Shown one piece after another: positions 1 to 64,000 of a stretch of DNA of 64,000 nt. The DNA is from Rhodoferax sp. TH121. Lineage in GTDB: Bacteria > Pseudomonadota > Gammaproteobacteria > Burkholderiales > Burkholderiaceae_C. How positions within the stretch are numbered: the stretch's first letter is position 1; every line of letters begins with the position of its first letter. Both the position numbers and the translations under genes were made by a program. A model generated the notes under the pieces. The model was not told the origin of the DNA, made no database searches, and worked only from the letters and a program-made list of their open reading frames with translations. The stretch is taken from assembly GCF_002251855.1 (NCBI RefSeq), contig NZ_NOXW01000022.1, positions 62,001 to 126,000 of the forward strand. Direction: 5' to 3'.

Positions 1-621
1 GGGGTGGGCGCAACCCCGCAGGGGCTGGTGCCCTTGGGCCAGCGTCTGGCGCACGAGTTCCCCCAAGCGATGGTGGTTAGCGTGCAAGCCCCGCATGCTT
101 CGGACCTGGGGCAGGGCTACCAGTGGTTTTCGGTGCGCGGCATTACCGAAGAAGATCGCCCCGCTCGCGTGGCAGAGGCCATGCCCGCCTTCGTGGCTAT
201 GGTGCATGACTGGCAGCGCCAAAGTGGTGTGGGGCCCGAGGCCACGGCGTTGATTGGGTTCTCGCAGGGCGCCATCATGTCACTGGAAGCGACGCAGCGC
301 CCCGAGCTACTGGCCGGTCGCGTGGTGGCCCTGTCCGGCCGCTTTGCCGCTCTACCGCAGACTCCCCATCCGCACACCACCTTGCACTTGGTGCATGGCA
401 AGAGTGATGCCGTTATCCACTACGGCTACACCGTGACCGGTGCCGAACACCTGATCAGTCTGGGCGCGGACGTGACGGCCGATGTGATCCCCTTCCTGGG
501 GCACGAGATCAATGACGGGGTGCTGGACACGGTGATGGAACGCCTGCTGGGCCATTTGCCCAAGCGCTATTGGGAAGAGGTGCAGCGCGCTGCCGAGGCC
601 GGTGAGTCCGCGGCGGAATAA
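1..621 (+). CDS. Carboxylesterase/phospholipase family alpha/beta hydrolase, 5'-truncated (YpfH-like)
   Basis: The frame is open to the left edge, so the true start is outside the window; an in-frame GTG at 4 is only the first visible candidate. The nucleophile elbow reads GFSQG (around residue 86), typical of the carboxylesterase/phospholipase branch of alpha/beta hydrolases. A late HGKSDAVI segment supplies the catalytic Asp and the GHEI segment the His. This size (about 205 residues visible) fits cytosolic YpfH-type esterases acting on short acyl esters or lysophospholipids; the natural substrate is unknown. It converges on the minus-strand hypothetical gene that ends at 625. Confidence 0.85.
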   Translation, partial: GVGATPQGLVPLGQRLAHEFPQAMVVSVQAPHASDLGQGYQWFSVRGITEEDRPARVAEAMPAFVAMVHDWQRQSGVGPEATALIGFSQGAIMSLEATQRPELLAGRVVALSGRFAALPQTPHPHTTLHLVHGKSDAVIHYGYTVTGAEHLISLGADVTADVIPFLGHEINDGVLDTVMERLLGHLPKRYWEEVQRAAEAGESAAE

Positions 622-624
622 GCC

Positions 625-1005
625 TCAGCGTGGGGCCTGGCGCAGTGTGCCATCCAGAAACTCAATGCCCCACACGGGTGGTCCGTCGCCGCGGGAGCGT
701 CCGGGTGGCAGTGCACCGCTCATGAACACCTTGATGATGGCTGCTCGCACCTCCTGGGTGTCCAGCAGCTCCTCGTACGAGCCATTCACACGCAGGTAGT
801 CGCCTGCCGGCGAGATGGCGAGCAGACCATACTCCTGCCCCCAGCGTACCACCCCGATCACCACATGCGGGCTCTTGGCAATCACAAAGGCCTTGACCGC
901 ATTGCGCCGCAGCGACACGGTCAACGGCCCCCGCTCCAGTCGCAATGCCAGCGCTGCCCGCTGGGGCAGTGTGCTGTCTTTGCTGCTGAACCGGGTGGTG
1001 GCCAT
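625..1005 (-). CDS. Conserved hypothetical protein, 126 aa
   Basis: This small basic protein starts one base after the pepP stop, so it is almost certainly translated from the murU-pepP mRNA. I recognise no enzymatic motif. The middle (about residues 35-90) alternates hydrophobic and polar residues, as expected for a small beta-rich domain, and the C-terminus is Gly/Pro/Arg-rich. There is no signal peptide or membrane segment. Function unknown; context suggests only co-expression with peptidase and cell-wall recycling genes. Confidence 0.75.
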   Translation of the reverse strand: MATTRFSSKDSTLPQRAALALRLERGPLTVSLRRNAVKAFVIAKSPHVVIGVVRWGQEYGLLAISPAGDYLRVNGSYEELLDTQEVRAAIIKVFMSGALPPGRSRGDGPPVWGIEFLDGTLRQAPR

Positions 1006-1006
1006 G

Positions 1007-2401
1007 TCAGCCGCGCATCAGCGCTTCAATGGCGTCGGGATCGACGGGCACACCGCGGCTGATCAACTCGCAGCCCGTGTCGGTGACGATGGCATCGTCC
1101 TCGATGCGGATGCCGATGTTGTGGAATTGTTCGGGTACGCCCTCGGATGGGCGCACGTAGATGCCGGGCTCAATGGTCAGCACCATGCCACTGCGCAGAA
1201 TGCGTGCGGGGCGGTTCACGATCTCGGCGCCCGTCAGCGCATCCTTGCGGACACTGCCCTGGCCCAGTTCGCTAGGTTCGGTGTAGCTGCCGCAGTCGTG
1301 CACGTCCATGCCCAGCCAGTGGCCGGTGCGGTGCATGTAGAACTGGAAGTAGCTCCGGTTCTCGATCACGTCGTCCAGGCTCCCCACTGTGTTCTTGTTC
1401 AGCAGGCCCAGGTCCAGCATGCCCTGCGCCAGTACCTTCACCGTAGCCTCGTGCGGGTCGGTAAAGCGGGCGCCAGCTTTGGTGGCGTTCACTGCGGCCA
1501 CTTGGCTGGCCAGCACCAGGTCATACAGCGCGCGCTGGGGGCCGCTGAACTTGCCGTTGGCCGGAAAGGTGCGCGTAATGTCGCTGGCATAGCCGTCCAG
1601 CTCGCAGCCTGCGTCAATCAGCACCAGCTCGCCATCACGCACGGCACCCGCGTCGGCGCGGTAGTGCAGAACGCAGGCGTTAGCTCCAGCAGCCACGATG
1701 GAGCCATAGGCCGGGGACTGCGAGCCGTGGTGACGGAATTCGTGCAGCAACTCGGCGTCCAGGTGGTACTCGCGGACATCCTGTCCCTCGCGCAGCATGC
1801 GGGCGCTGAGCTGCATGGCGCGGATATGGGCGCCCGCGCTGATTTGCGCGGCGCGGCGCATAGTGTCTTGCTCGTAGGCGTCCTTGATGAGGCGCATCTC
1901 ATCCAGCGGGCCGCAGAGGTCGCGCGTTTGTTCGGGCGTCAGCGCGCCAAAGCGCACGCGGGCGCGCAGGCCGCTGAGCCAGCCGTCCACGCGCGTTTCC
2001 AGGCCCTTGTGGGTTGCAAAGGGGTACCAGACGGCATCGGCCCCATCCAGTAGGGCGGGCATGCGCTGGTCCAGCTCGTCAACCGAGTAGGCGGCGTCCA
2101 CGCCCAGCGCGGCGGGGGCAGCGTCGGGCCCCAGGCGAAAGCCGTCCCAGATCTCACGTTCCAGGTCCTTGGGTTGGCAGAACAGCGTGGTCATGCCATC
2201 GCCAGTGATGACCAGCCATGCTTTCGGTTCAGTAAAGCCGGTCAGGTAATAGAAGTAGCTGTCGTGGCGGAACAGGAAGTCCGAATCGCGGTTGCGCTGC
2301 TGCTCGGGCGCGGTGGGCAGCACGGCCACGCCGTGCTTGCCAATACGGGCGGCCAGCGCGGCGCGGCGCGCGGCGTGGTTGGCGGTAAGGGGGTGTGTCA
2401 T
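1007..2401 (-). CDS. pepP: Xaa-Pro aminopeptidase (aminopeptidase P, M24B)
   Basis: This cytosolic metallopeptidase removes N-terminal residues that precede proline. At 464 residues it has the usual AMPP length. An N-terminal creatinase-like domain (about 1-175) includes the RNRDSDF segment, followed by the pita-bread catalytic domain. The dinuclear metal ligands are visible: D263 and D274 (LIDAG and SDITRTFP), H361 (TGHWLG), E411 (TIEPGIYV) and E434 (IRIEDD). The start at 2401 lies 4 bases after the murU stop, and the next gene begins one base after its own stop, giving a murU-pepP-hypothetical operon. Confidence 0.95.
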   Translation of the reverse strand: MTHPLTANHAARRAALAARIGKHGVAVLPTAPEQQRNRDSDFLFRHDSYFYYLTGFTEPKAWLVITGDGMTTLFCQPKDLEREIWDGFRLGPDAAPAALGVDAAYSVDELDQRMPALLDGADAVWYPFATHKGLETRVDGWLSGLRARVRFGALTPEQTRDLCGPLDEMRLIKDAYEQDTMRRAAQISAGAHIRAMQLSARMLREGQDVREYHLDAELLHEFRHHGSQSPAYGSIVAAGANACVLHYRADAGAVRDGELVLIDAGCELDGYASDITRTFPANGKFSGPQRALYDLVLASQVAAVNATKAGARFTDPHEATVKVLAQGMLDLGLLNKNTVGSLDDVIENRSYFQFYMHRTGHWLGMDVHDCGSYTEPSELGQGSVRKDALTGAEIVNRPARILRSGMVLTIEPGIYVRPSEGVPEQFHNIGIRIEDDAIVTDTGCELISRGVPVDPDAIEALMRG

Positions 2402-2405
2402 GGGG

Positions 2406-3206
2406 TCAGGTGTTGAGTTCTGCCAGCCGCTCGGGCGTACCGACGTCGGTCCAGCGGCCAGTGTAAATCTCGGCGCTCACCTGTGCTTGCGCCATGGCTT
2501 TGCGCAGCAGGGGCGCCAGTGGGGCTTTCACGCCCTGCGGGTTGCCGGTAGGAATGTCGCACCAGGGCGCGGCAAAGAGTGCCTGGTGAAACAGCGCGAA
2601 GGTGCTGTAGGTGTAGCGCTGGGTGCTGCTGTCGGCAGGCGGGTCCGTGCACAGGCCTACGCCCTGGGCATCCACCTGCTCCAGGCCAAAGTCACCCTTG
2701 CGGTGGTGTGCCGGGTTGGGCACCAGCCACAGGTGGGCCAGCTTGCCACTGGCGGCAAAGCGGTCCACCGCAGCCTGGGTAAACATGAAGTCGGGTGCAT
2801 ACACATCACCCGCCATGGACCAGAACACGGGCGCGAGTTGCGGCAGCGCGCGCGCAATGCCGCCCGCAGTCTCCAGCGCGCCACCAAAGTCGCGCCCTTC
2901 ATGGGAGTAGTGCAAGGCCAGAGCGTTAGAGTTTTGCTCTGCTTTTGATAGCTGTTCACGCAATATTGGCGGCGCCTGTATGCCAATTTGATGCCCAAAC
3001 TGGGTCTCGATCTGCTCGCCCAGCCAGGCGGTGTTTACCACCGCACTGCCAAAGCCGCCTTGCGCCAGCGCCTCCAGGTGGTACTGCATCAGGGGCTTGC
3101 CCTGCACGGCGAGCAGGGGTTTGGGGCAGGTATCGGTCAGCGGGCGCATGCGCTCGCCGCGGCCGGCGGCCAGCACGATGGCGGGGGCGGGTGTGAAAGA
3201 GGGCAT
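2406..3206 (-). CDS. murU: N-acetylmuramate 1-phosphate uridylyltransferase (MurU) carrying an in-frame repeat insertion
   Basis: This nucleotidyltransferase of peptidoglycan recycling makes UDP-MurNAc from MurNAc-1-P and UTP. The signature LAAGRGERMRPLTD (residues 12-25) followed by CPKPLL is the sugar-nucleotidyltransferase motif, and ETAGGIARALP matches MurU. I chose the ATG at 3206 because upstream in-frame codons show no homology. At 266 residues it is longer than the usual roughly 225. The excess maps to residues 73-92, between the IETQFG and YSHEGRD segments, where a 60-bp dispersed repeat (2931-2990) is inserted in frame. The flanking motifs are intact, so the gene is probably functional. 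Confidence 0.92.
   Translation of the reverse strand: MPSFTPAPAIVLAAGRGERMRPLTDTCPKPLLAVQGKPLMQYHLEALAQGGFGSAVVNTAWLGEQIETQFGHQIGIQAPPILREQLSKAEQNSNALALHYSHEGRDFGGALETAGGIARALPQLAPVFWSMAGDVYAPDFMFTQAAVDRFAASGKLAHLWLVPNPAHHRKGDFGLEQVDAQGVGLCTDPPADSSTQRYTYSTFALFHQALFAAPWCDIPTGNPQGVKAPLAPLLRKAMAQAQVSAEIYTGRWTDVGTPERLAELNT
2931..2990 (-). repeat. 60-bp dispersed repeat, copy 1, inside murU
   Basis: Read on the minus strand this begins CAAATTGG, has TTGCGTGAACAGCTATCAAAA in its second half (first 20 bases shared with the family: TTGCG.GAACAGCTATCAAA) and ends near AGC. It is exactly 60 bases, a multiple of three, and adds 20 codons to murU without shifting the frame. The encoded peptide contains LREQLSK. 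Confidence 0.85.
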
Positions 3207-3270
3207 GGGCGCAAAGCATAACCGTGGCCACCCGCTATCATCTTCCCCACCAACATTCAGGGGGGACACC

Positions 3271-4308
3271 ATGGCATTGATGGACTTCATCAAGAAACAG
3301 TTTATTGACGTCATTCAATGGACGGAAGAGAACGACGGCACGCTGGCCTGGCGCTTCCCCATGGCGGGTATGGAAATCCAGAGCGGCGGCACGCTGGTCG
3401 TGCGCGAGTCGCAGCTGGCGGTGTTCGTCAACGAAGGCAAGGTGGCCGATGTGTTTGGTCCTGGCACCCATACGCTCACCACGCAGACCTTGCCGGTGCT
3501 GACCTACCTGAAGAACTGGGACAAGCTGTTCGAGTCCCCCTTCAAGAGTGATGTGTACTTCTTCAGCACGCGCCAGCAGATCGACCAGAAGTGGGGCACG
3601 CCCCAACCCATCACCATCCGTGATGCCGACTTTGGTGCCGTGCGCCTGCGTGCCTTTGGCAATTACGCCTTCCGCATTGCCGACCCCAAGCTCTTCCACA
3701 CCGAAATTTCGGGCACGCGCGAGAACTACACCACAGCGGACATTGACGGCCAGCTGCGTGGCCTGGTGTTGCAGAACATCAGCAATGCGGTGGCGAGCAG
3801 CGGCATTGCGTTTTTGGATTTGGCGGCCAACCAGCTGAGTTTTGCGCAGGCACTGACCCGCCAGCTCGCGCCCGAGTTCGAGAAGATCGGCCTGAAGCTC
3901 GAAGGCATGACGGTACAAAACGTGTCGTTGCCCGAAGAGCTGCAGAAAGTGCTGGACCAGAAGATCGGCATGGGCATGGTTGGCAACGACATGGGCAAGT
4001 TCATGCAGTACCAGACGGCACAGGCCATCCCCAAGTTTGCCGAGGGCGCAGGCTCGGGCGGCGTGGCGGGCGATGCAATGGGCCTGGGGGCTGGTGTAGC
4101 GCTGGGCCAGGTGCTGGCGCAGAACCTGGCTGCCGGTTTGCAAGCGCAGGCTGCACCTGCAACCGCCGCTGTGGCCGCGGCTGCAGGCGTGAAGCCCGAG
4201 GATGTGATGGCCACGCTGGAGAAGCTAGGCGACCTGAAAACCAAAGGCATCCTGACGCAGGAAGAGTTTGACGCCAAGAAGGCGGAACTGCTGAAGAAAC
4301 TCGTGTAG
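3271..4308 (+). CDS. SPFH/Band-7 family protein with C-terminal SHOCT domain (YdjI-like)
   Basis: The SPFH domain spans roughly residues 1-250 and follows the YdjI subfamily (MALMDFIKKQFIDVIQW start, GPGTHTL, FFSTRQQIDQKWGT). A Gly/Ala-rich linker leads to a C-terminal SHOCT helix pair (about 308-345: LGDLKTKGILTQEEFDAKKA). There is no signal peptide; YdjI-like SPFH proteins are peripheral scaffolds on membranes. The ATG at 3271 follows a GGGGGA ribosome site. It is the first gene of a plus-strand run with DUF4178, DUF350 and a spermidine-synthase-like protein, a recurrent membrane-stress gene neighbourhood. Confidence 0.88.
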   Translation: MALMDFIKKQFIDVIQWTEENDGTLAWRFPMAGMEIQSGGTLVVRESQLAVFVNEGKVADVFGPGTHTLTTQTLPVLTYLKNWDKLFESPFKSDVYFFSTRQQIDQKWGTPQPITIRDADFGAVRLRAFGNYAFRIADPKLFHTEISGTRENYTTADIDGQLRGLVLQNISNAVASSGIAFLDLAANQLSFAQALTRQLAPEFEKIGLKLEGMTVQNVSLPEELQKVLDQKIGMGMVGNDMGKFMQYQTAQAIPKFAEGAGSGGVAGDAMGLGAGVALGQVLAQNLAAGLQAQAAPATAAVAAAAGVKPEDVMATLEKLGDLKTKGILTQEEFDAKKAELLKKLV

Positions 4309-4409
4309 TCGTCGCTGGGGCGGGCGCAGCGGCAGAGGGCTCTGCTGCGTGTCCCCCGCCCGTGGGCTCCTCCTTTACCTCCGCATAACCCTCTACCGCT
4401 CCGCCCTCC

Positions 4410-5939
4410 TTGGCTAACGAGACCGTTGCTCCTCAACGCGCCTACCGGGCCCCGTGCCCGGGCTGTGGCGCGCCTGTCAACTTCCTGAGTGCACAAAGCA
4501 CGCACACCATCTGTGCGTACTGCCAGAGCACCGTGGTGCGCAAGGGCGAGGTTCTCGCGCGCATTGGCAAGATGGCCGAGCTGTTTGATGACCACAGCCT
4601 GCTGCAGTTGGGTGCCAGCGGCAGCTGGAACGGCCAGAGCTTCACGCTGTTGGGGCGCCTGCAATACAAGTATGGCGAAGGCACCTGGTCCGAATGGCAT
4701 GCGGTGCTGGGCGATGGCAGCAGCGCCTTCCTGAGCGAAGACAACGGCGCCTATGTCTTCACCACCGCGCAGCCCGTCCAGCGCAACCTGCCTGCGGCCG
4801 AGCGTTTTCGTGTGGGTGCTATCACCGCTATCAACGGTCAATCGTTCAGTGTGGCGTCGAACCAGCTTGTGGCGCTGGTCGCGGCGCAGGGCGAATTGCC
4901 GCGTCTGCCTGAGCTGGGCCGCAGCTTTGCCATGGTGGAGCTGCGCAGCGAGGCCGCGGACGCCAAGAGCACGGGTGAAGTGCTCAGTGTCGACTACAGC
5001 ACCCAGCCACCCAGCGTGAGCATGGGCCGCTCGGTGCAGCTGGACGAGCTGAAGCTCACAGGTCTCAAGGACAACGCGTCAAAGGAAGAAAAAGGTCGGC
5101 AGTTTGCCTGCCCAAACTGCGGCGCCACACTGGAGGCCCTGCTGCTCACCACCCAGAGCATGAGCTGCAAGTCCTGCAACACACTCATCGACCTGTCGCA
5201 AGGTATTGGGGGTGAACTCAAACATGCCGTGCAGGACGAGCCCATCCAGCCCCTGATTCCCTTGGGGACGGTGGGCATGCTGCAGGGCGCGTATTGGCAG
5301 GTGGTGGGCTTTCAGCACCGCATGGGCACCGAGCCCGCTGACCCTGATGAGCATTTTGGTTGGGAGGAGTACCTGCTTTACAACGCCAAGCGCGGATTCA
5401 TTTTTCTGGTTGATTCGACCGATGGCTGGAGCGTGGTCAAGCCCACCACGGGTGCACCCGTGGTCAGCAGTAGCCAGCAAACGGCGACGTACCTGGGTAC
5501 CCATTACCAGCTCAAGGAAAGCTATACCGCGACCACCAACTATGTGGTGGGCGAGTTTTACTGGCAGGTGCAACGTACACAGAAAACGGAGAACCGGGAC
5601 TACCGCAGCGGCAAGAGTCTGCTCAGTTCCGAGCGGTCGGCCCACGAGCTCACCTGGTCCGTCGGCAGCACCATCGACAGTGCCACGATTGCCCGTGTCT
5701 TCAAGTTGCAGACTGATAAGGCGGCGCTCCAGCGCAGTGATGTCGGACCACTCTCTGGGTCTAGCAACCCCTTGATGCGGCAAGAGTTTTGGGTGTTCAT
5801 CGTGGTGGTGCTGTTTTTCCTGGCCATGACGCGCTGCTCACCCAATTGCGACCCGAGCGTGGAGAACTGCTCCAGCAGCAGCTACCGTTCCTCGGGCGGC
5901 TCGTACGGCGGCTTCTCGTCGGGTGGCGGACACAAATAG
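4410..5939 (+). CDS. DUF4178 protein with two zinc ribbons and a C-terminal membrane anchor
   Basis: The N-terminal zinc ribbon has CPGCG (about 16-20) paired with CAYC (about 36-39), followed by a DUF4178 beta domain (SFTLLGRLQYKYGEGTWSEW). A second ribbon CPNCG...CKSC lies near residues 234-256, and a second DUF4178-like domain follows (YWQVVGFQHRMG). A hydrophobic segment near residue 465 (WVFIVVVLFFLAM) anchors the C-terminus, which ends in a Ser/Gly-rich tail. The start is TTG at 4410, chosen because the ribbon begins shortly after it; no in-frame ATG is nearby. Molecular role unknown; it is linked in context to SPFH and polyamine-type enzymes. Confidence 0.85.
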   Translation: MANETVAPQRAYRAPCPGCGAPVNFLSAQSTHTICAYCQSTVVRKGEVLARIGKMAELFDDHSLLQLGASGSWNGQSFTLLGRLQYKYGEGTWSEWHAVLGDGSSAFLSEDNGAYVFTTAQPVQRNLPAAERFRVGAITAINGQSFSVASNQLVALVAAQGELPRLPELGRSFAMVELRSEAADAKSTGEVLSVDYSTQPPSVSMGRSVQLDELKLTGLKDNASKEEKGRQFACPNCGATLEALLLTTQSMSCKSCNTLIDLSQGIGGELKHAVQDEPIQPLIPLGTVGMLQGAYWQVVGFQHRMGTEPADPDEHFGWEEYLLYNAKRGFIFLVDSTDGWSVVKPTTGAPVVSSSQQTATYLGTHYQLKESYTATTNYVVGEFYWQVQRTQKTENRDYRSGKSLLSSERSAHELTWSVGSTIDSATIARVFKLQTDKAALQRSDVGPLSGSSNPLMRQEFWVFIVVVLFFLAMTRCSPNCDPSVENCSSSSYRSSGGSYGGFSSGGGHK

Positions 5940-5965
5940 GATTTGGAACTTTCAAGGAGATGGCC

Positions 5966-6178
5966 ATGGAATGGTTGAAACCGGATGTGGTGTTGGGCTC
6001 GGTGCTGTACGCAGTGATCGGCGTGCTGATCTTCTGGATCTGCTTCATCATCATTGACAAGATCACGCCCTACAACCTGTGGCTGGAGATTGTGGAGAAG
6101 CAGAACAAGGCACTGGCCATGGTGGTGGCCGCCATGTCGCTGGGCATTTGCATCATCGTGGCGGCAGCCATTCACTAA
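5966..6178 (+). CDS. DUF350 (YjfL-like) small membrane protein
   Basis: This 70-residue protein has two hydrophobic helices (about residues 8-30 and 48-68) separated by the charged DKITPYNLWLEIVEKQNKALA loop (first 20: DKITPYNLWLEIVEKQNKAL). That pattern is one DUF350 unit. AGGAG at 5955-5959 lies 6 bases before the ATG at 5966, which decides the start over the ATG at 5960. DUF350 proteins accompany DUF4178, SPFH/PspA and spermidine-synthase-like genes in many bacteria (E. coli yjfL); a channel-like or membrane-sensor role is only inferred. Confidence 0.85.
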   Translation: MEWLKPDVVLGSVLYAVIGVLIFWICFIIIDKITPYNLWLEIVEKQNKALAMVVAAMSLGICIIVAAAIH

Positions 6179-6299
6179 TGCCCCCCACGCTCCACCGCTA
6201 CGCGGGTCGCCGCCCCCCGAGGGGGCGCGTTTTGCCTTGGGGCGGCCCGGCGGCAAAACATGCCTCCGCTCGCCACTATTCAAGTTGGGCGGCCCTCAG
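6179..6299. repeat. GC-rich intergenic hairpin region between DUF350 and speE-like genes
   Basis: A 7-bp stem CGCCCCC (6211-6217) / GGGGGCG (6221-6227) with a CGA loop is followed by CGTTTTG. It resembles intergenic hairpins common in Comamonadaceae and could act as an attenuator or weak terminator. No reading frame here looks real. Confidence 0.5.
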
Positions 6300-7862
6300 G
6301 TGAAACCTGAGTCTTCCCAGCCCACCGGGCCACGTCCGGTGGAGGTCGCGCTGCTCGCCTCTGTGTTTGTGGTGGCGGCGTGCGGGCTGGTGTACGAGCT
6401 GGCGGCGGGTGCGCTGGCTTCCTACTTGCTGGGCGATTCGGTGCTGCAGTTCAGCACCGTGATTGGGGCTTACCTGTTTGCCATGGGCATTGGCTCTTGG
6501 TTATCGCGCTTTTTCGAGCGCCAGCTCACCGCCCACTTTTTGCGCATAGAACTGCTGGTGGCCCTCGCCGGTGGTACGTTACCAGCGATTCTTTTTGTCG
6601 CACATGCCTGGGCTCCCGGTTCATTCCGTTTGGTGCTCTACGCGATGGTGCTGCTGGTCGGCATGCTGGTGGGGCTGGAGATTCCGCTGGTCATGCGCAT
6701 CCTCAAGCGCAACGTGGCGCTCAAGGACTTGGTTTCGCAGGTGCTGACCTTTGACTACCTGGGCGCGCTTGCGGTCTCCGTCGCGTTTCCGCTCTTGCTG
6801 GTGCCCAAGCTGGGCCTGGTGCGCACCGGGCTGCTGTTCGGCTTGTTGAATGCCGCCGTCGCCCTATGGGCACTGTGGCTGTTTCGCCATGAGCTCCGGC
6901 GCTTTGCGGCGCACGCCTGGGCCTGTGCTGGGGTGTTGGCCCTGCTGGGCGCGGGCATGGCCGCCGCCGACCACATCACCACCTGGGCCGAAGACCGGCT
7001 TTACCAGGACAAAGCCATCATCGCGCAGTCCAGCCCCTACCAACGTATTGTGGTGACCCATTCACCGGGCGAGGGCCAGTTGGGCTACCGCCTGTTCCTC
7101 AACGGCAACTTGCAGTTCGCCCAGCGCGACGAATACCGTTACCACGAAGCGCTGGTGCACCCCGCCATGGCTGCGTTTTCAGCGACCGGAGCTTCGCCCA
7201 AAAAGGTGGCCGTGCTGGGCGGTGGCGACGGCATGGCGGTGCGCGAAGTCCTCAAGTACTCTGGCGTGGAGAGCGTCACGCTGGTGGAGCTGGATCCGGC
7301 TATGACCGCGCTGTTTACGCGAACACCGGAGTTGGCGGCGCTCAATGCCGAAGCGCTGCGTTCGTCCAAAGTGAAGGTCATCAACACCGATGCCTTCACT
7401 TGGCTGCAGGGCACAGACGAGGTATTTGATGTCATCGTGGTGGACTTTCCAGACCCTACCAACTTCTCGGTCGGCAAGTTGTTCACCAACGCCTTCTACG
7501 CCCTGCTCGACAAGCATCTGGCTGCCAGCGGCTACGCCGTAGTGCAGACCACCTCGCCGCTGATCGCACGCAAGAGCTTTTGGACTGTGGTCACCACCAT
7601 GGAGTCGGTAGGCCTTACCGCCACGCCGTACCACGCCCATGTGCCCAGCTTTGGTGAATGGGGCTTTGTGCTGGCTAGCCGTCGCCCGTTCCGCTTGCCA
7701 ACGGCACTGCCTGCGGGCCTGCGCTTTCTCAGCGTGCCCAGCCTGCCGTTGTTGTTCGAGTTCCCCCAAGACATGGCCCGCGTGCCTACCGAGGTCAACC
7801 GCCTCTCCAACCAGGTTCTGGTGACCACGTATGAAGAAGAATGGGGCAGGGTGGCCAAATGA
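6300..7862 (+). CDS. Membrane-anchored spermidine synthase-like aminopropyltransferase
   Basis: About 210 N-terminal residues form a bundle of some seven hydrophobic helices (ALLASVFVVAACGLVYELAAG onward, first helix about 15-35), fused to a cytosolic aminopropyltransferase domain. In that domain SPYQRIVV, LFLNGNLQFAQRDEYRYHE, the AdoMet loop VAVLGGGDGMAVREVL, the acidic VELDPAM and DVIVVDFPDPTN are all visible. Soluble SpeE proteins lack the membrane half. I chose GTG at 6300 because the upstream frame is repetitive GC-rich leader. The stop overlaps the next ATG (ATGA). Substrate uncertain: polyamine transfer to an unknown acceptor is inferred, supported by an AdoMet decarboxylase gene at 13719. 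Confidence 0.85.
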   Translation: MKPESSQPTGPRPVEVALLASVFVVAACGLVYELAAGALASYLLGDSVLQFSTVIGAYLFAMGIGSWLSRFFERQLTAHFLRIELLVALAGGTLPAILFVAHAWAPGSFRLVLYAMVLLVGMLVGLEIPLVMRILKRNVALKDLVSQVLTFDYLGALAVSVAFPLLLVPKLGLVRTGLLFGLLNAAVALWALWLFRHELRRFAAHAWACAGVLALLGAGMAAADHITTWAEDRLYQDKAIIAQSSPYQRIVVTHSPGEGQLGYRLFLNGNLQFAQRDEYRYHEALVHPAMAAFSATGASPKKVAVLGGGDGMAVREVLKYSGVESVTLVELDPAMTALFTRTPELAALNAEALRSSKVKVINTDAFTWLQGTDEVFDVIVVDFPDPTNFSVGKLFTNAFYALLDKHLAASGYAVVQTTSPLIARKSFWTVVTTMESVGLTATPYHAHVPSFGEWGFVLASRRPFRLPTALPAGLRFLSVPSLPLLFEFPQDMARVPTEVNRLSNQVLVTTYEEEWGRVAK

Positions 7863-8332
7863 CCCATGGATCCCAATCACCCTACAGCTACCGCGATGAC
7901 CCGGCGGTCCCGCGTTTTGCCGATGACAAACCCCTCATCGTTTTTGACGGGCACTGTGTGCTGTGTTCCGCGTGGGCCAACTTTGTGCTCAAGCACGACC
8001 GCAACATGGTCTATCGTTTGCTCGCAGCGCAGTCTCCGCTGGGCCAGGCCTTGTATGCCCACTACGGCTTGGGTGGCAGCGACTACCAGAGCAATCTGCT
8101 GATCGCGTCAGGGTGCGTGTACATCAAGTCCGATGGCACCCTTCGTATGTTCAGAGGTCTGGGCTGGCCGTGGCGCTTGGTCGGGGTGTTGCGTGCGTTT
8201 CCGCTGCCATGGCTGGACGCGCTCTACAGCGTGGTGGCGCGCAACCGCTTGCGCTGGTTTGGCCGGCGTGAGGTTTGTTACTTTCCGGCGCCCGAAGACG
8301 CAGACCGCTTTGTGGCGGGCGAGGCGCCGTGA
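7859..8332 (+). CDS. DCC-family thiol-disulfide oxidoreductase-like protein (DUF393/YuxK)
   Basis: The motif FDGHCVLCSAWANFVLKHD (about residues 27-45) is the DCC signature, here D-G-x-C-x-x-C, the thioredoxin-like redox site. Length (157) is typical. The ATG at 7859 overlaps the stop of the spermidine-synthase-like gene and its own stop overlaps the next GTG, so the four genes from 6300 to 10493 are translationally coupled. The partner is unknown; the flanking FAD oxidoreductase suggests a redox pathway. Confidence 0.88.
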   Translation: MTHGSQSPYSYRDDPAVPRFADDKPLIVFDGHCVLCSAWANFVLKHDRNMVYRLLAAQSPLGQALYAHYGLGGSDYQSNLLIASGCVYIKSDGTLRMFRGLGWPWRLVGVLRAFPLPWLDALYSVVARNRLRWFGRREVCYFPAPEDADRFVAGEAP

Positions 8333-8880
8333 ACTCGCCCGCCAGTCTATTTCAGCGGGTGCTGGGAGGTGCCTTTGCGCAGCTGTCTCCGGCCCTGCAG
8401 CGCTGCCACCAGCCCGGTGAGCACTTGGTGTTGCGTGGCCAAGCCTCGGTGCAGCGTGGCTCGGGATGCTTGGCCCGGCTGGTGTGCTGGTGCATGGACT
8501 TTCCTGCGGCGGGGGAGGCGGTGCCGGTCCAGGTGCGCATGGAGGCGCTAGACCAGGGGGAACGTTGGCTGCGTACATTCGGTACGAAACAATTTGCCAG
8601 CCATCTACTGCAAGAGCATGGTGCACAGCCCGGCATGTTGGTAGAGCAATTCGGCCCGCTGCGGGTGCAGATTGCCGTGACGGTGGTGAACGGCGCTTTG
8701 CATTGGGCGGTGTACGGTGGCGCCGTCTGGCGCCTGCCTTTACCCGCCTGGTGTTTGCCCACAGGCGACAGTCGCGAGTTTGAGTCGGAGGGGCGTTTCC
8801 ACTTCGATGTTGAGATTACGCATCCCTTCACCGGGCGCATCGTCCACTACCGCGGCTGGCTGGCGCCGTACAAGCGGTGA
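8329..8880 (+). CDS. DUF4166 domain-containing protein
   Basis: This 183-residue protein matches the DUF4166 layout: N-terminal FQRVLGGAFAQLSPALQRCH, a central RTFGTKQFASHLLQEHG segment and a C-terminal FHFDVEITHPFTGRIVHYRGWL. It starts at GTG 8329 overlapping the upstream TGA and ends overlapping the GTG of the FAD oxidoreductase. In other genomes DUF4166 occurs fused or adjacent to saccharopine-dehydrogenase-like and DCC proteins. No catalytic residues can be assigned; no signal peptide is seen. Confidence 0.8.
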   Translation: MNSPASLFQRVLGGAFAQLSPALQRCHQPGEHLVLRGQASVQRGSGCLARLVCWCMDFPAAGEAVPVQVRMEALDQGERWLRTFGTKQFASHLLQEHGAQPGMLVEQFGPLRVQIAVTVVNGALHWAVYGGAVWRLPLPAWCLPTGDSREFESEGRFHFDVEITHPFTGRIVHYRGWLAPYKR

Positions 8881-10493
8881 GGCGGCGCAGTTTTCTGGCC
8901 GCTGCGGCCCCCGTGCCATTGTGGGCCTGCAGTGCTGCTGCGGATTCTGCTGCGCACATCACCGGCGGTTTCACGGGAAATGACCACGCACGCGGCCACC
9001 AACTGCGTGACCGCAAGACCTGGCCCACGCCCGCCGTTACCCACCGGGCCCACACCGTCATCGTGGGTGGTGGTGTGGCGGGCCTAGCGGCTGCGCGGGC
9101 CTTGCGCCTGCGCGAGCAAGACGACTTTGTGCTGCTGGAGCTGGAAGACAGGGCGGGCGGCAATGCGCGCGGCGGCACGGTGGGCGGCATCGCATGCCCG
9201 CTGGGTGCGCACTACCTGCCATTGCCCAGCGACGACGCGCCCGAGGTGCAAGACCTGCTGGAAGAGCTGGGTCTGCGCCAGCGCGTGGCCGGGCGCTGGC
9301 AGTACGACGAACGACACCTCTGCCACAGCCCGCAGGAACGCCTGTTCTTCAACGGCGCTTGGCAAGACGGGTTGCTGCCAGTGCACGGCGTGGGCGAGGC
9401 CACGCTGGCCCAGTACCGTCGCTTTGCGGTCTTGGTGGAGCAGGCGCGCCAAGCAGCGAAGTGGACCATTCCAACGCGAAATCGACCTTTGGACACTGTG
9501 CAGCGCGCGCTGGTAGCTATCACTTTCATAGCGTATCTTGACCAAAACGGATTGGACGATCCGCAGTTGCGCTGGTACTTGGACTACTGCTGTCGCGACG
9601 ACTACGGCACTGGCATTGCCACCGTGTCGGCCTGGGCCGGTATCCACTACTTTGCCAGCCGCCACGGCTTCCACGCACCGGGCGCCGAGACGGCCGAGCG
9701 CGAGGGCCTGCTCACCTGGCCAGAGGGTAATGCCTGGCTCACGCGCCGCCTGGCTGCACCACTGGGCGATCGCCTGCGTACAGGCAGCGTCGTGCTGCGT
9801 GTGGCGCAGGGCCGCCATGGTGTGGAGGTGGACGCTTTCAACACCGCCAAGCAGCGGGTCGAGCGCTGGCAGGCCCAGCAGGCCATCGTGGCGCTGCCGA
9901 TTTTTATCGCTGCGCGCGTGGTCGAGGGTGTGCCCGACTTCTTGCGCCAGGCCGCCCAGCGCGTGGTCTATGCGCCCTGGCTGGTGGCCAATATCCACCT
10001 CCGTGAGCCGCTGCGCGACCGGCCTGGTGCCGCGCCCAGCTGGGACAACGTGGTCTACGGAACGCAAGGCCTGGGCTATGTGGACGCCATGCACCAAAGC
10101 CTGCACCCTGTGCCCGGCGCCACCGTGCTCACCCACTACCGCGCGCTGGGGGATGTGCCGGGCGGCCCGGCCGCTGGGCGCCGGCAGCTGCTGGCGCAGC
10201 CCTGGACCTATTGGCGCGACACCATCGTGGCCGAGCTGGCCGCCGCCCACCCCGACCTGGCTGCCAAAGCCACGCGCATGGAGCTGACCCGCTACGGCCA
10301 CGCCATGGCCATCCCCCTGCCCTCCAATCATGGTCAAATTGGTCTCTGGCCCCCGCAAAATCTGCGCAAGCAGCTATCAAAACAGAAGCAACTTGCGCTC
10401 GCTTATGGCCGCCTGCGCTTTGCCCACAGCGACTGGGCGGGCTATTCCATCTTCGAAGAGGCCTTCACGCTGGGGCATTGGGCCGGTGCCTGA
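8877..10493 (+). CDS. Tat-exported FAD-dependent amine-oxidase-like oxidoreductase with repeat insertion(s)
   Basis: A twin-arginine leader (RRRSFLAAAAPVPLWACS, residues 2-19; the Cys suggests a possible lipobox) precedes a GMC/amine-oxidase type FAD fold: VIVGGGVAGLAAARAL (about 61-76), an acidic ELEDRAGGNARGG, YLDYCCRDDYG, and a C-terminal FAHSDWAGYSIFEEAFTLGH. It is the last of four overlapping genes (GTGA start at 8877). Residues 487-506 are encoded by a 60-bp dispersed repeat (10335-10394) just before the conserved RLRFAHSDW motif. A weaker copy lies at 9478-9537. Reading frame and motifs are intact. Substrate unknown; polyamine or amine oxidation is a guess from context. Confidence 0.85.
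   Translation: MRRRSFLAAAAPVPLWACSAAADSAAHITGGFTGNDHARGHQLRDRKTWPTPAVTHRAHTVIVGGGVAGLAAARALRLREQDDFVLLELEDRAGGNARGGTVGGIACPLGAHYLPLPSDDAPEVQDLLEELGLRQRVAGRWQYDERHLCHSPQERLFFNGAWQDGLLPVHGVGEATLAQYRRFAVLVEQARQAAKWTIPTRNRPLDTVQRALVAITFIAYLDQNGLDDPQLRWYLDYCCRDDYGTGIATVSAWAGIHYFASRHGFHAPGAETAEREGLLTWPEGNAWLTRRLAAPLGDRLRTGSVVLRVAQGRHGVEVDAFNTAKQRVERWQAQQAIVALPIFIAARVVEGVPDFLRQAAQRVVYAPWLVANIHLREPLRDRPGAAPSWDNVVYGTQGLGYVDAMHQSLHPVPGATVLTHYRALGDVPGGPAAGRRQLLAQPWTYWRDTIVAELAAAHPDLAAKATRMELTRYGHAMAIPLPSNHGQIGLWPPQNLRKQLSKQKQLALAYGRLRFAHSDWAGYSIFEEAFTLGHWAGA
9478..9537 (+). repeat. Possible degenerate copy of the 60-bp repeat inside the FAD oxidoreductase gene
   Basis: AGCTATCA and ATAGCG fall at the same offsets as in the other copies, and CGACCTTTGGAC resembles the first half. 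It lies in a different codon phase from the other intragenic copies, and the encoded residues look compatible with native family sequence. It may be coincidental. Confidence 0.35.
10335..10394 (+). repeat. 60-bp dispersed repeat, copy inside the FAD oxidoreductase gene
   Basis: CAAATTGGTCTCTGGCCCCC followed by TGCGCAAGCAGCTATCAAAA matches intergenic copies at nearly every position. It contributes 20 codons in frame (residues 487-506), in the same phase as the murU copy, and the peptide contains LRKQLSK. Confidence 0.88.
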
Positions 10494-10580
10494 GCAACAG
10501 CTGGAAACATTTGTGACATCCCCCGCTTGGCGGCCCCCAGCACGGACCTGCCCATAATCCGCCCTCAGCCACGCTTTCTT

Positions 10581-12881
10581 ATGCACACCAATTCCTGGGG
10601 CCCTTGGCCCATGCGCATCCTCAAAACCGGCCTGGTGCTGGCGGGCCTGCTCGTCCTGTTTTTGTTGGCCGCGGCCGCGTTTTTTTACCCGCAACTGCCC
10701 GACACCTCCTCACTCTCCAACTACCAGCCCAAGCAGCCGCTGCGGGTGCTCACGGCCGATGGTGTGCCGATTGGCGGCTTCGGTGCAGAGCGCCGTGTCT
10801 ACCAGCGCATCGACCAGATCCCCGCGCTGATGAAGGACAGCTTGCTGGCCGTGGAGGACTCACGTTTTTACAGCCATGGTGGGCTGGACCCGATTGGCGT
10901 AGCCCGCGCCTTGGTGGCCATCACCACCGGCGGTCGCATGCAAGGGGCTTCTACCATCACGCAGCAGGTGGCGCGCACCTTCTTCCTGAGCCGCTCGCGC
11001 ACCCTGGAACGCAAGCTCAAGGAAGCCATGCTGGCTTTCAAGATCGAGTCGCAGCTCAGCAAGGACCAGATCCTGGAGCTCTACATGAACCAGATCTACC
11101 TGGGCGCACGCTCCTACGGCTTTGAGGCTGCCGCCCAGACCTACTTTGGCAAGACGTTGGCGGCACTCACCCCGGCCGAATGCGCCATGCTGGCCGGGCT
11201 GCCGCAGAACCCTTACTTTGCCAACCCCATCCAGAACTTGGAGCGCGCCCGCGCCCGCCAGCTCGTGGCCTTGGGCCGCATGCGCTCGCAGGGTGTGATC
11301 GATGGCGGCCAGTACGCCGAGGCGCTGCTGGAAAAACTGGTGGTGCGCAGGCCCAACGATGTGGATGTGCATGCTGAATACGCTGCCGAAATGGTGCGTC
11401 AGCAGGTCTATGCCCAGTACGGCGAGCTGAGCTACACCACCGGCCTCAACGTCACCACCACCTTGCGCTCGGCCGACCAGCAAGCGGCCTACAAGGCCCT
11501 GCGCCGTACCCTGGTGGAGCATTCACTGCGCCAGGTTTGGCGTGGCCCCGAAGGACAGGAAAACCTGCCCGACAGCCTGAAGGACGAGAACCCCGCCGTG
11601 GCCCAGTCGTTGGCAGACTATGACGACGACGAAGACCTGCGCCTGGCCATCGTCACGCGCGCCAGCAGCAAGTCCGTCACCGTGGTGCTGGCCTCCGGCG
11701 AGTCCCTCACCATCGAAGGCACGGGCCTGCGCCCGGCGCAGAGCGGCTTGGCCGACAACGCGTCCGCCAAGTTGCGCGTGCGCCGCGGTGCGGTGTTGCG
11801 CGTGCTGCAACAGGGCAAGACCTGGAGCCTGGTGCAGTGGCCCGAGACCGAAGGTGCCTTGGTGGCGCTGGACCCGGCCAACGGCCACATCCGTGCGTTG
11901 GTGGGCGGCTTTGACTTCCACCGCAACCAGTTCAACCACGTGACCCAGGGATGGCGTCAGCCCGGCTCCAGCTACAAGCCCTTCATCTATTCCGGCGCTA
12001 TCGAAAACGGCATGCAGCCCGAAAGTCTGGTCATGGACGCGCCGTTGGAGAACGTGGGCGACTGGACGCCCGAGAACGACGATGGCAGCGCCGACGGCCC
12101 CATCACGCTGCGTCATGCACTGGCCCGCTCCAAAAACCTGGTGTCTATCCGCCTGATGCAGCTGCTCTCCCCCCAGGGCGCACGCGACTGGACCAGCCGA
12201 TTTGGTTTCGACCCGGAGCGCCAGCCTGCTGATCTGACCCAGGCCCTGGGCTCAGGATCGACCACGCCGCTGCAACTGGCCGGCGCCTACGCCGTACTGG
12301 CCAACGGCGGCTACCGCGTTAGCCCCTTGCTGATCCAGCGCATTGCCCGCGCCAACGGCGAGGTGGTATTCGAGGCCCCGCCCCCGGTGGCGCTCGAAGA
12401 GACCCGGCGCGCCATCCCTGCGCGCAATGCCTTCATGGTGTCCACCCTGTTGCAAGAGGTCACCCGCAGCGGCACCGCAGCCCGCGCACAGGCCATCCTC
12501 AAGCGCCCCGACCTGTATGGCAAGACGGGCACCACCAACGACGTGGTGGACGCTTGGTTTGCTGGGTACCAGCCGGGCGTGGTGGCCGTGGTGTGGGTGG
12601 GCTATGACACACCGCGCAGCTTGGGCTCACGGGCCTCAGGTTCAGCGCTGGCGCTGCCGGCCTGGATTGATTACATGAGCACAGCGCTCAAGGGCGTTGC
12701 GGTGCAGGAGGTGCAGCCCCCCGAAGGCGTGGTGCGCTCCGGCAACGAGTGGCGCTATGCCGAGTGGAACTGGGGCGGCTTCATCTCTAGCTTGGGTGTG
12801 GATGGTGAGGCCATCAGCCCGGCCCTGCAGGTACACCCCACCTGGGCCCCGGAATCCTCCGCTCTGGCACCCGGGGGTTAA
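10581..12881 (+). CDS. mrcA: Class A penicillin-binding protein (PBP1A-type, glycosyltransferase/transpeptidase)
   Basis: This bifunctional inner-membrane enzyme polymerises and crosslinks peptidoglycan. An N-terminal membrane anchor (about 11-35) is followed by a GT51 domain with EDSRFYSHGGLDP (catalytic Glu92) and QGASTITQQVAR (121-132). The transpeptidase domain has S463-x-x-K466 (GSSYKPF), SKN (ARSKNLVS) and KTG (YGKTGTTND). The 766-residue length suits PBP1A. I chose ATG 10581 for its spacing to the anchor; ATG 10611 is the alternative. It lies alone, separated from the upstream cluster by about 90 bases, and may be a paralogue of a main PBP1A encoded elsewhere. Confidence 0.92.
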   Translation: MHTNSWGPWPMRILKTGLVLAGLLVLFLLAAAAFFYPQLPDTSSLSNYQPKQPLRVLTADGVPIGGFGAERRVYQRIDQIPALMKDSLLAVEDSRFYSHGGLDPIGVARALVAITTGGRMQGASTITQQVARTFFLSRSRTLERKLKEAMLAFKIESQLSKDQILELYMNQIYLGARSYGFEAAAQTYFGKTLAALTPAECAMLAGLPQNPYFANPIQNLERARARQLVALGRMRSQGVIDGGQYAEALLEKLVVRRPNDVDVHAEYAAEMVRQQVYAQYGELSYTTGLNVTTTLRSADQQAAYKALRRTLVEHSLRQVWRGPEGQENLPDSLKDENPAVAQSLADYDDDEDLRLAIVTRASSKSVTVVLASGESLTIEGTGLRPAQSGLADNASAKLRVRRGAVLRVLQQGKTWSLVQWPETEGALVALDPANGHIRALVGGFDFHRNQFNHVTQGWRQPGSSYKPFIYSGAIENGMQPESLVMDAPLENVGDWTPENDDGSADGPITLRHALARSKNLVSIRLMQLLSPQGARDWTSRFGFDPERQPADLTQALGSGSTTPLQLAGAYAVLANGGYRVSPLLIQRIARANGEVVFEAPPPVALEETRRAIPARNAFMVSTLLQEVTRSGTAARAQAILKRPDLYGKTGTTNDVVDAWFAGYQPGVVAVVWVGYDTPRSLGSRASGSALALPAWIDYMSTALKGVAVQEVQPPEGVVRSGNEWRYAEWNWGGFISSLGVDGEAISPALQVHPTWAPESSALAPGG

Positions 12882-12895
12882 TCCGGGCCGCAAAG

Positions 12896-12911
12896 TGTGA
12901 TTTTTGTCACG
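12896..12911. promoter_or_regulatory. CRP/FNR-like palindrome upstream of the PEP-CTERM gene
   Basis: TGTGA (12896-12900), six bases, TCACG (12907-12911) matches the TGTGA-N6-TCACA form of CRP sites in nine of ten arm positions. It lies 110-125 bases before the PEP-CTERM start. A TACAAT hexamer at 12965-12970 could be a -10 element. Inferred from sequence only. Confidence 0.4.
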
Positions 12912-13020
12912 TGCAGCGTGCTGGGTGCCGCTGCTTGCAGCCCGTGTTACCTCTCCTGCTTCTTTACAATCAAGCCTGCATTTCGTAGTCAGCTCCGTCA
13001 GATTCTTCACCAGGGACTCC

Positions 13021-13653
13021 ATGAAAAAAATCGCTATCGCCGCCGTTCTGGCCGCCAGCTCCTTCCTCTCGGCCCATGCCGCGGCCATCTCTGGCCTGGT
13101 GAACACAGGCAGCTTTGCCAGTGGCGTGCAAGACACCAACTATGTGCTCAATGGCAACAGCTACGGTTATGTGACCTACGACAACGCCTGGCCCGTCAAC
13201 CCTTGGCTGGCCAACACCTCGACGTCAAAGTGGATTACACCCACTGCCAACCAAGCCGCATCGTTGGACCCCGTGCAGAACGGCACCTATTCCTGGACCC
13301 TGTCTTTCAACCTCAGCGGTTTTGACGCCAGCACCGCCAGCTTCTCGGGCCAGTTTGCTGCCGACAATCAAGCCACCGTCAAGCTCAACGGCGTGGTTAT
13401 CGGCAGCGCAAGCAGCTTCAGCCAGTTTTCCAGCTTTGCGGCCAACAGCGGCTTCATTGCGGGCGTGAACACCCTGGAGTTTGTGCTGACCAATTTCGCC
13501 CAAGGCAGTGGCAACCCCGCTGGCCTGCGCGTGGAATTTTTGCAATCCAACGTGGTGACTGCTGTCCCTGAGCCAGAAACTTATGCCATGTTGCTCGCAG
13601 GTTTGGGCTTGATCGGCACTATCAGCCGCCGCCGCATGCGTCACCGCGCCTGA
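13021..13653 (+). CDS. PEP-CTERM sorting domain protein (exported, exosortase substrate)
   Basis: The precursor has 210 residues: a Sec signal peptide (about 1-21, cleaved near SAHA-A), a Ser/Thr/Asn-rich beta domain (NGTYSWTLSFNLSGFDA, VKLNGVVIG), and a C-terminal tripartite signal VPEPETYAMLLAGLGLIG followed by a basic RRRMRHR tail. Exosortase is expected to process it, and such proteins go to the cell surface or extracellular matrix. No exosortase or EPS genes are in the window, so the machinery must be elsewhere. It ends 11 bases before a strong terminator. Confidence 0.93.
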   Translation: MKKIAIAAVLAASSFLSAHAAAISGLVNTGSFASGVQDTNYVLNGNSYGYVTYDNAWPVNPWLANTSTSKWITPTANQAASLDPVQNGTYSWTLSFNLSGFDASTASFSGQFAADNQATVKLNGVVIGSASSFSQFSSFAANSGFIAGVNTLEFVLTNFAQGSGNPAGLRVEFLQSNVVTAVPEPETYAMLLAGLGLIGTISRRRMRHRA

Positions 13654-13663
13654 TCGGCCTGTA

Positions 13664-13710
13664 GCCCCACAACAAAAAGGGAGCCATTGGCTCCCTTTTT
13701 GTTGTGGGGC
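13664..13710. terminator. Bidirectional intrinsic terminator, perfect 22-bp stem
   Basis: Arms 13664-13685 and 13689-13710 are perfectly complementary over 22 bases with an ATT loop. The GGGAGCC/GGCTCCC core is flanked by A5 and T5 runs, so it can terminate in both directions between the convergent PEP-CTERM and speD genes. Confidence 0.92.
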
Positions 13711-13718
13711 TGCGCCTC

Positions 13719-14102
13719 TTATCGTTCAGGTGGCGTGCCACGCAGCAGCCGGTGCTGCTGCACCTGTGTGGCGTCAAAACGCTGCAGCAGTGCCGCCAGC
13801 AGCGCGTGGGCCTTGTCTGAATGGTCGGCGCCGAAGTTGCACACGTACACATCCAGCGTTACCGCCCGTTGTTCGGGCCAGGTGTGCACACACAGGTGCG
13901 ACTCGGCCAACAGCACGGTCGCGGTCACGCCTCCCGGGCCCAGGTCGGTTGCGGGGAAGGTGTGGAGCTGCTGACCCACTACCTGCAGACCGGCGGTCTT
14001 GACGGCCTCTGTGCAAAAGGCGCCCAGGGCCGCAGCCTCGGTGAGCCATGCCATCGCGCAGCGGCAGCCGTGCAGGTCGGCGGTCAGGTGTAAGCCTTGC
14101 AT
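13719..14102 (-). CDS. speD: S-adenosylmethionine decarboxylase proenzyme (class 1b, small form)
   Basis: This enzyme makes decarboxylated AdoMet, the aminopropyl donor for spermidine. At 127 residues it has the length of the self-processing prokaryotic form. The autocleavage site is LAESHLCVHTWPE, with cleavage expected between Glu67 and Ser68 to create the pyruvoyl cofactor; His73 and Cys83-region residues follow the family pattern. It is the only recognisable polyamine donor gene here and lies 6 kb from the membrane-anchored aminopropyltransferase, converging on the PEP-CTERM gene. The oxidoreductase gene upstream ends 8 bases before its start. Confidence 0.88.
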   Translation of the reverse strand: MQGLHLTADLHGCRCAMAWLTEAAALGAFCTEAVKTAGLQVVGQQLHTFPATDLGPGGVTATVLLAESHLCVHTWPEQRAVTLDVYVCNFGADHSDKAHALLAALLQRFDATQVQQHRLLRGTPPER

Positions 14103-14110
14103 GCCTTGGC

Positions 14111-15232
14111 TCAGCGCCCGCCCACTTTCACCGGGCCGAACACGGCCTGCGCTTCGCGCGGCAGGCTGCGCCAGTAGGTGGGGTGGGCTTGTACTTCGCC
14201 GCCCAGCGCAGCGGCGGCCTGCCAGCCCCAGCGCGGTTGGTACAGAAAGGCGCGCGCAAGGCCCACCAAGTCGGCTTCGCCGCTTTGCAAAATGGTCTCC
14301 GCTTGGTGCGGGTCGGTGATCAGGCCAACGGCGATCGTCAGCAGCCCGCTGACCTCGCGGATGCGCTGCGCAAAGCCCACCTGGTAATTGGGGCCCAGCG
14401 CAATCTTTTGCTGGGGTGACACACCGCCGCTCGAGACATGGATGAAGTCGCAGCCCAGGGCCTTGAGGCGCTTGGCAAATTCGGCACTCTGCTCCACATC
14501 CCAGGCACCGTCCACCCAGTCGCTGGCTGAGAGGCGCAGGCCTAGCACGCCTTTGAATACGGCGCGTACCGCGGCAAACACCTCCAGCGGGAAACGGATG
14601 CGGTTCTCAAAATTTCCGCCATAGGCATCGTCGCGCTGGTTCGCAATCGGCGACAAAAACTCATGCAGCAGGTAGCCGTGGGCACTGTGGATTTCGATGA
14701 CCTCGATGCCCATGCGGTCGGCCCGTTGGGCCGCCTCCACAAAGGCCTGTTTCACACGCTCCATGCCCGCTGCATCCAGTGCGGTGGGAGGTGCCTCACC
14801 CGGCAGCTGCGGCAGGGCGGAGGGGCCAACGGTCTCCCAGCCACCCTGGTCTTGTGGCAGCAGCTGGCCACCCTCCCAAGGAAGGCGGCTGGAGGCCTTG
14901 CGCCCCGCGTGCGCGAGCTGAATGCACACCGGCACTTGCGGCGCCAGTTTGCGCGCGCGCGCCAACGTGTTGGCTAGCGCGGCTTCTGTGGTGTCGTCCC
15001 ACAGGCCCAGGCAGGCCGGGGTGATGCGGCCTTCAGGCAACACACCGGTGGCCTCGATCATGAAGAGCCCTGCACCGCCGTTGAGCAGGTTGGCCCAATG
15101 CATCAGGTGCCAGTCGGTCGCGCAGCCATCCACCGCCTGGTACTGGCACATGGGCGCAATGACGATGCGGTTGGGCAGGGTGAGGCCGCCACGCGGCGAA
15201 GGAAGGGTGAAGGGGGTGAAGAGTTGGCTCAT
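14111..15232 (-). CDS. Old yellow enzyme, NADPH dehydrogenase (NamA/XenA-like)
   Basis: This FMN-dependent ene-reductase has a TIM-barrel fold of about 373 residues. Visible features are the N-terminal PNRIVIAPMCQYQA (the Cys typifies the YqjM/XenA branch), IQLAHAGRKAS, the substrate-binding HSAHGYLLHEFLSP and FMN-phosphate region VGLARAFLYQP. I chose the ATG at 15232 (MSQLFTPF) over an ATG 12 bases upstream. It is upstream of speD on the same strand with an 8-base gap, so the two are probably cotranscribed, without an obvious pathway link. It reduces activated C=C or nitro compounds in vitro in this family. Confidence 0.9.
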   Translation of the reverse strand: MSQLFTPFTLPSPRGGLTLPNRIVIAPMCQYQAVDGCATDWHLMHWANLLNGGAGLFMIEATGVLPEGRITPACLGLWDDTTEAALANTLARARKLAPQVPVCIQLAHAGRKASSRLPWEGGQLLPQDQGGWETVGPSALPQLPGEAPPTALDAAGMERVKQAFVEAAQRADRMGIEVIEIHSAHGYLLHEFLSPIANQRDDAYGGNFENRIRFPLEVFAAVRAVFKGVLGLRLSASDWVDGAWDVEQSAEFAKRLKALGCDFIHVSSGGVSPQQKIALGPNYQVGFAQRIREVSGLLTIAVGLITDPHQAETILQSGEADLVGLARAFLYQPRWGWQAAAALGGEVQAHPTYWRSLPREAQAVFGPVKVGGR

Positions 15233-15364
15233 GCACAAAAGCATAGCCCATGGGTCAATTTCCGTGCGGTACTGGCCTGTAACGTCCCTCGGGCGAGGCC
15301 CGGTAAAATCGGGTGAGTTTTGTCCTTCCCACCGTTTCCCAACCTTACCCCGGAGTTGCCCTCA

Positions 15365-17437
15365 ATGGCCCCCACCCCCAATACCCAAGACATGGCCAAC
15401 GCCATCCGCGCACTGTCCATGGACGCTGTGCAACAAGCCAACTCCGGCCACCCCGGCGCCCCCATGGGCATGGCCGACATGGCCGTGGCATTGTGGGGTG
15501 AACACCTGCGCCACAACCCCGCCAACCCCAACTGGGCCAACCGCGACCGTTTCATCCTGTCCAATGGCCACGGCTCCATGCTGATCTATGCGCTGTTGCA
15601 CCTGACCGGCTACAAACTGCCGATTGGCGAACTCAAGAACTTCCGCCAGCTGCACAGCAAGACCGCAGGCCACCCCGAGTTCGGCATCACCCCCGGCGTG
15701 GAAACCACCACCGGCCCGTTGGGCCAGGGCATTACCAATGCTGTGGGCTTTGCCCTGGCGGAAAAGCTGCTGGCCAAGGAGTTCAACCGCGAAGGCCATG
15801 CCATCGTGGACCACCACACCTACGTGTTCATGGGTGACGGCTGCCTGATGGAAGGTATCAGCCACGAAGCCGCTGCACTGGCCGGTGCCTGGAAACTGGG
15901 CAAGCTGATCGCGCTGTATGACGACAACGGCATCTCTATCGACGGCCAGGTAGCTCCTTGGTTCATTGACAACACTGCCCAGCGTTTTGTGGCCTATGGC
16001 TGGAACGTGATCGGTCCGGTGGACGGCCACGACGTGGCTGCCGTGTCTGCCGCCATTGCACAAGCCAAGGCCGGCACCGACAACCGCCCCACCCTGATCA
16101 TCAGCAAGACCCACATCGGCAAGGGAAGCCCCAACCGCGCCAACACCTCCAAGGCCCATGGCGAGCCTTTGGGCGCGGAAGAAATCAAGCTCACCCGTGA
16201 ATCCATCGGCTGGAGCCACGCGCCCTTCGTCGTGCCCAAAGAAGTCTATGCAGACTGGGATGCCAAGGAAAAAGGCAAGGCCGCAGAAGCTGCCTGGAAC
16301 GACAAGTTCGCCGCTTACAAAGCCGCCTTCCCCGAGCTGGCCAAAGAATTCGTACGCCGCATGAAGGGCGACCTGCCCAAGAACTTCGTGCAGACCGCCG
16401 TGGACACCGTGATCGCTGCCCACCAAAAGGGCGAAACCGTGGCAAGCCGCAAGGCCAGCCAGTTGGCACTCGAGTCTTTCACCGCAGCCCTGCCCGAAAT
16501 GCTGGGTGGCTCTGCCGACCTGACCGGCTCCAACCTGACCAACACCAAGAGCACGCCCAACCTGCGTTTTGACGCATTGACCGGCGACGTGGTGACCAAC
16601 GAAGCCGGCCAAGGCGGCCGCCACATCAACTACGGCGTGCGCGAATTCGGCATGGCCGCCATCATGAACGGCGTGGCCCTGCACGGTGGCTTCATTCCCT
16701 ACGGTGGCACCTTCCTGACCTTCAGCGACTACAGCCGCAACGCCATCCGCATGGCGGCCTTGATGAAGCTGCGCGTGGTGCACGTGTTCACCCACGACTC
16801 CATCGGTCTGGGCGAAGACGGCCCCACCCACCAGTCCATCGAGCACGCAGCGTCCTTGCGCCTGATCCCCAACCTGGATGTCTGGCGCCCTGCGGACACG
16901 GCTGAAACCGCTGTGGCCTGGACCGTGGCGTTGCAAAACAAGGCCAAGCCCACTGCGCTGCTCTTGAGCCGCCAGAACATCGCCTACATCGCCAAGGGCG
17001 ATTCCGCCGTGGCTCCGGATGCCTCTGGCCTGGACGCCATCAGCAAGGGCGCCTATGTGCTGGCTGAGCCATCGGACGCTGGCCTGAAGAAGAAGGCGCA
17101 AGCCGTGATCATCGCCACCGGTTCCGAGGTGCAGTTGGCCATTGCCGCGCAAAAGGTGCTGGCCGAGCGCAAGATCGCAGTGCGCGTGGTTTCCATGCCT
17201 TCCACCACCACCTTCGACCTGCAAAGCACCGAGTACAAGTCCAGCGTGTTGCCGGCCGGTGTACCCCGCATTGCGGTGGAAATGGGTTCCACCGGCGGCT
17301 GGTGGAAGTACGGCACTGCTGCTGTCGTGGGTCTGGACACCTACGGCGAATCTGCCCCCGCACCAGTGCTGTTCAAGCACTTCGGCTTCACTGCGGACAA
17401 CGTGGCTGACACCGTCGAACAAGTGCTGCGCAAATAA
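15365..17437 (+). CDS. tkt: Transketolase
   Basis: This TPP-dependent enzyme of the pentose phosphate and Calvin cycles transfers two-carbon units between ketoses and aldoses. Motifs include [18 protein letters not shown] (27-44), the TPP/Mg site [13 protein letters not shown], and the pyrimidine domain [14 protein letters not shown]. At 690 residues it is full length. ATG 15365 is chosen because homology begins just after it. A TAAAAT at about 15303-15308 could be a -10 hexamer. gapA follows after 50 bases, so a tkt-gap operon, common in betaproteobacteria, is likely. Confidence 0.96.
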
Positions 17438-17475
17438 GTAATTCTGGTTTCTGTGTCCTACGATTTTTTAATTGA

Positions 17476-18486
<1,011 letters not shown>

Positions 18487-18500
18487 AGCGCACCCCCGTG

Positions 18501-18531
18501 GCGGCTTTGCCGCCTTCCCCCTTGAAGGGGG
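18501..18531. repeat. Two small GC-rich hairpins after gapA
   Basis: GGCGGC-TTT-GCCGCC is followed directly by CCCCC-TTGAA-GGGGG. This type of intergenic palindrome recurs in the family and may protect the mRNA 3' end ahead of the terminator. Confidence 0.5.
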
Positions 18532-18574
18532 TGCTACCAGCAGCCCGGTAGAGCCGGTGCTGCGGTAGCCCTGA

Positions 18575-18612
18575 AAAAGCCCGCTCCTTTCTGTGAGGTT
18601 GCGGGCTTATTT
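18575..18612 (+). terminator. Intrinsic terminator of the tkt-gapA transcript
   Basis: AAGCCCGC (18577-18584) pairs with GCGGGCTT (18601-18608), followed by ATTTATT. It sits between gapA and the convergent Crp/Fnr gene and may serve both. Confidence 0.7.
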
Positions 18613-19315
18613 ATTGGCACAGCGCGCGTAGCGCCGGAAGGTCCAGGATTTCGAGTTCGCCGCGCTGGATGCGCACGATGTGCTGGGCCTTGAGGGTGTT
18701 GAGGATCTGGTTGGTGGTTTGGCGCGACACGCCAATCATCAGCGCCAGTTCTTCCTGGGTGATGGCCAATACGCGCCGGGTGCTGCTGTCATCCGCGCGC
18801 TGGCCGTAGCCCTGGGCCATGCCCACCAGACGGCGGGCCAGGCGCAGCGGTGCACTCAGCACGGTTTGTTCTTCCATGCTCACAAATGCCATACGCAGCT
18901 TGTCGGCCATCAGCACGGCCAGGTCGCGCCAGTGCTGGGGGTGGGCCTGCAGCCAGGCCAGCAGCTCCTCGTGCGGTACCTGCAGCAGCGTGCTGGGTTC
19001 GGCGGCGTGGGCGTGGTGGGTGCGGGCAGAGCCGTCAAACACCGATATTTCCCCAAACCACTGCGGCGGTGTCAGCACTACCAGCAAGGCCTCGCGCGTA
19101 TCGTTGCGCTGGCCACTCTGGCCCGAAATGCGGATGGCGCCGCTCACCAGTGCATACAGGCCACAGGGCGCACTGTCGCGCAGGAATAGCGCATCACCCG
19201 TTTGCAGTGCGCGCAGCTTGGCCATCTGGAGCAGGGCCTGCGAAAACGCGCCCGGAAGCTGGGCGAACCAGCGCCCGGAATTCAGCACGGGCAGGTAGCG
19301 GGACGGGTCGGTCAT
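18611..19315 (-). CDS. Crp/Fnr-family transcriptional regulator
   Basis: This 234-residue protein has an N-terminal cyclic-nucleotide-binding-like beta roll (about 20-135; GDALFLRDSAPCGLYALVSG, WFGEISVFDG), a dimer helix and a C-terminal winged helix with ITQEELALMIGVSRQTTNQI. The phosphate-binding cassette Arg of true CRP (RTSARRS-type) is not evident, and there is no N-terminal Cys cluster as in FNR, so the ligand is unknown. The upstream region holds two palindromes (19336-19364) that are candidate autoregulatory sites. Confidence 0.88.
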   Translation of the reverse strand: MTDPSRYLPVLNSGRWFAQLPGAFSQALLQMAKLRALQTGDALFLRDSAPCGLYALVSGAIRISGQSGQRNDTREALLVVLTPPQWFGEISVFDGSARTHHAHAAEPSTLLQVPHEELLAWLQAHPQHWRDLAVLMADKLRMAFVSMEEQTVLSAPLRLARRLVGMAQGYGQRADDSSTRRVLAITQEELALMIGVSRQTTNQILNTLKAQHIVRIQRGELEILDLPALRALCQ

Positions 19316-19335
19316 GGGTCTAGTGGTTTATACGG

Positions 19336-19364
19336 ATGACGCGTCATGTGTCGGCTACCCGACA
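19336..19364. promoter_or_regulatory. Two adjacent palindromes between the divergent Crp/Fnr and DUF962 genes
   Basis: ATGACGCGTCAT (19336-19347) is a perfect 12-bp palindrome, followed at once by TGTCGG-CTAC-CCGACA (19349-19364), a perfect 6-bp inverted repeat. Position 21-50 bases upstream of the Crp/Fnr start suits operators or promoter-overlapping regulator sites; no factor is known. Confidence 0.5.
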
Positions 19365-19429
19365 GACGTGGTGCCGAGGCTAAGCCCATGATTGCGCTAC
19401 GTCAACCCAGAAGCATGCAGGAGACCGCC

Positions 19430-19951
19430 ATGAAAACCCTGACCGACCACCTCACACAATACGCCGCCTACCACCAGGACCACCGCAATGTCGTCACCCA
19501 CTTTGTGGGCATTCCGATGATTGTGTTGGCAGTCACCATCCTCTTGTCGCGCCCGCAGTGGCAGGTGGGTGCGCTGATGCTCAGCCCTGCCGTCTTGGTG
19601 GCGTTGGCCTCCAGCTGGTTTTATGCCCGCCTGGATGCCCGCTTTGGCATCGTCATGGCCCTGCTGTTGGCCGTCTCCCTGGCGGCCAGCCAGTGGTTTG
19701 CAGCCCAAAGCACCAGCGTCTGGCTGGGCTGGGGCGTAGGCCTGTTTGTACTGGGCTGGGCGATCCAGTTTTTGGGTCACTACTACGAAGGCAAAAAACC
19801 CGCCTTTGTAGACGACCTGGTAGGCCTGCTGGTAGGCCCCCTGTTCCTGGTGGCCGAAACCGCCTTCCACTTCAACATGCGCACCGAGGTGCGTGATGAA
19901 ATCCGCCGCCGTTTGGGCTCTGTGTCGGCCCCCACCGGTGTGGCGGCATGA
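19430..19951 (+). CDS. DUF962 / Mpo1-like membrane protein
   Basis: This 173-residue protein has about four membrane helices and the family's conserved His motifs: YHQDHRNVVTHFVGIPM (about 14-30) and FLGHYYEGKKPA near 113. The yeast homologue Mpo1 is an Fe(II)-dependent dioxygenase in 2-hydroxy-fatty-acid alpha-oxidation; activity in bacteria is inferred. AGGAGA lies 8 bases before ATG 19430, which decides the start. Its stop overlaps the transporter start (ATGA). Confidence 0.85.
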   Translation: MKTLTDHLTQYAAYHQDHRNVVTHFVGIPMIVLAVTILLSRPQWQVGALMLSPAVLVALASSWFYARLDARFGIVMALLLAVSLAASQWFAAQSTSVWLGWGVGLFVLGWAIQFLGHYYEGKKPAFVDDLVGLLVGPLFLVAETAFHFNMRTEVRDEIRRRLGSVSAPTGVAA

Positions 19952-20805
19952 GCTTTACTGCGGCGCTGCCCACGCTGTTGCTGATCGCGCTGGCCCTGGT
20001 CATGTTTGGCCTGGGCCTGTCCCTTTCGCTGGGTGACTTTGGCCGCTTGCGCGAGAACCCCAAGGCCGTGGCGCTGGCGCTAGCCATCCAGATGCTGGTG
20101 CTGCCCGGTGCGGCCTACCTGCTCATTGTGGTGATGCGCGTGGAGCCGGTGTATGCCGTGGGCTTGATGCTGCTGGCAGCCTCGCCTGGCGGGGTATCGG
20201 CTAATCTGTTCAGCCATTTGTTTGGTGGCAATGTGGCCATGAACATCTCGCTCACGGCCATCAACACCGTGCTCTCCATCGTCAGCCTGCCGCTGATTGC
20301 CAACTGGGCGATTGCCACCTTTGTGCAGACCGGCCAGGTCGTGCCGTTGCAGTTTGGCAAGGTGTTTGAGGTGGTGGGGGTGATCTTGGTGCCGGTGGCC
20401 ATTGGCATGGTGGTCAGCCGCCAACGCCCGGCCTTTGCCCAGCGCATGGGCCAGCCCATGAAGGCCTTCAGCGCCCTCGTGCTGGCCGCCTTCTCCATCA
20501 TCGCCATCGCCAAGGAGTGGACCGCGCTCACCGAATCTTTCTCCAGCCTGGGGCCGGTGGTGCTGGCCTTCAACCTGCTGAGCCTGCTCTCGGGGTATTA
20601 CCTCTCGCGCTGGGCCGGTTTGGACAAACCCGTGGCCACTGCCGTGAGTTTCGAGATCGGCATCCACAATTCCACCCTGGCCATCTTTGTGGCGCTGTCG
20701 GTATTGGGCAACTTCCAACTGGCGTTGCCCGCGGCCATTTACTCGGTCAGCATGTACCTCACCGCGACGGCATTCGGGTTCCTGGTGCTGCGTCGCTCCT
20801 CCTGA
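19948..20805 (+). CDS. Bile acid:sodium symporter (BASS) family transporter
   Basis: This 285-residue inner-membrane protein has about nine hydrophobic helices. Typical segments are GLGLSLSLGDFGRL near residue 30, LLAASPGGVSANLFSHL (about 73-89) and EIGIHNSTLAIFVALS near 238, which correspond to the crossed Na+-binding regions of ASBT-type folds. BASS members move organic anions such as keto-acids, pantoate or sulfonates with sodium; the substrate here cannot be told. It is translationally coupled to the DUF962 gene. Confidence 0.9.
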   Translation: MSFTAALPTLLLIALALVMFGLGLSLSLGDFGRLRENPKAVALALAIQMLVLPGAAYLLIVVMRVEPVYAVGLMLLAASPGGVSANLFSHLFGGNVAMNISLTAINTVLSIVSLPLIANWAIATFVQTGQVVPLQFGKVFEVVGVILVPVAIGMVVSRQRPAFAQRMGQPMKAFSALVLAAFSIIAIAKEWTALTESFSSLGPVVLAFNLLSLLSGYYLSRWAGLDKPVATAVSFEIGIHNSTLAIFVALSVLGNFQLALPAAIYSVSMYLTATAFGFLVLRRSS

Positions 20806-20821
20806 CGCAGAAAGTCTCGCT

Positions 20822-21469
20822 ATGTTGAAAGTGTTGATTCAGACCCCAATGGCAGTGCTGTTGGCTGGGCTGCTGGCGTTGCCCTTCCCCACTCTGGCGC
20901 AAAACACGGCGCAAGGTACCGTGCAGCCAGAGCCTCAGGCTGCAGGTTCGGGCAGCAGCGTATCGGTGGAGGGTGTCTCCTTTGAGCGGGAAATCCAGTT
21001 GGGCGGCTCCACGTTGAAACTCAATGGTGCGGGTGTCCGGACCCGGATTGTGTTCAAGGTGTATGCAGCGGCGCTGTATATGCCGGTGCCCTCCACCACA
21101 TCGACTGACGTGTACATGTCCAAAGGACCCAAGCGTCTCAAAGTGAGCTTCTTGCGTGAAATCGACTCCACCACCTTGGGCAAGACCATGTCCCAGGTGA
21201 TGAGTGACAACCTGCCACGCGAGCAGTTTGGCAAGTGCATTCCGGGCATCGTGAAGTTGGGTGAGCTTTTCGCTGACAAGAAAAAAATGACCGCTGGTGA
21301 GATGTTCACCGTCGACGAGATGCCCGGCAAAGGCACCGTCATCAGCATCAACGGCAAGCTTGCGGCTGAAATCTCCGAACCTGAGTTCTTCACCTGCCTG
21401 ATGCACAACTACTTTGGCGACCGCCCTGCAGACGCCAAGCTCAAAACAGCACTGCTGGGCGGCAAATAA
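20822..21469 (+). CDS. Periplasmic chalcone-isomerase-like protein
   Basis: A Sec signal peptide (about 1-26, cleaved after LAQ) precedes a chalcone-isomerase-fold domain: VSFEREIQLGGSTLKLNGAG, VFKVYAAALYMP, LKVSFLREIDSTTLGK and a C-terminal LMHNYFGDRPAD. Bacterial proteins of this family lack flavonoid substrates and some bind fatty acids or haem; no function is assigned. ATG 20822 follows 16 bases after the transporter stop, so it is probably in the same operon. Confidence 0.85.
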   Translation: MLKVLIQTPMAVLLAGLLALPFPTLAQNTAQGTVQPEPQAAGSGSSVSVEGVSFEREIQLGGSTLKLNGAGVRTRIVFKVYAAALYMPVPSTTSTDVYMSKGPKRLKVSFLREIDSTTLGKTMSQVMSDNLPREQFGKCIPGIVKLGELFADKKKMTAGEMFTVDEMPGKGTVISINGKLAAEISEPEFFTCLMHNYFGDRPADAKLKTALLGGK

Positions 21470-21533
21470 GGCCTTCGCTGGCGGGTTAAGCTCAACGTCC
21501 CGCGCCTAAGGGCGCAGTGCTTGAGCAACTTGC

Positions 21534-22403
21534 ATGCATTCCGGAGTGATTTACGCGGCCCTGGCCTACACGGCCTGGGGCCTGTTTCCCATTTTTTTCA
21601 AACAGCTGGCCTCGGTCAACGCCTTTGAGGTGGTGATGCACCGCACCGTCTGGTCGCTGGTGTTTTTGCTGGGGGTGTTGGCGGTGCGCAAGCACTGGGC
21701 CTGGCTGGGTGTTGCGCTGCGCACACCGCGGGTGCTGGGTGCCTTTGTGCTCTCGGCCGTTCTGCTGGCGGCCAACTGGTGCACCTATGTGTGGGCCGTA
21801 CAAAACGCCCATGTGCTCGACGCTAGCCTGGGATACTTCATCCTTCCGCTGGTGAATGTGGCGCTGGGCTTTGTATTCCTGCACGAGCGCCCGCGCCCCG
21901 GCCAGTGGCTGGCGGTAGCGGTGGCCGCCGCCGGGGTGCTCTGGCTTACCGTGCAGGCCGGGCGTCTGCCCTGGGTGGCGCTGGTGCTGGCCATCACTTT
22001 TGGTTTCTACGGCTTGCTGCGCAAGGTCGGTGCGCTGGGCGCGCTCGAAGGCCTGACGCTGGAAACCCTGGTGCTCAGCCCTGTGGCGGCGGGCTGCCTG
22101 CTGTGGTGGGGCTGGCACGGGCAGGGCGCTCTGGTGCAGGCAGATACGGTTACCGTGGGTTGGCTGCTACTGGGCGGGCCACTCACCGCCATCCCGCTGC
22201 TGCTGTTTGCGGCGGGTGCGCGGCGCGTCAGCATGTCCACCATGGGCATCCTGCAATACATCTCGCCCACACTGCAGTTGCTGATCGGGGTGTGGCTCTA
22301 CGGCGAGGCGTTTGAAGCTGCACGCGCCGTGGGCTTCGGCCTGATCTGGGCGGCGCTGCTGGTCTACAGCCTGGAGGGCTGGTGGAATAGTCGGCGCATT
22401 TAA
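21534..22403 (+). CDS. rarD: RarD-type EamA-family transporter
   Basis: This 289-residue membrane protein has ten predicted helices in two EamA halves. The N-terminal YAALAYTAWGLFPIFFKQL and HRTVWSLVF are the RarD signature. RarD is a DMT-superfamily protein once linked to chloramphenicol resistance; the natural substrate is unknown. It converges on the PglL-like gene, with a 60-bp-type repeat starting 5 bases after its stop. Confidence 0.9.
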   Translation: MHSGVIYAALAYTAWGLFPIFFKQLASVNAFEVVMHRTVWSLVFLLGVLAVRKHWAWLGVALRTPRVLGAFVLSAVLLAANWCTYVWAVQNAHVLDASLGYFILPLVNVALGFVFLHERPRPGQWLAVAVAAAGVLWLTVQAGRLPWVALVLAITFGFYGLLRKVGALGALEGLTLETLVLSPVAAGCLLWWGWHGQGALVQADTVTVGWLLLGGPLTAIPLLLFAAGARRVSMSTMGILQYISPTLQLLIGVWLYGEAFEAARAVGFGLIWAALLVYSLEGWWNSRRI

Positions 22404-22407
22404 GTGT

Positions 22408-22466
22408 CGAAACGGCCTTTGGGCTCATGGATGTTGCGCAAATAGCTACTGAATTTGTAGCAACTC
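22408..22466 (+). repeat. 60-bp family repeat, 59-bp copy between rarD and the PglL-like gene
   Basis: CGAAACGGCCTTTGGGC and TTGCGCAAATAGCTACTGAA align with the family with one base missing. The 3' part folds as GCTAC...GTAGC. It begins 5 bases after the rarD stop and reaches the convergent pglL-like stop. Confidence 0.75.
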
Positions 22467-23997
22467 ACGGGGCCGTTGCAGGGGTCTTGCCGTACACGGT
22501 CTGCCACTGGCGGCGGATGTGTTCCGTGGTCGCCGTCTCTTGACCTAGCAGGCGCGCGCTTTCCAGCAAGGCGCCGATCACCCGGGGCTCGGGCGAATAG
22601 TGCAGCGTCTGCAGCGCGTCTGCATACAGGGCTGTGGCGTTGTCGGGGCTGGGGCTGGTGGTGGTCACGCTGGCAAAGCGCACCATGTCCCGGAACAGCC
22701 AGGAGTCGCTGACCTTGGTCAGCGTGTCGTCGCGGTAGGCATGCGCGCGGTGTGCCTGCGGCAGAAACAGCTGGCCCACACGCCAATAGTCCCAGCCCAC
22801 ATACGCCGCAATCGCCAGCAGACCCGTGGCCGCCAGCAGGCTCAGCGGCAGCTGGCCGACGGCACGCGGCGCGGTGGGCGCATCCTGGCGGGTGCGCCAC
22901 AGCAGCCACAGGCACAACAGCGTGGCCAGCTGGAAGGGCCCGTACCACAAGGGGTACTCCAGCAGGCTGTGTAGTGCAATGGTGGCCAGGCCGGCCCAGG
23001 CCATTTGCCGCGCGGGGTGGGTGTCGCGCCAGGGCGTGGCCCACAGCACCGCCGCCAGCGCTCCGCCACACAACAGCAGCGCGGCCGGCACGCCCAGCTC
23101 CACGGCCAAATGCAGGGGCAGGTTGTGGGCGTTGTCCAGCAGCTCGCAAAAACGCGCGCCCCGGTAGGGCGTGATGAAGTGCGCAAATTTCAGTTCATCC
23201 CAGCCCCAGCCCAGCCAGGGTTTGTGGGCAATCAGCTCCAGCACATTGCTCCACAGAATGGTGCGGCTGCCGCAATCGGAGCTCTCCTGAAAGCGCTGCA
23301 GCGCGCCCTTGCCGACCTGCCCGGTGGCGGCCTCCAGCGCCTGGGGAAGCGCCCAGGCCGCCAGCACATACAGGGCTGCGGCCAACAGGGTCCACCCCAG
23401 TATGCTGCGCCGCCCATGGCGGGCCCACACCCAGGCCAGCGCCACCAGGCCCAGCCACTGCAGCACCCCCGTGCGGGAGCTGCTGGCGGCGTTGCCCAGC
23501 GCCAGTACGGCTATGGCCAGTATCACGCACAGCCGCCGCAGGGCGGGGTGTCGGGAGTCTGCGTTGGGGTGGTCGTTAGCCAGGTACAGCAGGGCCACCA
23601 GCCCGAGCGAGGTGAGCGACGCAAACTGGTTGCGTTGGCGCAGGTTGGCATAGGCCTGCCCCGGGCTGGAAGCGCTGATCCAGGGGTAGGGCAGCAGTCC
23701 CTCTGCGCCGAAGTACTGCAGCACACCAGCCCCCGCACTCAGCAGCGCGGCCAGCAGCCAGCCCCAGGCCAGCGTGTGCGCCAGTGCGCGGGCACTGACA
23801 CGCGGCCCATAGCCCACCCACGCGACCAGCAGCACTGCACCACAGCCCACCGACAGCAGGCGCTGCACCATCTCGGGGTTGGGGCCCCAGGTCACCGGGT
23901 TGAGCCACGGCGCCGCCATGGCCAACACGGTCACGGCGGCCCACAGGGCCAAGCCCTGCGCCCGCAGTGCGGGCGTGGAGTAACGCAACACTGTCAC
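22465..23997 (-). CDS. PglL/Wzy-family O-oligosaccharyltransferase-like ligase
   Basis: This 510-residue polytopic protein (about 11-12 helices) has a C-terminal periplasmic soluble domain (about 400-510). Helix pairs flank the large loop containing SSRTGVLQW, the GWGWDELKFAH segment and DNAHNLPLHLAVELGVP, typical of the Wzy_C / PglL_A group that transfers glycans to type IV pilins or lipid A. GTG 23997 overlaps the upstream stop (GTGA), which is better supported than an ATG 45 bases further upstream. The likely acceptor or partner is the anchored protein just upstream. Confidence 0.8.
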   Translation of the reverse strand: MTVLRYSTPALRAQGLALWAAVTVLAMAAPWLNPVTWGPNPEMVQRLLSVGCGAVLLVAWVGYGPRVSARALAHTLAWGWLLAALLSAGAGVLQYFGAEGLLPYPWISASSPGQAYANLRQRNQFASLTSLGLVALLYLANDHPNADSRHPALRRLCVILAIAVLALGNAASSSRTGVLQWLGLVALAWVWARHGRRSILGWTLLAAALYVLAAWALPQALEAATGQVGKGALQRFQESSDCGSRTILWSNVLELIAHKPWLGWGWDELKFAHFITPYRGARFCELLDNAHNLPLHLAVELGVPAALLLCGGALAAVLWATPWRDTHPARQMAWAGLATIALHSLLEYPLWYGPFQLATLLCLWLLWRTRQDAPTAPRAVGQLPLSLLAATGLLAIAAYVGWDYWRVGQLFLPQAHRAHAYRDDTLTKVSDSWLFRDMVRFASVTTTSPSPDNATALYADALQTLHYSPEPRVIGALLESARLLGQETATTEHIRRQWQTVYGKTPATAP

Positions 23998-24866
23998 GGG
24001 GTCCAGCAGTTCTGCTCGGAGCGCACATTGTTGTGCACCCAATATTCGTTGCCGCCGGTGAGCGTGAATACCCCGCCCAAGCTACCTGCTTGGGCGATGC
24101 GGTACCCGGTGCCCAACGCTTGCGCGCAGGCCGCATCGGCCGCGCTACGGGTGTCGAATTGGCTGCCGCGCACGTCGTCGGGGGAGGCACGCACATCCTG
24201 GTAGCCACTGCTGCCTTCGGTCACCTGCTTGGCGCAGGCCAGCGGGCGCGGCGTCACACAGCTTTGTGGCTGCACACACTGGAAACCGCAGTTATTCAGG
24301 TCTTTTGCCACGGCAGGAACCACCACCACACTGCCCGTGGGGGTGCCTGCCGCCAGCGTTGTGCCCGACGCCGTTTGTACCGGCGGCAGCGTGGCCAGCA
24401 CCTGGGCATTCGCGTCCAGTTGGGCGGCCACATCGCTCGTTGCCTTGAGCACTTCGCCCCTGCAAATCCGCCCCACCTGCACGGGCGAGGTGTCACTCAC
24501 ACAATCGTAAAAAATCCCGGTGGCACTGCGCACAATCGGTACATACCGCAGCTGCACCACGCGCCCATCGACCTTGGCGTCCAGTGTCACCAGCAAAGTG
24601 CTGTCGGCTTGCAGCGCCCAGGCCTTCACGCCGCTTTTAGGGGGTACCGCGGGCAACTCCAGATCCCCATGGACTGCGGGTTGCCGCTGCTTCAGGTAGT
24701 GCGCTTGCAGGGGTTGCATCAGCGCTGCGGTACCACTTACTGCCCAATCCTCGTAGCGCTCCAGATTGATACGCGCCGTCTCGCTCCCCAGCCGCGACCA
24801 GCTGAAAAAGATCAGCAATGGCAATGCCACCGCCAACAGCAAACCCCAACCGTGCAAACGAGACAT
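23994..24866 (-). CDS. Single-pass exported protein of unknown function, Cys-rich C-terminus
   Basis: One N-terminal hydrophobic helix (LLLAVALPLLIFF, about 9-21) leaves a 265-residue periplasmic domain with an even number of scattered cysteines (for example YDC, ICRG, CGFQC, SCVTP, LACA, NCW), suggesting disulfides. It lacks the GFTLIE prepilin motif, so it is not a classical pilin. Its stop overlaps the start of the PglL-like ligase, implying paired function, perhaps as glycosylation target or accessory subunit. No family recognised. It follows the GNAT-aminotransferase gene by 18 bases. Confidence 0.7.
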   Translation of the reverse strand: MSRLHGWGLLLAVALPLLIFFSWSRLGSETARINLERYEDWAVSGTAALMQPLQAHYLKQRQPAVHGDLELPAVPPKSGVKAWALQADSTLLVTLDAKVDGRVVQLRYVPIVRSATGIFYDCVSDTSPVQVGRICRGEVLKATSDVAAQLDANAQVLATLPPVQTASGTTLAAGTPTGSVVVVPAVAKDLNNCGFQCVQPQSCVTPRPLACAKQVTEGSSGYQDVRASPDDVRGSQFDTRSAADAACAQALGTGYRIAQAGSLGGVFTLTGGNEYWVHNNVRSEQNCWTP

Positions 24867-24884
24867 AGTGCCTGCTTTCTTCTG

Positions 24885-26495
24885 TTATTCGAGATGCCGC
24901 GCGAGCTGCTCACACAGCAGGGCCAGCCCGGCTTGGCTGGCCTCGCCCATCAGGCAGATCTGCAGCCAGTTGCGCTGCAGCAGGTAGCCGCTGGCGTAGC
25001 TGCATTCCAGGCCTGCCTCCAAAAGGGCATCGCCCAGCGCCCGTGATGACAGCTCCTTTGGCAGCGCCAGGGTGAATACTCCCGGCGAACGGGCCGCACC
25101 CTGCACCACCAGGGGCAAGCCCAGCTGCTGCAAGCGCGGTGCCAGCCAATCGCCCAACAAGGCGCGCGTGGCCGCGCGTGGCGCCTGCGGGCGGCGCAAG
25201 GCGCTGGCCAAGGTCTCCAGCAGCAGCGACGAGCCGCTGTAGGGTTGCCCCTGCTGCTTGGCATAGGTCCGCAGGTCCAGGTAGGCGGGCAAGGGGCGGG
25301 CCGTGGGCTGCGGCTGCAGCAGCGCCGGGTTGTAGAACACCATGGCCAGCCCGGTCAGGGCGCCCAAGCCTTTGCCGCTCACCGCGCTGGCCATACGGAC
25401 CCCGCGCCAGTCGCAGGGCAGCACCCCCAGTGCGCTGATGCCGTCCCAATGCGTGAGCACCTGCCGCGCATCACATACCGCTTGTAGTTCTTGCACCGGG
25501 TTGATCTGCCCGGTGGAGGTTTCGCAGTGCACACACCACAGCCAGCGGATGTCGGGGTCATCGTCCAAGCGCTGCGCAATGGCGTCGGGGTCGATGGCCT
25601 GGCCCCAGGGCAGCTGCTGCGCCACGTGGGCAATGCCAAAGCCGTGCGCATGGGCCAGCAGCCGCTCCCCAAACTCACCGTTCGACACGATCAGGCCCTT
25701 GCTCCCCAACTCGGCAATGTGCGCAGCCACCACATCGTTGGCCAGCGTCCCCGTGCCCATGAGCACCTCCACGGCCTGCGTGTGGGTCAGGGTGCGCAGC
25801 CGTTCCTGGGTCTCGTCCAGCAGAGAGGCATACCGCATGCTGCGGTGCGAATACACCGGCAGGCGCATGGCCGCTTCCACCTCCGGGTGCAGGGCCACCG
25901 GGCCGGGCAAAAAGCAATGGCGCGCCCCCGCAGGCGCTGCTTCCATGGCGGCACGCACCGGCAGTGCGCGCAGCTGGCGGTTGGCGGTAGCCCGCGTCAT
26001 GAACATGGGTTGGTAACGCGCCCCTTCGCTGCCTACCGGCTCGGCGAAGGGCTCAAAGCCCAGCTTGGTGTACAGGGGAATGTTCTCCAGTCGCCCGGAG
26101 ATCAGCGCGCGGTCAAACCCTTGTGCCACGCAGTTTGCAAACAGGGCCCGGAACAGCTCGCGCAGCACCCGGCTGTGCCGGTGGCTGGGTTCAATGGCCA
26201 GCAGCCGAATCTCGCACAGCGACTCCCCCGGCAGCACATGCGCATCCAAGTTTGGTAGTTTGGCATCCAGCGAAAAAGGTCGCTGATTGCGCAAGGCCAG
26301 CATGCCGACAATGGCCTCGCCGTCCTTGGCAATGAAGTAAGTGTTCTCCTGGTGAAACTTGTCCACCAGCGCCCGGTTGGGGTTGCTTTGGTGCTGCGGA
26401 ATTTCTTCCACAAAGGTCGCATAGTTCAGCCGTGCGATGCCGTCGAACTCGTCCCCGGTGTCGGCAATCTTGACCAGCAGCTCGCCTCCGCGCAT
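24885..26495 (-). CDS. Fusion: GNAT acyltransferase + class V aminotransferase
   Basis: Residues 1-170 form a GNAT-like domain (EIRLLAIEPSHRHSRVLREL is the acyl-CoA loop region; LYTKLGFEPF the C-terminal strand). Residues 185-536 form a PLP fold-type I class V aminotransferase (FLPGPVALHPEV start, MGTGTLANDVVA, CVHCETSTGQINPV, DGISALGVLPCDW). The probable PLP lysine lies in VSGKGLGAL, with the usual downstream FYN. Nearest aminotransferase types are alanine-glyoxylate or 2-aminoethylphosphonate transaminases. An amino product that is then acylated is a plausible reading of the fusion, but the substrate is unknown. It starts 8 bases after the CHMI-like stop. Confidence 0.8.
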   Translation of the reverse strand: MRGGELLVKIADTGDEFDGIARLNYATFVEEIPQHQSNPNRALVDKFHQENTYFIAKDGEAIVGMLALRNQRPFSLDAKLPNLDAHVLPGESLCEIRLLAIEPSHRHSRVLRELFRALFANCVAQGFDRALISGRLENIPLYTKLGFEPFAEPVGSEGARYQPMFMTRATANRQLRALPVRAAMEAAPAGARHCFLPGPVALHPEVEAAMRLPVYSHRSMRYASLLDETQERLRTLTHTQAVEVLMGTGTLANDVVAAHIAELGSKGLIVSNGEFGERLLAHAHGFGIAHVAQQLPWGQAIDPDAIAQRLDDDPDIRWLWCVHCETSTGQINPVQELQAVCDARQVLTHWDGISALGVLPCDWRGVRMASAVSGKGLGALTGLAMVFYNPALLQPQPTARPLPAYLDLRTYAKQQGQPYSGSSLLLETLASALRRPQAPRAATRALLGDWLAPRLQQLGLPLVVQGAARSPGVFTLALPKELSSRALGDALLEAGLECSYASGYLLQRNWLQICLMGEASQAGLALLCEQLARHLE

Positions 26496-26503
26496 TCAGC
26501 GAC

Positions 26504-26911
26504 TCACAGCGCCTTGTTGAACAGCGGGTGCAGCGTGCTGTGTTTGCCGTCAAACACCTCGTGCCCTTCGTCAATCTGCAGGGTGATACCCAACGGCTTC
26601 TGCGCCAGCAGCGTGGCAAAGTGCGCGCCCACCGCTGCTGTGAGCGCATCGCCCATCTGTTTTTGCAGGGCCGCGCTGCGTCCGCGCGCCATGCGCAGGT
26701 TCAGGTACACAAAGCCATAGTCGCCCTTGCCGTCTGCGACTGCACTGTGGGCCGCAGGGTAGGCCAGCACCCGCACACCGCCGGTGGGAAACACCTGTTT
26801 GCCCGACTCGTCCCGCTGCGCCAGCATGGTGTCGGCCAAGTTGCGGCACAAGGCCGACATGTCGGTCTCGCGGTCCAGGTTGGCGGTGTAGAGAATGACC
26901 AGATGGGGCAT
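26504..26911 (-). CDS. 5-carboxymethyl-2-hydroxymuconate isomerase-like protein
   Basis: Family members are trimeric tautomerase-fold proteins whose catalytic base is Pro1 after Met removal, and this protein begins MPHLVILYT. Length is 135, with YGFVYLNLRMARGRS in the centre and LQIDEG near the end as in CHMI (HpaF). In homoprotocatechuate catabolism it isomerises CHM, but no other hpa gene is present, so the substrate may differ. It leads a minus-strand run with the GNAT-aminotransferase, membrane protein and ligase. Confidence 0.82.
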   Translation of the reverse strand: MPHLVILYTANLDRETDMSALCRNLADTMLAQRDESGKQVFPTGGVRVLAYPAAHSAVADGKGDYGFVYLNLRMARGRSAALQKQMGDALTAAVGAHFATLLAQKPLGITLQIDEGHEVFDGKHSTLHPLFNKAL

Positions 26912-26944
26912 GGCGTGTTTCCTTTAGAACTCCGGTTTATACAA

Positions 26945-27004
26945 GAAACCGGCCACTAGACCCCGCCGCTTGTGCGCGAGCAGCTACGGTATTCATAGCG
27001 GATG
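26945..27004 (+). repeat. 60-bp dispersed repeat between zinc-ribbon and CHMI-like genes
   Basis: GAAACCGGCCACTAGACCCC and TGCGCGAGCAGCTACGGTAT align without gaps to the family, and ATAGCG falls at the usual offset. It lies between two minus-strand genes, downstream of the stop at 27043. Confidence 0.75.
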
Positions 27005-27042
27005 CAGGGTGGTCGCCCGGCTTGGGCTCCCCGGGCTTGCGC

Positions 27043-27294
27043 TTAGCGGCGCGGCAGCGACCAGCCAGCCTTTTGGTTGGCCGGGTTGTTTTCATAGTCC
27101 CAGATGGAGCCGCAGCGGTCGCAGCGGTAGCGCGTGACCGTCACGCTGCGGCCCGCGCGTTCTTCTTTGCGGTTCTCCTTCTGCACCAGCTCGGCATGGC
27201 CGGGGGCACGGCGCCAGTTGCGCTGGATGCCACGGCAAGGTTCGCACAGGGCGGCTTCGCGGGCTTCCGCCTCGGCTTTGTATCTATCGGTCAT
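27043..27294 (-). CDS. Small zinc-ribbon-type protein, 83 aa
   Basis: Two Cys pairs are visible, CEPC (17-20) and CDRCGS (58-63), in a basic protein with a C-terminal IWDYENNPANQKAGW. The pairs suggest one zinc site but spacing is long. ATG 27294 is chosen because the longer upstream frame is antisense-like to the GFA gene. Unknown function; likely nucleic-acid or metal binding at most. Confidence 0.72.
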   Translation of the reverse strand: MTDRYKAEAEAREAALCEPCRGIQRNWRRAPGHAELVQKENRKEERAGRSVTVTRYRCDRCGSIWDYENNPANQKAGWSLPRR

Positions 27295-27353
27295 GGGGGA
27301 GTCTTTGGCAGCGCCGTCGGTTGGATGAGCCACGATTGTCGCCGCCCTGCGGC

Positions 27354-27707
27354 TCAGAGTGCACGCCCGTCGTGGTGGTGTACCGGAATGTTGTAAACAT
27401 CGACGCCTTCCAGGCAGCGGATGTTCACCGCCGCCATCGCCGCACCATCGGGCCCGACGCCTTCGCCAAACGGATGCATACCGCAGGTCGGGCAGAAGTG
27501 GTGCCGGATCACGTGTTTGTGGAAGGTGTAGCTGCGCATGGCCTCGGGTGGCGTCGTCAGCCGCAACTGTGCGCGCGGCACAAACCACATCAGCGTCCCC
27601 TTGCGCTGGCAAATGGAGCAGTTGCAATCGACGGCGCCAGTCAATTCACCGTCCACCTCAAACGCGATCTGCCCGCAGTGGCAGCTTCCCTGGTAGGTCT
27701 GGTTCAT
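27354..27707 (-). CDS. GFA/CENP-V family zinc protein (glutathione-dependent formaldehyde-activating type)
   Basis: The protein has 117 residues with the GFA zinc motifs: GSCHCGQIAFEV (8-19), CNCSICQRKG (28-37) and FCPTCGMHPF (71-80). These provide the structural and catalytic Cys sets. Family members include S-hydroxymethylglutathione synthase, but many have unknown substrates. ATG 27707 lies 11 bases after the VOC gene stop region, so both share a transcript. Confidence 0.9.
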   Translation of the reverse strand: MNQTYQGSCHCGQIAFEVDGELTGAVDCNCSICQRKGTLMWFVPRAQLRLTTPPEAMRSYTFHKHVIRHHFCPTCGMHPFGEGVGPDGAAMAAVNIRCLEGVDVYNIPVHHHDGRAL

Positions 27708-27718
27708 GGGGTTTCCTT

Positions 27719-28129
27719 TCAGGGCGCGATCACCATCCAGCCCACGCCAAAGCGGTCTTCCAGCATGCCAAAGGCCGGGGACCAAAAGGTGGGGCCCAGC
27801 GGCATGGTCACCTTGCCGCCGGGCAGCAGTGCGGCAAAACGCTGCGCCGCTTCGTCGGGGTTGGCCACACTCAGCGACAGGCAAAAGCCTTTGAAGCTGG
27901 GCTGCATATCGCTGTTGCCGTCCGACACCATCAGCGCCAGCTCGCCAATGCGCAGGTTGGCGTGCATCACCTTGTGCTCAAACCCCGCCGGAATGGCGCC
28001 AGGGGGTGGTGGGTCCGGGGCGTCGTTCATGCGCATCAGGAACGTCACCTCCGCACCCAGCGCCTCCTGGTAGAAGGCGATTGCATCGTCACAGCGGCCG
28101 TTAAAGAACAGGTATGGCTCGACTTTCAT
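27719..28129 (-). CDS. VOC-family protein, PhnB-like
   Basis: This 136-residue glyoxalase-fold protein begins MKVEPYLFFNGRCDDAIAFY, the PhnB/YjdN signature. KVMHANLRIGELALMVSD and FWSPAFGMLEDRFGVGWMV supply the second half. AGGAGGTCC directly upstream supports ATG 28129. It is divergent from a TetR gene across a short region with palindromes, so TetR control is likely. Function of PhnB-like proteins is unsettled. Confidence 0.88.
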   Translation of the reverse strand: MKVEPYLFFNGRCDDAIAFYQEALGAEVTFLMRMNDAPDPPPPGAIPAGFEHKVMHANLRIGELALMVSDGNSDMQPSFKGFCLSLSVANPDEAAQRFAALLPGGKVTMPLGPTFWSPAFGMLEDRFGVGWMVIAP

Positions 28130-28179
28130 GGGGACCTCCTTGGTGGACAGCAGGGCTATGGGTAGCGTGACGGCATCAC

Positions 28180-28228
28180 TTGTGTACACCGTCCACAAAA
28201 GAATAGCAAACATAATGGACGCTGTCCA
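28180..28228. promoter_or_regulatory. Candidate TetR operators between VOC and tetR genes
   Basis: TGGAC-GCT-GTCCA (28216-28228) is a perfect inverted repeat ending 12 bases before the TetR start. A GTGTACAC palindrome followed by CGTCCACA lies about 30 bases upstream and repeats the GTCCACA half-site. The arrangement fits a divergent autoregulated TetR locus. Confidence 0.6.
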
Positions 28229-28240
28229 CATTCGATTGCC

Positions 28241-28885
28241 ATGTCTGCCGCGTCCTCCCCTCCCGCCCGTCAAACCTACCGCCATGGCGACCTGCGCCGT
28301 GCCCTGCTCGAAGCCGGTATTGCGCTGGCCCGGGCGGGTGGTCCGGCCGCTGTCACGCTGCGCGAGGCCACCCGCCGCGTGGGGGTGGCACCCAACGCGG
28401 CCTACCGCCACTTTGCCAACCAGCAGGACCTGTTGCTGGGCGTGCGTGCCCATGCCTTGTCGGGGGTGGCGCGCGCCATGGAGGCCGCGCTGGCCACCCT
28501 GCCCCCGGGTCTGTTACCGGCCGACCATGCCCGCGCCAGCGTGCGCGCTGTCGGCACCGGTTATTTGCGCTACGCCAAGGCCGAGCCGGGCCTGTTTCGC
28601 ACCGCCTTTGCGCTGTCCGACAAACTTATTCAGGCCACGCCCGAGTGGCCCACTGCCGGCGACAGCGGCCGCAACCCGCACGAGCTGCTGTGTGATGCGC
28701 TGGACTTGCTGGTGCAAGCCGGTGCCATGCCCGCCGCCCGCCGCCCGGGGGCCGAGGTGCTGGCCTGGTCGGCCGTGCACGGCCTGGCCATGCTGGTGAT
28801 CGACGGCCCCTTGGCCACGCCCGTGGGCCCGCACTACGAGATGTTTGGCCAGCGCCTCCTCACCATGGTGGAGCAAGGTTTGTAG
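28241..28885 (+). CDS. TetR/AcrR-family transcriptional regulator
   Basis: This 214-residue protein has an N-terminal HTH: RHGDLRRALLEAGIALARAGG then VTLREATRRVGVAPNAAYRHF (first 20: VTLREATRRVGVAPNAAYRH), where the recognition helix precedes Y-RHF. The C-terminal ligand domain resembles WHG-type (TetR_C_33-like) regulators, with YLRYAKAEPGLFRTAF. The divergent VOC-GFA genes are the probable targets. Confidence 0.9.
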   Translation: MSAASSPPARQTYRHGDLRRALLEAGIALARAGGPAAVTLREATRRVGVAPNAAYRHFANQQDLLLGVRAHALSGVARAMEAALATLPPGLLPADHARASVRAVGTGYLRYAKAEPGLFRTAFALSDKLIQATPEWPTAGDSGRNPHELLCDALDLLVQAGAMPAARRPGAEVLAWSAVHGLAMLVIDGPLATPVGPHYEMFGQRLLTMVEQGL

Positions 28886-29023
28886 CCGCAGCTTTGCCCC
28901 CGATTCGACCCAAAAATGGAACAGTGAAAGCCAGGTGCGTGCTCTAGCAAAGTGCCCGGCCCACCCTTACCCTTGGTGCATCGGCTCGCAGTCGGCGGCC
29001 CCATCCGCATCAGGAGTTCCCGC

Positions 29024-29869
29024 ATGCCCACCCTCGCGCACACCCAGGCCCGTCCCATCGTTCACCGCACCCGTGGCAGCAGCCACGGCCCCATCACGCG
29101 CCTGGTCAGCCCCGGCGACCTGGGCCAGTTGCTCAAGCCCTTTATCTTTCTGGACCGTTTTGAGGTGGCCGCTGGCAGCCCGCCACCGCGTTTCGGCATG
29201 CACCCGCATTCGGGCATTGCCACGCTCACCTACCTGATCAGCGGCCAGACCCGCTACGAAGACACCACCGGTGAAGACGGCGCCCGCGGCGTGCTGCCCC
29301 AGGGTGGTGTGGAATGGATGATGGCCGGCGGGGGCGTGTGGCACACCGGCACGCTGGACAACAGCGCGCGCGTGCTCGGCTTCCAGCTCTGGGTGGCCAT
29401 GCCGCCCGAACTCGAATTGGCCGAGGCGCACAGCCTCTACCTGGACCCTGCGGATGTGCCGCAAGCAGGCCCGGCCCGCGTGCTGCTGGGCAGTTATCGC
29501 GGCCACACCAGCCCGATCCCCGCGCCCTCCAACATCAGCTACCTGGGCGTGCACCTCAAAGCCGGGGAGACCTGGCGTTTTGAGCCACCCGCTGGCCACA
29601 CGGTAGCCTGGGCTGCCGTGGGCGAAGGCGAACTCACGGTGCCCGCTGCGCTGCGCACCGGTGAGCTGGCCGTGTTTGAAGACGCCGGTGGCGCGATCGA
29701 ATTTGAGGCGCAGATCGACACCGCCTTCGTGCTCGGCTCGGGTGTGTTGCACCCGCACGATCTGTTCACCGGGCCGTACTCGGTGCACACCAGCGAGGCA
29801 GCGCTGCAGCGCGGTCAGACTGGCATCCGCGAACGCGCGCAACGGCTGCGCCAGCAGGGGCGCCTGTAA
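29024..29869 (+). CDS. Pirin-family bicupin protein
   Basis: This 281-residue bicupin has the pirin motif FGMHPHSGIATLTYLISG (about 52-69), where the His pair and a later H-x-G set bind iron. PQGGVEWMMAGGGVWHTG continues the N-terminal cupin. The YhhW pirin oxidises quercetin in vitro; physiological role is unclear. CAGGAG at about 29011 supports ATG 29024. It is independent of the TetR gene, with a 138-base gap holding no feature I recognise. Confidence 0.9.
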   Translation: MPTLAHTQARPIVHRTRGSSHGPITRLVSPGDLGQLLKPFIFLDRFEVAAGSPPPRFGMHPHSGIATLTYLISGQTRYEDTTGEDGARGVLPQGGVEWMMAGGGVWHTGTLDNSARVLGFQLWVAMPPELELAEAHSLYLDPADVPQAGPARVLLGSYRGHTSPIPAPSNISYLGVHLKAGETWRFEPPAGHTVAWAAVGEGELTVPAALRTGELAVFEDAGGAIEFEAQIDTAFVLGSGVLHPHDLFTGPYSVHTSEAALQRGQTGIRERAQRLRQQGRL

Positions 29870-29942
29870 AACCGGTGGGTGCAGGCGCGGGAGAGGGTGC
29901 TGTGTAAAAATACAGTATTTATAGCCTGCCCTTGCCTCCCCC

Positions 29943-30593
29943 GTGGACCTGTTTGACGACCTGCCCCTGGCCAGCGAAGACCTGCGCACCCCTATCGCGC
30001 CGGGCGCGGTGCTGCTGCGCGGCCTGGGCCGGGCGGACGACGTCGCCATGCTGGCCGCCGCAGAGGCCGTGATCGCCCAGGCACCGCTGCGCCACATGCA
30101 AACGCCGGGTGGCCACACCATGTCCATCCAGACCAGCCGCTGCGGCAGCATGGGCTGGGTGTCCGAGCCCGGCGGCTACCGCTACGCCGCCAGCAACCCG
30201 CAGACCCGCCAGCCCTGGCCCGCGATTCCCCCGGGCCTGGTGGACTTTGCGGTGCGCGCTGCGGCCGAGGCCGGCTACCCCGGCTTTGTGCCCGACTCGT
30301 GCCTCATCAACCAGTACCTGCCCGGCAACAAACTCGGCCTGCACCAGGACCGCGACGAGCGCGACCTGCGCGCCCCCGTGGTATCGCTCTCGCTGGGCTT
30401 GCCCGCCACCTTTTTGTTCGGCGGCCTGCAGCGCACCGGCAAAACCCAACGCTATCGCCTGGCCCACGGCGACGTGGTGGTGTGGGGCGGCCCCTCGCGC
30501 CTGGCCTTCCATGGCGTGCTGCCCGTGGCCGATGGCCACCACCCGCTGCTGGGCCGGCGGCGCATCAACCTCACGTTCCGCAAGGTCGGCTAA
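29943..30593 (+). CDS. alkB: AlkB-type alpha-ketoglutarate-dependent DNA repair dioxygenase
   Basis: The enzyme removes 1-methyladenine and 3-methylcytosine lesions by oxidative demethylation. Iron ligands are H134-x-D136 (LHQDRD) and H190 (FHGVLP), with 2-oxoglutarate-binding Arg in RRRINLTFR (206-213). The NQYLPG motif and length (216) match E. coli AlkB. The start is GTG 29943; no ATG fits the N-terminal homology. It converges on tapT with a 60-bp repeat in between. Confidence 0.94.
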   Translation: MDLFDDLPLASEDLRTPIAPGAVLLRGLGRADDVAMLAAAEAVIAQAPLRHMQTPGGHTMSIQTSRCGSMGWVSEPGGYRYAASNPQTRQPWPAIPPGLVDFAVRAAAEAGYPGFVPDSCLINQYLPGNKLGLHQDRDERDLRAPVVSLSLGLPATFLFGGLQRTGKTQRYRLAHGDVVVWGGPSRLAFHGVLPVADGHHPLLGRRRINLTFRKVG

Positions 30594-30610
30594 GCCCCCG
30601 GTTTTGAAGC

Positions 30611-30670
30611 CAAATCGGCCTCTAGCCCCCGTGGAATCTGCGCAAGCAGCTCCTAAAACAGGAGCGCATC
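30611..30670 (+). repeat. 60-bp dispersed repeat between alkB and tapT
   Basis: CAAATCGGCCTCTAGCCCCC and TGCGCAAGCAGCTCCTAAAA are near consensus; TTTTGAAGC precedes it. The 3' part folds as a 6-bp hairpin GCTCCT-AAAAC-AGGAGC. On the minus strand its bases 30653-30655 are the TAG stop of tapT. Confidence 0.88.
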
Positions 30671-31432
30671 GGGCGTCTGCGGCTTGGGTGCATCCGACCC
30701 GGCCAGGGCCTGCAGCCGCGTGTGCGCCTCGCTGTCCCACAGCGGGGGCAGTTGGTTCTTGGCGCGCAGGTAGTGCAGGCTGAACACATCGAGCCACGCC
30801 TCCAGCGCCTGCGCGGCCCGGGTCTCACCGGCCAGCTCCAGGCACAGCGCGCCCACTTCGCTGGTGCAAAAGTGGTCGTCGCGGCGGCTGCGGCGCAGGC
30901 GGTAGCGCGAGATCTGCTCGGGCTGCAGGCTCAGCACCGGAAAGCGGTCCAGGTACGGGCTCTTGCGGAACATCTTGCGCGCCTCGGGCCAGGTGGCGTC
31001 CAGCAGCACAAACAAGGGCTTCTTGCCCGGCGTGCCTTCTTCCGGCGGTAGCAGCGTGTTCACCACCCGGCCGGGCGTCACAAACTCGCCCGGAAACACC
31101 ACATACGGTTGCCACTGCGGGTCTGCCAGCAACTCCAGCAAGCCCGGGTCTACCTCGGTACGTGCCCAGCCAAAGGCCCAGGTGTCGGCCACCACATCGG
31201 CAATCAGCCAGCCCGTGTTACTCGGCTTGAGCGGCTCGATGTCGGCCATCAGCAGGCACACCCCGGCCTGCGTGGGCAGGTCCGGGCGCAGCGCACAAAT
31301 GCAGTGGCTGGGGTTGATGCGGCAGTGGGGGCAGCGCTCCCCCTTCATGCCACCGCGCGCAAGAAAAGGCTTGGCGCTGCGTGCCAAGCGGGCAGCGCGC
31401 AGGCGGGAAACGGCGTGGGGTGTGGTCAACAA
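30653..31432 (-). CDS. tapT: tRNA-uridine aminocarboxypropyltransferase (DTW domain)
   Basis: This enzyme transfers the 3-amino-3-carboxypropyl group of AdoMet to uridine 47 of tRNAs (acp3U). The DTW motif is LDATWPEARKM (about 142-152). The N-terminal CPHCRINPSHCIC ribbon (34-46) binds zinc. Its ATG at 31432 overlaps the end of the HipA-like gene by 7 bases, so the two are coupled. The last codons and TAG lie inside a 60-bp repeat, so the C-terminus (ALLF) was probably defined by that element. Confidence 0.92.
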   Translation of the reverse strand: MLTTPHAVSRLRAARLARSAKPFLARGGMKGERCPHCRINPSHCICALRPDLPTQAGVCLLMADIEPLKPSNTGWLIADVVADTWAFGWARTEVDPGLLELLADPQWQPYVVFPGEFVTPGRVVNTLLPPEEGTPGKKPLFVLLDATWPEARKMFRKSPYLDRFPVLSLQPEQISRYRLRRSRRDDHFCTSEVGALCLELAGETRAAQALEAWLDVFSLHYLRAKNQLPPLWDSEAHTRLQALAGSDAPKPQTPDALLF

Positions 31433-32685
31433 AATTGCTTTCTTTGCAGGCGCAGTGCGTCGCGGTCTATGCTGGCGCGCAGCAGCTCCATGTCTGCGGC
31501 GCAGACGCCGTGGTTTTCAAAGTGGCGGGCCCAGCCGTCCACCAGGCGCGCTACCTCGCTCACCAGTGCATGGGCGCGCTCGGCCGACAGGCCAAACTCG
31601 CGCCGCTCGGTCAGCGCGTTGTCCAGTGTGGACTCGGCGCCCCGCGTGCCCACCTGCAAGGCCTGGTAGCCCAGGTTTTGCAGGCTGGGCACCACGTCAT
31701 AGGCGGGCGAGAGGTCGTAGTACCCATCCAGCCCCAGACGCAGGCAGTGGTTGCGCTCATGGTCGTCGGTGTTGTCCATCAAGATGTTGAACACCATGCG
31801 CCTGAACAGCTCCTCACGCAGGGCGGTCTGCCGATCCGGGTGGCTAAGGCGTAGCAACACGGTGGCCAGCGCACTGTAGCCCAGGGGCAGGCGCGCAGCG
31901 CGCAGCGCGGTATGGGCCGATTGGCAATGCAGCCGCAGCCCGTCCTGCCGGTCAAAGCGCTGAATGGTGAGCGCGTGGCGCGCCTTGCCATGGCGCGGTG
32001 CAAGCGGCAACAAGCCCGTGGTCGCCACGCGAATGCCCGCCGCAGCGGCCAGTGTCATGGTGGCGTGTTCGATACAGGGCGTGTCCACCGGATCGTCCCA
32101 CTCACTGAACTTCACCACGCAGGGGCCGTCGGGTGTTTGCAGCAGCGCCTTGGGCCGCGCGCCTCCCAGGGTGACGCCGGGCTGCACCAGGCGCTGCATC
32201 ATCGGTGTGATGGGCGCTTGCTGCTGCACGTCCTCCACCGCCTGGGCCAGCTGCGCCAGGTCGCCCAACTGCGGGTAGGGGCCGATGCGGCGAGGAATGT
32301 ATTGCGCTGCCGACACGGATATCCCCAGCGCCCCAAAGCGGTCATCCCCCGCAAACAACAGCATCTCCAGCACCGAGAGCCGGGCGGGCCGGTCAATGTG
32401 GCGAATGATGCGTTCCCCCCAGCGGTCAGGCCGGGCGTCGTCCAGCGCGCCGGGCACGCTGCTGCGTTCGCCCACACTGAAATCCTGGCCCTGCACCAGT
32501 GGCAAGTCTTCGCTCAGCGGGAAGTTCCACCAGGATGGCGCGTAGCTGAACACCGAACAGTCCGGCACGAGGGGCGAGAGCCGTAGCGTGCCCACCAGCA
32601 CGGGGTTGGCCGGATTGACCAGTGCCCAGACGTAGAGCGGGTCTTGCGGCTGGTAGCTGCCGGGATGAATGGTGGTCACGCTCAT
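31426..32685 (-). CDS. hipA: HipA-family serine/threonine kinase (toxin-like)
   Basis: In HipBA systems this kinase phosphorylates tRNA synthetases and induces growth arrest. The 419-residue protein has GGARPKALL (Gly-rich/ATP loop), the catalytic loop NILMDNTDDHERNHCL (Asp of DDHERN as base) and YDLSPAYDVVPS with the metal-binding Asp. ATG 32685 is chosen because it follows the XRE stop by 8 bases; an upstream in-frame ATG lies within that gene. An antitoxin-like XRE protein precedes it. Whether the pair is an active toxin-antitoxin system is not shown here. Confidence 0.9.
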   Translation of the reverse strand: MSVTTIHPGSYQPQDPLYVWALVNPANPVLVGTLRLSPLVPDCSVFSYAPSWWNFPLSEDLPLVQGQDFSVGERSSVPGALDDARPDRWGERIIRHIDRPARLSVLEMLLFAGDDRFGALGISVSAAQYIPRRIGPYPQLGDLAQLAQAVEDVQQQAPITPMMQRLVQPGVTLGGARPKALLQTPDGPCVVKFSEWDDPVDTPCIEHATMTLAAAAGIRVATTGLLPLAPRHGKARHALTIQRFDRQDGLRLHCQSAHTALRAARLPLGYSALATVLLRLSHPDRQTALREELFRRMVFNILMDNTDDHERNHCLRLGLDGYYDLSPAYDVVPSLQNLGYQALQVGTRGAESTLDNALTERREFGLSAERAHALVSEVARLVDGWARHFENHGVCAADMELLRASIDRDALRLQRKQFC

Positions 32686-32695
32686 GCGATCGCGC

Positions 32696-33133
32696 TCATG
32701 CAGCAGGCGTGCGACCAGGGGGCGCAATCAAGGCGGCAAGCCCGGCGGCCACCTGCGCGCGCCCTTCTTCAGCCATCCGTGGCGGGTGTGTGGCAGGGCT
32801 CGTGGCGTAGGTGTGGGGCACGGTGTGTTGGGGCTGCACCCGCAGAATTTCGCGCTCCAGCGCCGCATGGTCTTGCTGCGGCGCAATCAGATCCGCCAGC
32901 GTGGCCGAGGGGTTGATCAGCCACATGCACATCACATACGAGGCCATGGCCACCGAGGGGTCCCCGCGCTCGATGCGCGCCATGGTGGGCTGCGAGACCC
33001 CCAGCCGCTTGGCCCACTGCGCCTGCGTCTCCTTGCGCCGTTTGCGCGCAATGACGATGTTCTGCGCCAGCAGGGCAATCTGCTGCACGACGGCTTGCGG
33101 ATAGTCAGAAGGTTTGGTGGTTTGCACGGGCAT
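32696..33133 (-). CDS. hipB: XRE-family HTH regulator, HipB-like antitoxin
   Basis: The 145-residue protein has a Cro/CI-type HTH: TQAQWAKRLGVSQPTMARIE (about 36-55). The Ala/Pro-rich C-terminal tail (about 95-145) is longer than E. coli HipB and is likely disordered. ATG 33133 overlaps the first arm of an inverted repeat (33132-33141), so it probably represses its own operon by binding there. Confidence 0.85.
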   Translation of the reverse strand: MPVQTTKPSDYPQAVVQQIALLAQNIVIARKRRKETQAQWAKRLGVSQPTMARIERGDPSVAMASYVMCMWLINPSATLADLIAPQQDHAALEREILRVQPQHTVPHTYATSPATHPPRMAEEGRAQVAAGLAALIAPPGRTPAA

Positions 33134-33237
33134 TCATAGATGTTATCAAGAATGCCTGAAAATATAAATCTATAAATTTTGTCAGAATGAAAACTTATAG
33201 AAATTGGATATTTTGTAAAAACTAAATATCTATGAAT
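33132..33237. promoter_or_regulatory. A+T-rich hipBA promoter with nested inverted repeats
   Basis: ATTCATAGAT (33132-33141) and ATCTATGAAT (33228-33237) form a perfect 10-bp inverted repeat. Inside it TCTATAAATTTT and AAAACTTATAGA form a second pair with one mismatch. All arms share a TCTAT/ATAGA core, as expected of a multi-site HipB operator with looping. Base composition drops sharply here. Confidence 0.65.
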
Positions 33238-33304
33238 ACTTGGCCACCCACCAAGCCGGGCCACGCCCTGCGGGCGCAGCGTTTGCCGAATGGGGTAGCG
33301 CAGT

Positions 33305-35500
33305 TCACGGTTGGGCGTTCAGGGTCGCCAGGAACTCCAGGTCCTTCCAGTACTTTTCAAAGTCCGTGTCGGTCAGGAACTGGCTGGCGGGCTTGCCCAG
33401 GCGGCGGGCGGCGCTGGCGCTTTGCAGCATCTTGGGCGTGTCGCCGCTCACCGCGTAGTAGCAGGCCAGGTTGTACATGAGCGTGCCGTTGGTCTGCTTG
33501 GCGGGGTCGAAGCTGGGGCCAATCAGCGTGCGCATCACGCCGTCTACCAAATCGCGGTTGGGCGCGGAGTGGATGGCAAAGGCCAGCGTCTGGCTGGCAA
33601 TCACCCCCTGGTTGTAGGCCAGGCTGCTGTCGCCTGTCCACCGGCTGGTGTGCGGGTGCACCTGCGCCAGATAGTGCCGCACCAGCGTGGCTGACGCATC
33701 CAACTTGCCGCCCACGTTAAAGCGGTTCAGCAGGTCCGCCACCACGGCCGTCACGCCCGGTGCCAGCGCCTGCGCATGTTGCGGGTGCTGTGCCAGCGTG
33801 GCAGCTTGGGCCAGCAGCGGTTGCAGTTGCTTGGCCGGATCGCGCTGCGCTTTCTCGGCTTGGTCTTGCAGGCTTTGCAGCAGCGGCAAGTGAGCAGGCG
33901 GCACGTAGGGTTCGTTGCTGCGCGCGGGCTTGGGTGTTGGGGGCGTAGGGGGCGCCACGGTATAGGCCACGCGGGTTTGGCCCAAGGGCGTTGGCATGGC
34001 CTGGCCCGCGCGGGCCTGCGCCAGCACGGTTTGGGTGGTGCCGCTGCGCAGCAGCACCTGCACGTCCTGTGCAGGGCTGTGCAGCGTGGGCACTTGCACC
34101 ACTAGCTCCAGCGGGGTCTTGGCGGCAGGCAGGCGTTCAAACGCCGCCTTCATCTCGGCCGGGTCCAGCGTGATGCGCAGCACGGCCAGTGGCTCACTGT
34201 CGTCGGCCGCAGGCGCGCGCCATTGCACCGTCAGGGCCTGGGGCAGCTGGCGCAGCGCAGGCCACAGCGCATCCACCGGCACCACGGTTGGCATGTCGGG
34301 CGTGCGCTTGCGCTCGGCCGGGCTGCGCAGCCACACATGGGTGGGCGCTGCGTTGGCAAACTCCACCGTGCCGCTCACCGCAACACGGCCCGTGGCCGGG
34401 CCCGCAAACACGGGGCGCCATGCAGGCACAGCCTGGCCCTGCGCACCGGCCGGCACGCCGGTGCCGCGCGGCCGCACCACATACAGGCCAATGTCTTTCT
34501 CGTAGAACTTGAGTAACTCTTCTGTCTCCTTGTGCACGCTGAACCAAGGGCTGGCCCCCGGCATCTGCCGCGCGGGCTCCCACCAGCGCAAATGGGACCA
34601 AGAGTATTCGTCCCCCTGCTCATGCGGAGCAAACATCTTGAATTGCACCACCTCATCACCCACCCTAAGCCGCGTCAGCGCATCGCCGACCCAATAGCGC
34701 TGGGGTAGCGATCCAGACAGACCGAATATGGCCCTCAACGGGGCGTCCACCGCAAAGCCATAGACCTGTCCAGTCAATCCCCCTTCAAGGTGGTACTTGT
34801 GCCGCTCAAAACCGGCCACCTCCACGCGGCGAGGGCTGCGCTCGCCGTTGCCCGTTTTCGCAAAGCTCTCGGGCTCCACCTCGCTCCACGCGCGCGGTGC
34901 CTTGTCCAGTCCGTCAAAACAGGTGGCATCCCAACGCAGTGCTTCGGCCGAGTGGGTGCGTTGCTTGCACCAGGTGTCCACCGCCTCGCGGTGGCGCGCC
35001 AGGTCCATCTTCCAGGCCCGGCCTGCCGTCCACAGGTAGGCCCAGGCGGCGTTGTCATCCTTGCCAAACTCCACCACCTCCGCCTTCTGCAGCGCCGCCA
35101 GCACCTCGGCGCGGCTCAGCGTGTTGCCGTCTACCGCAGGGCCATAGGTCTTGGGCCGCGCCTGGCCGGTAAACACCCAGTCGATGTAGTGCGAGGGCGT
35201 GAACGCCATGCCCGAGGTGAACAGGTTCTCCGGCTCACGCAGCGTGTCCAGCAACTCACCCTGCGGGCTGAACTTCCACAAATACCCGCCCGCCGCAGCC
35301 ACCAGCTGCTGCGTGCGCGGCACCACAAACATGCCGTCCACCTGCCCGTGCAACACCTTGCGCACCTCCAGCTTGGCCGATGCGGCCCGGTTCTCGCGCA
35401 GGTGCGGGTAGTCGGTGGGCTGCTTGCCGTGGATCAGGGTGGACAACACAGACAACATCACACCAGCGCCAAGGCGGCGCAACAACAACTGGGTTTGCAT
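33305..35500 (-). CDS. Exported protein of unknown function, 731 aa
   Basis: The N-terminus (MQTQLLLRRLGAGVMLSVLS) looks like a signal peptide. A region of about residues 30-110 resembles beta-propeller-like repeats (GYLWKFSPQGELLDTL). The middle is beta-rich, with Pro-rich linker PPTPPTPKPARSNEP near 550. The C-terminal 180 residues are helical and end in a TPR-like YNLACYYAVSGDTPKMLQSA segment. ATG 35500 is chosen by the signal; the frame continues upstream through a repeat without start support. No family recognised. It lies downstream of a VOC gene on the same strand. Confidence 0.7.
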   Translation of the reverse strand: MQTQLLLRRLGAGVMLSVLSTLIHGKQPTDYPHLRENRAASAKLEVRKVLHGQVDGMFVVPRTQQLVAAAGGYLWKFSPQGELLDTLREPENLFTSGMAFTPSHYIDWVFTGQARPKTYGPAVDGNTLSRAEVLAALQKAEVVEFGKDDNAAWAYLWTAGRAWKMDLARHREAVDTWCKQRTHSAEALRWDATCFDGLDKAPRAWSEVEPESFAKTGNGERSPRRVEVAGFERHKYHLEGGLTGQVYGFAVDAPLRAIFGLSGSLPQRYWVGDALTRLRVGDEVVQFKMFAPHEQGDEYSWSHLRWWEPARQMPGASPWFSVHKETEELLKFYEKDIGLYVVRPRGTGVPAGAQGQAVPAWRPVFAGPATGRVAVSGTVEFANAAPTHVWLRSPAERKRTPDMPTVVPVDALWPALRQLPQALTVQWRAPAADDSEPLAVLRITLDPAEMKAAFERLPAAKTPLELVVQVPTLHSPAQDVQVLLRSGTTQTVLAQARAGQAMPTPLGQTRVAYTVAPPTPPTPKPARSNEPYVPPAHLPLLQSLQDQAEKAQRDPAKQLQPLLAQAATLAQHPQHAQALAPGVTAVVADLLNRFNVGGKLDASATLVRHYLAQVHPHTSRWTGDSSLAYNQGVIASQTLAFAIHSAPNRDLVDGVMRTLIGPSFDPAKQTNGTLMYNLACYYAVSGDTPKMLQSASAARRLGKPASQFLTDTDFEKYWKDLEFLATLNAQP

Positions 35501-35544
35501 GGCAGGGACATTTCGGGGGAAGCTGAGCAGGGCGATTCTTGAGC

Positions 35545-35604
35545 CAAATTGGCCGCTAACGCTTGTGCTTATTGCGCAAGCAGCTACCAAAAATATAGCG
35601 TCAA
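35545..35604 (+). repeat. 60-bp dispersed repeat between VOC and 731-aa genes
   Basis: CAAATTGGCCGCTAACGCTT and TTGCGCAAGCAGCTACCAAA align ungapped, ending ATAGCG. Its last bases (complement of 35601-35603) are the TGA stop of the minus-strand VOC gene. Confidence 0.85.
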
Positions 35605-35996
35605 ACTTTGGGTGGGCGGTACAGGGCGCAGAGCTTGTTGCCGTCCGGGTCGCGCAGGTAGGCCAGGTAGAGCTTGCCCACCGAGCCTTCGCGCCAGCCA
35701 GGAGGGTCTTCGCAGGTGGTGCCACCATTGGCAATGCCTGCGGCATGGAACGCATCCGCCTGCTCGGGCGACGCCATGTTGAACCCCACCGTACTGCCGT
35801 TGCCGCTGGTGGCAGGCTCGCCGTTCAGTGGCTGGGTAATGCCAAAGCTGCCAGTGGCTGTGCGGTAGAAGTAGCGGTCCACCACACCATTGTTGTTGTG
35901 GATGCCGGGCTTGATGCCCAGCGCACCCAAGGTCGCGTCATAAAACTTCTTCGACGCTTCCAGATCATTCACACCCAAGATTACGTGGCTAAACAT
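35601..35996 (-). CDS. VOC-family (glyoxalase/bleomycin-resistance fold) protein
   Basis: This 131-residue protein begins MFSHVILGVNDLEASKKFYD, a typical VOC first module. The second module ends YLAYLRDPDGNKLCALYRPP, with the metal-type Glu position replaced, so metal binding is uncertain. AAGGAGACAACC upstream supports ATG 35996. The stop lies within a 60-bp repeat. It is divergent from the dienelactone hydrolase gene. Confidence 0.88.
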   Translation of the reverse strand: MFSHVILGVNDLEASKKFYDATLGALGIKPGIHNNNGVVDRYFYRTATGSFGITQPLNGEPATSGNGSTVGFNMASPEQADAFHAAGIANGGTTCEDPPGWREGSVGKLYLAYLRDPDGNKLCALYRPPKV

Positions 35997-36124
35997 GGTT
36001 GTCTCCTTGTAGAAATCGAAGCGCATCGTAAGCCATGCCCCGCGCGCCCCAATGCCCCCACAAGCCCGGCGCCCACGCCGTGTGCCCACAATACCGCGCA
36101 ACACCAACCACTGAGGAGCCCACC

Positions 36125-36811
36125 ATGGGAAGCATCGTCACCTTCAACCGCCCCGATGGCAAAGCCGTGCAAGGCTACCTGGCCGAACCCGCCGCCGCCA
36201 ACGCGCCCGCCATCGTCGTCATCCAGGAATGGTGGGGCCTGAACGACCAGATCAAGGGCGTGGCCGACCGCCTGGCCGCTGCGGGCTTTCAGGCCCTGGT
36301 GCCCGACCTGTACCGCGGCAAATCCACCGTTGAGCAAGAAGAAGCCCACCACCTCATGACCGGCCTGGACTTTGGCGACGCCGCAGGCCAAGACATCCGC
36401 GGTGCGCTGCAGTACCTCAAGCCCCGCGCACCCAAGGTCGGCCTCACCGGCTACTGCATGGGCGGCGCGCTCACCCTGCTGGCTGCTGGCGCGCCTGAGC
36501 TGGACGCTGCGGTCGTTTGGTATGGCTGCCCCCCGCTGGACTACATCGACGCCAGCAAGATCAAGATCCCCCTGCAAGGCCACTGGGCCACGCAAGACCA
36601 GTTTTTCCCCATCGATACTGTGGACGCGCTGGAGACCAAGCTCAGCGCTGCGGGCGTGGGCTACGAGTTCCACCGCTACCTGGCCCACCACGCCTTTGCC
36701 AACGAAACCGCTGTGGGCCCCGCCCGCATTGCCGCCACGCAATACGACCCTGTGTGGGCCCAGCAAGCCTGGGACCGCACGCTGCGCTTCTTCGGCAAAC
36801 ACTTGGGCTGA
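36125..36811 (+). CDS. Dienelactone hydrolase family protein
   Basis: The alpha/beta hydrolase has the DLH nucleophile GYCMGGAL (Cys about 117), acid Asp in ATQDQF and His in HHAFAN near the end. Length (228) is standard. DLH in chlorocatechol pathways opens dienelactones to maleylacetate; no other ring-cleavage gene is nearby, so the substrate is open. ATG 36125 is supported by GAGGAG at about 36113. Confidence 0.9.
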   Translation: MGSIVTFNRPDGKAVQGYLAEPAAANAPAIVVIQEWWGLNDQIKGVADRLAAAGFQALVPDLYRGKSTVEQEEAHHLMTGLDFGDAAGQDIRGALQYLKPRAPKVGLTGYCMGGALTLLAAGAPELDAAVVWYGCPPLDYIDASKIKIPLQGHWATQDQFFPIDTVDALETKLSAAGVGYEFHRYLAHHAFANETAVGPARIAATQYDPVWAQQAWDRTLRFFGKHLG

Positions 36812-36900
36812 AACCTTCGCCTGCCCCCAAGGCGCGGTGGGGCTTGGGCACTGGGGCCACAATGGGCAACTCCCTTGCACCATTACCCCGAGAGCCCGCC

Positions 36901-37365
36901 ATGAAAACACTTGCCGCATTGCTGCTGACCTGCACCACCCTGGCCGCCAGCGCCGAAACCGTGGGCAGCGTCAGCACCACCTTCAAGCTGCTCAGCCCCA
37001 ACGACAAAGTGGTGGTCGATGTGTTTGACGACCCCGAAGTGGGCGGCGTGGCCTGCTACCTGTCGCACGCCAAAACCGGCGGCTACAAAGGTGCGCTGGG
37101 CCTGGCCGAAGACACGTCCGACGCATCCGTGGCCTGCCGCCAGGTCGGCCCCATCAGCTTCAAGGGCAAGATCGACACGCAAGACGAAGTCTTCAAGGCC
37201 AGCGCCTCCTTCCTCTTCAAGCATGTGCGCGTGGTGCGCATGGTGGACGTCAAGCGCAACACCCTGGTCTACCTGTCCTACTCCGACAAGATCATCGACG
37301 GCAGCCCCAAAAACAGCGTCACCGCCGTGCCGGTGCCTGCGGAGCTGCCGATTCCGGTGAAATAA
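36901..37365 (+). CDS. creA: CreA-family periplasmic protein
   Basis: The precursor has 154 residues with a signal peptide (about 1-18, cleaved after ASA). The mature part is conserved in CreA: DKVVVDVFDDPEVGGVACYL, GLAEDTSDASVACRQVGPI and KHVRVVRMVDVKRNTLVYL. Two Cys (about 52 and 78) may pair. Function unknown despite wide occurrence. ATG 36901 is the only start giving a signal peptide. Confidence 0.9.
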   Translation: MKTLAALLLTCTTLAASAETVGSVSTTFKLLSPNDKVVVDVFDDPEVGGVACYLSHAKTGGYKGALGLAEDTSDASVACRQVGPISFKGKIDTQDEVFKASASFLFKHVRVVRMVDVKRNTLVYLSYSDKIIDGSPKNSVTAVPVPAELPIPVK

Positions 37366-37386
37366 GGGTTGTAGGCAGCGCCGCGC

Positions 37387-37767
37387 TCAGCCCATGGGCG
37401 TGCACAGCTCCACCAGAAAGCCGTTGATGTCGGCCACATAGGCAATCGTCTGGCCCCATGACATGGTCTCTACGGGGTGCTTGAGCGTGGCACCCGCCGC
37501 CAGCGCGCGCGCCAGTGCAGCGGCCACGTCGGGGGTGCACAGTGCGATTTCGGAGCTGGCTTTGTCGGGGTCGGCCACCTGGGGTGTCTTGCCCATCTGC
37601 TGCAGCAGGCTGTGGGAGCAAAAAGCCAGTGCGGTGCTGCCCGTTTCCAGCTCGCCAAAATCGCCCCCCTCGGCCAGAAATCGCGTCTTGAAACCAAAAG
37701 CCGCTTCATAAAACTTCAGTGTGGCGGGCACGTCTGGCACGTAGAGAATGGTGTAGCCGAATTGCAT
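37387..37767 (-). CDS. VOC-family protein (lactoylglutathione-lyase-like)
   Basis: This 126-residue VOC protein has MQFGYTILYVPDVPATLKFY and a second module with AYVADINGFLVELCTP, where E-L-C-T-P is the usual metal-Glu end. Substrate not predictable. It is divergent from the AraC-type regulator (122-base gap), a frequent regulator-VOC arrangement. Confidence 0.88.
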   Translation of the reverse strand: MQFGYTILYVPDVPATLKFYEAAFGFKTRFLAEGGDFGELETGSTALAFCSHSLLQQMGKTPQVADPDKASSEIALCTPDVAAALARALAAGATLKHPVETMSWGQTIAYVADINGFLVELCTPMG

Positions 37768-37889
37768 GGCAAAGCTTTCAGTGGGTTGTGTACAGCCCGC
37801 ACGATACGCTGGGTGCCAGCCCCCGTCTTGTAAAAAACCGCCACCGCGCAGCAGCTCAATTCAACGTGTGGCATAGGCACAATCGGCCC

Positions 37890-38561
37890 ATGGCCTTGTA
37901 CACCGCCACCGTCGACGTCTGGCAGCACCACGCCCGCACCGCCCACACCACCACCGTGGTGCCCGACGGTTGTTGCGACCTCATCTGGCACGCCCTGCCA
38001 GGCCAAGCCCCGCAGTGGTTTGTCACGGACCTGGCCGACCAACGCTACGACGTGCCGGGCACGGTGGACGAGCGCTACTGGGGCTACCGCATGCAGGCGG
38101 GCACCTCCATAGACCGGGCGCGCCTGCTGGCCGCCGTGGCCGCACGGCCCGGCTGCGATGCCGACGACATCTTGCCCATCTTGCACGACTGCATACGGCT
38201 AGACGCCCCGGTACACGACGCACTGCTGGCCCTGGCCGACAGCCCTAGCGTGGCCCACGCAGCCCGCGCCCTGGGGGTGGCCGAGCGCACCTTGCAGCGC
38301 ATGGTGCGCACGGGCACCGGCCAAACGCCGGCCTACTGGAAGCGCCTGGCCCGCTTGCGCCGCGCAGCCCGCGCCATTGCGCAAGTAGCCGCACAAACAC
38401 CCCTGCAGGCCACCACACTGGCCGAGACTGCTGCCAACTGGGGCTACGTGGACCAAGCCCACATGACCCACGAGTTTCGCCGTTGGCTGGGTACCACCCC
38501 CGCTGCCCTGCGGGAGCAGACTGATTTGCACGTGGCGCTGGCGGCCACGGGGTATGGCTAG
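37890..38561 (+). CDS. AraC-family transcriptional regulator
   Basis: This 223-residue protein has an N-terminal VVPDGCCDLIW segment typical of the DUF6597 AraC subgroup. The C-terminal double HTH includes SVAHAARALGVAERTLQRMV and a second helix set WGYVDQAHMTHEFRRWLG. ATG 37890 is chosen over upstream frame positions lacking homology. Its TAG stop lies 2 bases before a 60-bp repeat. The divergent VOC gene is a probable target. Confidence 0.88.
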   Translation: MALYTATVDVWQHHARTAHTTTVVPDGCCDLIWHALPGQAPQWFVTDLADQRYDVPGTVDERYWGYRMQAGTSIDRARLLAAVAARPGCDADDILPILHDCIRLDAPVHDALLALADSPSVAHAARALGVAERTLQRMVRTGTGQTPAYWKRLARLRRAARAIAQVAAQTPLQATTLAETAANWGYVDQAHMTHEFRRWLGTTPAALREQTDLHVALAATGYG

Positions 38562-38563
38562 AG

Positions 38564-38623
38564 AAGGTTGGCCGCTGGCCCCCATGGAATATGCGCAAGC
38601 AGCTATCAATAGATGAGCGATAA
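38564..38623 (+). repeat. 60-bp dispersed repeat between araC-type and ydeI-like genes
   Basis: AAGGTTGGCCGCTGGCCCCC and ATGCGCAAGCAGCTATCAAT align ungapped to the family. Bases 38613-38615 of the element are the ATG of the ydeI-like gene. Confidence 0.85.
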
Positions 38624-39179
38624 AGCACACCATACATTCGAGTCGCCCGTGCAGCTGCACTCCTGGCTGCAGGCGCACCACGCCCGCGAGGCCGAGCTGT
38701 GGGTGCGCATCTACAAAAAAGGCACTGGCACACCGAGCGTGACGTGGGACGACTGCGTGCTGGCTTGCATCGCCTGGGGCTGGATCGACGGGCAGCGCAA
38801 GAGTTTGGACGACACTTCATTCCTGCAACGCCTGACGCCGCGCCGCGCGCGCTCCAACTGGTCGCAAAAGAACGTGCAGCATGCCGAGCGCCTGATTGCA
38901 GAGGGCCTGATGCAAGCCCCCGGCCTGGCGCAGGTAGAGGCCGCGCGCGCCGATGGCCGCTGGGCCACTGCCTACGCGGGCAGCGCCACCATGGTGATGC
39001 CGGAGGACTTTTTGGCGGCGCTGCAGCAAGACCCCGCCGCCCACGCTTTCTACGGCACTCTGAAGCGGCAGAGCCTGTTCACCATCTACTACCGGCTCAC
39101 CAGCGCCAAGCGGGCGGAGACGCGGCAGAAGCGGATGGTGGAGATATTGGCAAAGCTGGGGCGGGGTGAGAGTCTTTGA
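38613..39179 (+). CDS. YdeI/OmpD-associated family protein
   Basis: This 188-residue protein has the YdeI N-terminal domain (ELWVRIYKKGTGTPSVTWDD, ACIAWGWIDGQRKSLD) and a C-terminal bacteriocin-protection helix set (FLAALQQDPAAHAFYGTL, KRAETRQKRMVEILAKL). In enterobacteria YdeI-type proteins have been linked to resistance to cationic peptides; role here is inferred. The start codon lies inside a 60-bp repeat and no clear Shine-Dalgarno precedes it. Confidence 0.88.
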   Translation: MSDKAHHTFESPVQLHSWLQAHHAREAELWVRIYKKGTGTPSVTWDDCVLACIAWGWIDGQRKSLDDTSFLQRLTPRRARSNWSQKNVQHAERLIAEGLMQAPGLAQVEAARADGRWATAYAGSATMVMPEDFLAALQQDPAAHAFYGTLKRQSLFTIYYRLTSAKRAETRQKRMVEILAKLGRGESL

Positions 39180-39188
39180 TTTGCAAAC

Positions 39189-40427
39189 TCAGCCCTTTAC
39201 CTCCGGCTGCTCCCATCCCGGCACGTTGACCGCATAGCGCGTGGCCTTGCCCACGCCCTCTATGCGCAGCAGCCCTTTGTCTGCCAAGTCCACCAAATCC
39301 CGCGTAGCGGTGGCTTTGGAGGTGCCGGTGATCTTGGCGTATTTGTCGGTGGTCATGCCGCCCAGAAAGCCTCCACCCGAGCCCACGTGCCCCGCTTCCA
39401 GCAAGCGCTCCAGCACCTTGCGCTGCCGTTCATTGGTTTGGTATTGCGCGGCCCGCAGCCGGAACTGCGCCTTGTCAGTCGCGTCGCGCACCACGGTTTG
39501 GCTGGCGATGCACGCACGGGTAAACGCCTGCACAAACCATTGCACCCACGGCGTAGCGTCAATCGATTCGGACTCGGGCGCAACGCCGCGCAGACGCTGC
39601 GTGTAGTTCAGCGCGTCGTAGTAGGCAGAGCGGGTTTTGAGCATCTGGTGTGCCAATCCGTACACCCGCACCAGCGCTGGGCTGGCCTCTGTGTCGTGTG
39701 CGTGCATGTCTTGGGCCAGCGCCATGTCGGCCAGCGCGCGGCCCAGGCGGCCATTGCCGTCTTCAAACGGGTGAATGGATTCAAACCACAGGTGCACCAG
39801 CGCTGCGCGGGCAATGCCGTTGATGGGCTCCTTGGCCGCAACTGCGCCATCAGGCCGGGTACTTTCAAACCAAGCCAAGAACTGCGCCAGCTCCGTAGGC
39901 ACCTGGGCCGAGGGGGGCGCCTCGTAGTGCACCACCTCGCGACCCAGCGCGCCGCTGACGATCTGCATGGCATCCAGGTGGTCGCGCAGGCGCCCCACGG
40001 CAATGCGGGCGATGCCCGACGTGCCCCCGGGAAACAATGCCGACTGCCAGCGGCACAGCCGGTCCACGTCCAGCGCCGCGCTGTGGTTGGCCAGCGCGTC
40101 TTGCATCACCTGCACCAGGCCTTCCGCATGCCGGTCTGCGCCAGGCGCATCGGCCAGTGCAAGCCGGTGCGCCACCGACGAGCGCAGGGATTCCAGATTG
40201 AGTTGTTCGCCCTCAATGGCGGCGGTGGCCAGCGCCTCTTGCACCCACAGCTCGCGCTGTACTGCGTTGGCCTGCTCCAGCCCTATGGCACCCAACAGCC
40301 CCAGCAAGCGGCCTTGCTCCAGCCGCGCCTGCTCCAGCGCCGGGGCCAATGCAGCCGCATCCCACGTCAGCCGAGGCCAAGCGGGGTGCTGCCAGAGGTA
40401 GCGCAGATGTGGGGTTATGGGTGCCAT
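39189..40427 (-). CDS. Fic-family AMP-transferase with C-terminal winged helix
   Basis: Fic proteins transfer AMP from ATP to target hydroxyls. The catalytic loop is H219-PFEDGNGRLG-R230 (HxFxxGNGRxxR intact). An N-terminal inhibitory helix reads TAAIEGEQ (68-75), matching (S/T)xxxE(G/N), so it is self-inhibited class II-like. Residues about 345-400 form a winged helix (TTDKYAKITGTSKATATRDL) seen in DNA-binding Fic proteins. Its start overlaps a 28-bp palindrome with a second downstream, so autoregulation is likely. Confidence 0.93.
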   Translation of the reverse strand: MAPITPHLRYLWQHPAWPRLTWDAAALAPALEQARLEQGRLLGLLGAIGLEQANAVQRELWVQEALATAAIEGEQLNLESLRSSVAHRLALADAPGADRHAEGLVQVMQDALANHSAALDVDRLCRWQSALFPGGTSGIARIAVGRLRDHLDAMQIVSGALGREVVHYEAPPSAQVPTELAQFLAWFESTRPDGAVAAKEPINGIARAALVHLWFESIHPFEDGNGRLGRALADMALAQDMHAHDTEASPALVRVYGLAHQMLKTRSAYYDALNYTQRLRGVAPESESIDATPWVQWFVQAFTRACIASQTVVRDATDKAQFRLRAAQYQTNERQRKVLERLLEAGHVGSGGGFLGGMTTDKYAKITGTSKATATRDLVDLADKGLLRIEGVGKATRYAVNVPGWEQPEVKG

Positions 40428-40487
40428 GAGGCGTATTCTGAACGATACGGCTCAAAAAGTGAGGCGTATTTGCAAAAATACGCCTCA
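40427..40487. promoter_or_regulatory. Tandem 28-bp palindromes at the fic start
   Basis: Site 1 (40427-40454) begins TGAGGCGTAT and ends ATACGGCTCA, one mismatch between arms. Site 2 (40460-40487) begins TGAGGCGTATTT and ends AAATACGCCTCA, perfect arms around a GCAA centre. The centres are 33 bases apart. Site 1 covers the fic ATG, site 2 the DUF2130 stop. Confidence 0.75.
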
Positions 40488-41885
40488 ATCGGCGCCAGGC
40501 CCCTGCAACTCCGCAAACTTGGCCGCCATCGTGGGGTTGCCACGTGTGAGCTTTTTGATCGTCAGGTCGTCGGCCTTGTCGTTGGCCAGGCGCAGGTTGT
40601 TGGCGGACTTGTGCAGCGCTTCCTTGGTTTTTTCCAAGTCCTTGATGGCTTCGTCAATGCGTTTGACGGCTTCCTCAAAGCCTTCAGAGGCCAGGCGCCA
40701 ATTGCGCCCGAACGCCGTCTTGAACTCGTCGAGCTGGGTTTCGAACTTCGTAATGTCCACATTCTGCGAGCGCACCAGCGCCAGCTCGGACTTGTACTTC
40801 AGCGAGTTCAACGCAGCATTGCGCAAGAGCGTGATCAGCGGCACAAAAAACTGCGGCCGCACCACATACATCTTGGGGTAGCGGTGCGACACATCCACGA
40901 TGCCGCTGTTGTACAGCTCGCTCTCTGGCTCCAGCAAAGACACCAGCACCGCGTATTCGCACGCCTTCTCGGTGCGGTCCTTGTCCAGCTCTTTCAGAAA
41001 ATCTTCGTTCCGCTTTTTGGTGGCCGTTTCATCGCTCTCGTTCTTCATCTCAAACATGATGGAAACGACCTCGGTGCCCGACTCGTCCATGTCGCGAAAA
41101 ATGTAGTCACCCTTGCTGCCGGTGCGGGCGTCGTTGTCTTTTTCAAAATGCGCGCGCTGAAAGGCCGCCGCACGGATGCGGTTGAACTCAATCTCGCAGT
41201 GCTGCTCCAGCGTCTCGCCCACCATCTTGGTCGATAGCCGCGCCTTCATGTTCCGCAGGCGCTCAATCTCGCCCTCGCGGTCGCGCAGCTGCAAGGCGAA
41301 TTGCTCCTTGATGGCTTTCTCTTCCAGCTGTGTTTTGACGGTGACGAGGCTCAGGTCATTCTTCAACTCATCGCGCTCGCGGGCGACAACCCCCACCGCT
41401 TCATTCACGGCCAACTGGCGCGCTGTGTCGCTGGCCGCCAGCTTGGCTTGCAGCGCCTGAATCTCAGCGTCCTTTTTGGCGGCTTCGGCCTGCAGCGCAT
41501 GGGCCAGCTTGGCCTCGGCCAACTGGGCGGCGGCTTGGCTGTTGCTGCGCGCTTGCGCTAACTCGTTGGCCAGCGCATCGCGCTCTTTGCTCACCGTGCC
41601 CAAGGCCTCGGTGACGGCCAGCTTGCGCGCCACCTCGCCCGCGTCCAGCTGGGCCTTGAGCGCCTGAATCTCGGTGTCTTTGGCAGCCGCAGCCTTTTGC
41701 AACGCATTGGTGACCTTGGCCTCGGCCAAGGCAATAGCGTCGTGCTTTTCACGCTCAGCCAGTTCGAGGCGCTCGTGCAAAGCCTGCTCAAACTCGCCAT
41801 CGCGCACCTGCTTGAGGATGTCGGCATACCCCGCCTCGTCGATCTTGAAGGCTTTGCTGCAGTGGGGGCAGATGATTTCGTGCAT
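40485..41885 (-). CDS. DUF2130 protein: coiled-coil plus PD-(D/E)xK-like domain
   Basis: Residues 1-20 include CPHC (6-9), half of a possible zinc site. A long Ala/Glu-rich coiled coil follows (about 35-225). The DUF2130 core (about 235-400) has [10 protein letters not shown] and FEMKNESDE, the D...E-x-K pattern of restriction-endonuclease-like folds, and a downstream [10 protein letters not shown] strand. A second coiled coil closes the protein. DUF2130 proteins are widespread with unknown function; nuclease activity is inferred. The stop lies inside the palindrome in front of fic. Confidence 0.85.
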
Positions 41886-41941
41886 GGGGGGATGGGGCCT
41901 CGAGCGTACGGGCGCTACATCAAACCTTCGACTACGTCGAA

Positions 41942-42976
41942 TTATTGATGGGCGTAGAAATGATTTTTGATCGTCGTACCAATGCTACGTGCCATAGACG
42001 GAGGGACGGCATTGCCAATCTGGCGAGCCTTAGAGTTCAAATTGCCTTGAAAAATAAAATTGGTGGGAAAAGTCTGCAAGCAAGCTGCCTCGCGCGCGCT
42101 GATAGCTCGATTCTGCTCAGGATGACCAAACCGTCCATTGGAATAACTTATGCAGCGAGTGGTCAGACCCGCTGCCGGTTTGTCCCACGACAACCGACCA
42201 TAGACATCGGTGTGTCCTTTGTGATTTCGATGGCAATCCAAAAGTAGATGGTCTGGCCAGCTTTCACGGCCACCACCTTCATTAGTCGCTGCAATGCGTG
42301 CCAAATTCACTTCAGACAGTTCAGCAGCACGATGACTAGGATCAAAGGGGTCAACGCCGCCCGCCGCTAAAGGTGCTAGGTTTCCAATCCAATCCTTCAC
42401 AGTAGTGAAAGGCAGTTTCCCAGGTCCATGAGTAGCCGCAGGCAGTGCAATTGCATGATCACGGCTAGCCAACAACACAAGTCGCTCTCTAGTCTGCGGA
42501 ACGCCAAACCAGAGTGCAGGCAAAACTTTTATGTCATAGGTATAGCCGAGCTTTTTTAGTAGCGCTTCGAAGGCGGGAAGGGGGCCTTTCTGCCCTTTTA
42601 TTTTTTGCATACCAGGAACGTTTTCAATGAAAACGTACTCAGGCAGCCAATCCTTAACAAAGCGACCAAATTCCGAAAGCAGATTTCTTCGAATGTCAGT
42701 TTCGCCTTTTTGGCGATTCTGTTTCGAGAATGGTTGGCAAGGCGCACAACCAGAAAAGAGTATGGGTTCCGTACGATCTACCAGCCACGGCTGAAGCGCG
42801 GACGTCTCCAAAGTGCAAATGTCGGCCTCAATAAAAGAGGCGCTTGGGAAGTTGCTTTTGTACGTTAGAGCTGCATCTTTGTCGATGTCTAAGCCCAAGA
42901 CGATGTCCAGCCCGGCTTGCGCGAAGCCACAACTGGTACCGCCGCACCCGGAAAAAAAATCAAATACTTTGACCAT
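41942..42976 (-). CDS. DNA (cytosine-5) methyltransferase
   Basis: This 344-residue C5-methylase has all key motifs: I (DFFSGCGG), IV with catalytic Cys80 (APCQPFS), VI (FIENVPGM), VIII (QTRERLV) and X (QIGNAVPP). The target-recognition region is about 190-270 and gives no specificity by eye. It starts 2 bases after the AAA/TOPRIM gene stop, so both are cotranslated. Base composition is far more A+T-rich than neighbours. No restriction enzyme gene or vsr follows, so the ATPase may be the effector. Confidence 0.93.
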
Positions 42977-42978
42977 CT

Positions 42979-44811
42979 CTAATTCTGATGATTTAAGCGG
43001 TACTTTTCAGCGAATGTCAGAAGTCGAGTCTTTAAAGCGACCAAGTCTGGATGATTGGCTGGAATTGTGGCCAAACATCGACGCTGGGTCGCGAATATCT
43101 CGTCTGAAGTTACAGCTTCGAAAGCAGGGGTTCCAAGATCAATCCGCGCTAGCTTTTCAAAGCGCTTCTTTGGATCTGGGTCTACTATGCGCGCGGCGTT
43201 GTCGGATTTTTGCATATTTTCCCAAACAAACGCTTCGGGAATTTCCGTTCCTGGAAGATAGTCCGTGTTCCGCAACGCCCATGAAACAAACGCTCTCCGC
43301 ATTAGTTCTTGTTGTGCAATATTTGCCCCGGCTTTTCCGCCATCGACGTGGAACTGAATATCGACTTTGGTAACTCTGAGAATCTCCGCTTTGATCGTGT
43401 CTTCGTCTGCAGCAGCTATCGTTGCTGGATCCGGGAAATGTTTGGCAGGGCGTTGATCCCCATCGAAGAGCACCAGTACATTGTCGCGTGCTTCAGCCGC
43501 ATATATGGGCAAGTAGTGTCCCCAGAGTGTTTGTGAGCCTCCCGGAAAATACTGCACGTCAAATAATTCGGCAATGGCTTCTCCCTCGTTTGATAAAGCG
43601 CGTTTAACCAGTGCTTGCGCCAATATGTCCTCCACAACAACAAAAACTTTCCCAGGTATTGGTTCTCCCAAATGGAAAAAAGCCTCATCTGCCAAGGATG
43701 ACTGGCGAGGCAAGCGCACCTTGCCTGACACAGGGTCCATAGCCAGAACTTTTATGGCTTCGGGCGGTAGTTTCCTGACGATGGCTGGCGAGTGCGTAGA
43801 GATGACAACCTGATGCTTATGCTTTTTGACACTGGCGGTTAAGAAATCCACCAACCTATCTTGCGCACCAGGGTGTAGTGATACCTCTGGTTCATCCAAC
43901 AGGATTAGTGATTGATCTGGCGCTTCCATGACACTCGTCACGATTCTGACCACAGCGAATTCACCACTACCAGCGAACGCCTCCGTGTACTTCAGTCCCT
44001 CTGTAGTCATAAAGCATGAGTAAGCATCACAGTTGAACAAGCTGTGACGAATAATTTTTATTTCGGAATATTTGCGACCAAGAATTGCACCAACCGCCGC
44101 TAGCTCATCTGCAAGCAGTACGCGATTGACTCCGCCGTGAAGGCGTTCACTCTTGCGGTACTCCAGCGATTTGATTCCAGTGTCAAGAGCGCGCTTCAAA
44201 TGCGGCGCTCTTGTACGAATAAAGTCTTTTTTATTCTTTTCGGTGTTTGGTTTTGACGTTAGTTCACCGTGGTAAAAAAACTTGTCGAAAGCACTTAACG
44301 CTGCTCTAAAGTCCAAAAAGACGACATTTTTTTCAATGGTCTTCCAGCGTGTTCTGCTACGCCCATCAGGAATGGGTTGTCCCTCCAATAGCGGAGGCAT
44401 CTTATCCATGCCGTAGATAGCAAGTGGCCGAGAGGGTTCCCAATAGTCAGCGTTTTCCTCATTAGAAACTCGTGTTTTGAGTACTTCGACCACCTGTTGT
44501 GATGTAGCGTCCCACGTCCCATAAATAAAGCAGCTCGGTCGTCCACCTGTTTCCTTAATGGGATCGGTGCTAGTTGAGAACCAAAAATTCCCAAGGTTGT
44601 TGTAGCCCGGTGCTCCCCAGATCGCTCGAAGAATGGAGCTTTTATTTGTTCCATTTGCTCCCACTATCACCGTGATCGGATATGTGAAATCAACACGTGT
44701 GTCAGCAGCCAGATTTTTATACTGCGGAAACCGAATGTGCCTCACATAAGGTTCCAACTTTTTCTTTGCGAGCAAATTGAGTAGCGCGGCTCTATCCGTA
44801 GGCGATGTCAT
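42979..44811 (-). CDS. AAA15-type ATPase with C-terminal TOPRIM-like domain (OLD-like)
   Basis: The ABC/SMC-type ATPase domain has Walker A GANGTNKSS (51-59), signature-like AGSGEFAV (about 278), Walker B SLILLDEPEVSLHP and the H-loop VVISTHSPAIV. Residues about 385-500 fit a TOPRIM fold: VFVVVEDILAQALV (Glu) and LVLFDGDQRP (D-x-D). This is the architecture of OLD-family nucleases, many of which act in phage defence. The 610-residue protein is coupled to a cytosine methyltransferase. Its lower GC than the surroundings suggests acquisition by transfer. Confidence 0.88.
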   Translation of the reverse strand: MTSPTDRAALLNLLAKKKLEPYVRHIRFPQYKNLAADTRVDFTYPITVIVGANGTNKSSILRAIWGAPGYNNLGNFWFSTSTDPIKETGGRPSCFIYGTWDATSQQVVEVLKTRVSNEENADYWEPSRPLAIYGMDKMPPLLEGQPIPDGRSRTRWKTIEKNVVFLDFRAALSAFDKFFYHGELTSKPNTEKNKKDFIRTRAPHLKRALDTGIKSLEYRKSERLHGGVNRVLLADELAAVGAILGRKYSEIKIIRHSLFNCDAYSCFMTTEGLKYTEAFAGSGEFAVVRIVTSVMEAPDQSLILLDEPEVSLHPGAQDRLVDFLTASVKKHKHQVVISTHSPAIVRKLPPEAIKVLAMDPVSGKVRLPRQSSLADEAFFHLGEPIPGKVFVVVEDILAQALVKRALSNEGEAIAELFDVQYFPGGSQTLWGHYLPIYAAEARDNVLVLFDGDQRPAKHFPDPATIAAADEDTIKAEILRVTKVDIQFHVDGGKAGANIAQQELMRRAFVSWALRNTDYLPGTEIPEAFVWENMQKSDNAARIVDPDPKKRFEKLARIDLGTPAFEAVTSDEIFATQRRCLATIPANHPDLVALKTRLLTFAEKYRLNHQN

Positions 44812-44870
44812 TCTCTTATCGTTCCTTTGATTGTCAGTTCTCGCATTACTGCTGCTTATGCGTGGCTTTG

Positions 44871-46703
44871 CTAATCTGTTGGTTCGCCACCTAGTCGGCC
44901 CGCAAATCCCCCACTCCCGCTAACCGTAATCACTAACCGTTGCGTAGCCCGAGTCGCAGCCACATAGAACACCCGCGCCGCTTCCTTCTCATCCTCCCCC
45001 GGCGCAGGCATGTGCCCCACGCCGGGTAGCGCCACCACGGGGAACTCCAAGCCCTTGCTGACCTTCATGGTCATGACCTGTATCGCGTCTGCGCCGGGTT
45101 GGTATTCGCCGCTCTTTTTGCGCACGCGGTGCGGCAGCTTGCGTTGGGCCAGGGCCTCGGCGCACAGGTCCATGGTTTTCCAGTCCGCGCACAGCATGGC
45201 CATGTCGCCCCAAGCGTGGCCTTCTTTGTGGGCGCTGGCCAGGTGGTCGGCAATGGCAAAGGCTTCGTCGCGCAGGGTGGGCAATTTGATGATGACGGGG
45301 GCTTGCCCCTCGCGCCCGCAGCTCACGGGCTTCAGCAGGGGGATGCCGTCGTCGTCTTTGTCGTCGGCGGTCAGCAGGTCCGCCGCCACCAGGCTGGCGG
45401 TGTGCAAAATCTGGCGGGTGTTGCGGTAGTTGATCTTCAGGATGGTGGTGCGCCCCTGCGCCTGGATGCCCACGCTCTTGAAGCTGAACTGTTTGGAGCG
45501 CGCCCGCTCGTAAATGCTTTGCGCGTCGTCGTACAGCACCAGCAGGCTGTTGGTGGTGGGGTCCACCATCTGCGTGACCAGCTTGAGCCATTCGGGCGCG
45601 AAGTCGTGGCCCTCGTCGATCATCACCGCTTGGTATTGGCCGCCGGGGATCTGGCTGCGCTCCACGGCGCGGATGACGCGGTCCACCATCTCGGCCATCT
45701 TCACATCGGTGGGCAGGTTGGGCTGCGGCAGCTCTTGCCCGTAGGCCACCAGCTGCTGGCGGCACCATTTATGAAAGTGCCGCACATGCACGCGGTCGCT
45801 CAGGCCTTTGGCGTCCATCACGCTGGCCAGCTTCACGCCCAGCGGCTCGTTAAAGCAGAGGATGAGGATGGGCTTGCTGGTGGGGGTGCAGGCCTTGGCC
45901 AGGTATTCGGCGCGGTAGCCCAGGATCATGGTTTTGCCCGAACCCGCCACGCCGTGGATGACGCGGTGCCCGTCGCCCAGGCTGCGGGCCAGCTGCTCTT
46001 GCTGCAGGTCCATCACGCGCATGATGTCGGGCAGCTGGGCGTCGGCATCGTTGTCGTCAAACAGGTCGCCGGTGGTTTGCACCCGCACCTGGGGGAACAG
46101 GATCCAGCGCACGCGGTCCAGCTGCGGCAGGGTGATGGCGCCGCCAAAGCGGTGGGGGAACATGTTCCACAGCCGCTCCTGAAACTCCTCGGGGTCGGCG
46201 TGCTCCAGCATTTCGTCTTGGCAGATGACGTAGTTGGCGTCTATGGTTTCGCCCAGGCCCGAGGTTTCAAACTCCCCGCGCGTGATGCGGGTGAACACCA
46301 CGCCGTGGCCCCACGGGAAAGCGAGCTTGCCCTGGTGGGGGCCGTGGGCTTGCACCAGCTGGGCGTCGCGCTCCAGCGCGTTCACCACCTGGATGGCGCA
46401 GTGGCGGGCTTGGGCCAGCGGGTTGATCACAGCCTTGGTCTGGCCGTTGTTATCCAGTATTTCCCAATATTGCCGGGTGGCCTTTTGCACGGTTTGCAGC
46501 CGCCAGTCTTTGGTCTCCAGCACCAGCAGGCCGTGGCGTGGGTGCAGCAGCACAAAGTCGGGGTGGGTTTGCTTGGGGCCTATGGGCACGTTGTGCCATA
46601 GCAGGTAGTCAGCATCGAGCTTTTGCTCCAGCCGCTCGGCCAAGCGGCGTTCGCCCGTGGAGTCAAACGCGGACGTGCCTATAGACGGGATGAGTGTCGC
46701 CAT
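44871..46703 (-). CDS. NERD-domain nuclease/SF1 helicase fusion
   Basis: The N-terminal NERD domain (about 15-125) has the nuclease-like residues D49 (HPDFVLL) and E63-x-K65 (LETKDW). A UvrD/Rep-type helicase follows with Walker A GVAGSGKT (about 252), the DEGH box (IDEGHDFAPEW), INYRNTRQIL and the C-terminal VMTMKVSKGLEFP and YVAATRA motifs. The 610-residue length is usual for NERD-helicases. It is the first gene of the minus-strand accessory run, 59 bases ahead of the AAA/TOPRIM gene, but its GC is like the host's. Confidence 0.9.
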   Translation of the reverse strand: MATLIPSIGTSAFDSTGERRLAERLEQKLDADYLLWHNVPIGPKQTHPDFVLLHPRHGLLVLETKDWRLQTVQKATRQYWEILDNNGQTKAVINPLAQARHCAIQVVNALERDAQLVQAHGPHQGKLAFPWGHGVVFTRITRGEFETSGLGETIDANYVICQDEMLEHADPEEFQERLWNMFPHRFGGAITLPQLDRVRWILFPQVRVQTTGDLFDDNDADAQLPDIMRVMDLQQEQLARSLGDGHRVIHGVAGSGKTMILGYRAEYLAKACTPTSKPILILCFNEPLGVKLASVMDAKGLSDRVHVRHFHKWCRQQLVAYGQELPQPNLPTDVKMAEMVDRVIRAVERSQIPGGQYQAVMIDEGHDFAPEWLKLVTQMVDPTTNSLLVLYDDAQSIYERARSKQFSFKSVGIQAQGRTTILKINYRNTRQILHTASLVAADLLTADDKDDDGIPLLKPVSCGREGQAPVIIKLPTLRDEAFAIADHLASAHKEGHAWGDMAMLCADWKTMDLCAEALAQRKLPHRVRKKSGEYQPGADAIQVMTMKVSKGLEFPVVALPGVGHMPAPGEDEKEAARVFYVAATRATQRLVITVSGSGGFAGRLGGEPTD

Positions 46704-46917
46704 TCAGAAATTTCCACCCTGAGGATATGTATCGTTATGTAACCATCATGCCTGCAGATCCGCACAATGGCTAGGGCTTAATGTTTGTGAATTCGTTGCC
46801 TTATCTCATTTGCAGCGGGCACGGTTTCAGGAACAATGCATGCCTCAAGCCGTTTTCATCGCCCCCGCCAGAGGGGCAGATTCGGGTGCAACAAGGGGAG
46901 GGGTGGGATTGAGTTCT

Positions 46918-48792
46918 ATGCTGTGGAGTGGGCCCGCCAGCCGGGCTGCCAGGCTGGCGCGCGGGTGGCTGGCCGCCGTGTGGCTGTGCCTGCCCGTGCT
47001 GGGCGCTGCACAGGGCATGGCGGTGGTGCCTGCGGGCAGCGTCGGGCAAGACGTGACCCCCCATTGGCTGCATGTGGCCGATCCGCGTGCGGACATGACC
47101 ATCGATCAGGTGCGGCAGCTGGCGGTGCAAGGGCCCGACAGCCCCTGGACGGCACCTGCCCCCAACGGGTCTGCGGTGGGGTTTGGCTTTACCAAGGCGG
47201 CCCACTGGCTGCGCCTGACCCTGCGCAACCCAACTGCCGAGCCCAGTGCGCAGATGTTGGAGATTGCCAACGCCCGCCTGTCGTACCTGGACTTTTTTGC
47301 GCCCGATGCCACCGGGCAGTACCAGGCCATCCGCACCGGGGGCGACACGCCGTTTGCCACCCGGCCGTATGCCAGCAGGCACTTTGTGTTCCCGCTGACG
47401 GTGGCGCCCCATAGCGAGCAGGTGCTGTATGTGCGGGTGCAGTCCACCACCGGGCTGGTGGTGCCCGCCAAGCTGTGGCCGGCGGCCGATTACTCCAAGC
47501 ACCAGCGGGACGACTACATGGTGCAGTCGGTGTACTTCGGGGTGGCGGCGGCCATGATTCTGTTCAACCTGCTGCTGTTTGTGGCGCTGCGCGACCGGGC
47601 GTATTTGCTGTACGTGAGTTTTGCCGTGTCTTCGGTGCTCATCTTGGCGGCCAAGGCGGGCTTGTGGGACGAGTTCTTGTGGCCCCACCACTGGCGCCTG
47701 ACCAGCGCGGCCTTCTACACCGCGGTGTCGGTGGGGTTTGTGTCCTTTTTCCAGTTCACCCGCATCATGCTCAGCACGCCGGAGCAGATGCCCCGCACCG
47801 ACAAGGCGCTGCGTGTGCTGTCGGCCTTGCATGTGGTGGCGCCGGTGCTGTACTGGACCAGCTTTGCCCTGGTGGCCCCCTACGCGATTGGCGTGATTGC
47901 GTTCAGCGCGATCACGGCCTTTGGGGTGGGGGTGTGGGGCATGATCCGCAGAATGCGGGCCGCCTATTTCTTCATGGGCGCGTTTTCCATGTTGCTGATC
48001 GGCGTGTTCATGGTGGTGCTGCGATCGGCCGGGCTGCTGCCCACCAATGTGTTCACGGTGGATGGCGCCTTACTGGGATCGACGCTGGAGATGCTGTTGC
48101 TGGCCTTTGCGCTGGCGGACCGATTCAACCAGTTGCGCCGCGAAAAAATCAACGCCCAGCAGCAGCTGATGGAGACGCAGCAGCGCTTGCTGGAGAACCT
48201 GCAGTCGTCCGAGCGCATCCTCGCACAGCGGGTGGACGAGCGCACCGAGCAGCTGCTGGCCCTGAACCAGAAGCTGGAAGCCCTGAGCATGGTCGATGGC
48301 CTGACGGGCATTGCCAACCGGCGCCAGTTTGACCAGGTGCTGGCCCGCGAGTGGACGCACATGCAGCGCAAGGGGCACAACCTGGCGCTAGTGATGCTGG
48401 ATGTGGACTACTTCAAGAGCTACAACGATGTGTGCGGGCACCAGGCGGGCGACGAGTGCCTGCGCAGTGTTGCCCAGGCCATTGCCAGCATTTGCCGCAC
48501 GGGGGACCTGGTGGCGCGCTACGGCGGCGAGGAGTTTGTGATCATCGCCCCCGGCACCGACGGCCTGCAGGCTGTGCAGCTGGCGCAGCGCGCCTGCGAT
48601 ACGGTGCGCGCCCTGGCCATGCCGCACCCGCTGGAACATGCCGCGGTGGTGACGGTGAGCTGCGGTGTGGCGGTGATGGTGCCCAGCGCCGACAGCACCC
48701 TGGAAGCACTGCTGGGTTATGCAGATGCCGCCCTCTACCAGGCCAAGGCCCGTGGCCGCAACCAAGTGGCAGGGGGCGATTTTGAAGCCTAA
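46918..48792 (+). CDS. Membrane-bound diguanylate cyclase (7TMR-DISM + GGDEF)
   Basis: This predicted c-di-GMP synthase has a signal peptide (about 1-33), a periplasmic DISMED2 beta domain (to about 180), seven membrane helices (about 200-410), a coiled coil and a GGDEF domain with RYGGEEFVII. The inhibitory I-site RTGD lies five residues upstream of GGEEF, so product inhibition is expected. ATG 46918 is chosen for the signal; ATG 46840 is possible. The TAA stop falls in a 60-bp repeat, so the FEA end is repeat-derived. Confidence 0.9.
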   Translation: MLWSGPASRAARLARGWLAAVWLCLPVLGAAQGMAVVPAGSVGQDVTPHWLHVADPRADMTIDQVRQLAVQGPDSPWTAPAPNGSAVGFGFTKAAHWLRLTLRNPTAEPSAQMLEIANARLSYLDFFAPDATGQYQAIRTGGDTPFATRPYASRHFVFPLTVAPHSEQVLYVRVQSTTGLVVPAKLWPAADYSKHQRDDYMVQSVYFGVAAAMILFNLLLFVALRDRAYLLYVSFAVSSVLILAAKAGLWDEFLWPHHWRLTSAAFYTAVSVGFVSFFQFTRIMLSTPEQMPRTDKALRVLSALHVVAPVLYWTSFALVAPYAIGVIAFSAITAFGVGVWGMIRRMRAAYFFMGAFSMLLIGVFMVVLRSAGLLPTNVFTVDGALLGSTLEMLLLAFALADRFNQLRREKINAQQQLMETQQRLLENLQSSERILAQRVDERTEQLLALNQKLEALSMVDGLTGIANRRQFDQVLAREWTHMQRKGHNLALVMLDVDYFKSYNDVCGHQAGDECLRSVAQAIASICRTGDLVARYGGEEFVIIAPGTDGLQAVQLAQRACDTVRALAMPHPLEHAAVVTVSCGVAVMVPSADSTLEALLGYADAALYQAKARGRNQVAGGDFEA

Positions 48793-48848
48793 TTGGCCTC
48801 CAGACCTTATGGATACTGCGCAAACAGCTCCTGAAAACATAGCACTTA
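48789..48848 (+). repeat. 60-bp dispersed repeat after the diguanylate cyclase gene
   Basis: CTAATTGGCCTCCAGACCTT and CTGCGCAAACAGCTCCTGAA align ungapped, preceded by TTTTGAAGC. Positions 2-4 of the element are the TAA stop. Its second half is closest to the nagA-end copy. Confidence 0.85.
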
Positions 48849-48874
48849 CAGCGTCATATTTCTAATCGCCGCCC

Positions 48875-49363
48875 ATGCCAACCCCATCTGCCAACACCCC
48901 TGCGTTCCCCTATTACCTGACCCAGCAAGACGAGGCGATCACCGTCGTCGGTATCGAGCTGCGCACCACCAACCTAGAGGCCATGCAGACCATTCCGCCG
49001 CACTGGCAGCGCTTTGGGCAAGAGGGTGTGCTGGAACGTATTGCCGGGCGCTTGGATGGCGATGTGTTGGCCGTCTACACCCACTTTGCCCACGCGGGGC
49101 GCGACAACACGGGCCTGTATTCGCTGGTGATTGGCGCGCAGGTGGCGCCCGATGCGCCGGTGCCCGCGGGCATGGTGCGGGTGGTGGTACCCGCATCGCG
49201 CCGCGCCATCTTCCAGGTGCTGCCCGCCAGTTTTGACATGGTGGGCCCGGCCTGGGGCGCCGTGTGGGCGCAGACCCTGCTGCCCAAAACCTATGTGGCC
49301 GAATACGAGCGCTATGCCGCCAATGGCGACATCAGCATCTCCATCGGGCTGGAGCGGCTCTAG
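48875..49363 (+). CDS. GyrI-like effector-binding domain protein
   Basis: This 162-residue stand-alone domain resembles the AraC/SoxS-type effector-binding fold: VVGIELRTTNLEAMQTIPPHW and VLAVYTHFAHAGRDNTGLYS, with a conserved late acidic EYERY segment. Such proteins bind hydrophobic ligands or inhibit gyrase (SbmC), but no target is visible here. It begins 26 bases after a 60-bp repeat and its stop overlaps the end of the convergent gene by 4 bases. Confidence 0.82.
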   Translation: MPTPSANTPAFPYYLTQQDEAITVVGIELRTTNLEAMQTIPPHWQRFGQEGVLERIAGRLDGDVLAVYTHFAHAGRDNTGLYSLVIGAQVAPDAPVPAGMVRVVVPASRRAIFQVLPASFDMVGPAWGAVWAQTLLPKTYVAEYERYAANGDISISIGLERL

Positions 49364-49986
49364 GGCAGGCCCAGCTGCCCCTTCACCACCGCCAGCACCG
49401 TGCCACCGGCGGCCTTGGCCGCGTCTTTGGCAAAGTCCATGGCGATGTCCTTGAACAGTTCTTTGCGTTTGGTGGCGTCTTTCATGTCTTTGGCCTTGTT
49501 GTAGCCCGCGCGGAACGCGGCCAGCTCCTTCTTGGCAAACAAAGACTCGAGCACCTGAAACAGCCCGTCGGCCGAGACACGGATGATCTCGGTGCTGAAG
49601 GGGTGGTCGAAGATGTGCTGGTGGATCTTGAGCTGGCCCTGCAGCCAGTTTTTGGCCAGGGTGTCTTCGATGATCACGCAGATCTTGTCGCCCTGCGGCT
49701 CCAGCGAGGCATGGGCCAGCGCCGCCAGCAGGCGCCCGGCGGCTTGGTCTTCCACCCGGCCGCCAAACTTGAGCGCGGCCTCGTAGCGCAGCTTCTTCAC
49801 CTTGGCCACCGGGGTCTTGAGCCGCTCGCTCACGGTCTGGTTGTTGAGCCGCGCCATGGGCCCTGAGCCACCCAGGCCATGCTGGTCCAGCAGGTGCATC
49901 ACCAGCGCGTCAATGTCCGCCTTGGGCATGGCCCCCAGGCCGAACTTGAGGTAGTTGTCGAGGAATTCAGTTTCGAAGCGGGACAT
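49360..49986 (-). CDS. Conserved hypothetical protein, 208 aa
   Basis: The sequence is largely helical, with a Lys/Ala-rich C-terminus (KDMKDATKRKELFKDIAM then a hydrophobic Gly-rich end). No membrane segment, signal or catalytic motif is recognised. ATG 49986 is preferred because AAGAG lies 8 bases upstream, too close for the ATG at 49992. It converges on the GyrI-like gene. Confidence 0.7.
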   Translation of the reverse strand: MSRFETEFLDNYLKFGLGAMPKADIDALVMHLLDQHGLGGSGPMARLNNQTVSERLKTPVAKVKKLRYEAALKFGGRVEDQAAGRLLAALAHASLEPQGDKICVIIEDTLAKNWLQGQLKIHQHIFDHPFSTEIIRVSADGLFQVLESLFAKKELAAFRAGYNKAKDMKDATKRKELFKDIAMDFAKDAAKAAGGTVLAVVKGQLGLP

Positions 49987-50029
49987 GGGCATGGCTCTTG
50001 GTGGGTGGTGGTGTGACAGTGCGGCAACT

Positions 50030-51490
50030 CTAGCCGAAGCGTCGCACCGCCTCGGCCAGTTGCTTCACCAGCCGTGGCATCTGCTCCACCGGCACCTGCG
50101 CATAACCCAGCAGAAAACCACGCCAGGGTTGCACGCGCTGGCCCACGGCCTGCTCACTCAACGCTGGGGCCACGATGCCCTGCTCGCGCAGCCAGGCGCT
50201 CATCTGCGCGTCGTCGGCCTTGGGGTTGCGCAGGCGCAGGGCCAGGTGCATGCCTGCAGAGCCGCCGTACACATCGGCCACATCGCCCAGCTGCTGCTCC
50301 AGCGCGGCTACCAATGCATCGCGCCGCTGGCGGTAGAGGCGGCGCATGCGCCGCAGGTGCAGGCTGAACTGGCCGCTCTGCATGAAGTCGGCCAGAGCCA
50401 GTTGGTCGGCGGCACGGCCGCGCGGACTGGTGCGCGACAGCATGGCACTGAGCGGCTCCACCAACACCATGGGCACCACCACAAAGCCAATGCGCAGCGC
50501 CGGGAACATGGTCTTGCTGAAAGTGCCCAGGTAGAGCACGGGTGCGTCCGCCTCCAGGCCCTGCATGCAGGAGAGCGGGGGCCCGTCGTGGCGGAACTCG
50601 CTGTCGTAGTCGTCTTCGATGATGAGGGCCGAGGCTGCGCGTGCGTTGGCAATCAGGGCCAGGCGCCGCTCCAGGCTGAGCACGCTGCCCGTGGGGTACT
50701 GGTGCGAGGGGGTAACGTAGATGAGCTTCGGTGGGTGCCGCTGCCAGTCGGCCGCGCTGGGGGCCATGCCTTCAGCGTCCACCACCATGCCCATGGGTTT
50801 GAGCTGTGCGGCCTGGAAGGCGGCGAGTGCGCCTTGGTAGCCGGGGCTCTCAATCCACACCTTGTCGCCCGCGTCAGCAAAGGCGCGGGCGCACAGGTCC
50901 AGGCTGCCCTGCGTGCCGTCGGTGATGATGACCTGGCTGGCGTCCAGCCGCGCGCCGCGCGCCACGCGCAGGTGGTTGGCAATGGCCTCGCGCAGTGCGG
51001 GTTCGCCGGTGTGGGGGGCGTAGTTGAGCTGCTCGGTGCGCAGGCGCTTCCACGCGCGGTCCAGCAGACGGCGCCACAGGGTGGCAGGGAATTCCTTGAG
51101 CGCGGGTACGCCGGGGGCAAAGGGGGCTGGTGTCTCGAGCGCGCTGCGCGTGGGCACGGCCAATGCGCGGCGCGAGAGGCCTGCGCGCAAGGGCACGGCG
51201 GTCTGTGTGGGCGCTTGCGCCATGCGCGCGGCCAGCTCGGCCACCACGGTGCCGCGCCGGTCGGGCAACACAAAGCCTTCGGTAGCGAGCTGGTCGTAGG
51301 CGTAGAGAACGGTGTTGCGCGACACACCCAGCTCCTGCGCCAGCGTGCGCGTGGCGGGCAGGCGCGCGCCACTGCCCAGGGTGCCGTTGCGGATGGCGTG
51401 GCGCAAGCATTCGTGCAGCTGGCGCTGGCGCGACCAGCGGGCATGTGCGGGCGCTGCGGCGTAGCGGGAAAACAGCAGTTGGTAGTCCAC
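50030..51490 (-). CDS. MocR-type regulator (GntR HTH + class I aminotransferase fold)
   Basis: The N-terminal winged helix (about 15-85: LPATRTLAQELGVSRNTVLY) is joined to a PLP fold-type I domain with LGTFSKTMFPALRIGF, where the Lys should bind PLP. Such proteins sense PLP or amino acids. GTG 51490 is preferred; the in-frame ATG further upstream would lie inside the operator. A perfect 10-bp inverted repeat sits between it and the divergent PPOX gene, as for PdxR-type MocR regulators. Confidence 0.9.
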   Translation of the reverse strand: MDYQLLFSRYAAAPAHARWSRQRQLHECLRHAIRNGTLGSGARLPATRTLAQELGVSRNTVLYAYDQLATEGFVLPDRRGTVVAELAARMAQAPTQTAVPLRAGLSRRALAVPTRSALETPAPFAPGVPALKEFPATLWRRLLDRAWKRLRTEQLNYAPHTGEPALREAIANHLRVARGARLDASQVIITDGTQGSLDLCARAFADAGDKVWIESPGYQGALAAFQAAQLKPMGMVVDAEGMAPSAADWQRHPPKLIYVTPSHQYPTGSVLSLERRLALIANARAASALIIEDDYDSEFRHDGPPLSCMQGLEADAPVLYLGTFSKTMFPALRIGFVVVPMVLVEPLSAMLSRTSPRGRAADQLALADFMQSGQFSLHLRRMRRLYRQRRDALVAALEQQLGDVADVYGGSAGMHLALRLRNPKADDAQMSAWLREQGIVAPALSEQAVGQRVQPWRGFLLGYAQVPVEQMPRLVKQLAEAVRRFG

Positions 51491-51506
51491 AGCGGGCCTT
51501 GGTTTG

Positions 51507-51550
51507 TGGTTCCAAAAAATAGTGCAGTGGTGGATCTTAATTTGGAACCA
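51507..51550. promoter_or_regulatory. Perfect 10-bp inverted repeat, candidate MocR operator
   Basis: TGGTTCCAAA (51507-51516) and TTTGGAACCA (51541-51550) are exact complements with 24 bases between, about 34 bases centre to centre, lying between the divergent MocR and PPOX starts. Confidence 0.7.
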
Positions 51551-51591
51551 TAAGCGACCTACAGTCCGACCCTTCATTCACTTGCATTGCC

Positions 51592-52251
51592 ATGACCACC
51601 ACCACCACCAAGCCGACTGCCCACGCTGCGCCTTCCGATCGCACCCGCATCCGCCGCATTGCCGAGAACGCGCACTACGACCGCGCCACATTGCACGCCA
51701 TCCTGGACGCGGCCTATGTGTGCCACGTGGCCTTTGTGGACGAGAAGGGCACGCACTGCATTCCCACCGCCTGCTGGCGCGAGGGCGAGCACCTCTACAT
51801 CCACGGCTCCAACGGCGGGCGGCTCATCAAGCTGCTGGCCAAGGGCACGCAAGCCTGCGTGACGGTGACGCACATCGACGGCCTGGTGCTCGCGCGCTCG
51901 GCGTTCAACCACTCGATGAACTACCGCTCGGCCATGGTCTATGGCCAGTTTGAGAAGGTGGAAGAGAAAGCCGCGGCGCTGGACACCTTCATGCGCCACC
52001 TGGCGCCCGGCCGCGAGCTGGAGGCCCGCCCCGGCAACAGCAAGGAGCTGGCGGCCACCACCGTCATGCGTATCAGCCTGGATGAAGCGGCCTGCAAGGT
52101 GCGCAGCGGTGGCCCCAAGGACGATGCGGAGGACATGGGCGTGGCAGCCTGGGCCGGTGTGCTGCCCTTGGTGCAGCAGCGCGGTGTGCCTGTGGCGGAC
52201 CCGCAGTGCACGGTGCCCGCACCGGCCTTTGTGCAGCGGTGGGCGGCCTGA
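51592..52251 (+). CDS. Pyridoxamine 5'-phosphate oxidase-family flavin-binding protein
   Basis: This 219-residue split-barrel protein has YVCHVAFVDEKGTHCIPTAC, LYIHGSNGGRLIKLL and the HSMNYRSAMVYGQF segment common in FMN-binding PPOX-like proteins. It is not PdxH itself. Divergence from a MocR regulator suggests control by PLP status or an amine. Repetitive Thr codons at its start come from an ACC run, not a repeat element. Confidence 0.88.
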   Translation: MTTTTTKPTAHAAPSDRTRIRRIAENAHYDRATLHAILDAAYVCHVAFVDEKGTHCIPTACWREGEHLYIHGSNGGRLIKLLAKGTQACVTVTHIDGLVLARSAFNHSMNYRSAMVYGQFEKVEEKAAALDTFMRHLAPGRELEARPGNSKELAATTVMRISLDEAACKVRSGGPKDDAEDMGVAAWAGVLPLVQQRGVPVADPQCTVPAPAFVQRWAA

Positions 52252-52258
52252 GCGCCGG

Positions 52259-53260
52259 TCAGGCCCGGCGCTTGCGGTAGCGCGCGGGCGACTCGCCCAC
52301 CAGCCGGCCAAACAAGCGGCTGAAGGAGGCCACATCGGTGTAACCCACGGCATCGGTGATCTGGGCCAGGCTCTGCGGCGTGCTGTGCAGCAGCTGCTTG
52401 GCCCGTTCTACCCGCGCGGCCTGCAGCATGGCCAGCGGCGTCTGGCCCGTTTCTGCCTTCACCCGTCGCAGCAGCGTGCTGGGGCTGACCAGAAAGGCCG
52501 CCGCCAGCGCCTCCAGTGCAAACGGCTGGGCCAGCCGGTTCTGCAGCCACTGGCTGACCTGCTGTGAAAACGTGGGCAGGCGCGTGGGCGGCATCAGCCG
52601 CGCGTCCACAAACGGGGCCTGGCTCACTCGCTCGGTTGGCAACAGGCTGATCCGTGCGGTGGCGGTGGCAATCTCGGCACCCAGCGTTTGCTTGATGAGG
52701 TGAACGGCCAGGTCAAACGCAGAGCTCACAGCGCCCGTGGTCACCACACCGGCATCGTCCAGCAGCATGGCAGTGGCATCCACCCGGCTACCGGGGTAGC
52801 GTTGCCCCAGTACCTGGGCCAACAGCCAGGCGGTGGTGACGCGGCGCCCCTGCAGCAAGCCGGCTTCGCCCAGCAAGAACGCGCCGATGCAGACCGAGGC
52901 TACCGGTGTGCCTGCCGCATAGGTGCGGCGTATGTAGGCACATTCCTGTGCCAGCGGTGCCAGGGCGCGGTCCCAGTCCACGCGGTGGTTGATTTCCATG
53001 CCCGGCACGATAAGCACGTCATAACGCCCGCGCGGTGCGCGTGTGCTGATGACGGTGCCGCCCGCAATGGCCACGCTGCGCCCGCGCAGGCCCAGCACCT
53101 GCACGTCCAGCAAGGCGTGTGCCCCCGGGCGGCGGGCTTCGGCCAGGTCCAGTGCCAGGCGCAGCAGCTCGGCCATGCCAAATACCTGTGTGCCCATGCA
53201 CCCTGGGTACGACAGCACGCCAATGCGCCAGGTCTTGGGTTTGGCGGGTTGGGTGTTCAT
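52259..53260 (-). CDS. GlxA-family regulator (DJ-1/PfpI + AraC HTH)
   Basis: An N-terminal DJ-1/PfpI domain (about 10-190; VLIVPGMEINH, VASVCIGAFLLGEAGLL with the nucleophile-position Cys) is followed by an AraC double HTH (about 230-330: LEALAAAFLVSPSTLLRRVK, ITDAVGYTDVASFSRLFGRL). Length (333) is typical. It converges on the PPOX gene and faces the MBL gene. A long inverted repeat covers its ATG, suggesting autoregulation. Confidence 0.9.
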   Translation of the reverse strand: MNTQPAKPKTWRIGVLSYPGCMGTQVFGMAELLRLALDLAEARRPGAHALLDVQVLGLRGRSVAIAGGTVISTRAPRGRYDVLIVPGMEINHRVDWDRALAPLAQECAYIRRTYAAGTPVASVCIGAFLLGEAGLLQGRRVTTAWLLAQVLGQRYPGSRVDATAMLLDDAGVVTTGAVSSAFDLAVHLIKQTLGAEIATATARISLLPTERVSQAPFVDARLMPPTRLPTFSQQVSQWLQNRLAQPFALEALAAAFLVSPSTLLRRVKAETGQTPLAMLQAARVERAKQLLHSTPQSLAQITDAVGYTDVASFSRLFGRLVGESPARYRKRRA

Positions 53261-53296
53261 GCGGATATTGACCCTAAAAATGCGAATAACCGCATG
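53258..53296. promoter_or_regulatory. Inverted repeat between glxA-like and MBL genes
   Basis: CATGCGGATATT (53258-53269) and AATAACCGCATG (53285-53296) are complementary in 11 of 12 positions, with a 15-base spacer, and the first arm includes the start codon of the GlxA-like gene. Confidence 0.6.
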
Positions 53297-53351
53297 CTAG
53301 CGCAAGCCGACGGCGGCGAACAATGGCACATCTTCACTCTGGATTGCTGCT

Positions 53352-54122
53352 ATGACTTCTGTTCGCGTTGTGCGTGTTCCCATTCTTCCCCTGGGCATGG
53401 TCAATTGCCATGTGCTGATCGGCCCGCAGGGCTGTGTGCTGGTGGATGCAGGCCTGCCGGGCTCGGAGACCAAGGTCTTGCGTGTGTTGCGCCAGCATGG
53501 GCTGGGCTACAGGGACATCAAGCTCATTGTCATCACCCACGCCCATATCGACCACGCTGGCGCCGCCCGCAAGCTGCGCAAGCTGTCGGGTGCGCCTATC
53601 GTGGCCCATGCGGGGGACCTGGACTACTACGAGCAAAGGAAGCAGATGACTTTTTGCACGACCGATTGGTTCAGCCGCCTCTTCTTGCGCACAGGGTTGA
53701 TCTTGCGGCCTTATGCGCCGTTTACGCCCGATGTGCTGCTGCGCGACGGGGAAAGTCTGGACCTGCAGACGTATGGCGTGCTGGGGCGTGTGCAGCACAC
53801 ACCGGGCCACACGGCGGGTTCCATCTCTGTCCAGCTGGAAGGTGGTGACGCCATGGTGGGGGATTTGTTGGCCTCGGGGGTGATGCTGGGTGGCCTGCTG
53901 CGCACCGGCCATGCCAAGCGTCCGCCGTTTGAGGATGACCCGCACCAGGTGGCCGACGAACTGCAGCGCCTGGTAGACGCGGGCATGCAGCGTTTCTATA
54001 TGGGCCATGGCGGACCCTTGCCCGCCCGCGAAGTGCTGCGGCATACGCAGGTCTTGCGCACTTTGCCCAGGACGCATGCAACAGCCTGTTGCGATGCCCA
54101 CAGACCGCAGGCAGACGCATAA
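53352..54122 (+). CDS. MBL-fold metallo-hydrolase
   Basis: The zinc motif is ITHAHIDHAGAARK (HxHxDH), with further ligands in HTPGHTAGS and the late MGHGGP. Length is 256. The family covers glyoxalase II-like, lactonase and other hydrolases; the QQ-lactonase pattern is not specific enough to decide. No signal peptide. It precedes the gntR gene by 27 bases, with direct repeats in the gap. Confidence 0.9.
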   Translation: MTSVRVVRVPILPLGMVNCHVLIGPQGCVLVDAGLPGSETKVLRVLRQHGLGYRDIKLIVITHAHIDHAGAARKLRKLSGAPIVAHAGDLDYYEQRKQMTFCTTDWFSRLFLRTGLILRPYAPFTPDVLLRDGESLDLQTYGVLGRVQHTPGHTAGSISVQLEGGDAMVGDLLASGVMLGGLLRTGHAKRPPFEDDPHQVADELQRLVDAGMQRFYMGHGGPLPAREVLRHTQVLRTLPRTHATACCDAHRPQADA

Positions 54123-54141
54123 CTGGTACTAAACTGGTACT
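54121..54141. promoter_or_regulatory. Direct repeats upstream of the GntR gene
   Basis: AACTGGTACT occurs twice (54121-54130, 54132-54141) with an 11-base period, one helical turn. The TGGTAC core is palindromic-like and resembles GntR/HutC-type sites, so autoregulation of gntR-nagA is plausible. Confidence 0.6.
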
Positions 54142-54149
54142 ATTGGTGG

Positions 54150-54866
54150 GTGAGCACTGCACCGACCCCTGACAACTCCCCGCTCTACCTGCAGCTGGCC
54201 CATCAGTTGGAGAGGGATATTCGCGCCGGGTCTTACCGCGTGGACCAAGCGCTGCCCTCTGAGCGGGTGCTGTCGGAGTCCCTGGGCGTCTCGCGCATCA
54301 CGGCGCGCAAGGCGATTGATGTGTTGGTGGCGCAGGGGCTGGTGCAGCGCCGCCATGGCTCGGGCAACTTCATTGCACCGCGGCTGGAGCAGCCGCTGTC
54401 CAGGCTGGCCAGCTTTTCCGAAGAGCTGCGCCAGCGCGGGCATGTGCCCAGCAGCCGCTGGATCACGCGCGAGCTGGCAGCGGCCACCGCGGCAGAGCGC
54501 GAGGCCCTGGGCCTGGCACGCGGCGCCCGCGTGGCGCGGCTGGAGCGTTTGCGCTTGGCCGATGGCGTGCCCATGGCTTATGAGCGCAGCACCGTATTGC
54601 AAAGCGCCTGCCCGCGCCCGCAAGACCTGGATGGCTCGCTCTACCTGCACCTGGCGCGCAGCGGCCTGGCGCCGGTGCGTGCGGTGCAGCACATCCGCGC
54701 GGTGAACGCCGAAGCCACCATGGCCGCGCAGCTGGGCATTGCCGATGGCACGGCCCTGCTGTGGGTCAGCCGCACCGCCTACTTGCCCGACGGCGTGGCC
54801 GTGGAGCACACGCAGTCGTACTGCCGCAGCGACTACTACGACTTTGTGGCCGAGTTGAAAACGTGA
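54150..54866 (+). CDS. GntR/HutC-family regulator with UTRA domain (NagR-like)
   Basis: The N-terminal winged helix has YRVDQALPSERVLSESLGVS and RITARKAIDVLVAQGLVQRR; the UTRA effector domain fills the rest (ARVARLERLRLADGVPMAYE near 125). UTRA regulators of the NagR/DasR type bind aminosugar phosphates. Placement 10 bases before nagA supports this. The start is GTG 54150, just after the direct repeats. Confidence 0.88.
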   Translation: MSTAPTPDNSPLYLQLAHQLERDIRAGSYRVDQALPSERVLSESLGVSRITARKAIDVLVAQGLVQRRHGSGNFIAPRLEQPLSRLASFSEELRQRGHVPSSRWITRELAAATAAEREALGLARGARVARLERLRLADGVPMAYERSTVLQSACPRPQDLDGSLYLHLARSGLAPVRAVQHIRAVNAEATMAAQLGIADGTALLWVSRTAYLPDGVAVEHTQSYCRSDYYDFVAELKT

Positions 54867-54876
54867 GAACACTGAC

Positions 54877-56010
54877 ATGACGACTTCCTTCCGCACCCTG
54901 CAGGGCAACATCCTCACGCCCACCGGTTTTGTGCACGGCACGCTGACGCTGGATGTGCAGGGGCGCATTGCTGGCATCACGGGCACCCCGGTGGCCACCG
55001 CTGCGGTGCGCGACAGCGCGGAGCCCATCGTGCTGCCCGGCTTCATCGACCTGCATGTGCACGGCGGCGCGGGCCACGACATCATGGAAGGCGGCGACGC
55101 AGCGCTGCACGTGGCCACGCTGCATGCGCGCCATGGCACCACCAGCCTTCTGGCCACCACCATGACGGCACCGCAAGCCGACCTGGATGCGGCCTTTGCG
55201 GCCATGGGGCCACTGTGCGCGCAGCGCACGCCCAATGCGGCACGCGTGCTGGGCGTGCACCTGGAAGGCCCCTACATCAGCGAGGCCCGCTTGGGCGCGC
55301 AGCCACCGTTTGCACGGCCGGCCAACTTTGACGAAATCCACCGCCTGCACGCCATGGCGCCCATCCGCCTGATCACGCTGGCACCTGAGGTCGGTGGCAA
55401 CCACGACCTGATTGCCCAGCTGGTGGCCGAAGGCTTCAAGGTGCAACTGGGCCACACCACCGGCAGCTACGAGCAAGGCGTGGCAGCGCTGCGCTGCGGC
55501 GCCACGGGCTTCACGCATTTGTTCAACGCCATGTCGGCCCTGCACCACCGCGAGCCGGGCATGGTGGGCGCCGCGCTGGCGCACGCCGAGTTTGCGGAGG
55601 TGATACCCGACTTGCTGCATGTGCACCCGGGCGCCATCCACACGGCGCTGCGCGCCATCCCGAAGCTGTATTGCGTGACTGACTCCACGTCTGCCGCGGG
55701 CATGCCCGATGGCGACTACAAGCTGGGCCGCCACACCGTGACCAAGTGCATGGGCGGCGTGCGCCTGGCCGACGGCACGCTGGCCGGCTCGGTGCTGAGC
55801 ATGGACCAAGCACTGCGCAACCTGGTGAACACCCTGGGCCTGAACCTGGAGGACGCCTCCAAACGCGTCTCCACCTACGCCGCCGATCATCTGGGACTGC
55901 AAGACCGCGGGCGTTTGCAGGCTGGCGCCTGGGGCGATGTGGTGGTGCTGGACCGCGACCTGGCCTTGCAAGCGGTGTGGGTGGAAGGCCAAGAAGTGCT
56001 ATTGAATTAG
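54877..56010 (+). CDS. nagA: N-acetylglucosamine-6-phosphate deacetylase
   Basis: This amidohydrolase yields glucosamine-6-phosphate. It has the H60-x-H62 motif (DLHVHGGAGHDIMEGG), LEGPYI, a metal His in VQLGHTTGSY and catalytic Asp in VTDSTSAAGMPDGDY. Length (377) is standard. It is the second gene after the GntR regulator. The last codons and TAG stop are from a 60-bp repeat in antisense orientation (56008-56010). nagB or a GlcNAc kinase is not in the window. Confidence 0.94.
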   Translation: MTTSFRTLQGNILTPTGFVHGTLTLDVQGRIAGITGTPVATAAVRDSAEPIVLPGFIDLHVHGGAGHDIMEGGDAALHVATLHARHGTTSLLATTMTAPQADLDAAFAAMGPLCAQRTPNAARVLGVHLEGPYISEARLGAQPPFARPANFDEIHRLHAMAPIRLITLAPEVGGNHDLIAQLVAEGFKVQLGHTTGSYEQGVAALRCGATGFTHLFNAMSALHHREPGMVGAALAHAEFAEVIPDLLHVHPGAIHTALRAIPKLYCVTDSTSAAGMPDGDYKLGRHTVTKCMGGVRLADGTLAGSVLSMDQALRNLVNTLGLNLEDASKRVSTYAADHLGLQDRGRLQAGAWGDVVVLDRDLALQAVWVEGQEVLLN

Positions 56011-56052
56011 GAGCTGTTTGCGCAGTATTTATAAAGGCTAGAGGCCAAAATG
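55993..56052 (-). repeat. 60-bp dispersed repeat at the nagA end
   Basis: On the minus strand it reads CATTTTGGCCTCTAGCC with CTGCGCAAACAGCTCCTAAT. Ungapped to the family. It gives nagA its stop at the same repeat position that gives tapT its stop. Confidence 0.85.
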
Positions 56053-56064
56053 GCCAAAAAACGC

Positions 56065-57543
56065 CTAGGACTCCTGCGGGAGCGCTGCCAGCAGCACGGT
56101 GACCACCAGCCCGCCCTCGGCGTGGTTGTGGAGGCGTATCTCGCCCCCGTGGGCCTGGAAGATATTGCGCGCGATGCCCAGGCCAAGCCCGGTGCCGGTG
56201 CGGTTCTGCTGCTGCCCGTGGCTGAGGCGCACATGCGGCTCAAATGCTGCGGACATGCTGGCCTGCGCAATGCCGGGGCCAAAGTCGCGCACCTCCACGA
56301 GCGCCCGGCTGCCTTGCAGGGTGAGGCGAACTTGCACCCGTTCGCCATACAGCACCGCGTTGTCCAGCAGGTTGCTGAAGGCGCGCTCCAGCGCCAGCGG
56401 CTTGCCCAGCACGCTCACGGGCTCCGCGGCGCATTCGATGCTGGCGTCGGGGTGGATGGGGCGCTGGGCCAGCCGGGCCAGCAGCGTGTCCAGCCGCACC
56501 GGGGTGAGGTTCTCGTGGATGTCGGTGTCTTTCACGCTTTGCAGCGCGGCTTTCACCATCACGTCCAGGTCATCTAGGTCTTCGTGGAACTCGGCGCGCA
56601 AGGTGTCGTCGTCCAGCAGTTCGGTACGCAGCTTGAGCCGCATGATGGGAGTTTTGAGCCCATGCGAGATGCCCAGAAACAGGCGTTCGCGGTCCACTAG
56701 GTAGCCCTGGATGCGGGCCTGCATTTCGTTGAAGGCGCGCGCGGTGCGGCGCAACTCCGCGGTGCCGGTTTCGGGCACGCTTTCGGGCGCGGTGTCGCTG
56801 CCAAAGGCATTGGCGGCCGAGGCAATCTTGTTGAGCGGGCGAATGAGTCCGCGCACCAGCAGCACGCTGAGCACCAGTACGGTGAGCAAGGTCACCAACT
56901 GCATGGCCACACGGTCTAGCGTGAGTGGGTTGGCGTTTTCCAGAAAGTAGGGGTCGGGCATGGGGGCGGCCAGGTACAGCCAGCGCCCGGGTTCAAATTC
57001 GGCCTGAATCACCAGGACCGGTGCCGGCCTCGGGCGCAGCAGCAGTGTGGCCTCCACCCATGACTCGGGCAGGTCGCGCACCATGCGCCCGTCGTCGGAC
57101 ACCTGCAGACTGTCGGGCCAGGCAAAGGCCACTTCCGGGGCCTGCGTGGCACTGAGGTTGCGCACCAGGTCTTCGCGCACCACATTCACCACGGCGTCCA
57201 CCAGCGCATTGCCGGCCACCGGGCTGATGGGCACCTGCGCTTTGTTCACGTTCACAAAAAATCGCGTGCCGCCCATGGTGCGCAGCTGCTCGATCAGGAT
57301 GGGGCGGAACTGCGGCGGCAGGTCGCGGAAGAAACGGATGGAGCCCGCCGCATTGAGCGCAATGTGTTTGCCTGCGCTGAGTGCTTCGGTGCGGGCGCTT
57401 TCGCGCAACTGGCGCGCCCACAGCAGCGTGCCCACCAGCTGCGCGCTGACCACGCCGAGCGCCATGACCACCACGATGCGGCCCAGCAGGCTGTCGGGCA
57501 GGTAGCGGCGCGACCAGCGGCGGCGCTCAGTCATGACACTCAC
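56065..57543 (-). CDS. Sensor histidine kinase (GtrS-like)
   Basis: Two membrane helices flank a periplasmic domain (about 45-215). HAMP follows (LIRPLNKIASAANAFG), then the H-box LGISHGLKTPIM, N-box FSNLLDNAVLYG and G boxes FGPGI and GTGLGLGIA. The H-box has HGLKTP rather than the common HDLRTP. The GTG start at 57543 overlaps the response regulator stop; ATG 57534 is an alternative. It is coupled to the regulator and a solute-binding protein, as in sugar-sensing systems of pseudomonads. Confidence 0.92.
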   Translation of the reverse strand: MSVMTERRRWSRRYLPDSLLGRIVVVMALGVVSAQLVGTLLWARQLRESARTEALSAGKHIALNAAGSIRFFRDLPPQFRPILIEQLRTMGGTRFFVNVNKAQVPISPVAGNALVDAVVNVVREDLVRNLSATQAPEVAFAWPDSLQVSDDGRMVRDLPESWVEATLLLRPRPAPVLVIQAEFEPGRWLYLAAPMPDPYFLENANPLTLDRVAMQLVTLLTVLVLSVLLVRGLIRPLNKIASAANAFGSDTAPESVPETGTAELRRTARAFNEMQARIQGYLVDRERLFLGISHGLKTPIMRLKLRTELLDDDTLRAEFHEDLDDLDVMVKAALQSVKDTDIHENLTPVRLDTLLARLAQRPIHPDASIECAAEPVSVLGKPLALERAFSNLLDNAVLYGERVQVRLTLQGSRALVEVRDFGPGIAQASMSAAFEPHVRLSHGQQQNRTGTGLGLGIARNIFQAHGGEIRLHNHAEGGLVVTVLLAALPQES

Positions 57544-58259
57544 GCATCGCCATGCTGCGTCACGTCGGCGGAAAACACATAGCCGCTGCCGCGCACGGTT
57601 TTGATCAGCACGGGCTGCTTGCCATCGTCATTGAGGCGCTGGCGCAGGCGGCTGATCTGCACGTCCAGCGAACGGTCCAGGGGCCCGAGGTCGCGGCCGC
57701 GGGTTTGCTCCATCAGGCGGGCGCGGTCCAAGGTCTCGCCCGCGTGTTCGGCAAAGAAGCGCAGCAGGTTGAAGTCCATGCTGGTGAGGACGACGGGCTG
57801 GCCTTGCGGGTCGGTCAGCACGCGCTCCACCACGTCCATGCTGAAGCCGGCGAACCTCAAAAAACGCACTGGTGCGCCGGGCGCGCCCAGTTGCATGCGG
57901 CGGTGGATGGCCTTGATGCGCGCCAGCAGCTCGCGCGGGTTGTAGGGTTTGGCGATGTAGTCGTCAGCTCCCAGCTCCAGGCCGACGATGCGGTCGGTGT
58001 CGTCTGCGCTGGCCGTGAGCATGATGATGGGCACCGGCGACTGGCTGCGCACGCTGCGGCACAGCGTGAAGCCATCGGTGTCGGGCAGCATCACGTCCAG
58101 GATGACCAGGCTGAGTTCGTCCTTGAAGCGCTCGAATTCGGCGTTGAAGCTGGCCCCGTCGTGTGCCACGCGCACTTCGTACTGGTGTTTCTCCAGATAG
58201 GTCTTGAGCAGGTTGCGGGTTTTTTGGTCGTCGTCCACGACGAGCAGGGTGCGGTTCAT
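57540..58259 (-). CDS. OmpR-family response regulator (GltR-like)
   Basis: The receiver has phosphoacceptor Asp in LVILDVMLPDTDGF (about 56), Thr in MLTASADD and Lys in YIAKPYNP. The C-terminal winged helix spans about 135-235 (VVLTSMDFNLLRFFAEHAGE, SRLRQRLNDDGKQPVLIKTV). Length (239) is standard. It lies 18 bases after the solute-binding protein gene, so the three are one operon. Confidence 0.94.
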   Translation of the reverse strand: MNRTLLVVDDDQKTRNLLKTYLEKHQYEVRVAHDGASFNAEFERFKDELSLVILDVMLPDTDGFTLCRSVRSQSPVPIIMLTASADDTDRIVGLELGADDYIAKPYNPRELLARIKAIHRRMQLGAPGAPVRFLRFAGFSMDVVERVLTDPQGQPVVLTSMDFNLLRFFAEHAGETLDRARLMEQTRGRDLGPLDRSLDVQISRLRQRLNDDGKQPVLIKTVRGSGYVFSADVTQHGDA

Positions 58260-58277
58260 GGTGAGGGTGGTGGGGGG

Positions 58278-59543
58278 TTAGCGCTCGGCGCCTGAGGCGC
58301 GGATCACGGCGGCCAGACGGCGCTGGGCCTCTTGCGGTTCCATGCGTGCGTCGGTCAAAAAGCGCCACAGGGTTTGCGCCACGGCATCCTTGATGGCTTC
58401 ATCAGCCGCCATGCGGTGGGCCAGGCTGGGCACGCGCGCGCTGCGCGCGGCGGCAAAGGTCTCCCACGAGTCGCGCGCGCAGCCGTCGAGCGACGACACG
58501 TCCACATCGCGGCGTACGGGCACGGCGCCCTTGATGCGGTTGTAGGCCAGCTGGGCGGTGGGGCTTACCACCACCTCGGCCATTTTTTCTTGGGTGGCTT
58601 CACGCTGGCGCGCGCTCACCAGCATGGCCAGGGTGTCCACGCTGTAGAGGTGCATGCCTTCGGTGCCGGGCACCACCACACAGCCAAAGTCGCGCGTGGG
58701 GCTGGCGCCCCAGGCCATCAACTCGCCCTTGGCCCAGTCGCCCATGATCATCATGCCGGCGGTGTCGTTCATGAGCTCGCGGGCGCCGTCAGTCCAAGTT
58801 TTTTCCTGCGGGGTGTCGCCCGACAGGGTACGCAGCCAGCGCAGGCGCTGCAGGGCGCGCTCCACGCGCGGGTCCATCCAGGCGCTGCTCTTGCGCTGCA
58901 CAATGAGCTCGCGGTACAGGGTGGGGCCGGCCTCGCCGAGCAGCACGGTCTCGAACACGGTGGCCATTTGCCAGGGCTCGTCACTCCACACCAGGGGTCG
59001 CAGGCCCAGTGCCGTGAGCTTGCGGGCGGCAATTTCAAACTGGCCCCAGCTGCGTGGCGGCGAGAGGTCCAGCCGCGCAAACAGCTTGCGGTTGTAGAGC
59101 AGGGTGTTGATACGCTGGATGCCCAGCGGCGCGGCGATCACGTCGCCCTTGTAGGTGACCAGGTCCAGTACGGTGGGGAACAGCACCTGCGACCAGCGCT
59201 GGCGCTGCGCCACCCCGTTGAGGGGCAGCACCAGGCCGATGTCGGCCCAGTCGGTGAGGGTGGTGCCAATGAGCTGGGCCACATCAGGGGGGTCGCCCAA
59301 CAGCACCCGGCTTTTGAGCACTTTGACGGCCGCCATGCCGCCCCCGCCGGGGATGGCTGCGTCTTTCCACACCACGCCGGCGTTGGCGAGCTGGGCGCTG
59401 AGCTGGTCGGCGGCGCGGCGCTCGCTGGTCGATGTCCACCAGTGCAACACGTCCAGTGGCACGCCGGAGCCTTGTGCTTGGCTGGGCCTTGCGACCCCCA
59501 AGCACAGCGACAGACCCACTACGAACCAGGCGAAAGCTTTCAT
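58278..59543 (-). CDS. Periplasmic sugar-binding protein linked to the two-component system
   Basis: The precursor has 421 residues with a signal peptide (about 1-23, SQAQG). The mature part is a family 1 extracellular solute-binding fold: VLHWWTSTSERRAADQLSAQ, PDVAQLIGTTLTDWADIGL, NDTAGMMIMGDWAKGELMAW. It is divergent from the ABC transporter genes and has no permease of its own. A role as ligand receptor for the sensor kinase is inferred from operon position. Confidence 0.88.
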   Translation of the reverse strand: MKAFAWFVVGLSLCLGVARPSQAQGSGVPLDVLHWWTSTSERRAADQLSAQLANAGVVWKDAAIPGGGGMAAVKVLKSRVLLGDPPDVAQLIGTTLTDWADIGLVLPLNGVAQRQRWSQVLFPTVLDLVTYKGDVIAAPLGIQRINTLLYNRKLFARLDLSPPRSWGQFEIAARKLTALGLRPLVWSDEPWQMATVFETVLLGEAGPTLYRELIVQRKSSAWMDPRVERALQRLRWLRTLSGDTPQEKTWTDGARELMNDTAGMMIMGDWAKGELMAWGASPTRDFGCVVVPGTEGMHLYSVDTLAMLVSARQREATQEKMAEVVVSPTAQLAYNRIKGAVPVRRDVDVSSLDGCARDSWETFAAARSARVPSLAHRMAADEAIKDAVAQTLWRFLTDARMEPQEAQRRLAAVIRASGAER

Positions 59544-59811
59544 TTGCTGTCGTTTTGTAATGTTATGTATGTGCGCTGCCTGAGCCGCCCCGAAGGACCC
59601 TTGGTGCGACCGTTTGGCACGTAATAAAGCGTAAGGCGAGTGCGCGATGCATGGGGAAAATATTCAATGGAATCAAAGACTTAATTCCGTAATGTCAGTG
59701 CGCTAAGGCGGTTTGATATTACAGGGGTCACAGCATAACCTCCGCCCCACTGCACGGCTACCGCGATGCACGGAGCTGGCAGTTTCATTCAACCGATGAT
59801 CAGGAGATTCC
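59544..59811. promoter_or_regulatory. Divergent regulatory region between the TCS and ABC-transporter operons
   Basis: This 268-base region is more A+T-rich than its flanks. TAATGT occurs near 59560 (TTGTAATGTTATG) and near 59690 (CCGTAATGTCAG), possible repeats for the response regulator. AGGAGATTCC lies 8 bases before the SBP start. No small gene is seen. Confidence 0.4.
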
Positions 59812-61059
59812 ATGTCCCAACCCCTTCGCATGGCCGCCGCAGCGGCAGCGCTGGTTTGCAGTAGCTTTGCAAGTGCCGGTACGCTCACCATTGAGAGCTG
59901 GCGTGTCGACGACAAAGGTTTGTGGGAGGAGGTGTTGCTGCCTGCCTTCAACAAAGCCCACCCCGGTATTACCGTCAAGTTCGCACCCACCGCGCCACCC
60001 GAGTACAACTCGGCGCTCAACGCCCGCCTGACTGCGGGCACTGCGGGGGACCTGGTGACTTGCCGTCCGTTTGACGTGTCGCTGGACCTGTACAAGAAGG
60101 GCCATCTGGACAAGCTCAACGGCAATGCTGCGCTGAAGAACTTCCCCGATTCCGCCCAGGTGGCGTGGCAGACCGATGACGGCAAGGACACCTACTGCGT
60201 GCCCATGGCGTCGGTGATCCACGGTTTCTTCTACAACAAGAAGGTGTTTGCCGAGCTGGGCTTGGCCGTGCCGGTGACCGAAGCCGACTTCTTTGCCGCC
60301 ATGGACAAGATCAAGGCGGCCGGCAAAGTCGCACCGATTGCGATGGGCACCGCCGACCAGTGGGAAACCCACCAGATCGTCTACACCGGCATTGGCCCGA
60401 ACTACTGGAAGGGTGAAGAAGGCCGCAAGGCCCTGATCGCCGGCAAGAAGAAGTTCACCGACCCCGAGTTTGTGAAAACCTGGGATGTGATGGCCAAGTG
60501 GGCTGCCTACCTGCCCAAGGGTTACCAGGCGCAAACCTACGGCGACTCGCAGAACCTGTTCGGTTCCGGCCGTGCTGCCATCTACCCCACGGGTTCCTGG
60601 GACATCTCCTACTTCGAGGGCAATAGCAAGGTGGAATTCGGTGCTTTCAAGCCGCCCGTGGCCAAGGCGGGCGACCCCTGCTACATCTCGGACCACACCG
60701 ATATCGCCATGGGCATCAACAGCAAGAGCAAGAACAAGGCTGACGCCCAAGTGTTCCTGAACTGGCTGGCCAGCAAGGAGTTTGCCGACCTGTACACCAA
60801 CAAGGTCACTGGCTTCTTCTCCTTGTCCAAACATGCGATTGACGTGAAGAACCCCGTGGCCAAGGAAATGATCGGCTGGCGCAACCAGTGCAAGAGCACG
60901 ATCCGCCTCAATGCCCAAATCATGAGCCGTGGCACACCGAGCATGGAAAACGAGTTCTGGAACGTGAACTCCCAAGTCATGAACGGCAAGATGGCACCCA
61001 AGGACGCTGCTGCGCAAATCCAGACTGGCTTTGCCAAGTGGTACACGCCAGCCAAATAA
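59812..61059 (+). CDS. Carbohydrate ABC transporter substrate-binding protein
   Basis: The signal peptide spans about 1-22 (cleaved near ASA). The mature protein is a cluster-B sugar-binding fold with TIESWRVDDKGLWEEVLLPA, TAGTAGDLVTCRPFDVSLDL and the hinge GSGRAAIYPTGSWDISYF. It binds a sugar for the two permeases downstream. Nearby nagA suggests an aminosugar and the GtrS/GltR-like genes a glucose-type sugar; the sequence does not decide. Two hairpins separate it from the permease gene. Confidence 0.92.
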   Translation: MSQPLRMAAAAAALVCSSFASAGTLTIESWRVDDKGLWEEVLLPAFNKAHPGITVKFAPTAPPEYNSALNARLTAGTAGDLVTCRPFDVSLDLYKKGHLDKLNGNAALKNFPDSAQVAWQTDDGKDTYCVPMASVIHGFFYNKKVFAELGLAVPVTEADFFAAMDKIKAAGKVAPIAMGTADQWETHQIVYTGIGPNYWKGEEGRKALIAGKKKFTDPEFVKTWDVMAKWAAYLPKGYQAQTYGDSQNLFGSGRAAIYPTGSWDISYFEGNSKVEFGAFKPPVAKAGDPCYISDHTDIAMGINSKSKNKADAQVFLNWLASKEFADLYTNKVTGFFSLSKHAIDVKNPVAKEMIGWRNQCKSTIRLNAQIMSRGTPSMENEFWNVNSQVMNGKMAPKDAAAQIQTGFAKWYTPAK

Positions 61060-61078
61060 GCACTGGCAAATGAAAGAC

Positions 61079-61128
61079 GGGTGCGGGCCTGTGCCCGCAC
61101 CCTGGTGGCGCAAGGTGCTTGTGCCACC
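61079..61128 (+). promoter_or_regulatory. Tandem intercistronic hairpins between SBP and permease genes
   Basis: GGGTGCGGGC-CTGT-GCCCGCACCC (61079-61102) is a perfect 10-bp stem. GGTGGCGCAAG-GTG-CTTGTGCCACC (61104-61128) is an 11-bp stem with one G-U pair. No U run follows, so differential mRNA stability rather than full termination is likely. Confidence 0.7.
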
Positions 61129-61169
61129 TGTCCCGTTCTCCCTCGTCTCCCTGACCAACAAGGTCTCTC

Positions 61170-62084
61170 ATGAAACTCGGCTTTTCCTGGCGGGTGCTGG
61201 TGTTTATCGCTCCGGCACTGCTGATCTACGCCACCTTCAGTGCGTTGCCGCTGCTCGACACTCTGCGCCTGGGCCTGTACAGCGCCGACGAAACGGGTGC
61301 ACGCACCTTCGCGGGTGTGTCCAACTACATCACCATCCTCTCCGACCCCCAGTGGTCGGCGAGCTTCTGGAATGCGATGGTGAACAACCTCAAGTTTTTT
61401 GGCATCCACATGCTGGTGCAAAACCCCGTGGGTTTGTTGCTGGCGGCCTTGCTTTCGCTGCGCAACGTGCGTTTTGCGGCAACCTATCGCACCATATTTT
61501 TCCTGCCCACGCTGTTGTCGGTGGTGATCATCGGCTTTGTCTGGCAGCTCATCTTGTCCCCGCTGTGGGGTGTGTCCGAGCGCATGCTGTCGTTTGTCGG
61601 CCTGGGTGATTGGTTTGCACCTTGGTTGGGGCTGGAGGATACGGCGTTGGTGACTGTGTCGCTGATGTCAGTGTGGCAGTTCATTGGCGTGCCCATGATG
61701 CTGATTTACGCCGCGCTGATTGCCATTCCTGAAGACATCATCGAAGCTGCCGTGGTGGAGGGCGCTTCGCCTTGGCGCATCTTCTGGCAGATCCGCCTGC
61801 CGCTTATCCTGCCCACGCTAGGCTTGGTGACCATCCTGACCTTTGTGGCCAACTTCAATGCCTTTGATCTGATCTACACCGTCAAGGGCGCGGTGGCGGG
61901 CCCCAACTACAGCACCGACATCCTCGGCACGCTGTTCTACCGCACCTTCTTTGGCTACCAGTCGCAGGTGGCGAGTCCCACTATGGGCGCGGCCGTGGCC
62001 ACCCTCATGTTCCTGGTGATCTTGGTGGGAGTGGCCCTGTACTTTATGGTGGTGCAGCGTCGGCTGCAGCGCTTTGCTTTGTGA
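61170..62084 (+). CDS. Sugar ABC transporter permease 1 (MalF/UgpA-like)
   Basis: This 304-residue inner-membrane protein has six helices. The EAA loop reads EAAVVEGASPWRIFWQIRLP (about 191-210), which docks on the ATPase. SKIP: N-terminal MKLGFSWRVLVFIAPALLIY matches the family start. The second permease starts 9 bases downstream. Confidence 0.93.
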   Translation: MKLGFSWRVLVFIAPALLIYATFSALPLLDTLRLGLYSADETGARTFAGVSNYITILSDPQWSASFWNAMVNNLKFFGIHMLVQNPVGLLLAALLSLRNVRFAATYRTIFFLPTLLSVVIIGFVWQLILSPLWGVSERMLSFVGLGDWFAPWLGLEDTALVTVSLMSVWQFIGVPMMLIYAALIAIPEDIIEAAVVEGASPWRIFWQIRLPLILPTLGLVTILTFVANFNAFDLIYTVKGAVAGPNYSTDILGTLFYRTFFGYQSQVASPTMGAAVATLMFLVILVGVALYFMVVQRRLQRFAL

Positions 62085-62092
62085 GGCCGCGC

Positions 62093-62950
62093 ATGGCACA
62101 ACTTACTTCTGCTTCCAAACTCGTACCCGTGGCGCCCAGCCGCGTGTTTGTGCACATCACACTGGTCGCTTACCTGCTGCTGGCGCTTTTACCCATCCTG
62201 CTGGTGTTCATGAACTCGTTCAAGAGCCGTGACGCTATCTTCGATGACCCCTTGGCTTGGCCCACACCGGAGACGTTTTCGCTGATCGGTTACACCAAGG
62301 TATTGGGCCGTTCCGACGTGCTCATGTACTTCGGCAACAGCTTCATCGTCACGATCGCCTCCCTGTTCTTCATCCTGTTGTTCGGGGCCATGGCAGCCTG
62401 GGGGCTGTCGGAGTACAAATTCAAGGGCAATCGCTGGCTCAAGTTCTTCTTTGCCTTCGGCATCATGGTGCCGATTCGCCTGGGTACGGTGTCCATCCTG
62501 CAGCTGATGGTGGAGCTGAACTTGGTGAACACACTGACGGCCCTGGTGCTGGTCTATGTGGCGCAGGGGCTGCCACTGGCGATCATGATCCTGTCGGAGT
62601 TCATGGGCCAGGTGCCCAGCGAGCTGAAGGATGCGGCACGCTGCGATGGCATCGACGAGTTCCGCATCTTCTTTCAGGTGGTGGTGCCGCTGATCCGCCC
62701 GGCCATTGCCACGGTGGCGGTGTTCACCATGGTTCCGATCTGGAATGACCTGTGGTTCCCACTGATCCTGGCACCTTCCGACAAGACCCAAACCATCACC
62801 CTGGGCATCCAGCAGTTTGTGGGGCAGTACGCCACCGACTGGAATGCCGTGCTGGCTTCGCTGTCCCTGGCCATCGTGCCGGTGGTCACCCTTTACGCCC
62901 TGTTCTCTCGTCAATTGATTCGCGGCATCACCGCGGGCGCCGTCAAATAA
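62093..62950 (+). CDS. Sugar ABC transporter permease 2 (MalG/UgpE-like)
   Basis: This 285-residue protein has six helices. The EAA loop is LKDAARCDGIDEFRIFFQVV (about 178-197), with the D-A-A-x-x-D-G form. ATG 62093 is preferred over an ATG 12 bases upstream because of spacing after the permease 1 stop. ATPase gene follows after 12 bases. Confidence 0.93.
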   Translation: MAQLTSASKLVPVAPSRVFVHITLVAYLLLALLPILLVFMNSFKSRDAIFDDPLAWPTPETFSLIGYTKVLGRSDVLMYFGNSFIVTIASLFFILLFGAMAAWGLSEYKFKGNRWLKFFFAFGIMVPIRLGTVSILQLMVELNLVNTLTALVLVYVAQGLPLAIMILSEFMGQVPSELKDAARCDGIDEFRIFFQVVVPLIRPAIATVAVFTMVPIWNDLWFPLILAPSDKTQTITLGIQQFVGQYATDWNAVLASLSLAIVPVVTLYALFSRQLIRGITAGAVK

Positions 62951-62962
62951 AGCATACATACC

Positions 62963-64000
62963 ATGGCACGCGTTTCCCTCACAAACATTTCAAAAAGCTA
63001 CGGCAGCAACGCCCCGGTGCTGCACAACATCAATCTTGACATTGAGCACGGCGAACTGGTGGTGCTGGTGGGCCCCAGTGGCTGCGGCAAATCCACGCTC
63101 CTGCGTGTGCTCTGCGGGCTCGAAGACATCAGCAGCGGCGAGCTACGTATTGGCGACGACGTGGTCAACGACCTGCCACCGGCCGAGCGCGGCATTGCCA
63201 TGGTGTTTCAGAGTTATGCGCTGTACCCGCACATGGACGTGTACCGCAACATGTCGTTTGGCCTGAAGATCCATGGTGCGACCAAAGCCGACATCGACAA
63301 GAAGGTGCGTGACGCCGCCAAGGTGCTGCACATCGATCATCTGCTGGATCGTCTGCCGCGCGAACTCTCGGGCGGGCAGCGCCAGCGCGTCGCGATTGGC
63401 CGCGCTATCGTGCGCGAGCCGCGTCTGTTTCTGTTTGACGAGCCGCTCTCCAACCTCGACGCCGCCTTGCGCGCAAAAACGCGCATCGAGTTGGCCCGCC
63501 TGCACCGCGACCTGGATGCCACCATGGTCTATGTGACCCACGACCAAGTGGAAGCTATGACCTTGGGGGACAAGATTGTGGTGCTGAACGAAGGCCATGT
63601 GCAGCAGGCTGGTACGCCGCTTACCCTGTACCAGCAACCGGCCAACCGCTTTGTTGCGACCTTCATTGGTTCGCCCACTATCAATCTGCTTCCCGCGCGT
63701 GTGATCGAGGTGTCGGACACAGGTGCGCGCCTGCAACTGGGCAACGGCAGCAAGGTGCTGGCCACGGTGGAGGCTGCGCAACTGCAGGTGGGTGAGACGG
63801 TGGAGGTGGGCCTGCGCCCCGAGCACTGCGAAGTGCTGCCTGCGGGTGTGGCTCCGGGTGCAGACGACACGGCGCTGGATGCCGAAATCACCTTGGTGGA
63901 GCACCTGGGTGAGTCCAACCTGCTGTACCTGAAGATGGACGATGGGCAGGAGCTGATCGTGCGTGGCGACGGCAATGCCGAGGTGCGGCTGGGTGACTCG
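62963..64000 (+). CDS. Sugar ABC transporter ATP-binding protein (MalK/UgpC-like), 3'-truncated
   Basis: The frame runs open off the right edge with 346 codons visible. Motifs are Walker A GPSGCGKST (about 37-45), Q-loop MVFQSYALYP, signature LSGGQRQRVA, Walker B LFLFDEPLSNLD and the H-loop VTHDQVEAMT. The C-terminal MalK-type regulatory OB domain begins near 235 (GSPTINLLPARVIE, VGLRPEHCEV), so it could be shared with other sugar transporters. It completes the four-gene operon. Confidence 0.95.
   Translation, partial: MARVSLTNISKSYGSNAPVLHNINLDIEHGELVVLVGPSGCGKSTLLRVLCGLEDISSGELRIGDDVVNDLPPAERGIAMVFQSYALYPHMDVYRNMSFGLKIHGATKADIDKKVRDAAKVLHIDHLLDRLPRELSGGQRQRVAIGRAIVREPRLFLFDEPLSNLDAALRAKTRIELARLHRDLDATMVYVTHDQVEAMTLGDKIVVLNEGHVQQAGTPLTLYQQPANRFVATFIGSPTINLLPARVIEVSDTGARLQLGNGSKVLATVEAAQLQVGETVEVGLRPEHCEVLPAGVAPGADDTALDAEITLVEHLGESNLLYLKMDDGQELIVRGDGNAEVRLGDS

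Follow-up and report, generated by a model that had tools for sequence, protein, structure and literature searches.

The uptake sequences (USS and DUS) of Pasteurellaceae and Neisseriaceae are described, in the parts of the two reports considered here (PMC1626085, PMC3630211), as numerous on either strand with no preferred orientation, as favoring noncoding DNA while being found in genes too, and as being limited to a family, with versions that differ between lineages; USS combine a core with A/T-rich segments, DUS have no flanking motif, and genic USS are not insertions. Rickettsia palindromic elements (RPEs) and MITEs, as far as the consulted part of the source covers them, are dispersed between genes and in frame within conserved proteins, the RPEs being 105-146 bp long with long stem-loops and terminal inverted repeats (PMC2229807). 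The small repeat BRE is reported from Rhodoferax, Acidovorax, Polaromonas and Delftia, with some copies entirely intragenic; it measures ~90 bp at 69% GC in Bordetella, whose genomes have 8-22 copies each, and Delftia acidovorans SPH-1 has 13, according to the portion of that account used here (Hot et al. 2011, PMC3110155). The motif analyzed in this study shares features with each of these and, in our best reading, would behave most like the uptake signal, but it is far longer.

Within a 64-kb stretch of DNA that was analyzed as a whole (the window), a profile search returned nine copies of the motif at E <1e-11, the profile having been trained on these same copies. The copies, including a weaker one, and the two host genes are as follows.

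2406..3206, minus: murU, encoding N-acetylmuramate alpha-1-phosphate uridylyltransferase (Pfam NTP_transferase; nearest solved relatives MurU 4y7t and 8hhd)
2935..2991, minus (the gene's own strand): family copy in murU, in the frame that reads QIG..LREQLSK
8877..10493, plus: FAD-dependent oxidoreductase gene, host of two copies (Pfam Amino_oxidase and ORF call)
9479..9533, plus: weaker second copy in the oxidoreductase gene, in another frame (NRPLDTVQRALVAITFIA); E 0.025 when taken alone
10332..10390, plus: family copy in the FAD/amine oxidoreductase gene, in the frame that reads QIG..LRKQLSK
22406..22462, plus: intergenic family copy (profile search)
26946..27000, plus: family copy, intergenic by our own gene caller (profile search)
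30608..30666, plus: family copy across a gene end (profile search)
35542..35600, plus: intergenic family copy (profile search)
38568..38619, plus: intergenic family copy (profile search)
48786..48844, plus: family copy across a gene end (profile search)
55997..56055, minus: family copy across a gene end (profile search)

The copy at 9479..9533 does not figure in the preliminary description of this DNA; seven further homologues of the oxidoreductase carry a copy at the same place and in the same frame (E 1e-8 to 0.015). No match to Rfam was found in the window at gathering thresholds.

The preliminary description held that a 60-bp repeat is inserted in the same orientation and codon phase in two genes, that it encodes homologous peptides and that it resembles RPEs. 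The shared orientation and phase are borne out, both copies beginning at a codon boundary. The segments at 2931-2990 (minus; peptide QIGIQAPPILREQLSKAEQN) and 10335-10394 (plus; peptide QIGLWPPQNLRKQLSKQKQL) are identical at 39/60 bases and 11/20 residues, the chance level of ungapped identity to the first copy having a mean of 30.8 and a maximum of 34 (best match in each of 60 first-order Markov sequences of 64 kb). On the other hand, 60 bp is not the unit, as the conserved columns span ~54 bases plus a T-rich tract upstream, and a reading at the peptide level is contradicted both by the genic copies at large, 31/33 of which lie in another frame or strand and 2/33 in this frame, and by the different frame of the second oxidoreductase copy at 9479-9533; the two peptides are alike because the same DNA is read in the same register. 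What survives of the earlier interpretation is a dispersed Comamonadaceae repeat family that occurs in frame within protein genes and goes with a length difference at each of the two sites, and what falls is membership of the RPEs, since the consensus has no stem and the motif is about half as long as the 105-146 bp given for RPEs in the part of the source consulted (PMC2229807).

Searching 864 kb of the own genome with a later profile gave 120 copies, and none when the sequence was reversed, for a family size of ~550 copies per 4-Mb genome and a density of about one per 7 kb. The motif runs over ~55 bases. It has a near-invariant core, in which TGCGCRAGCAGCT and ATAGC are separated by about nine variable positions, plus short A- or T-tracts, and its length is fixed, 119/120 copies being free of gaps; among the 84 nongenic copies, the core is exact in 39 and has one mismatch in 22. 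Called genes contain 33 of the 120 copies, which lie in frame within protein genes, all six frames being represented. Both strands carry high numbers without orientation bias: of the 150 best-scored copies of genome G007, 74 are on the plus and 76 on the minus strand, with an even balance in each megabase (runs P 0.04) and random-like spacing (CV 0.98). An apparent strand polarity in this genome, where a pattern listing had placed seemingly all copies from 1.2 to 2.96 Mb on the plus strand, was dropped because that listing was incomplete and a model search found both strands there. In the own genome, the A/T-tracts follow a 10-11 bp period (P 0.002 for nongenic and 0.003 for genic copies, by shuffling of columns with the likeness of neighbors ignored); in Acidovorax copies the period is not significant (P 0.09).

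Matches were obtained in 40 of the 120 Comamonadaceae genera sampled. Presence between genera is mostly high or nil but not strictly all-or-none, 15/120 having 1-20 matches. Six sister genomes, selected for the absence of a copy from their first loci, yielded 0 copies in 276 kb sampled, and three others yielded 13 in 120 kb. Outside the family, seven genomes gave a single marginal match each; with one copy as the query (E up to 0.01), a weak test, 2/72,556 plasmid records and 0/50,697 phage records matched. The motif versions of Acidovorax and Rhodoferax-type genomes differ, even at the orthologous murU site, as lineage versions do in uptake sequences. Left-out copies were correctly placed by the own profile in 83/84 and by the Acidovorax profile in 30/33 cases, and at murU all 13/13 distinct genes of the Rhodoferax type and 9/12 of the Acidovorax type carry the version of the group they belong to, the Acidovorax profile having been built from only the 30 best-scoring loci and thus favoring own-like copies. 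A literature search, mostly conducted without full texts, brought up nothing recognizable as this repeat apart from BRE and named no uptake specificity for Comamonadaceae, and a text search with the core 12-mer and its complement returned unrelated contexts only.

Between orthologues from two relatives at ~85% DNA identity, the 13 core columns are conserved inside and outside genes (95-97%; 223/234 cells identical in nongenic and 177/182 in genic copies), and the remaining columns reach 73-77% (541/738 and 442/574, respectively); 3/35 pairs were left out of these counts for lack of the 54-base register. The intergenic element as a whole is no more conserved than its noncoding flanks (463/594 versus 234/301), and only the core exceeds them. 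Since 35/36 flank-mapped pairs retain a detectable copy, with no losses, the choice of pairs explains little of the core conservation. In the more distant OS-4 (G064) the picture is mixed, with two clear absences, several diverged copies and no target duplication that could be read. The murU copy is also present in 24 further distinct homologues (E up to 0.04), and its core codon is the rare CTA in 23/25 homologues versus 12/775 other leucine codons, a count that covers matches to E 0.04 out of a listing extending to E 0.5, so that copies with a lost core would escape it, and that was taken from the register listing rather than from alignment columns because MAFFT misplaced the Acidovorax core codons; L105 (identical to L003) was excluded from the codon and version counts. 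The core codon CTA of the oxidoreductase copy is kept in 8/9 homologues. In the MurU peptide, the left portion shifts from HQIG to HVLG where the DNA exchanges one of the family's two A/T-tract forms for the other. Judged from these sequences, it seems to be the DNA, and not the encoded peptide, that is kept.

On balance, we consider the motif to be probably a dispersed, genome-wide DNA recognition signal of some Comamonadaceae. Sequence-specific DNA-binding machinery would read it, selection or molecular drive would keep or rebuild it at each site, and the encoded peptides would be by-products; the A- and T-tracts are spaced in the own genome at about one helical turn. As to its role, (i) DNA uptake is a possibility that we advance tentatively, by analogy; (ii) another chromosome-wide binding site, for a nucleoid or segregation protein, appears less probable; and (iii) whatever likelihood then remains to the recognition signal falls to an unspecified DNA-level role. 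The motif resembles uptake sequences in its high copy number, strand balance, noncoding preference, family limits and lineage versions, and USS in its core and A/T-rich segments, but some of its genic copies bring extra length, it occupies ~55-70 bases with 64-77 bits where an uptake core has 9-10 bases, and its density of one per ~7 kb and random-like spacing in G007 differ from the ~one per kb and somewhat more regular spacing given for uptake sequences in the part of the source consulted (PMC1626085). It may represent a family of self-DNA signals independent of the two known ones and thus the third, a shape-read signature of 55-70 bases that marks Comamonadaceae genomes, is far longer than the uptake sequences known to us, is imposed on coding DNA strongly enough to fix rare codons, adds or reshapes loops, occurs in lineage versions and is lost genome-wide with its reader. 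If the DNA reading is true, a chromosome-level signal, and not protein function, shapes the loops of proteins in a family that is common in the environment and associated with plants; what reads the motif, and how 55 bases get built and kept in coding DNA, are then testable questions.

Among the alternatives, an ancient small MITE-like mobile element that inserted in frame into and behind genes, leaving old, vertically inherited remains with a core formerly needed by a transposase, is the main rival, and we regard it as rather unlikely. The motif's fixed length, its scarcity between divergent genes (4/85 nongenic copies, with 2/87 at stretch ends left out of the placement count) and its information content (64-77 bits over 76 columns, well over the ~14 needed by our own arithmetic to mark 550 sites in 4 Mb), which suggests copying, would suit such an element. 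So would a pair of genes that overlap in OS-4 but that, by eye, a copy keeps separate in the own genome, and the gains of 13-19 aa in the oxidoreductase and MurU over some homologues. The oxidoreductase exceeds motif-free homologues by 13-15 aa and four relatives by ~19 aa; the EQI-to-YSHEG stretch of MurU measures 41 aa, compared with 31 in Acidovorax and 20-31 in most others, but motif-free relatives with a long stretch also occur, two at 39-40 aa and one at 59. The preliminary claim of insertion is partly borne out, and its proviso that a lack of any size difference would refute it applies within the Acidovorax group and not to the oxidoreductase: the oxidoreductase is longer than its motif-free homologues, whereas the MurU loops of Acidovorax and Paracidovorax (L132 and L133 left out) are of one length with or without the motif, while the motif score grades from 42 to -33. 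Gaps of 10-19 aa were seen in the oxidoreductase, MurU and a KsgA-like protein; among the 10 testable of 44 genic copies, 3 gain at least 10 aa, 1 is unclear and 6 show little or no matching gain; the six speak against such an element, but taken together the ten are a mixed result as to insertion or origin by point mutation. The element is further opposed by core columns conserved at genic and intergenic sites alike, by lineage-specific versions at the orthologous murU site, by 0 losses in 36 pairs at ~85% DNA identity, and by a consensus without inverted ends or hairpin, so that the palindromic structure of RPEs and MITEs is missing. A RAYT gene is flanked by REPs on both sides. The own genome yielded a single RAYT-type gene (PF01797), and the 3.3 kb around it contain one truncated copy, on the downstream side. 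Like the motif, REPs occur in hundreds of mainly nongenic copies. They are palindromes of 20-40 bp in the part of the account considered (PMC3733652); the motif is not palindromic. By its description, BRE appears distinct from the motif; two Delftia genomes gave 0 matches to the motif in a model search.

An RNA-level element, a signal at mRNA 3' ends for stability, termination or processing that has drifted into genes too, is improbable. Copies in tandem intervals lie a median of 13 nt past the stop codon of the upstream gene and are scarce between divergent genes, as such a signal would be, but their orientation to the transcript is near-equal (22 with, 27 against), the core is kept within genes on either strand, and consensus structure and covariation are absent: RNAalifold on 60 copies found no consensus hairpin, with 2 predicted pairs and 0 compensatory changes. 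By-eye dyads, GCTMY...RKAGC and TGCGCAAGCA, had suggested a hairpin that was rejected for want of covariation.

That LR[KE]QLSK is a shared functional peptide module is very improbable: 11/20 residues are common and LREQLSK recurs in a third protein, encoded beyond the window, but other genic copies give unrelated peptides in other frames, the HQIG-to-HVLG change follows the A/T-tract form of the DNA, and rare synonymous codons are retained. If the DNA reading is true, shared peptides should not be taken for protein modules without caution. The structure check proposed in the preliminary description agreed with it for MurU, where the segment is predicted with low confidence (pLDDT <50 at residues 75-83).

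A 60-bp repeat had been described in a preliminary description as lying in frame in two unrelated genes, and both copies were confirmed at the positions given; with respect to their genes, they agree in orientation and codon phase. A second, weaker copy was found in the oxidoreductase gene by profile search:

2931-2990, minus strand: copy in murU (2406-3206, minus strand)
10335-10394, plus strand: copy in the FAD oxidoreductase gene (8877-10493, plus strand)
9479-9533: second copy in the oxidoreductase gene, in another frame

The first two share 39/60 bases and 11/20 residues, the latter as described, while chance matches in 60 Markov-shuffled windows reached at most 34/60. The copy at 9479-9533 is weak by itself (E 0.025) and recurs at the same position in 7 oxidoreductase homologues. 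Among the 45 loci listed, MurU is closest to those of Rhodoferax sp. TS-BS-61-7 and Curvibacter sp. GWA2_63_95.

These copies belong to a dispersed DNA family of about 55 bases with a 13-base core (columns 27-39 of its profile). An initial profile detected nine copies in the window, and a later profile 120 across 864 kb from this genome (the window plus 40 further stretches; E <=1e-3), with none in the reversed 864 kb at E <=0.1, and scaling by proportion gives approximately 550 copies in the 3.99-Mb genome. The core alone, with at most one mismatch, occurs 293 times versus 7 for the backward pattern. The register is gap free in 119/120 copies, and columns 29, 30, 37, 39 and 51 are invariant in all 117 copies that could be tabulated; the core is exact in 39/84 nongenic and 11/33 genic copies, with one mismatch in a further 22/84 and 10/33, respectively. 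The A/T tracts are all-A or all-T more often than column frequencies predict (columns 0-2, 61/71 copies, expected share 0.48; columns 44-46, 48/84, expected 0.22; upstream tract, 41/67, expected 0.50), and RNAalifold on 60 copies gave no real consensus structure. The information content of 64-77 bits exceeds the requirement of 550 sites, which speaks for copying at some stage.

According to a simple purpose-made gene caller, 66 of the 120 copies are intergenic, 21 lie across a gene end and 33 are inside genes. The 85 nongenic copies that could be assigned to an interval type fall into tandem (49), convergent (32) and divergent (4) intervals, for which 40 kb, 16 kb and 29 kb, respectively, are available in intervals of >=55 bp; those in tandem intervals lie at a median of 13 nt behind the upstream stop, 22 oriented with the genes and 27 against. 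All six frames are used by genic copies: 12, 9 and 8 in the favored three, 2 in the murU/oxidoreductase frame, and 1 and 1 in the others. Within the 864-kb sample, the two copies in this rare frame, which encodes QIG and LR[KE]QLSK, are the two described at first. A third copy in the LREQLSK frame, outside the sample, lies in a protein that we take to be N-formylglutamate-hydrolase-like. At one locus (L100:2709-6724, own genome, C20), a stretch of about 4 kb holds four copies, all oriented alike. Near some of them, the aligned blocks of two relatives start or stop, a pattern that would fit an exchange of segments at this place. At another (L164:10947-11000, own genome, C17), a copy lies within ~86 extra bases separating two genes, by eye a response regulator and a sensor kinase, that overlap in OS-4.

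Flank mapping of the 47 own-genome copies in 328 kb succeeded for 28, yielding 36 pairs with Rhodoferax TS-BS-61-7 and Curvibacter GWA2_63_95; the copy was present in 35/36, the remaining site was of the same size without a match, and no pair showed a deletion of the copy. In the 32 pairs cut in register, the 13 columns chosen for information of >=1.4 bits among paralogues agreed in 223/234 cells for nongenic copies and 177/182 for genic ones, versus 541/738 and 442/574 for the remaining columns, and column information correlated with orthologue identity (rho 0.62 and 0.54). Whole intergenic elements were no better conserved than adjacent noncoding bases (463/594 vs 234/301). The murU copy is present in 25 distinct homologues, Acidovorax among them. 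CTA encodes the core leucine of the copy in 23/25 and is used for 12/775 other leucines of those genes; the oxidoreductase copy has CTA at this codon in 8/9. The A/T tract alternates between CAAAT and GTTTT at orthologous sites, changing the MurU peptide from HQIG to HVLG. We take core identity, CTA retention and tract switches as constraint on the DNA rather than the peptide. The MurU model matches solved MurU structures, and the copy falls in a segment modelled at pLDDT below 50 (residues 75-83), which would fit a tolerated by-product.

The motif exists in lineage versions. Acidovorax radicis copies (33, from the best 30 loci) have a different consensus in columns 14-27, and leave-one-out log-odds between the two profiles were correct for 83/84 own and 30/33 Acidovorax copies. 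At the single orthologous position in murU, copies match their own group's version in 13/13 distinct Rhodoferax-type and 9/12 Acidovorax-type genes; two Acidovorax loci (L193 and L199), both flanks of which map around own-genome copies, show the same difference, with letters compared by eye. An inverted repeat, GCGCTTAT...ATAAGCGC, possibly a dimer site or hairpin, distinguishes the Acidovorax version (A. radicis loci L187-L216) from the Rhodoferax-type version, which lacks it.

Matches were found in 40/120 genera sampled in the family and were absent from 80/120; 25 of the 40 had 30-42 of 42 scorable candidates, and 15 had 1-20. An order-wide sample gave 12/300 matching genomes, 5 in the same family (own genome included) and 7 elsewhere with one marginal match each. 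Among genomes searched by name, 17/19 matched, and two Delftia genomes gave 0 matches; the counts were at least 150 for each of A. radicis, A. benzenivorans and OS-4, 94 for A. soli, 57 for Paracidovorax wautersii, 38 for Comamonas aquatica and 3 for Comamonas koreensis. Six genomes of this genus-level group, chosen because their first loci had no copy, contained 0 in 276 kb; three others from the group contained 13 in 120 kb. The enlarged motif-free comparison set had 0 copies in 781 kb.

Genic copies may have been inserted or built in place, and homologues spanning the site in motif-free DNA exist for 10/44: (i) the oxidoreductase copy corresponds to 13-16 aa missing in them; (ii) MurU is longer by 19 or 10 aa than some and by 2-3 aa than two others; (iii) a presumably KsgA-like protein is 10 aa longer; (iv) no gap is seen in a presumably DsbB-like protein (both names from motifs) or in two others; (v) two more differ by 3 aa; (vi) a lysine/alanine-rich tail gives a loose alignment, its best match showing more gaps on the own-genome side; and (vii) the tenth alignment is ambiguous. 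Two relatives and four outgroups have an oxidoreductase region of 39-41 residues; it spans 54-67 in the rest, including one of 58 residues with no detectable motif (L039). In the tree, from which fragment L045 was omitted, one short-region relative (L036) nests within the long clade (support 97/96), so that a loss and a late gain are equally likely there. In genome G023, both MurU (L028) and the oxidoreductase (L039) retain extra length with no motif detectable, which would fit decay of the DNA signal with the peptide retained. A single loop length is shared by the 17 murU genes of the Acidovorax group that were read in register (27 aa in the 16 measured; the 17th, L123, has the common 31-aa segment), across which motif scores run from 42 to -33; this series may represent a motif being built or being eroded, in either direction.

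In Pasteurellaceae and Neisseriaceae, uptake signals, as portrayed in PMC1626085 and PMC3630211, combine constraint at the DNA level in every frame and on either strand with lineage-specific versions, a presence that is mostly high or nil, and genic copies free of gaps. The motif resembles them in these respects, with some of its genic copies gap free, and differs in its length, density, random spacing and true length gains. On these likenesses and differences, a DNA recognition signal is the best reading of the motif, and a putative role in DNA uptake is, by analogy, its most likely form. Among the open-access papers listed by our searches, we recognised no description of the motif; the nearest repeat found there for these genera is the betaproteobacterial repeat element, which, by its description in PMC3110155, differs in size, GC content and host list. 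One copy (L217:2161-2208), whose match ends at column 48, lies a few bases past the apparent stop of the one RAYT-type (PF01797) gene found in the genome.
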